Assembly (NCBI GenBank): GCA_016214445.1
Contig: JACROM010000056.1
Coordinates: 1 to 16,057 of the forward strand
DNA: 16,057 bases
Direction of reading: 5' to 3'
Source of the DNA: Microcaldota archaeon
Lineage (GTDB): Archaea > Micrarchaeota > Micrarchaeia > Norongarragalinales > Norongarragalinaceae
A model generated the notes under the pieces. It was not told the origin of the DNA and did no database searches. It was given only the letters and a program-made list of their open reading frames with translations. Each line of letters starts with the position of its first letter. Position 1 is the first letter of the stretch. Position numbers and translations under genes: made by a program. This document shows positions 1 to 16,057 of the stretch, one piece after another.

Positions 1-85
1 ACGCTTTTAAACCCAATCGGGCAAGCTAATAACCTAAATCCCGTTCAACTGTTTCCCGCTGGGGACAGGAGGGCTTGGACATAAG

Positions 86-715
86 ATGACATTGGACAAG
101 AAAGCAGTTACTGAAGCAGTCGCCAAAGCGCTTAGTGAAAAGTCCGAAAGGAAATTCGCTCAGAGCCTCGACTTGGCAATCAACTTCCAGGAGTTGGACC
201 TCAAGAAACCGGAAAACCGCGTTAACGTGGACGTCATACTTCCGCATCCGCCCAAGGCAAAGAAGGTAGCTATTTTCGCGGACGGCGAAATCGCCTACAA
301 GGCCAAGGAAATAGCCGACCAGGTGTTTTCAGCAGCGGACATCGAGGCCATGTCCAAGGAAAAGAAGAAGAAAAAGCAGCTTTTGGGCTTCAAGATTTTG
401 GCGCAGCCGAACATGATGGCCTCGATAGGCAAAAGCCTCGGCCAGTTCCTTTCGCCGAGGGGACTGTTGCCCAAGCCTCTTCCGCCAGGAGCGAACATGA
501 AGGACATGGTGGAAATGACGAGGAGGAGCGTTTCTTTGAAGACGAAGAACCTGCCCGTTTGCCAGTGCATCGTAGGCAACGAGAAGATGCCTCAGGAAGA
601 GATAGTGGAGAACATTATTGCGGTAATTGAAGCAGTTGAAAAGAAGGTTTCTGCTCACCAGATAAAGAGCGTAATACTTAAGACAACCATGGGCAAGCCC
701 GTGAAAGTAGGTTGA
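86..715 (+). CDS. rpl1: 50S ribosomal protein L1 (archaeal uL1)
   Basis: Ribosomal protein L1 of the large-subunit L1 stalk, which binds 23S rRNA and takes part in moving deacylated tRNA out of the E site. The 209-residue product has the normal archaeal length. It shows the L1 pattern NVDVILPHPP near residue 47, then FLSPRGLLPKPLPPG near 121-135, and ends in the conserved ILKTTMGKPVKVG. The start is the ATG at 86. A GGAGGG stretch at 68-73 lies about 12 bases upstream, rather far for a ribosome binding site, so initiation may not depend on it. The stop is 4 bases before the P0 gene, so L1, P0 and P1 form one stalk operon, the usual archaeal grouping. L1 often represses its own mRNA in archaea, but I could not identify such a site here with confidence. 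Confidence 0.97.
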   Translation: MTLDKKAVTEAVAKALSEKSERKFAQSLDLAINFQELDLKKPENRVNVDVILPHPPKAKKVAIFADGEIAYKAKEIADQVFSAADIEAMSKEKKKKKQLLGFKILAQPNMMASIGKSLGQFLSPRGLLPKPLPPGANMKDMVEMTRRSVSLKTKNLPVCQCIVGNEKMPQEEIVENIIAVIEAVEKKVSAHQIKSVILKTTMGKPVKVG

Positions 716-722
716 ACTGGTT

Positions 723-1517
723 ATGTTGGACAAGCAAAGGAAACAGGAAGTCGTGAAGGAAATCGGCGAAGACATCCAGAAGTACCCTACTGTAGCGCTT
801 GCTTCCATCCAGAACCTGCCAGCAAGGCAGTACGGCGCGATAAAGAAGAAGACGCGCTCCAAGGCAAAGATAGAGTTCGCCCGCGCGACGCTTTTGAAGA
901 AGGCCCTTGACCAGCGGAAGGAGCTTGAGCCGATAGCGAAGGAACTCTCTTCAGGCAGCATCCTCGTGCTGAGCGATCTGGATGCTTTCTCGCTTTTCAA
1001 ATTATTCAAGCAGAACCGCTCCAAGGCTTTCGCCAAGCCGGGAGTTGTTGCTCCTTCAGACCTGGTTGTTCCAGCAGGCGACACCAGTCTCATGCCCGGG
1101 CCTGTGTTGACGGAACTGAAGCAGGCAGGAATACAGGCCAAGATTCAGGGCCCGAAAGTCGTGATAACAAAGGACGCGGTAGTGACGAAGAAGGGCGAAG
1201 TGGTCAGCGACTCCGCAGCCAAGATCCTTTCCAAGCTTGGCATAGAACCGATGGAAGTGGGCGTGGCTGTAAAGAAAGTGTACGACCACGGCACGTGGTA
1301 TTCCGCTGACGTGCTGGACATAGACGAACAGGCTGTTCTTCAGGGTTTGGTGCAGGCGCACCAGGAAGCGCTTAACTTGTGCGTTTTCGCGGGCGTTTAC
1401 AATGACGTGAGCGTTCAATTGATACTCCAGAAGGCTGAAAGGGAAGCGATGGCTTTACAGAAGGCCGTCGGCTCGTCCGCGCTGCCAGCTGCCGAGGAGA
1501 AGAAGGAAGAGCCTTAA
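723..1517 (+). CDS. rplP0: 50S ribosomal protein P0 (archaeal L10, uL10), short form
   Basis: Stalk base protein that binds 23S rRNA and L11 and carries P1/L12 dimers that recruit translation GTPases. The N-terminal RNA-binding domain and the archaeal insertion domain ([23 protein letters not shown] near residues 102-124) are clear. At 264 residues it is shorter than the roughly 300-340 of most archaeal P0 proteins. The helical spine that binds P1 dimers is short, about one helix (near residues 220-250), and the protein stops at AAEEKKEEP without the acidic tail and terminal GLxxLFG motif usually shared with P1. The 80 bases after the stop look like decayed or frameshifted tail sequence (see findings). 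It starts 8 bases after the L1 stop codon and is followed by P1. Confidence 0.93.
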
Positions 1518-1600
1518 GCAGGCCGAAGCTCCGGAGGGAACCCAAACCAGCTGAAGCGAAGCCGGTATTTAGAACAAAAGTGAAACAAGAGGTCATGCGT

Positions 1601-1900
1601 ATGAAAGACGTATATGCGGCGTTGTTGCTGCACAAGGCTGGCAAGCAGATAAGCGAGGAAAACGTGAAGAAGGTCCTTGCCGCTGCCGGAGTGCAGGAAG
1701 ACGACACCAAGATAAAAGCCCTCTGCGTGGCGCTGCAGGGAGTCAACATAGACGAAGCGCTCAAGCAGGCTGCTGTCGTAGCTGCCGCGCCCGCCGTGGG
1801 TGGTGCCGCGCCCGCTAAGGCCGAGGCCAAGGAAGAAGAGAAATCGGAAGAGAAGAAGGAAGAGGAAGCAGCCCAAGGTTTGGCAGCCCTCTTCGGTTAG
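1601..1900 (+). CDS. rpl12: 50S ribosomal protein P1 (archaeal L12)
   Basis: Acidic stalk protein P1, which dimerises through its N-terminus, binds the P0 spine and recruits elongation factors through its C-terminal tail. The product reads [15 protein letters not shown], a standard archaeal P1 start, followed by an Ala-rich hinge, a charged Glu/Lys stretch and the terminal GLAALFG. I chose the ATG at 1601 because it gives the family start and lies 7 bases after a GAGGT ribosome binding site (1589-1593). The same frame stays open upstream through an ATG at 1595 and a GTG at 1580, but both fit the family and the binding site less well. At 99 residues the length is typical. It is the last gene of the stalk operon, and T-tracts follow at once. 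Confidence 0.95.
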
Positions 1901-1980
1901 TTTTTTTCTTTCCAATAATTTCTTTCTCCTTGCTGCTTGGCGCTACTGCTAGGGCCTATTTTTTGCTCTTTTTTTGTTTG
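1901..1980 (+). terminator. T-tract terminator region after the stalk operon
   Basis: Right after the P1 stop codon there is a run of seven T (1901-1907), then further T-runs at about 1959-1964 and 1969-1975. No strong stem-loop precedes them. Archaeal RNA polymerase terminates at such T-tracts, so this convergent intergenic stretch probably ends the plus-strand stalk transcript. On the minus strand the same stretch is A-rich and gives no comparable signal for the converging gene. Confidence 0.6.
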
Positions 1981-1986
1981 TTCACT

Positions 1987-2643
1987 TTACGGGGCGTATT
2001 TCTGGCTGAATCTTTTGAGTGCCTCAGCGCATCTTGTTTCCGCGTCACCGCCTTTGAATAGTAAGCCAAGACGAAGGTAGGGCGCGCCTTCTTCGTGAAC
2101 ATTTTTTGGTTTAGCTGGTGAAAGAAAAGTTTTTACGTTTTCAAGCATGCCCTCTCGTTTACTACGTGCTAGTACGTCATCTGTCAAGTTGGCGACAGCC
2201 TCTGCAGCCTTATCCTCAAGTTCCTCCTGGGTTATGCCCGGATATTTCGCTACTATTTTCTTTCTGATGCCTTCTGACTCATCAAGCACGTTCAATAAGC
2301 TTTTTATGGCTCTTCTTTCGGGGTCGTGCCCGCGTGAGGACATTTTTACTTCTTGGAGAGACTTTCTGTCAATTATTTTAACATCGAAATAAAGGTCTTG
2401 TGACTGCGGTTCATTTTTTAAAAACACCATGTGCGTTATGATTCCGTCCGGGACGTCTACGAACTTGTTGCCTTTTTTATCTGTATACCTGAGTTTGATG
2501 AAAAAGCTGCGAGGCCCGTACGGTGCGACGGAAATTTGCAGTCGTTCTTTGTGGTTTGTCTTTAAAGTGTCAAGTCGGTTTTCTAAGAGGTTCAACATGA
2601 ACAAGATAGGCTCGCCTTGGTTTTTATTGTTTTGGAAAACCAT
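1987..2643 (-). CDS. Hypothetical protein (218 aa), family not recognised
   Basis: I do not recognise this protein. It has 218 residues, no signal peptide, no clear membrane segment and only one Cys. The N-terminal half looks like mixed beta structure (stretches such as LQISVAPYG and SFFIKLRYTD). The C-terminal half is helical and charged. A GHDPERR stretch sits near residue 105. The ATG at 2643 is supported by a GAGG motif a few bases upstream. It is the last gene of a minus-strand group, 32 bases after the possible SecB-like gene, and it converges on the stalk operon. Its base composition is visibly more AT-rich than its neighbours, with many T-runs, which could mean later acquisition or lower expression. 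Confidence 0.7.
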   Translation of the reverse strand: MVFQNNKNQGEPILFMLNLLENRLDTLKTNHKERLQISVAPYGPRSFFIKLRYTDKKGNKFVDVPDGIITHMVFLKNEPQSQDLYFDVKIIDRKSLQEVKMSSRGHDPERRAIKSLLNVLDESEGIRKKIVAKYPGITQEELEDKAAEAVANLTDDVLARSKREGMLENVKTFLSPAKPKNVHEEGAPYLRLGLLFKGGDAETRCAEALKRFSQKYAP

Positions 2644-2675
2644 CCAGCCTCAATGTTGATTTTGGTTCCTTGAGC

Positions 2676-3095
2676 TCAGCCCGCCTTCTGGCCTTCGGGC
2701 TTTTTCAGGGTTTCCGGCTGGAGCGTCACTTTCTGCACGCTGATTGGCGCAACCAGGCCGATCGCGTAGGCGAGAAGGGTTCCAACTGAACCCGAAGTGT
2801 AGCTCAACGCCGTAAGAACTTCGCTTGCCACGTTCAACGGCAATTGTTTCTTTTTCTTCCACTCTTCCTGTATGGCCTTGATTTCCTCTTTCGAGGCTTC
2901 CAAAACAAGTTCGCCCACGAAAATCATTTCAGCCACTTCGGGGTTGTACTTTATGGTGTAATCGTATACTATGCTGACGTCCTTTTCCGCCTTCACATCT
3001 CGTATGTTCACGTTGAAGCCCATCCCTTCCAGCTGGTTGGGCTGCATCCTCTTCGCTGCAACGGAATTCACTCTGCTGCTCTTTATTTTCACCAT
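2676..3095 (-). CDS. Conserved archaeal protein, possible SecB-like fold
   Basis: A 139-residue soluble protein. The segment VSIVYDYTIKYNPEVAEMIFVGELVLEA (in two parts, near residues 40-68) is a run of beta strands. It is followed by a helix, then LPLNVASEVLTALSYTSG (near 84-101) and GLVAPISVQKVTL (near 113-125). The order (strands, then a helix carrying a residue like the Pro-x-Ala-x-Glu-Val of SecB, then a late Ala-Pro) resembles SecB-type export chaperones, which have distant archaeal relatives such as a Methanocaldococcus protein. That is my inference from pattern, not a firm assignment. A good ribosome binding site, AGGTGAT, lies 5 bases before the ATG. It probably shares a transcript with the genes on either side (gaps of 32 and 52 bases). 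Confidence 0.72.
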   Translation of the reverse strand: MVKIKSSRVNSVAAKRMQPNQLEGMGFNVNIRDVKAEKDVSIVYDYTIKYNPEVAEMIFVGELVLEASKEEIKAIQEEWKKKKQLPLNVASEVLTALSYTSGSVGTLLAYAIGLVAPISVQKVTLQPETLKKPEGQKAG

Positions 3096-3147
3096 TCAAA
3101 ATCACCTTTAATTCGCAAATCAAATCGTGCACTGTTTTAGCACTAAG

Positions 3148-3813
3148 TCATATGTGAAGGCTGTCGCCCGGCCTGAGCACGTGCGGTATCGCCCTGGTTT
3201 TCAACGCGCGCTGCTCGAATTCCCTGACATCAACCTTCAGTTCCTTGAACGTGTCGTAGTGCATGGGTATGACGTGCTTGACGCGCATCCTCTTGAGCGC
3301 GGTTATAGCTGAAAGCACGTCCATGGTGTAGGTGCCGCCTATTGGTATGGCGGCTACATCGGCATCAACGCGCGTCAAATCGTAGAAATCGTAAGTGTCT
3401 CCTGCGTGGAAGAAAGACTCTGCTCCGACGCCGACCCTGTAGCTCACCGGCCTAACGCTCTGCGGGTGCTTGGCAGGCATGACGGCCACTTCGATGCCGT
3501 TAAGCTCGAAACGCTCGCCTTCGGTCACCTGCATCTTCAGTCTGAGCGGCATGTCGAGTTTCTCAAGGGTTTCAGGCGGCGCGACCACGTGCGCCATGCT
3601 CCTCGCCACCACTGCCTCCACAGTTGAGGAGTCGCAGTGGTCGAAGTGCTCATGGCTCAAGAGCACCAAATCAACGTTGTTGAAAGCGTTGGCGCTGACA
3701 GGCGGCCTGTAAAGCCTTTCCTTGCCCTCGTCGGAGAGCCAGGGGTCGAACAGCATGCTCTTTCCGCCCATCCTGACATGGAACCCTGAATGGCCGAGGT
3801 ACATTATTTCCAT
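3148..3813 (-). CDS. Metallo-beta-lactamase-fold hydrolase, UPF0173 type
   Basis: A metal-dependent hydrolase of the metallo-beta-lactamase fold, closest in layout to the UPF0173/YtkL-type proteins of about 220-230 residues (221 here). It starts with MEIMYLGHSGF, where the conserved His8 falls in the family's first motif. FDPWL (22-26) comes next, then the metal-binding SHEHFDH motif (His54, His56, Asp58, His59), a FHAGDT motif with the bridging Asp, and a late IPMHYDTF His. The substrate is not known for this family. I chose the ATG at 3813 over an upstream GTG at 3819 because a TATA box (3836-3845) sits about 28 bases before 3813, which predicts a leaderless message starting there. It is the first gene of the minus-strand group and is divergent from the endonuclease IV-like gene. 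Confidence 0.88.
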   Translation of the reverse strand: MEIMYLGHSGFHVRMGGKSMLFDPWLSDEGKERLYRPPVSANAFNNVDLVLLSHEHFDHCDSSTVEAVVARSMAHVVAPPETLEKLDMPLRLKMQVTEGERFELNGIEVAVMPAKHPQSVRPVSYRVGVGAESFFHAGDTYDFYDLTRVDADVAAIPIGGTYTMDVLSAITALKRMRVKHVIPMHYDTFKELKVDVREFEQRALKTRAIPHVLRPGDSLHI

Positions 3814-3835
3814 AAACACCGTTTGTCTTTGTATG

Positions 3836-3845
3836 CTTAAATAAT
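3836..3845 (-). promoter_or_regulatory. TATA box for the metallo-hydrolase gene
   Basis: ATTATTTAAG on the minus strand, centred about 28 bases before the ATG at 3813. The distance predicts transcription starting at or a couple of bases before the start codon, that is, a leaderless mRNA. Confidence 0.6.
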
Positions 3846-3875
3846 CTTCTTTTCAGCCCTGAAACGGCACTACGG

Positions 3876-3885
3876 CTTAAATAAG
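3876..3885 (+). promoter_or_regulatory. TATA box for the endonuclease IV-like gene
   Basis: CTTAAATAAG, centred about 27 bases before the ATG at 3907, again predicting a leaderless message. It almost repeats the sequence of the divergent TATA box 40 bases away, so the two promoters face away from each other within about 95 bases. Confidence 0.6.
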
Positions 3886-3906
3886 CTGTTTCCTTTCATG
3901 TAAAAC

Positions 3907-4728
3907 ATGTTCCGTTTCGGTCCCGCAGGCATACCCCTCGAATGCGAAGGCACCAGCATCGACGGAGTGCGTTGCACCGCCTCTTTGGGCTTGGACGCCA
4001 TGGAGTTGGAGTTCGTGCACGGCTGCAGGATGAAGAAGGAAAACGCAGAAGAGATTGGCGCGGAAGCGAAAAAGCTCGACATTTCATTGAGCGCGCACGG
4101 CTCCTACTACCTCAACCTTTTGTCGCCAGAAAAACAGAAACTCGGAAGAACCAAGGCCGAGCTCGCCAAAACAGCGGAAACCCTGCACTTGGCAGGGGGC
4201 AAGAGGCTGGTTTTCCACGCAGGCTTCTATTTAGGAATGGAGAAAAGCAAGGCATACGAGTTGATGAAGAAAAACATGAACGCCTTGTTGGAGAAAACAA
4301 AGGACTTCGATGTTTTCCTCGCCCCTGAAGTGATGGGCAAGGAGAGCCAGTTCGGTTCCCTTGAGGAAGTGTTCGGTTTGGCAGGAGACCTTGGATACGA
4401 CAAAGTGAGGCCGTGCATCGACTGGGGCCACTACCACGCTAGGAACCGAGGTGTTTTGAAGGAAAAAAAGGATTTCGCAAGAGTGCTGGAGTTGGTGGAG
4501 AAAAAAGCGGGCAAAGAAGGTCTCAAAACATTGCACTGCCACGTTTCAGGAATCGAGTTTACGGAAAAAGGCGAAAGAAGGCATTTGCCGTTGAGCTCGA
4601 AACAGCCGGACTTCATCCTTCTTCTTGAGGCGTTAAAGGAGTTCAAGTGTTCTGGAACTTTAATCTGCGAGTCTCCCCTCATAGAGAAGGACGCTTTGCT
4701 GCTGAAGGAGACGTGGGAAGGGTTGTAA
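3907..4728 (+). CDS. nfo: Endonuclease IV-like AP endonuclease (TIM barrel)
   Basis: A TIM-barrel metal-dependent protein of the endonuclease IV family, which cuts DNA 5' to abasic sites in base excision repair. At 273 residues it has normal length. Metal-ligand motifs appear in family order: LSAHGSYYLNL (His64), VFHAGF (His104), APEVMGK (Glu141), CIDWGHYHAR (Asp172, His175), LHCHVSG (His210/His212) and CESP near residue 260. Instead of the bacterial Asp-x-His pair after the fifth motif it has GERRH (Glu223, His226), a variation I associate with archaeal members. The function could therefore be another xylose-isomerase-like activity, though endonuclease IV is the best call. The predicted transcript is leaderless from its own TATA box. 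Confidence 0.87.
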   Translation: MFRFGPAGIPLECEGTSIDGVRCTASLGLDAMELEFVHGCRMKKENAEEIGAEAKKLDISLSAHGSYYLNLLSPEKQKLGRTKAELAKTAETLHLAGGKRLVFHAGFYLGMEKSKAYELMKKNMNALLEKTKDFDVFLAPEVMGKESQFGSLEEVFGLAGDLGYDKVRPCIDWGHYHARNRGVLKEKKDFARVLELVEKKAGKEGLKTLHCHVSGIEFTEKGERRHLPLSSKQPDFILLLEALKEFKCSGTLICESPLIEKDALLLKETWEGL

Positions 4729-4750
4729 TCACCCGGCCTCATCGCAACCA

Positions 4751-4757
4751 ATAAAAA
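4751..4757 (+). promoter_or_regulatory. TATA-like element before the thioredoxin-fold gene
   Basis: ATAAAAA centred about 28 bases before the ATG at 4782. It favours that ATG over the GTG at 4773 as a leaderless start. The motif is weaker than the other TATA boxes in the window. Confidence 0.4.
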
Positions 4758-4781
4758 CAGTTTTAACCCAAAGTGAAGAGT

Positions 4782-5591
4782 ATGACAACTACGGACAAGC
4801 ATGAAAGGAAAGAGAAGGCAGTTGAAGTTAGGAAGGAAACTAGGAAACCGGAGAAGGAAGCAGCAACCCGCGGTAAGGGCAGGGCGGTTCCAATCTGGGT
4901 TTACGCGGTTGCCGCGCTTATTGTTCTGGTTATTGCCGGCTCAGTCGCTTACAGCTCGTTGTATTTGCCCTCGCAGAATACTCCTGTCCCTACAACGTCG
5001 CCGCAGTCGCCTTCCCTTAATGAAGCCAAAAATTATTCGCTGCCGTTGGGTGCGAAGGAAACTGGCCTAGAGTCATGCTCGGAAGGAAAAATCAAGGTGC
5101 TTTTGTTCCACGACCCCTACTGCGCTCCTTGCGCCGCCAACGAGTACATAGTGAACAAGTTCTACGAAAAATACGGGGACAAGGCCGACATCCAGTACCG
5201 TTTCGTCATAGCAAATTCCCGCAAGATGATCGCTGAATACGGACTGGACATGGTCTACCAAGCTCAAGACTACCATGTCTGCGCGCAGGAAAACGGCGTA
5301 ATACAAGAATTCAAGAAATGCTTTTACGACTCGCTCAAGACCGACGGGGTCAAATACATCCCATTGGATTCAGCGGAGCTGAACGCCTGCGCCAAGAGCG
5401 TGGGAATGGACGAGCTTGCGCTGGGAAAATGCCTTCCGACAGCTAGGAAGAAAGTGGACGAGCAACTTGCCGAGGCTTTCGAGCTCGGCGGCGGCACCTA
5501 CTTCACGCCCATGGCCGTAGTGGACTGTCGGTACAAAGTGAATTCGGCGTTGGTAGAGCAGACTTATTGCGCAGTAGCGAAAACCTGTTGA
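4782..5591 (+). CDS. Membrane-anchored DsbA-like thioredoxin-fold protein
   Basis: Probable disulfide oxidoreductase facing outside the membrane. From the ATG at 4782 (269 residues) it has a charged cytoplasmic head (1-35), one membrane segment (about 37-58) and a Pro/Thr/Ser linker. A thioredoxin-like domain follows, with beta strand KVLLFHDPYC leading into the active-site CAPC (Cys114, Cys117). A TP that fits the fold's cis-proline occurs late, in TYFTPMAVVDC. The helical insertion has several extra Cys, more than DsbA needs, so the domain may hold structural disulfides. It lies just before a Cys-rich secreted protein that may be its substrate, which is inference from neighbourhood. A GTG at 4773 is an alternative start, adding three residues. 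Confidence 0.85.
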   Translation: MTTTDKHERKEKAVEVRKETRKPEKEAATRGKGRAVPIWVYAVAALIVLVIAGSVAYSSLYLPSQNTPVPTTSPQSPSLNEAKNYSLPLGAKETGLESCSEGKIKVLLFHDPYCAPCAANEYIVNKFYEKYGDKADIQYRFVIANSRKMIAEYGLDMVYQAQDYHVCAQENGVIQEFKKCFYDSLKTDGVKYIPLDSAELNACAKSVGMDELALGKCLPTARKKVDEQLAEAFELGGGTYFTPMAVVDCRYKVNSALVEQTYCAVAKTC

Positions 5592-5606
5592 GAAAGGCTT
5601 CTGCGC

Positions 5607-5633
5607 TTCTCGGCCGGAGCGCCCAGCCGAGAA
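5607..5633. repeat. Inverted repeat between two secreted-protein genes
   Basis: TTCTCGGC (5607-5614) and GCCGAGAA (5626-5633) form a perfect 8-bp stem with an 11-base loop. It lies just after the thioredoxin-fold gene and immediately before the next TATA box. It could stabilise the 3' end of the upstream message or be an operator for the downstream gene. No T-run follows, so a classical intrinsic terminator is unlikely. Confidence 0.5.
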
Positions 5634-5638
5634 ACCAA

Positions 5639-5648
5639 CGAATAAATA
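5639..5648 (+). promoter_or_regulatory. TATA box before the Cys-rich secreted protein
   Basis: CGAATAAATA centred about 27 bases before the ATG at 5671, predicting a leaderless start there rather than at the GTG at 5659. Confidence 0.5.
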
Positions 5649-5670
5649 CCCCCGCCGAGTGTATGTCTCC

Positions 5671-6588
5671 ATGGTTGTTCGGGGAAGCGAAACCAAGAAG
5701 ACTCTTGCTTTGGCAGCTTTCTTGCTCTTTTTAAGCGCTTTCGCCTCGGCTCGGGTCGGAGCCGAGTTGAGCGCGAACCTGGCTGCTAAAATGCAGCTGC
5801 CAGAAGCGCAATCCCGCGCGCCGTCACCTGTGATGATGATTGCGCCCGAGATGCCTCCGAACATCCCGGTGGGCGACATAGTGTCGAGTAAACTCGGAGG
5901 CAGTAGCATCTTCAAGAAATACGACGAAGAAAAACTGTCGGCCGCCTGTTCCAACGAAGGAGAGTTGGTGCAAGTCATATTGAACGATTTGAAGTCAGCT
6001 GAGGAATTCACCAAAGCGTGCGAGCCGATTGTGGTGAGCCTTGAAAAATGCAGGGAGGGCAAGCCAATGTGCGAGCATGTCAAGAGGTTGCCGGGCGAGG
6101 AGGCAAGCTGTCCGCCGGACATAAATGTTCTGGCGGATGCGTGCATGAAGCGTAAGCTGAACTCTCTGCTTGAGCGCCGGGCAGAGGACGAACGCCGTCT
6201 TCCGTTGGAGTGCGAGAAGGAGTGGGAGTACAACAAAAAGAACGTTTTGTTCGGCTGTGAGGAACGGAAAAGGTCTGCCGAGCTTCAATGTAATGAGGAA
6301 GTATTCATGGCGGACTGCATCAAGCACCTCTCCCCCTGTCCTGAATTCACTTTTCCCCAGAATTTCACGGAGAACTGCTTAAAGCAGAACGGAAAGATAG
6401 ACCGCATCATGAATCCGCAGGGGTGTGTCGTTGATGCCAAGTGCATCATACCGCCTTCCTCGCCAACCACTGCTCCTACAGCCTCTCCGGCAGCTGTTGC
6501 CTCGCCTTCGCCGGCAGTGACGCCTACGCCGGTTCCGACCCCTTCTCCGACGGCTGCTGCCTCGGCTGCTGCCTCGCCTACTGTTTAG
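5671..6588 (+). CDS. Cys-rich secreted protein, N-terminal part (cut by in-frame TAG)
   Basis: I do not recognise the family. From the ATG at 5671 the protein begins with a Lys-containing head and a hydrophobic stretch ending in SAFASA, a clear signal peptide with likely cleavage after residue 27. The mature part is helical and charged with about a dozen Cys, often spaced in pairs, such as CREGKPMC. It then enters a Pro/Thr/Ser/Ala linker and stops at TAG (6586-6588). The same frame stays open for another 466 codons and the linker simply continues, so this is most likely the first half of one 771-codon protein. A GTG at 5659 is a less likely start. It sits directly downstream of the thioredoxin-fold gene. 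Confidence 0.72.
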   Translation: MVVRGSETKKTLALAAFLLFLSAFASARVGAELSANLAAKMQLPEAQSRAPSPVMMIAPEMPPNIPVGDIVSSKLGGSSIFKKYDEEKLSAACSNEGELVQVILNDLKSAEEFTKACEPIVVSLEKCREGKPMCEHVKRLPGEEASCPPDINVLADACMKRKLNSLLERRAEDERRLPLECEKEWEYNKKNVLFGCEERKRSAELQCNEEVFMADCIKHLSPCPEFTFPQNFTENCLKQNGKIDRIMNPQGCVVDAKCIIPPSSPTTAPTASPAAVASPSPAVTPTPVPTPSPTAAASAAASPTV

Positions 6589-6699
6589 CCTTCGCCAACG
6601 ATTTCGCCTGCCCCTTCGCCGTCTGCAACGCCCTCGCCAACTGAAACCGCTACTCCCACAGCCACTCCGACTGCCGTTGCCTCGCTTTCACCAACACCT

Positions 6700-7986
6700 T
6701 TGCCTACAACTTCGCCTTCCCCTTCACCGGCTTCAACAGCCATTCCCTCGCCTACTCCTTCACCCTCGCCGGTTCCGCAAGCGGTCGTGAGTGGGCGTCT
6801 GAACCAGTTAACCGGGCTCGTCATTGGAGTTGAACAAACGACTCCAGATCAACTTTGCCGCGAAAAATGGGCCCAGAACAGCAAAAACTACGCGCAATAC
6901 TGCGAGCAATTAAAGACTAACCCGCACATGGCCTGCACCATGGATGACTACATAAAACGGTGCGTTGCCAGAAGGAACGAGCAAAGGGAAAAGGAGTATG
7001 TGGAAGTGGACATGCGCCGAATATGCGAGATTGAAGTGAAGATGAACATGATGCAGTTCGAGCGCTTCTGCAGCGACGCCGAGCGCGGGTATGCGGAGTG
7101 CCTAGAGAAGAGCGAGCAAGGCTGCATTTCAATTGAAAGCCAGCTGGAAAAGTGCAAGGAAATGATGTCGGGCGCGGAAGTCGAGAAGGCGGTCCGGGAA
7201 GTGGTTTCGAACGCCTGCAAGTTCAGGCAGGTAAGGAAGCAAATCAAGGTCACGCCAGTAGAGCTGAATGAGGTGCCTCCGTCAGAAATAGTTCCCGCAG
7301 TAGTGGCTGTGCCCGAAGGAATCAACAGCGAGGACGAGGCGCGCCTTAGGGCGGCTGTGGATGCGGTTGAAGGGTATTACGTCGTCGGAGGTTTGCGCAT
7401 TTACTCGGTAAGGATAAGGGCAAACATGTTCGAGGCGCTCAAGAGCATGGGTTTCGTCAAGGATGTCAAGATCGACCAGGTGTCGCGTACTCTCAGCGCC
7501 GCTGCTAATACGGCGGGGATGGACCGTTTGGGCACGACAATCGAGGTGCTCGAGGCCAGCAGGGCTCTTGTGCCCGCTGATTTCCAGCCGTGGTTCGAGC
7601 ACGAGCAAAGCAACCTGCTTGATGCCAAAGCGGAAATAAACAGCTTGAGCCAGCCAAAAAATCTGGTTTACACTCTGTTGCAGCTGTTTGGTATGCAGGC
7701 GGAACAGGAGAGGAAGGACGCTGCAAGCTTGAGGGAGCAGACAACGAAACTGTTGAGCACCATAGACAGCATTGACAAGCTCGCCCAACAGGTCGGCGAC
7801 ATAAGCGTCCAGGCAGCACTTCTCGGGCAAATATCCGAACTAAGAGAGCAGGCGGGCCAGATAAGCAAAATGGCATCAGATAAGGAAAACAACGCCGGAG
7901 GATTTTTGTCCATACTAGCTAATTTGTTCGGCGGCAAGTTCATGACCGCCACGCCAAAAATGGCGCAGCCGGGCCCAGCAAGATAG
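6700..7986 (+). CDS. Cys-rich secreted protein, C-terminal part (no own start)
   Basis: Continuation of the same frame after the TAG at 6586. The first formal start codon is a TTG at 6700, inside the Pro/Thr/Ser linker, and the next is a GTG at 6787. Neither has a ribosome binding site or signal peptide, so this is not a convincing separate gene. The part has a second Cys-rich helical domain (about 6835-7230) that resembles the first in style, which suggests an internal duplication. Next comes a compact segment reading YYVVGGLRIYSVRI then VKDVKIDQ, slightly like an I9-type propeptide fold (weak). A long coiled-coil region full of Gln, Glu and Lys and a hydrophobic, Gly-rich end follow. The second half may be lost or made only by readthrough. 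Confidence 0.62.
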   Translation: MPTTSPSPSPASTAIPSPTPSPSPVPQAVVSGRLNQLTGLVIGVEQTTPDQLCREKWAQNSKNYAQYCEQLKTNPHMACTMDDYIKRCVARRNEQREKEYVEVDMRRICEIEVKMNMMQFERFCSDAERGYAECLEKSEQGCISIESQLEKCKEMMSGAEVEKAVREVVSNACKFRQVRKQIKVTPVELNEVPPSEIVPAVVAVPEGINSEDEARLRAAVDAVEGYYVVGGLRIYSVRIRANMFEALKSMGFVKDVKIDQVSRTLSAAANTAGMDRLGTTIEVLEASRALVPADFQPWFEHEQSNLLDAKAEINSLSQPKNLVYTLLQLFGMQAEQERKDAASLREQTTKLLSTIDSIDKLAQQVGDISVQAALLGQISELREQAGQISKMASDKENNAGGFLSILANLFGGKFMTATPKMAQPGPAR

Positions 7987-8023
7987 TTCCTGTTTTCTTT
8001 CCCGCCTTCTGGTTTCCGTCCTC

Positions 8024-8055
8024 TGTTCAGAACTTCATCCCTTCAGCGAAAACCT
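8024..8055 (-). repeat. Degenerate copy A of the trpA 3' end
   Basis: Matches the true end of trpA (8614-8645) at 29 of 32 positions. Read on the minus strand it encodes VFAEGMKF followed by TGA, exactly the trpA C-terminus, and all three differences are synonymous. It lies just upstream of hicB and is not part of any gene on its own. Confidence 0.7.
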
Positions 8056-8085
8056 GTTAAAGCCTGCAGGACAACATTATCTTGA

Positions 8086-8091
8086 GAGGTG
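8086..8091 (+). promoter_or_regulatory. Ribosome binding site of hicB
   Basis: GAGGTG six bases before the ATG at 8098. It decides that start over the GTG at 8089, which overlaps the motif itself. Confidence 0.65.
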
Positions 8092-8097
8092 TGCTTT

Positions 8098-8307
8098 ATG
8101 CCTGACGAATTCACGGTCGTTATTGAAGAAGGGGAAGACGGTTACCTTATTTCAGAGGTTATTGAACTGCCCGGATGCCATACTCAGGCCAAAACAATGG
8201 ATGCGTTGCTTAAACGCACCAAGGAAGCCATACTGCTTTGTCTGGAAGAAAGCCCTTCGCCGGAAAACAAACACAAATTCATCGGAATCCAGAAACTGGC
8301 GGTATAA
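8098..8307 (+). CDS. hicB: HicB-like antitoxin (short, no DNA-binding domain)
   Basis: Antitoxin of a type II HicAB module, which binds and blocks the HicA mRNA-cutting toxin. The 69-residue product shows the HicB core: FTVVIEEGEDGYLISEVIELPGC (in parts), then a helix TMDALLKRTKEAILLCLEE. This is the partial RNase H-like fold typical of the family. It lacks the C-terminal HTH or ribbon-helix-helix domain of longer HicB proteins, so it may not repress its own promoter. Start at ATG 8098 with GAGGTG upstream. The toxin gene follows with no gap (TAA then GTG). The gene order, antitoxin first, is the reverse of the classical hicA-hicB order but common in short archaeal and cyanobacterial modules. 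Confidence 0.88.
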   Translation: MPDEFTVVIEEGEDGYLISEVIELPGCHTQAKTMDALLKRTKEAILLCLEESPSPENKHKFIGIQKLAV

Positions 8308-8535
8308 GTGCCAAGGTTGCCTCTTCTGTCTGCCAAAGAACTTTCCAAGGTACTGGAAAAACTTGGCTTCCGATTGTTGAGGCAGAGGGGCAGCCATATG
8401 TTCTTCCGCCACGAAGACGGCAGGACAACTATGGTGCCGAACCATCCCGGAGAAGAAATCGACCGCAGCTTGTTGAACAAAATCATTCGGAAAGACTTGC
8501 AGATTAGCAGGGATGAGTTTCTTGAGCTGTTATAA
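8308..8535 (+). CDS. hicA: HicA-like mRNA interferase toxin
   Basis: HicA toxin, a small double-stranded-RNA-binding-like fold RNase that cuts mRNA when free of HicB. The 75-residue product starts at a GTG directly after the hicB stop codon and reads LPLLSAKELSKVLEKLGF, then RQRGSHMFFRH with the catalytic His in GSH. NHPGEEIDRSLLNKIIR and the end DEFLELL follow. These match the YcfA/HicA pattern throughout, and the gene looks intact. Translation probably depends on coupling to hicB, as there is no separate ribosome binding site. Both genes are flanked by copies of the trpA tail, suggesting local insertion. Confidence 0.9.
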   Translation: MPRLPLLSAKELSKVLEKLGFRLLRQRGSHMFFRHEDGRTTMVPNHPGEEIDRSLLNKIIRKDLQISRDEFLELL

Positions 8536-8553
8536 CCTACGGCACTATGACGC

Positions 8554-8572
8554 CATCTCTTCAGCTAAAACC
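8554..8572 (-). repeat. Degenerate copy C of the trpA 3' end
   Basis: Matches copy A (8036-8054) at 17 of 19 positions, starting 19 bases after the hicA stop. On the minus strand it reads like a diverged VLAEEM version of the trpA tail. Together with copy A it brackets hicBA, and the real trpA end follows about 45 bases later. Confidence 0.5.
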
Positions 8573-8616
8573 CGAACTACAGTTGTCTTCGTCGTTTTTG
8601 CGCCTCAAACTCTTGT

Positions 8617-9366
8617 TCAAAACTTCATCCCTTCCGCAAAAACCTTGACCCCTTCCAGCCCGCCTTCGTCGTAGACCTTCACTATCTTGCTGCCGACTAT
8701 GACGCCATGCGCGCCTGCTTCGCGCGCCTTCTCCGCCTGCTCCTTCGAGGAGATGCCAAAGCCGACAGCAACTGGTTTTCCGGAAGTTTTTTCAACAAGA
8801 CGCGAAACCTCGTCGCTGAACTCTACTCTTTCTCCGGTCACGCCTTTTACGGCAATCGCGTAAACGAAACCCTCTGAGGTATCGGAGATTTCTGCGCACC
8901 GGGACAACTGCGTGGTGGGTGAAATGAACAACGGGACTTCCAGCTTGCCCGAGCACGCTTCCTTGACCGAACCGATTTCCTCCAGCGGAGCATCCGGAAC
9001 CAGCAAGGCAGACGCGCCTGCTGCGCGGGCGGAAAAAACGAATTCCTCCAACCCGTATGCGAGCAGCGGGTTCAGGTAGCTCATTATAGCCAAGGGCTTG
9101 GAAGTGAAAACGCGGATTTCTTTTATCGCCTCGAACGTCTGGTTCAACCGGAAACCGTTCTCCAGCGCTTTTTGCATTGCCTTCTGTAGAACCGGGCCGT
9201 CAGCAACCGGATCGGAAAAAGGGATGCCGAGCTCGAACCCGTCCGCGTAAGGCTCCAAAGCGTGGATTATTTCGATGCTTTCCTTGAGGGAAGGGTAACC
9301 TAAGCAAACGTAGGGCAGGAATGCGAATTTTTTTTTCAAGAACATTTCCGAGAATTTCACAGGCAC
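8617..9366 (-). CDS. trpA: Tryptophan synthase alpha chain
   Basis: TIM-barrel alpha subunit that splits indole-3-glycerol phosphate into indole and glyceraldehyde 3-phosphate, passing indole to TrpB. The 249-residue product has LPYVCLGYPS at the first strand and DGFELGIPFSDPVADGP with catalytic Glu45 and Asp52 (family Glu49/Asp60). GFVYAIAVKGVTGER and the phosphate-binding VGFGIS and VIVGSKIVK follow. The family starts vary. The GTG at 9366 gives a good N-terminus, while a GTG at 9360 or the ATG at 9345 are alternatives. It is the last gene of the operon, 28 bases after trpB, and that gap is crossed by tiny overlapping ORFs. Its last codons are repeated near hicBA. Confidence 0.95.
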   Translation of the reverse strand: MPVKFSEMFLKKKFAFLPYVCLGYPSLKESIEIIHALEPYADGFELGIPFSDPVADGPVLQKAMQKALENGFRLNQTFEAIKEIRVFTSKPLAIMSYLNPLLAYGLEEFVFSARAAGASALLVPDAPLEEIGSVKEACSGKLEVPLFISPTTQLSRCAEISDTSEGFVYAIAVKGVTGERVEFSDEVSRLVEKTSGKPVAVGFGISSKEQAEKAREAGAHGVIVGSKIVKVYDEGGLEGVKVFAEGMKF

Positions 9367-9394
9367 ATCAACTCAAAATTTTATTCATCTAATC

Positions 9395-10528
9395 TCATTT
9401 CAGTATTCCCGCCAATTCAGCGACGTCCTTGTCGCCCCTGCCGCTCAAGTTGATTACGACGATGTCGTCAGGTTTCATGGACTTCGTCAGCTCCAAGGCG
9501 TAAGCAACAGCGTGCGAGGACTCCAATGCAGGAATGATTCCTTCGCGTTCGCTCAGGATGCGGAAACCTTCAAGAGCTTCCGAGTCGCCGACGGAACAGT
9601 ATTCCGCAAGGCCGATTTCTTGGAAGAACGCGTGCTCTGGCCCGACAGCAGGGTAATCCAAGCCAGCAGCGATGGATTGGGTGGGCGCTATCTGCCCGTC
9701 GCCGTCCTGCAGTACTCTTGTTTTCGCGCCGTGCAGTACGCCTACGCTTCCCCTGCAAAGCGAAGCAGCGCCGTACGCTTCCACTCCGTACTTTTTCACC
9801 TTCAAATCGTCTTTGAATGGGTAGAACATTCCCATGGCGTTCGAGCCTCCCCCGACGCAGGCCACCAGAGCGTCAGGAAGACGGCCTTCGAGCTGGAGTA
9901 TCTGTTTTTTGGTCTCGTCGCCTATCACCCTCTGGAAGTCGCGCACCATTTCCGGGTAAGGAGTGGGCCCTACAACCGAGCCTATCATGTAGTAGCTGTC
10001 CGGGTTCGCCACGTAATCGCGGAGGGCTTCGTTGATAGCGTCCTTGAGTGTGCGCGAACCGGAGTCAACGGGCCGCACTTCCGTGCCAAGCAGCTTCATC
10101 CTCAAGACATTGAGTTTTTGCCGCTCGATGTCCTCGGAGCCCATGTAGACTATGCACTTCAGCTTCAGCAGGGCGCATGCAGTTGCAGCTGCAACTCCGT
10201 GCTGGCCAGCTCCTGTTTCGGCTATTATCCTGCTTTTGCCCATCGTCTTTGCGAGTATTGCCTGGCCAAGGGTGGTGTTTATCTTGTGCGAGCCAGTATG
10301 CAGCAAGTCCTCCCTCTTCAAATAGATTTTGCAGTCGTAGGTTTCCGAAAGACTCTTGGCGTAATAGAGCGCGCTCGGCCTGCCCGCGTACTTTTCCAGG
10401 TAGAACTTTAATTGTTCTTGGAACTCGTAGTCCTCCTTTGCCTTGTAGTACGCTTCCTTCACTTCCTTCAGCGGTTCAACTAGCGTTTCCGGAACGAACA
10501 GCCCGCCGAATTTTCCGAAGTAAGTCAT
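9395..10528 (-). CDS. trpB: Tryptophan synthase beta chain (TrpB1 type)
   Basis: PLP enzyme that condenses indole and serine to tryptophan in complex with TrpA. The 377-residue product starts MTYFGKFGG, the usual TrpB1 opening. It has HTGSHKINT with the PLP-binding Lys82, AETGAGQHG with catalytic Glu104, the phosphate-binding [10 protein letters not shown] and SGRGDKDV near the end. The start ATG overlaps the stop codon of the second micro-ORF (ATGA). It is of the TrpB1 type that pairs with TrpA, not the longer TrpB2. All key residues are present and the gene looks intact. Confidence 0.96.
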
Positions 10529-10599
10529 ACGTTATCATTCCGTTTCAGTTCGCCTTTCGACACCAACGTCTGAAAACGCGCCGCGTTCAACTCTGTCAT
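10525..10599 (-). CDS. Micro-ORF 2 between trpC and trpB (24 aa)
   Basis: ATG to TGA, 24 codons, beginning [12 protein letters not shown] and ending [11 protein letters not shown]. Its start overlaps the stop of micro-ORF 1 and its stop overlaps the trpB start, both as ATGA, so ribosomes could pass from trpC to trpB by reinitiation. It is clearly related to micro-ORF 1 and its second half matches the trpC C-terminus (KGELKLEDIT). The difference from micro-ORF 1 includes a two-codon insertion that keeps the frame. There are no Trp codons, so it is not an attenuation leader peptide. Whether the peptide itself has a role is unknown. Confidence 0.5.
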
Positions 10600-10664
10600 G
10601 TGTTGTCCTTCGGGTTGAGTTCGCCTTTCAGCGTCTGCGCCTGTGTTGCGTTCAACTTCGTCAT
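10596..10664 (-). CDS. Micro-ORF 1 between trpC and trpB (22 aa)
   Basis: ATG to TGA, 22 codons, beginning MTKLNATQAQT and ending [10 protein letters not shown]. The start overlaps the trpC stop (ATGA) and the stop overlaps the start of micro-ORF 2 (ATGA). The C-terminal half is nearly the trpC tail, LKGELKLEDIT, which suggests origin by duplication of the trpC end. It is too short for normal gene finders. Translation is inferred from the overlaps and the frame-preserving divergence from micro-ORF 2. Confidence 0.5.
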   Translation of the reverse strand: MTKLNATQAQTLKGELNPKDNT

Positions 10665-11458
10665 GTGATGTCCTCCAGTTTAAGTTCGCCTTTCAGAAGG
10701 GCTGTACCGACAAGCACTCCGTCCAAGCCAAGAGCTTTCGCTTCCTCGACCTGTTCTTTTTTGCTGAAACCGCTTTCCGCTATCGCCGGCTTCTTTTTTT
10801 CCCCTGCACTTGTCCAAATTGGAAGTTCGGTGTCCGGCCGGGTGGCGTCAAACCTCGTTAACTTGGACTCGTGTATTACGCTCTTGTAGTGGCTCACATT
10901 TAACTCTAGCGTGTCCAGGTTTCGGTTGTTTATCCCTACAATATCGGCGTCGGTTTCCATTGCTTTAGCGTATTCTTCCTTGGTGCGTGTTTCCAGAACG
11001 ACCTCGAGCCCGAGCGAGTGCGAGTGCGCTATCATTTCGTCAAGCAGGTTGTCTGCAAGGTTGCGGTCGAATATCCCGCTTATAAGCAGAACGGCATCAG
11101 CGCGGCCGGAGTAGGCTTCAAGCTGTTTTGGCGACAGGACGAAGTCCTTAGCCAGAACCGGCAAGCCGGTTTTGCCTGCTGCTTCCAGGTTCTCCAGCCT
11201 TCCCCTGAACACGCTGTTCGCGCACAACACGCTTATCGCGCCTGCCCCTTTCGACGCGTACTCTGCAGCCAGTTGTTCAGAGTTTCCGCTGAAAAGGTCC
11301 TTCTCCGTAGGCGAGGCGGGCTTGATTTCCGCTATGATTGTGAACTTTTCGAGCTGCTTCTTCAGGGATTTTTTCTCCTTGCCTGCTGGCGGGAGTTCGT
11401 AATACCCGTCCGAAATGCTTTCCCTCGTCTTGCCTATTATTTCCTCAAGGAAACTCAT
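10661..11458 (-). CDS. trpC: Indole-3-glycerol phosphate synthase
   Basis: TIM-barrel enzyme that closes the indole ring from carboxyphenylamino-deoxyribulose phosphate, with loss of CO2. The 265-residue product shows IIAEIKPASP (Glu44, Lys46), VLAKDFVLSPKQL with the general acid Lys104, VVLETRTKEE with a catalytic Glu, and GINNRNLDTL. Near the end are AESGF and GVLVGTALLKG, which bind phosphate. A charged insertion of about 30 residues (near 203-230) before AESGF is longer than usual. The start overlaps the trpD stop by ATGA. It is a monofunctional TrpC; no TrpF domain is fused. Confidence 0.95.
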   Translation of the reverse strand: MSFLEEIIGKTRESISDGYYELPPAGKEKKSLKKQLEKFTIIAEIKPASPTEKDLFSGNSEQLAAEYASKGAGAISVLCANSVFRGRLENLEAAGKTGLPVLAKDFVLSPKQLEAYSGRADAVLLISGIFDRNLADNLLDEMIAHSHSLGLEVVLETRTKEEYAKAMETDADIVGINNRNLDTLELNVSHYKSVIHESKLTRFDATRPDTELPIWTSAGEKKKPAIAESGFSKKEQVEEAKALGLDGVLVGTALLKGELKLEDIT

Positions 11459-12426
11459 TTGCTCGCCTCAATGTATTTGGTCATTTTCCCCAAAGCTCGC
11501 CCGCTTTCAATGGCTTCTTCCGCCATAGCCGCGCACTCGCCCAATTCCGCTTTTCCGGCAGCGTAAAGCGCTAGCGAAGCGTTAAAAGCAACGGTTTCGC
11601 TTTCGGCGCAGTTGCCCCCCAGCGAATTCAAGACTTTTTTCGCGCTTTCGGCAGCGTTTGACACTTTCAACTCGCTCATTTTCGGTTCGGGCGCAACAAT
11701 TGTGAACTCCCTTATTCCCGAAGGCGTTACTTCAAGCAAGCGCGTTTCGCCGTACGCTTCATCCATTCCGTTGCCGTGCACCACCATGGCGCGTTCGGTT
11801 CCCAAAGCCTTCGCTGCTTTCGCCATGATGTCCTGCGCTTCCCTGCCATAAGCTCCGATGACTTGTTTCTTCGCGCCGGCCGGGTTGGTAAGTGGCCCGA
11901 GCATGTTGAAAATGGTTTTGACTCCCAGCTCCTTTCGTACAGCTGCCACGTGCCTCATGGAAGGATGGTAGAGCGGAGCGAACATGAAACCGAAACCAAT
12001 TCGTTCGATTAGGTCGGTTGTTTTTTCCGACGTTACCCGGATGTCAGCACCCAACGCTTCTAGCACGTCAGCAGACCCGCATGCACTTGAGACGCTCTTG
12101 TTGCCGTGCTTTGCAACTGGCACGCCGCAGGCCGCGGCAACGAAAGCAGCTGCTGTTGAAATGTTGAACGTGCCAGACGAGTCGCCGCCTGTTCCGCAGG
12201 TGTCCATCACTTCCGCCCGAGGGCTTATGCGAACGGAGTGCGAGCGCATGCTTTGCGCGAAACCAACCAGTTCATCCACGCTCACTCTTTTTGCGTTCAA
12301 CGCCAGCAAAAAATCCTTCATTTGTCCGCCGGAAAGCGAAGGCTCAAGAAAGGAGTCCGCGAGTGTTTCGGCTTCCCGAACAGCTAGGTCTTCCTTCCGT
12401 CTTATTTTCTCCAGCAGGCCGTTCAT
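11455..12426 (-). CDS. trpD: Anthranilate phosphoribosyltransferase
   Basis: Transfers phosphoribose from PRPP to anthranilate. The 323-residue product carries MDTCGTGGDSSGTFNIST (near 74-91) with the PRPP-binding GTGGD at 78-82 and VAKHGNKSVSSACGSADVLE. MFAPLYHPSMRHV and FNMLGPLTNPA follow, all in family order. Length is normal and the gene looks intact. Start and stop both overlap the neighbouring genes through ATGA (trpG before it, trpC after it). Placing trpD third, before trpC, differs from the Methanothermobacter order, where it is last. Confidence 0.96.
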   Translation of the reverse strand: MNGLLEKIRRKEDLAVREAETLADSFLEPSLSGGQMKDFLLALNAKRVSVDELVGFAQSMRSHSVRISPRAEVMDTCGTGGDSSGTFNISTAAAFVAAACGVPVAKHGNKSVSSACGSADVLEALGADIRVTSEKTTDLIERIGFGFMFAPLYHPSMRHVAAVRKELGVKTIFNMLGPLTNPAGAKKQVIGAYGREAQDIMAKAAKALGTERAMVVHGNGMDEAYGETRLLEVTPSGIREFTIVAPEPKMSELKVSNAAESAKKVLNSLGGNCAESETVAFNASLALYAAGKAELGECAAMAEEAIESGRALGKMTKYIEASK

Positions 12427-12998
12427 TTTACCAGCCCTAAAAAGTTTTTGCAGATTTTCACGCCGTCCTCGGTGGCGAAGGACTCCGGATGGAACTGCAC
12501 CCCGTAAAGCGGGCGTTCCTTGTGCTGAAGAGCCATGATTTCACCGCCGGTTTTTGCTGTCACCTCGATGCATTCAGGAACGCTTGAAGGGTCCACCACA
12601 AGAGAATGGTACCTAGCAGCGCGGAACGGGTTGCTTACTCCGGCGAAAATGCCCTTTTCGTCGTGCGTTACCTTGCTTGTCTTGCCGTGAACTGGTTTCG
12701 CTCGTATTATCTTCGCTCCGGATGCGTGCGCTATTCCCTGGTGGCCGAGGCAAACCCCCAGCAGCGGCGCTTCGGTTCTTTCGATAACTTTGCTGCATAC
12801 GCCGAAGTCAGCTGGTTTCTCCACTGTACCCGGGCCCGGCGAGATTACTATCGCTTCCGGCTTGGCCCTTTCAACAAGCTCAAATGAAACGTTGTTCCTG
12901 AACACCAAACAGTCCGCGCCCAAATCCTGGAACAATTGAACCAAATTATAAGTGAAGGAGTCGAAGTTGTCCAGAACCAAAAGTTTTACTTGTTTCAT
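12423..12998 (-). CDS. trpG: Anthranilate synthase glutaminase subunit
   Basis: Class I glutamine amidotransferase that supplies ammonia to TrpE. From the ATG at 12998 (191 residues) it reads MKQVKLLVLDNFDSFTYNLV, then ISPGPGT (oxyanion region), GVCLGHQ with nucleophile Cys83, VHGKTSKV, RYHSL and VQFHPES with His170 and Glu172. I chose 12998 because it gives the family start and has an AGGTG ribosome binding site six bases upstream. A GTG at 13034 in the same frame would overlap trpE and add an unlikely leader. A para-aminobenzoate role (PabA) is possible, but the trp context favours TrpG. Its partner TrpE appears broken here. Confidence 0.94.
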   Translation of the reverse strand: MKQVKLLVLDNFDSFTYNLVQLFQDLGADCLVFRNNVSFELVERAKPEAIVISPGPGTVEKPADFGVCSKVIERTEAPLLGVCLGHQGIAHASGAKIIRAKPVHGKTSKVTHDEKGIFAGVSNPFRAARYHSLVVDPSSVPECIEVTAKTGGEIMALQHKERPLYGVQFHPESFATEDGVKICKNFLGLVK

Positions 12999-13021
12999 TT
13001 CGTTGCACCTGTTTGTTTCAT
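12995..13021 (-). CDS. Micro-ORF between trpE and trpG (8 aa)
   Basis: ATG to TGA, encoding MKQTGATK. It starts on the trpE stop codon and ends on the trpG start codon, each as ATGA within AAATGAAACAA. The first three residues repeat the trpG start MKQ, so it looks like a duplicated gene junction. It also contains the trpG ribosome binding site, so it may be a simple by-product. Confidence 0.35.
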   Translation of the reverse strand: MKQTGATK

Positions 13022-13413
13022 TTCTTTTCACCAAGGCACTCCAGCAGCACAGCCGCCTTTTGCTCGGTTTCCTCGAACTCCTTTTCCGGTATGGAATCGT
13101 ATACTATGCCCGCGCCCGCCTGCACGAAAGCGTTCTCTCCGTCCGAGAAGAGCGTCCTGATGGAGATAGCGAAATCGCAGCTTCCGTCCAAAGAGAAAAA
13201 CCCTGCTGCGCCGCCGTACGGCCCGCGGGCCTGCGGCTCGAGCGAATCTATTATCTTCATGGCTGAAAGCTTGGGCGCTCCGGTCAAGGTTCCTGCTGGA
13301 AAAACCGCCTTGAGCGCGTCAACGCTGTTCCCGTACAACGTGCCTTGCACTTCGGATACGAGATGCTGGACGTGGCTGAACTTCTTCACTTCTGAAAACC
13401 TTTTCACTTCCAC
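13018..13413 (-). pseudogene. trpE: Anthranilate synthase component I, C-terminal fragment
   Basis: Carries the last third of the chorismate-binding domain: VEVKRFSEVKKFSHVQHLVS, FPAGTLTGAPKLSAMKIIDSLEP, RGPYGG and AGAGIVYDS. It begins, in another frame, only a few codons beyond the point where the N-terminal fragment stops. Compared with intact TrpE, about 35-40 residues that should lie between GTRPRGKT and VEV are absent, including the conserved LLADEKERAEH/MLVDLARND stretch that builds the active site and metal site. A GTG at 13413 could start this piece, overlapping the other fragment's stop, but two separate chains would still lack the missing motif. Confidence 0.8.
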
Positions 13414-14238
13414 TTTCCGGTTTTTCCCCGCGGGCGCGTTCCGGCAATCGGGAAGGTGGTTGCCTTCCCTTCTTCCACGCGCACCAGCATTTCCGGACTT
13501 GAACCCACTATCTCGCGTTTCCCCATTTTCAGGAAGTACTGGTAGGGCGAAGGGTTCCTTTCCCTCAAGGCCTTGTAGAACGGCATCTTGCTTCCCCTGA
13601 ACGTGACCGGAAACTTTCTAGAGAGCACTATCTGGAACGCGTCGCCTGCAGCTATCCTCTCCTTTGCCTTGAGCACGCTCTCGCAAAAAGCTGCTTTGGT
13701 GAAGAACGGCTCGTGCATTTCAGCAGACGTCTCTCCTTCCTCTGGCTCCTGCCGCATCATCGCGTTGAATTCCTTTGTCCGGTCATCGCCGTATGACACG
13801 TACCTGGCTTTTCCCTTGAGGTGGTCGAAAACTATGCCGTCCAAATACAGTCCGAACTCCATGTCCGGGAAAGTGCCCTTCTTGGGAGTGATGTTCTCTA
13901 TGTAGCGGATGGAGTCGTGCGACAAATACCCCACGAGGCCGCCCCTGAACCCTGTGCGCTGCGAGGAAAGGCAGAAAGTTTTCAGGAAGGAGAATGGGTC
14001 CTCCTCCCTTTCCTCACCCCTGAAGTATATGACTCCGCTTTTAACGCGCAACATTTCTTCCGGTTCGAAGCCCAAAAACGAAAAGCGCCCGAGCGAGCCA
14101 TCCTGCTCGAACGATTCAAGGAGGAAGCACGATTCGCTCCGCGAGTAGACGCGTTCAAAAACTTCTACCGGACTAAGCTTGATGTCAAGGCTGTAGGAGT
14201 AGAATTCGTTCCTGTGGCCAAAGTAAACCGCCTTCCAT
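13404..14238 (-). pseudogene. trpE: Anthranilate synthase component I, N-terminal fragment
   Basis: First two thirds of TrpE, which makes anthranilate from chorismate and is feedback-inhibited by tryptophan. In the frame ending at 13404 it shows SCFLLESF (the tryptophan-binding LLES element), RFSFLGFEP, GGLVGYLSHDSIRYIE, GDAFQIVLSRKF, NPSPYQYFL, GSSPEMLVRVE and PIAGTRPRGKT. It then ends GKWK and a stop. That frame has no ATG, GTG or TTG before 14075. An ATG at 14238, well placed for the TATA box, is in another frame, and removing one G at about 14231 joins it to give MEAVYFGHRNEF. So a one-base shift near the start and an internal deletion both damage the gene. Confidence 0.8.
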
Positions 14239-14267
14239 GCCTATCAACTCAATTCTGCAAACAGTAA

Positions 14268-14276
14268 TATTTATAA
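14268..14276. promoter_or_regulatory. Shared TATA element between trpE and the trpY-like gene
   Basis: TATTTATAA on the plus strand and TTATAAATA on the minus strand: a TATA-like element in both directions. It is about 27 bases before the plus-strand ATG (14299, leaderless) and about 33 bases before the minus-strand ATG (14238, short leader). Two polymerases could not easily use it at once. Confidence 0.55.
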
Positions 14277-14281
14277 CTTTG

Positions 14282-14299
14282 TAGTACAAAAATGTACTA
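14282..14299. promoter_or_regulatory. TRP-box-like operator (perfect inverted repeat)
   Basis: TAGTACA, four A, TGTACTA: a perfect 7-bp inverted repeat overlapping the predicted transcription start and start codon of the trpY-like gene. TrpY of Methanothermobacter binds TRP boxes with the consensus TGTACA in the trpY-trpE intergenic region, and the half-sites here (AGTACA/TGTACT) differ by one base. Binding by the adjacent regulator is inference. Confidence 0.6.
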
Positions 14300-14811
14300 T
14301 GGTCTCCGTTGGTTGGGAGAAGCTGAAGGAAGCGTTCGATGATTATCCAGCGCAGGAAAGGGTGGCTAGGAAACTGCTTTCGCTCGGGTTGGCTGTTCGG
14401 GCAGGCAAGGTGTATTCGGGGAACGTAGAAGCCAAGGAGGTTTCGCTTGCGCATGCATGCGGAGTGGACAGGCGGGCCGTGAAGTCAGCGCTCGGGACGA
14501 TCTCTTCAGACAAGACCCTGAACAGCTTTTTTTCCACTCTGGAGCCAGCAGGCCCGTTCTACCTCAACAACGCCTCTTCCCTCAATTTGAAGGTGCTCGA
14601 AATCGAGCCGCCCGATGCGAGTAAAGCGGGCATAATCGCCGATGTTACGCGGGTGCTCGCTGAAAACAAGGTTTCCATTTGCCAGATACTCTCGCAGGAT
14701 CCCGGGCTTTTCGAGAAGCCCAAGCTGTTCATAATACTGCAGAAGGTGCCTGCAAAGGTGCTGGAAAAAATATCTTCGCTGAAAACTGTGAAGAAAATGA
14801 GCGTGTATTGA
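14299..14811 (+). CDS. trpY: TrpY-like transcription regulator (HTH plus ACT domain)
   Basis: Probable tryptophan-sensing repressor of the trp operon. The 170-residue product has an N-terminal helical DNA-binding region (ERVARKLLSLGL, then VSLAHACGVDRRAVKSALGTI, a helix-turn-helix with recognition helix near 60-70). A C-terminal ACT domain follows (about 97-170: LNLKVLEIEPPD, GIIADVTRVLAENKVSI, LFIILQ), the fold that binds amino acids. This layout matches the archaeal HTH-ACT family to which Methanothermobacter TrpY belongs, and it is divergent from trpE, as there. It has its own TATA box and an operator-like repeat over its start, so it probably represses itself too. It is followed by the TrpA paralogue after one base. 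The symbol is by family and context and is not proven. Confidence 0.8.
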   Translation: MVSVGWEKLKEAFDDYPAQERVARKLLSLGLAVRAGKVYSGNVEAKEVSLAHACGVDRRAVKSALGTISSDKTLNSFFSTLEPAGPFYLNNASSLNLKVLEIEPPDASKAGIIADVTRVLAENKVSICQILSQDPGLFEKPKLFIILQKVPAKVLEKISSLKTVKKMSVY

Positions 14812-14812
14812 T

Positions 14813-15481
14813 ATGCGTTTGATGCCTTTCGTGATGCTCGGTTACCCGACCTTGGCCGATTCCCTGAAGGTTTTGGATTTCCTTTCCGGACGCGACGTAA
14901 TCACTGAAACCGCCCTGCCTTCGCCAGAAGTGAAAGGAAAACTTGCAAACTACCATGAGCGTGCAATAGAGGCAGGTGTTACGGAGGAAAAGGTTTTCGA
15001 AGTGTTCGACGACTGCCGGCCGAATTTCCTCATGCTCCGTTCAAAGCAAACTGACGCCCAGCTCCGGAAAATAAGCGAAGCATTCGACTATGCCTGCGCG
15101 CCAGTCAACGCGACAGAACTCGGGAAATACAATTCAGGCCGCACACGCTTCGTGGCCAAGGTTTCGCCCACGCACATCGACCGAGATGCCATCCTCTCTT
15201 CCAGGGGGTTCGTTTACCTCCAATGCGCACGGAGCCGGGGGGAGAAAATGTTCGGAGAAAAGGAACTTTATGAGGCGGTAAGGACAATCCGCGCAACGCG
15301 CTCTTCGCTGCCCATAATAGCAGGCTACGGCGTAAAGAGCGCGGATGACGCTGCCAAGCTGGCCTTCCTCGGAGCTGATGTGGTGGCTGTTGGCTCCGAA
15401 AGCGTAAAGGCGCAGGAAGCCGGTTTTGAGGCGTTTGAGGCGTTCTGGAGACGGTTTGAGAGTTCACTTCCAGTGGAATGA
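14813..15481 (+). CDS. Divergent TrpA paralogue, active site partly lost
   Basis: A 222-residue TIM-barrel protein related to TrpA: MPFVMLGYPTLADSLKVLDFL, then DVITETALPSPEV where TrpA has DGFELGIPFSDPVADGP. Next comes GFVYLQCARSRGEKMFG, then the phosphate-binding IIAGYGVKSADDAAK and VVAVGSESVK. The phosphate site is kept and one Glu (Glu32) fits catalytic Glu49, but the FSDP motif with catalytic Asp60 is gone and the protein is about 27 residues shorter than the TrpA here. So it probably binds a phosphorylated indole precursor or similar ligand without the TrpA reaction, or does a different reaction. It begins one base after the trpY-like stop and must share its transcript. Function is unknown. 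Confidence 0.8.
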   Translation: MRLMPFVMLGYPTLADSLKVLDFLSGRDVITETALPSPEVKGKLANYHERAIEAGVTEEKVFEVFDDCRPNFLMLRSKQTDAQLRKISEAFDYACAPVNATELGKYNSGRTRFVAKVSPTHIDRDAILSSRGFVYLQCARSRGEKMFGEKELYEAVRTIRATRSSLPIIAGYGVKSADDAAKLAFLGADVVAVGSESVKAQEAGFEAFEAFWRRFESSLPVE

Positions 15482-15491
15482 GCGCTGTTGC

Positions 15492-15505
15492 GGCAAATCT
15501 TTGCC
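15492..15505. repeat. Small hairpin before the sugar kinase gene
   Basis: GGCAAA-TC-TTTGCC, a perfect 6-bp stem with a 2-base loop, 11 bases after the stop of the TrpA paralogue and just upstream of the next TATA box. It could be a 3'-end stabiliser or an operator. The tight loop makes an operator somewhat more likely. Confidence 0.35.
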
Positions 15506-15509
15506 ATCC

Positions 15510-15518
15510 TTTAAAAAT
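15510..15518 (+). promoter_or_regulatory. TATA box before the ADP-dependent kinase
   Basis: TTTAAAAAT centred about 30 bases before the ATG at 15544, giving a message with a leader of only a few bases. Confidence 0.5.
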
Positions 15519-15543
15519 CAGTTCAACTTAACCAATTAATCAT

Positions 15544-16057
15544 ATGCTCAGGCTAATCAACCCCAGACTGGACTGGGACAAGCGCATCCATGAAGTCATC
15601 GGCAACGCGAAAAAATTCCGTTCGCTTACTGTCCTGTCCGGGTTCAACGTCGTAACCGACTACATAGCGCGTGTCAAGCCGGAAAAGATAACGGCTGTAT
15701 GGAAGGCTCTTCCGGAAGAGGAACGAAAGAAGGTGCTCGTCAAGAGCGGCGATGGTGTAAGGCACGTGTCCAACCACGTGGATTTCCTCGCTTCCCTCAT
15801 ATACGGGCTCCGTTCAGGAAAGGCAGCCCATCTTGTTGCTTCGCCCGAAGCACTGAAGTGGGTGCATGACTGGAACGGCGAGCCTGACGAGCGCCGTCTG
15901 GGAGGCCAGCCTTCACTAATGGCAGTTCAACTGCAGGAGTTGGGCGCCAACAACATAATCTATCCTGCTTGGCTGTCAGTTGGCCATGGCCAACTGACAG
16001 CCAAGCAGGATAGATTATGTTGTTGGCGCCCAACTCCTGCAGTTGAACTGCCATTAG
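15544..16057 (+). CDS. ADP-dependent glucokinase/phosphofructokinase, N-terminal part
   Basis: Start of an archaeal ADP-dependent sugar kinase, which phosphorylates glucose or fructose 6-phosphate with ADP as donor in the modified Embden-Meyerhof pathway. The family opening is recognisable: LSGFNVVTDYIARV (where relatives have an NVD pattern that contacts sugar), HVDFLASLIYGLRSGKAAH, and ERRLGGQPSLMAVQLQELGANNIIYPAWLS, the counterpart of the ERIGGQAGI motif (each part under 20 residues from the motif core). The catalytic GxGD end is beyond the window. From about 15987 the sequence is the reverse complement of the preceding 71 bases, so the last 23 or so codons are not the true protein. Sugar specificity cannot be told from this part. 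Confidence 0.85.
   Translation, partial: MLRLINPRLDWDKRIHEVIGNAKKFRSLTVLSGFNVVTDYIARVKPEKITAVWKALPEEERKKVLVKSGDGVRHVSNHVDFLASLIYGLRSGKAAHLVASPEALKWVHDWNGEPDERRLGGQPSLMAVQLQELGANNIIYPAWLSVGHGQLTAKQDRLCCWRPTPAVELPL
15916..16057. repeat. Perfect 142-bp palindrome at the end of the window
   Basis: 71 bases (15916-15986) are followed directly by their exact reverse complement (15987-16057) with no spacer, the centre being TTGGCCA/TGGCCAA. The copy ends at the last base and interrupts a coding sequence. This is the mark of a foldback chimera or assembly-end artefact rather than biology. Confidence 0.9.

Follow-up and report, generated by a model that had tools for sequence, protein, structure and literature searches.

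What are two tandem short reading frames doing between trpC and trpB in the trp operon of an archaeal MAG (1.29 Mb, 140 contigs), and how did they come to be there? The operon lies on the minus strand of the window (the whole 16,057-nt stretch of DNA that we analysed) in the order trpE-trpG-trpD-trpC-trpB-trpA, as assigned with Pfam. trpC (10661..11458) encodes indole-3-glycerol phosphate synthase (Pfam IGPS, profile 37-244 of 254) and trpB (9395..10528) the tryptophan synthase beta chain (Pfam PALP, canonical start). The TrpC C-terminus reads KGELKLEDIT, and the TGA stop of trpC sits within an ATGA that opens micro-ORF 1 (22 codons, 10596..10664); micro-ORF 1 is linked in the same manner to micro-ORF 2 (24 codons, 10525..10599), and micro-ORF 2 to trpB, all on the minus strand. 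The 4-nt stop/start overlap that marks an ATGA-coupled operon junction is thus found three times between trpC and trpB, at 10664-10661, 10599-10596, and 10528-10525. Coordinates, lengths, and overlaps agree with an initial annotation, made from the sequence alone, that had described 22- and 24-codon tandem ORFs chained by three ATGA overlaps and free of Trp codons; neither peptide contains Trp.

We compared the parts of the junction with one another. A 35-nt repeat is present in three copies (10524-10558, 10595-10629, and 10660-10694, at spacings of 71 and 65 nt), and a 65-nt repeat in two copies of 75% identity. The layout of the junction is T1-A1-T2-A2-T3, where T stands for a 33-nt tail (KGEL....*, with ATGA at its end) and A for the head of a micro-ORF. 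T1 (10661..10693, minus strand) is the trpC tail itself (KGELKLEDIT*); T2 (10596..10628) and T3 (10525..10557), of 10 residues each, end micro-ORFs 1 and 2 on the same strand. A1 (36 nt, 10629..10664, minus strand), the 5' part of micro-ORF 1, resembles only A2 (42 nt, 10558..10599, minus strand), the 5' part of micro-ORF 2, which carries a two-codon insertion relative to A1. The start-to-start periods are 65 and 71 nt, and because each is 2 modulo 3, the ATGA overlap recurs in the array. The two micro-ORFs align with a local score of 26, whereas none of 2000 dinucleotide shuffles exceeded 16.5, and the trpC end aligns to micro-ORF 1 with a score of 22 (maximum 16 in 2000 such shuffles); the match of the trpC end to micro-ORF 2 alone is weaker, its score of 16 being reached in 2 of 2000 shuffles. 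A chance origin of the repeats is excluded, less strongly for trpC against micro-ORF 2 alone.

The initial annotation had the micro-ORFs built from the trpC 3' end. This describes the T tail, which is the only part common to trpC and the micro-ORFs, but not A1 and A2, which are unlike trpC. As candidate sources of A1 and A2, the part of trpC upstream of the tail bears no detectable resemblance to them, and the trpB start is unsupported (148 and 294 of 2000 shuffles reached the score). The trpC tail is itself odd. It extends 10 residues past a GTALL-type motif and is the shortest of the 98 tails that could be measured among 120 TrpC proteins; the other 97 have 13 or more residues. Part of the original C-terminus of TrpC may thus have been lost or replaced as the array formed, so that origin from the trpC 3' end may be only part of the account.

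We then asked how the junction looks in relatives. TrpC matches were obtained in 9 of the 60 relatives searched (the source MAG, G000, counted in); trpB lies in the same locus as trpC in five other genomes, and the junction was read in four. Three of these come from the same family and lack micro-ORFs: G010 has a gap of 8 nt (locus L002), G008 an ATGA overlap (L003), and G001 a GTGA overlap (L004). In the fourth, from another family (L008), a long ORF separates trpC and trpB, and the micro-ORFs are likewise absent. From the tight junctions of the three family members, the ancestral trpC-trpB junction was therefore tight. As far as visible, the array appears to be lineage-specific, and its absence from relatives fits a recent origin. 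Relatives with directly overlapping trpC and trpB are part of what the initial annotation had named as counting against it, and they speak against a conserved function. A TrpC search (3946 proteins among the 7999 candidates scored) returned no close strain, the best other identity being 50%, and a TrpB scan of genome contigs (80 loci) returned no genome of the same species (best identity 65%).

Do the peptides themselves matter? An alignment of micro-ORFs 1 and 2 over 69 sites shows 18 differences (5, 4, and 9 at the three codon positions), which amount to 5 synonymous and 8 non-synonymous codon differences. Under a neutral simulation with substitutions only and no indels, 16.7% of runs preserved both open frames and their chaining. 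The substitutions look neutral, and the trpC-trpB locus alone gives no proof of selection. Neither micro-ORF matched Pfam, and the marks of a conserved micropeptide, retention in relatives and purifying selection, were seen in neither; most probably, both peptides are by-products. The suggestion that they are new micropeptides runs against both the codon differences and their absence from three family relatives. The view that they are not attenuation leaders was borne out: trp leaders are short ORFs with Trp codons ahead of the operon, accompanied by alternative RNA hairpins, and these ORFs are operon-internal with no Trp codon. Attenuation or a structured RNA found no support either in the local fold (z 0.72) or in Rfam, which had no match in the whole window.

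How could the operon have tolerated such an insert? The available text of PMC10666635 states that coupling in H. volcanii and E. coli requires overlaps or very short gaps, that reinitiation is lost in H. volcanii when the spacer is 22-23 nt, and that coupling needs no more of the upstream gene than its last 15 nt. Because coupling has this requirement, a 132-nt insert would uncouple trpB unless it is read as overlapping ORFs. We favour, with moderate confidence, a duplication across a coupled stop/start junction that the operon could tolerate since termination-reinitiation would continue through the chained frame. The trpC/trpB ATGA junction would have been duplicated locally and then once more, adding 65 + 71 nt, and each period of 2 modulo 3 would again have set a stop over a start, giving two short ORFs with 4-nt overlaps. 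The ribosome would finish trpC, restart at micro-ORF 1, finish it, restart at micro-ORF 2, finish it, and restart at trpB, which would stay coupled despite standing 132 nt further from trpC. The duplication and the chain are legible in the DNA itself; that coupling is in use, and that the insert was tolerated for its sake, is suggested by the literature on archaeal coupling and by a genome-wide lean in duplication periods (below). We infer that the chain from trpC to trpB is a preserved relay; trpB may instead start independently.

We scored Shine-Dalgarno (SD)-like sites against an assumed anti-SD sequence, an exact search having found no 16S 3' end in the MAG. The duplex energies were -9.3 kcal/mol for micro-ORF 1, -3.7 kcal/mol for micro-ORF 2, and -5.1 kcal/mol for trpB, so scored, and micro-ORF 1 has the strongest SD-like site among the seven operon starts scored. 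Genome-wide, the mean was -6.44 at 49 ATGA starts versus -2.65 at random sites.

The trpE-trpG junction of the same operon contains a parallel case. trpE (13018..14075, minus strand) is present as two ORFs (14075-13404 and 13413-13018; Pfam chorismate_bind 2-96 and 138-257), and trpG (12423..12998, minus strand; Pfam GATase) has a start that is ATGA-chained to an 8-codon micro-ORF, MKQTGATK (12995..13021, minus strand), itself bounded by ATGA at both ends. Here, GGTGAAAAGAAATGAAACAA ACA followed by GGTGCAACGAAATGAAACAA makes up a 23-nt duplication that spans the ATGA junction. The N-terminal side of MKQTGATK is like TrpG (MKQ) and its C-terminal side like TrpE (GEKK), and in the relative G001 trpE and trpG are separated by a plain 9-nt gap. 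This junction is the cleanest head-plus-tail chimera produced by junction duplication.

Other features of the window deserve mention. At 13404-13413 on the minus strand the trpE frame changes and chorismate_bind 97-137 is missing, while G001 has trpE in one frame: the split is a real loss or an assembly error, and the first enzyme of the operon looks broken in the assembly. A 222-aa ORF beside the operon (14813-15481, plus strand) resembles, by eye, a TrpA-type barrel. A low-complexity repeat coding for Pro/Thr/Ser (6504-6737) runs over ORFs 5658-6588 and 6699-7986 in different frames, and these two ORFs are possibly one frameshifted gene.

We wondered how common such duplications are in the genome. 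A local direct-repeat scan (lag 12-170) over 1,274,273 bases of the MAG gave 581 hits versus 1 in a block-shuffled control. These merged into 184 regions, 94 within genes, 34 intergenic, and 56 over a gene boundary, with gene starts and calls taken from a crude ORF caller in this and all other genome-wide counts. The 56 boundary duplications (29 over a stop, 19 over a start, and 8 over both) correspond to ∼44 per Mb. The same scan applied to controls gave lower densities: 10.6 per Mb in 80 loci drawn from other genomes (7 cases over 660,812 bases) and 12.5 per Mb in G001 (1 case over 80,000 bases). Assembly scaffolding was rejected as a general source: duplicated flanks were found at 1 of 13 N runs (L160, 6549).

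The periods of the 55 boundary duplications without N (the case at L160 6549 was dropped) lean towards the value that keeps coupling. At close same-strand junctions (n = 30), the period modulo 3 was 2 in 18 cases, 0 in 10, and 1 in 2 (2 versus 1, p 0.0004; 18/30 versus one third, p 0.0025). In other contexts (n = 25) it was 2 in 11, 0 in 7, and 1 in 7 (2 versus 1, p 0.48), and the difference between the two contexts was not significant (Fisher p 0.29). Short ORFs bridged 15 of 32 duplicated gaps, versus 9.1 expected from a crude shuffle, and 29 of 241 gaps without duplication, versus 26.9 expected. Duplicated junctions were bridged in 12 of 20 cases when the period was 2 modulo 3 and in 3 of 12 otherwise (p 0.076). 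Among 40 short ORFs that start on an ATGA-type overlap and end at most 60 nt from the next start, 6 end on an exact 4-nt overlap, a count in which the start nearest the wanted offset was chosen, favouring its own peak. Affected pairs with Pfam support include the GatC and GatB junctions, ATP-grasp/succinyl-CoA-ligase-like, NuoE/NuoF-like, and nucleotidyltransferase/phosphomannomutase-like pairs, and micro-ORF chains also occur in the gatC/gatB, ATP-grasp/succinyl-CoA-ligase-like, and NuoE/NuoF-like operons. Taken together with the three 4-nt overlaps and the strong SD-like site before micro-ORF 1, the period lean upholds, in part, the initial annotation's proposal that the micro-ORFs are reinitiation steps.

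Between gatC and gatB (L160), the gatC tail is duplicated (lag 77), as is the gatB head MKIGLETH (lag 80, 27/27 identical), and the gene in between looks by eye like gatA. In a Lachnospiraceae MAG (L071, 3796-3905), a period-37 tandem repeat lies right after the stop of the gene preceding trpB.

Many boundary duplications have as their insert a GC-rich hairpin element, of which related copies occur elsewhere in the MAG. Among 107 element-like hairpin loci, flanking repeats (score at least 15) were found in 34 and in no shuffles, a share that is biased because the queries were taken from such loci. Two hairpin-element probes each matched 4 of 30 genomes, all of the same family: the element family is present, between duplicated gene ends, in the source MAG and three relatives. 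Of 20 flanking stretches taken from G008, G001, and G010, 14 carried direct repeats (score at least 15), with a shuffle maximum of 13. The trpE-trpG junctions of G010 (L272) and G008 (L260) carry a hairpin element and a duplicated trpG head; an extra ORF there, immediately before trpG, consists of the trpG head and an element-coded tail.

In the source MAG, codon differences between the two copies were mostly synonymous in the hairpin class (61 synonymous, 27 non-synonymous; 25 cases) and mostly non-synonymous for the remaining inserts, the trp array among them (12 synonymous, 30 non-synonymous; 14 cases); this comparison assumes a neutral share of 25% synonymous codons. On these counts, hairpin-class copies look like diverged functional alleles and the other inserts like neutral copies. 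Selection on micropeptides is not the source of the hairpin-class pattern, because the pattern is also present without a chained ORF. Hairpin elements between duplicated gene ends were noted at L178 (10353-10543), L224, L189, L205, L160, L266, L271, and other loci, and the flanking duplicates often encode the same C-terminus with synonymous changes. At L178, 10 of 10 differences between the copies fall at third positions; at L266 (G008), a peptide-anchored comparison counted 18 differences over 75 nt, with 14 synonymous and 0 non-synonymous codons. The trp array stands outside this class: no further copy of A1 or A2 was found in the MAG, the best other match of the array being 18 nt long (E 0.016).

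Could the array simply be a neutral leftover, a tandem duplication whose frames stayed open by chance while trpB initiates at its own SD-like site? This may be so, though we would not expect it. In its favour, 17% of the neutral simulation runs end with the two ORFs still open and chained, the ratio of 5 synonymous to 8 non-synonymous codons agrees with it, the non-hairpin duplications of the genome are as a group neutral-like (12:30 in 14 cases), the SD-like energy of trpB (-5.1) is fair, and relatives lack the micro-ORFs. Against a neutral leftover stand three exact ATGA links, the A1/A2 indel that spans exactly two codons, the further independent case at trpE-trpG in the same operon, and, at close same-strand junctions, 18 periods of 2 modulo 3 against 2 of 1 modulo 3. 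A putative tuning device, in which selection shaped the chain to damp or boost reinitiation step by step and so set the TrpC:TrpB ratio, seems unlikely to us. With SD-like energies of -9.3 and -3.7 at micro-ORFs 1 and 2, entry into the chain and the loss per step could differ; yet the array is lineage-specific, and no purifying signal is seen at trpC-trpB.

That the trp array is a fossil of the hairpin-element insertions that duplicated gene ends elsewhere in the genome family is quite improbable. Elements do lie between duplicated gene ends at many loci, including trpE-trpG of G010 and G008, and AGACGCTG, with which A1 ends on its right, is similar to the right end of one element family, CAAGACGCTG (22 copies, 2.6 expected). 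But A1 and A2 occur nowhere else in the MAG and form no hairpin, and the trp copies have diverged neutrally, as against the largely synonymous divergence within the hairpin class (12:30 versus 61:27 codons). Functional micropeptides like Streptomyces trpX/TrpM, which also lies between trpC and trpB, are very hard to credit: the location is the same and both frames are open, but the peptides have no Pfam match, differ in a neutral-like way, are absent in relatives, and, at 22 and 24 residues, are repeats of each other.

Duplication across a coupled junction, tolerated because the chain preserves termination-reinitiation, could be one instance of a family-wide mode, which we put forward with more doubt than belief. 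Boundaries of coupled genes would expand by duplication, with a palindromic element or none, and would be kept only if an ATGA-chained micro-ORF results, turning operons into strings of stepwise restarts. Hairpin-class duplicates would be laid down, or retained, synonymously recoded; in this scheme trpC-trpB would be an old case that lacks an element, and trpE-trpG would be another. If true, this would be a simple route to new short ORFs in operons, since a chained ORF would follow automatically whenever an ATGA junction is tandemly duplicated at a period of 2 modulo 3. It would also yield a prediction for the number of consecutive terminations and restarts that an archaeal ribosome can manage, and small intergenic ORFs of such genomes may in many cases be side effects of coupling rather than peptide genes.

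How does the array compare with known systems? Small mobile palindromes that carry or extend reading frames are known, Rickettsia palindromic elements among them. As far as the available texts describe them, MITEs, REPs, and RU elements (PMC10969869, PMC3733652, PMC2759123) resemble the hairpin class in being short, palindromic, repeated at gene ends, and able to enter reading frames; the hairpin class differs in lying between long, often recoded duplicated gene ends, of which we found no mention in those texts, and the trp array holds no such palindromic element. The small ORF trpX/TrpM of Streptomyces coelicolor lies inside a trpC-x-trpB-trpA locus and is likened to our micro-ORFs by position; TrpM, in the accessible part of PMC5036795, is a protein with a mutant phenotype, whereas the micro-ORFs are tandem copies of the trpC end and show no constraint. 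Among titles and abstract openings of mainly open literature, we found no description of chained micro-ORFs born from junction duplications; to that extent the initial annotation was right to know of no described counterpart, but counterparts exist in the same genome and even in the same operon. A further close parallel is termination-reinitiation at 4-nt overlaps as described in the available portions of PMC6728339 and PMC10666635, which shares with the trp array the ATGA overlaps on one mRNA in an archaeal operon. Those reports concern pairs of genes, whereas trpC-trpB interposes ORFs of 22 and 24 codons, so that three successive restarts would be needed. The trpC-trpB array is thus made of ordinary parts in an unusual combination: ATGA coupling created by junction duplication, one of several such cases in this genome.
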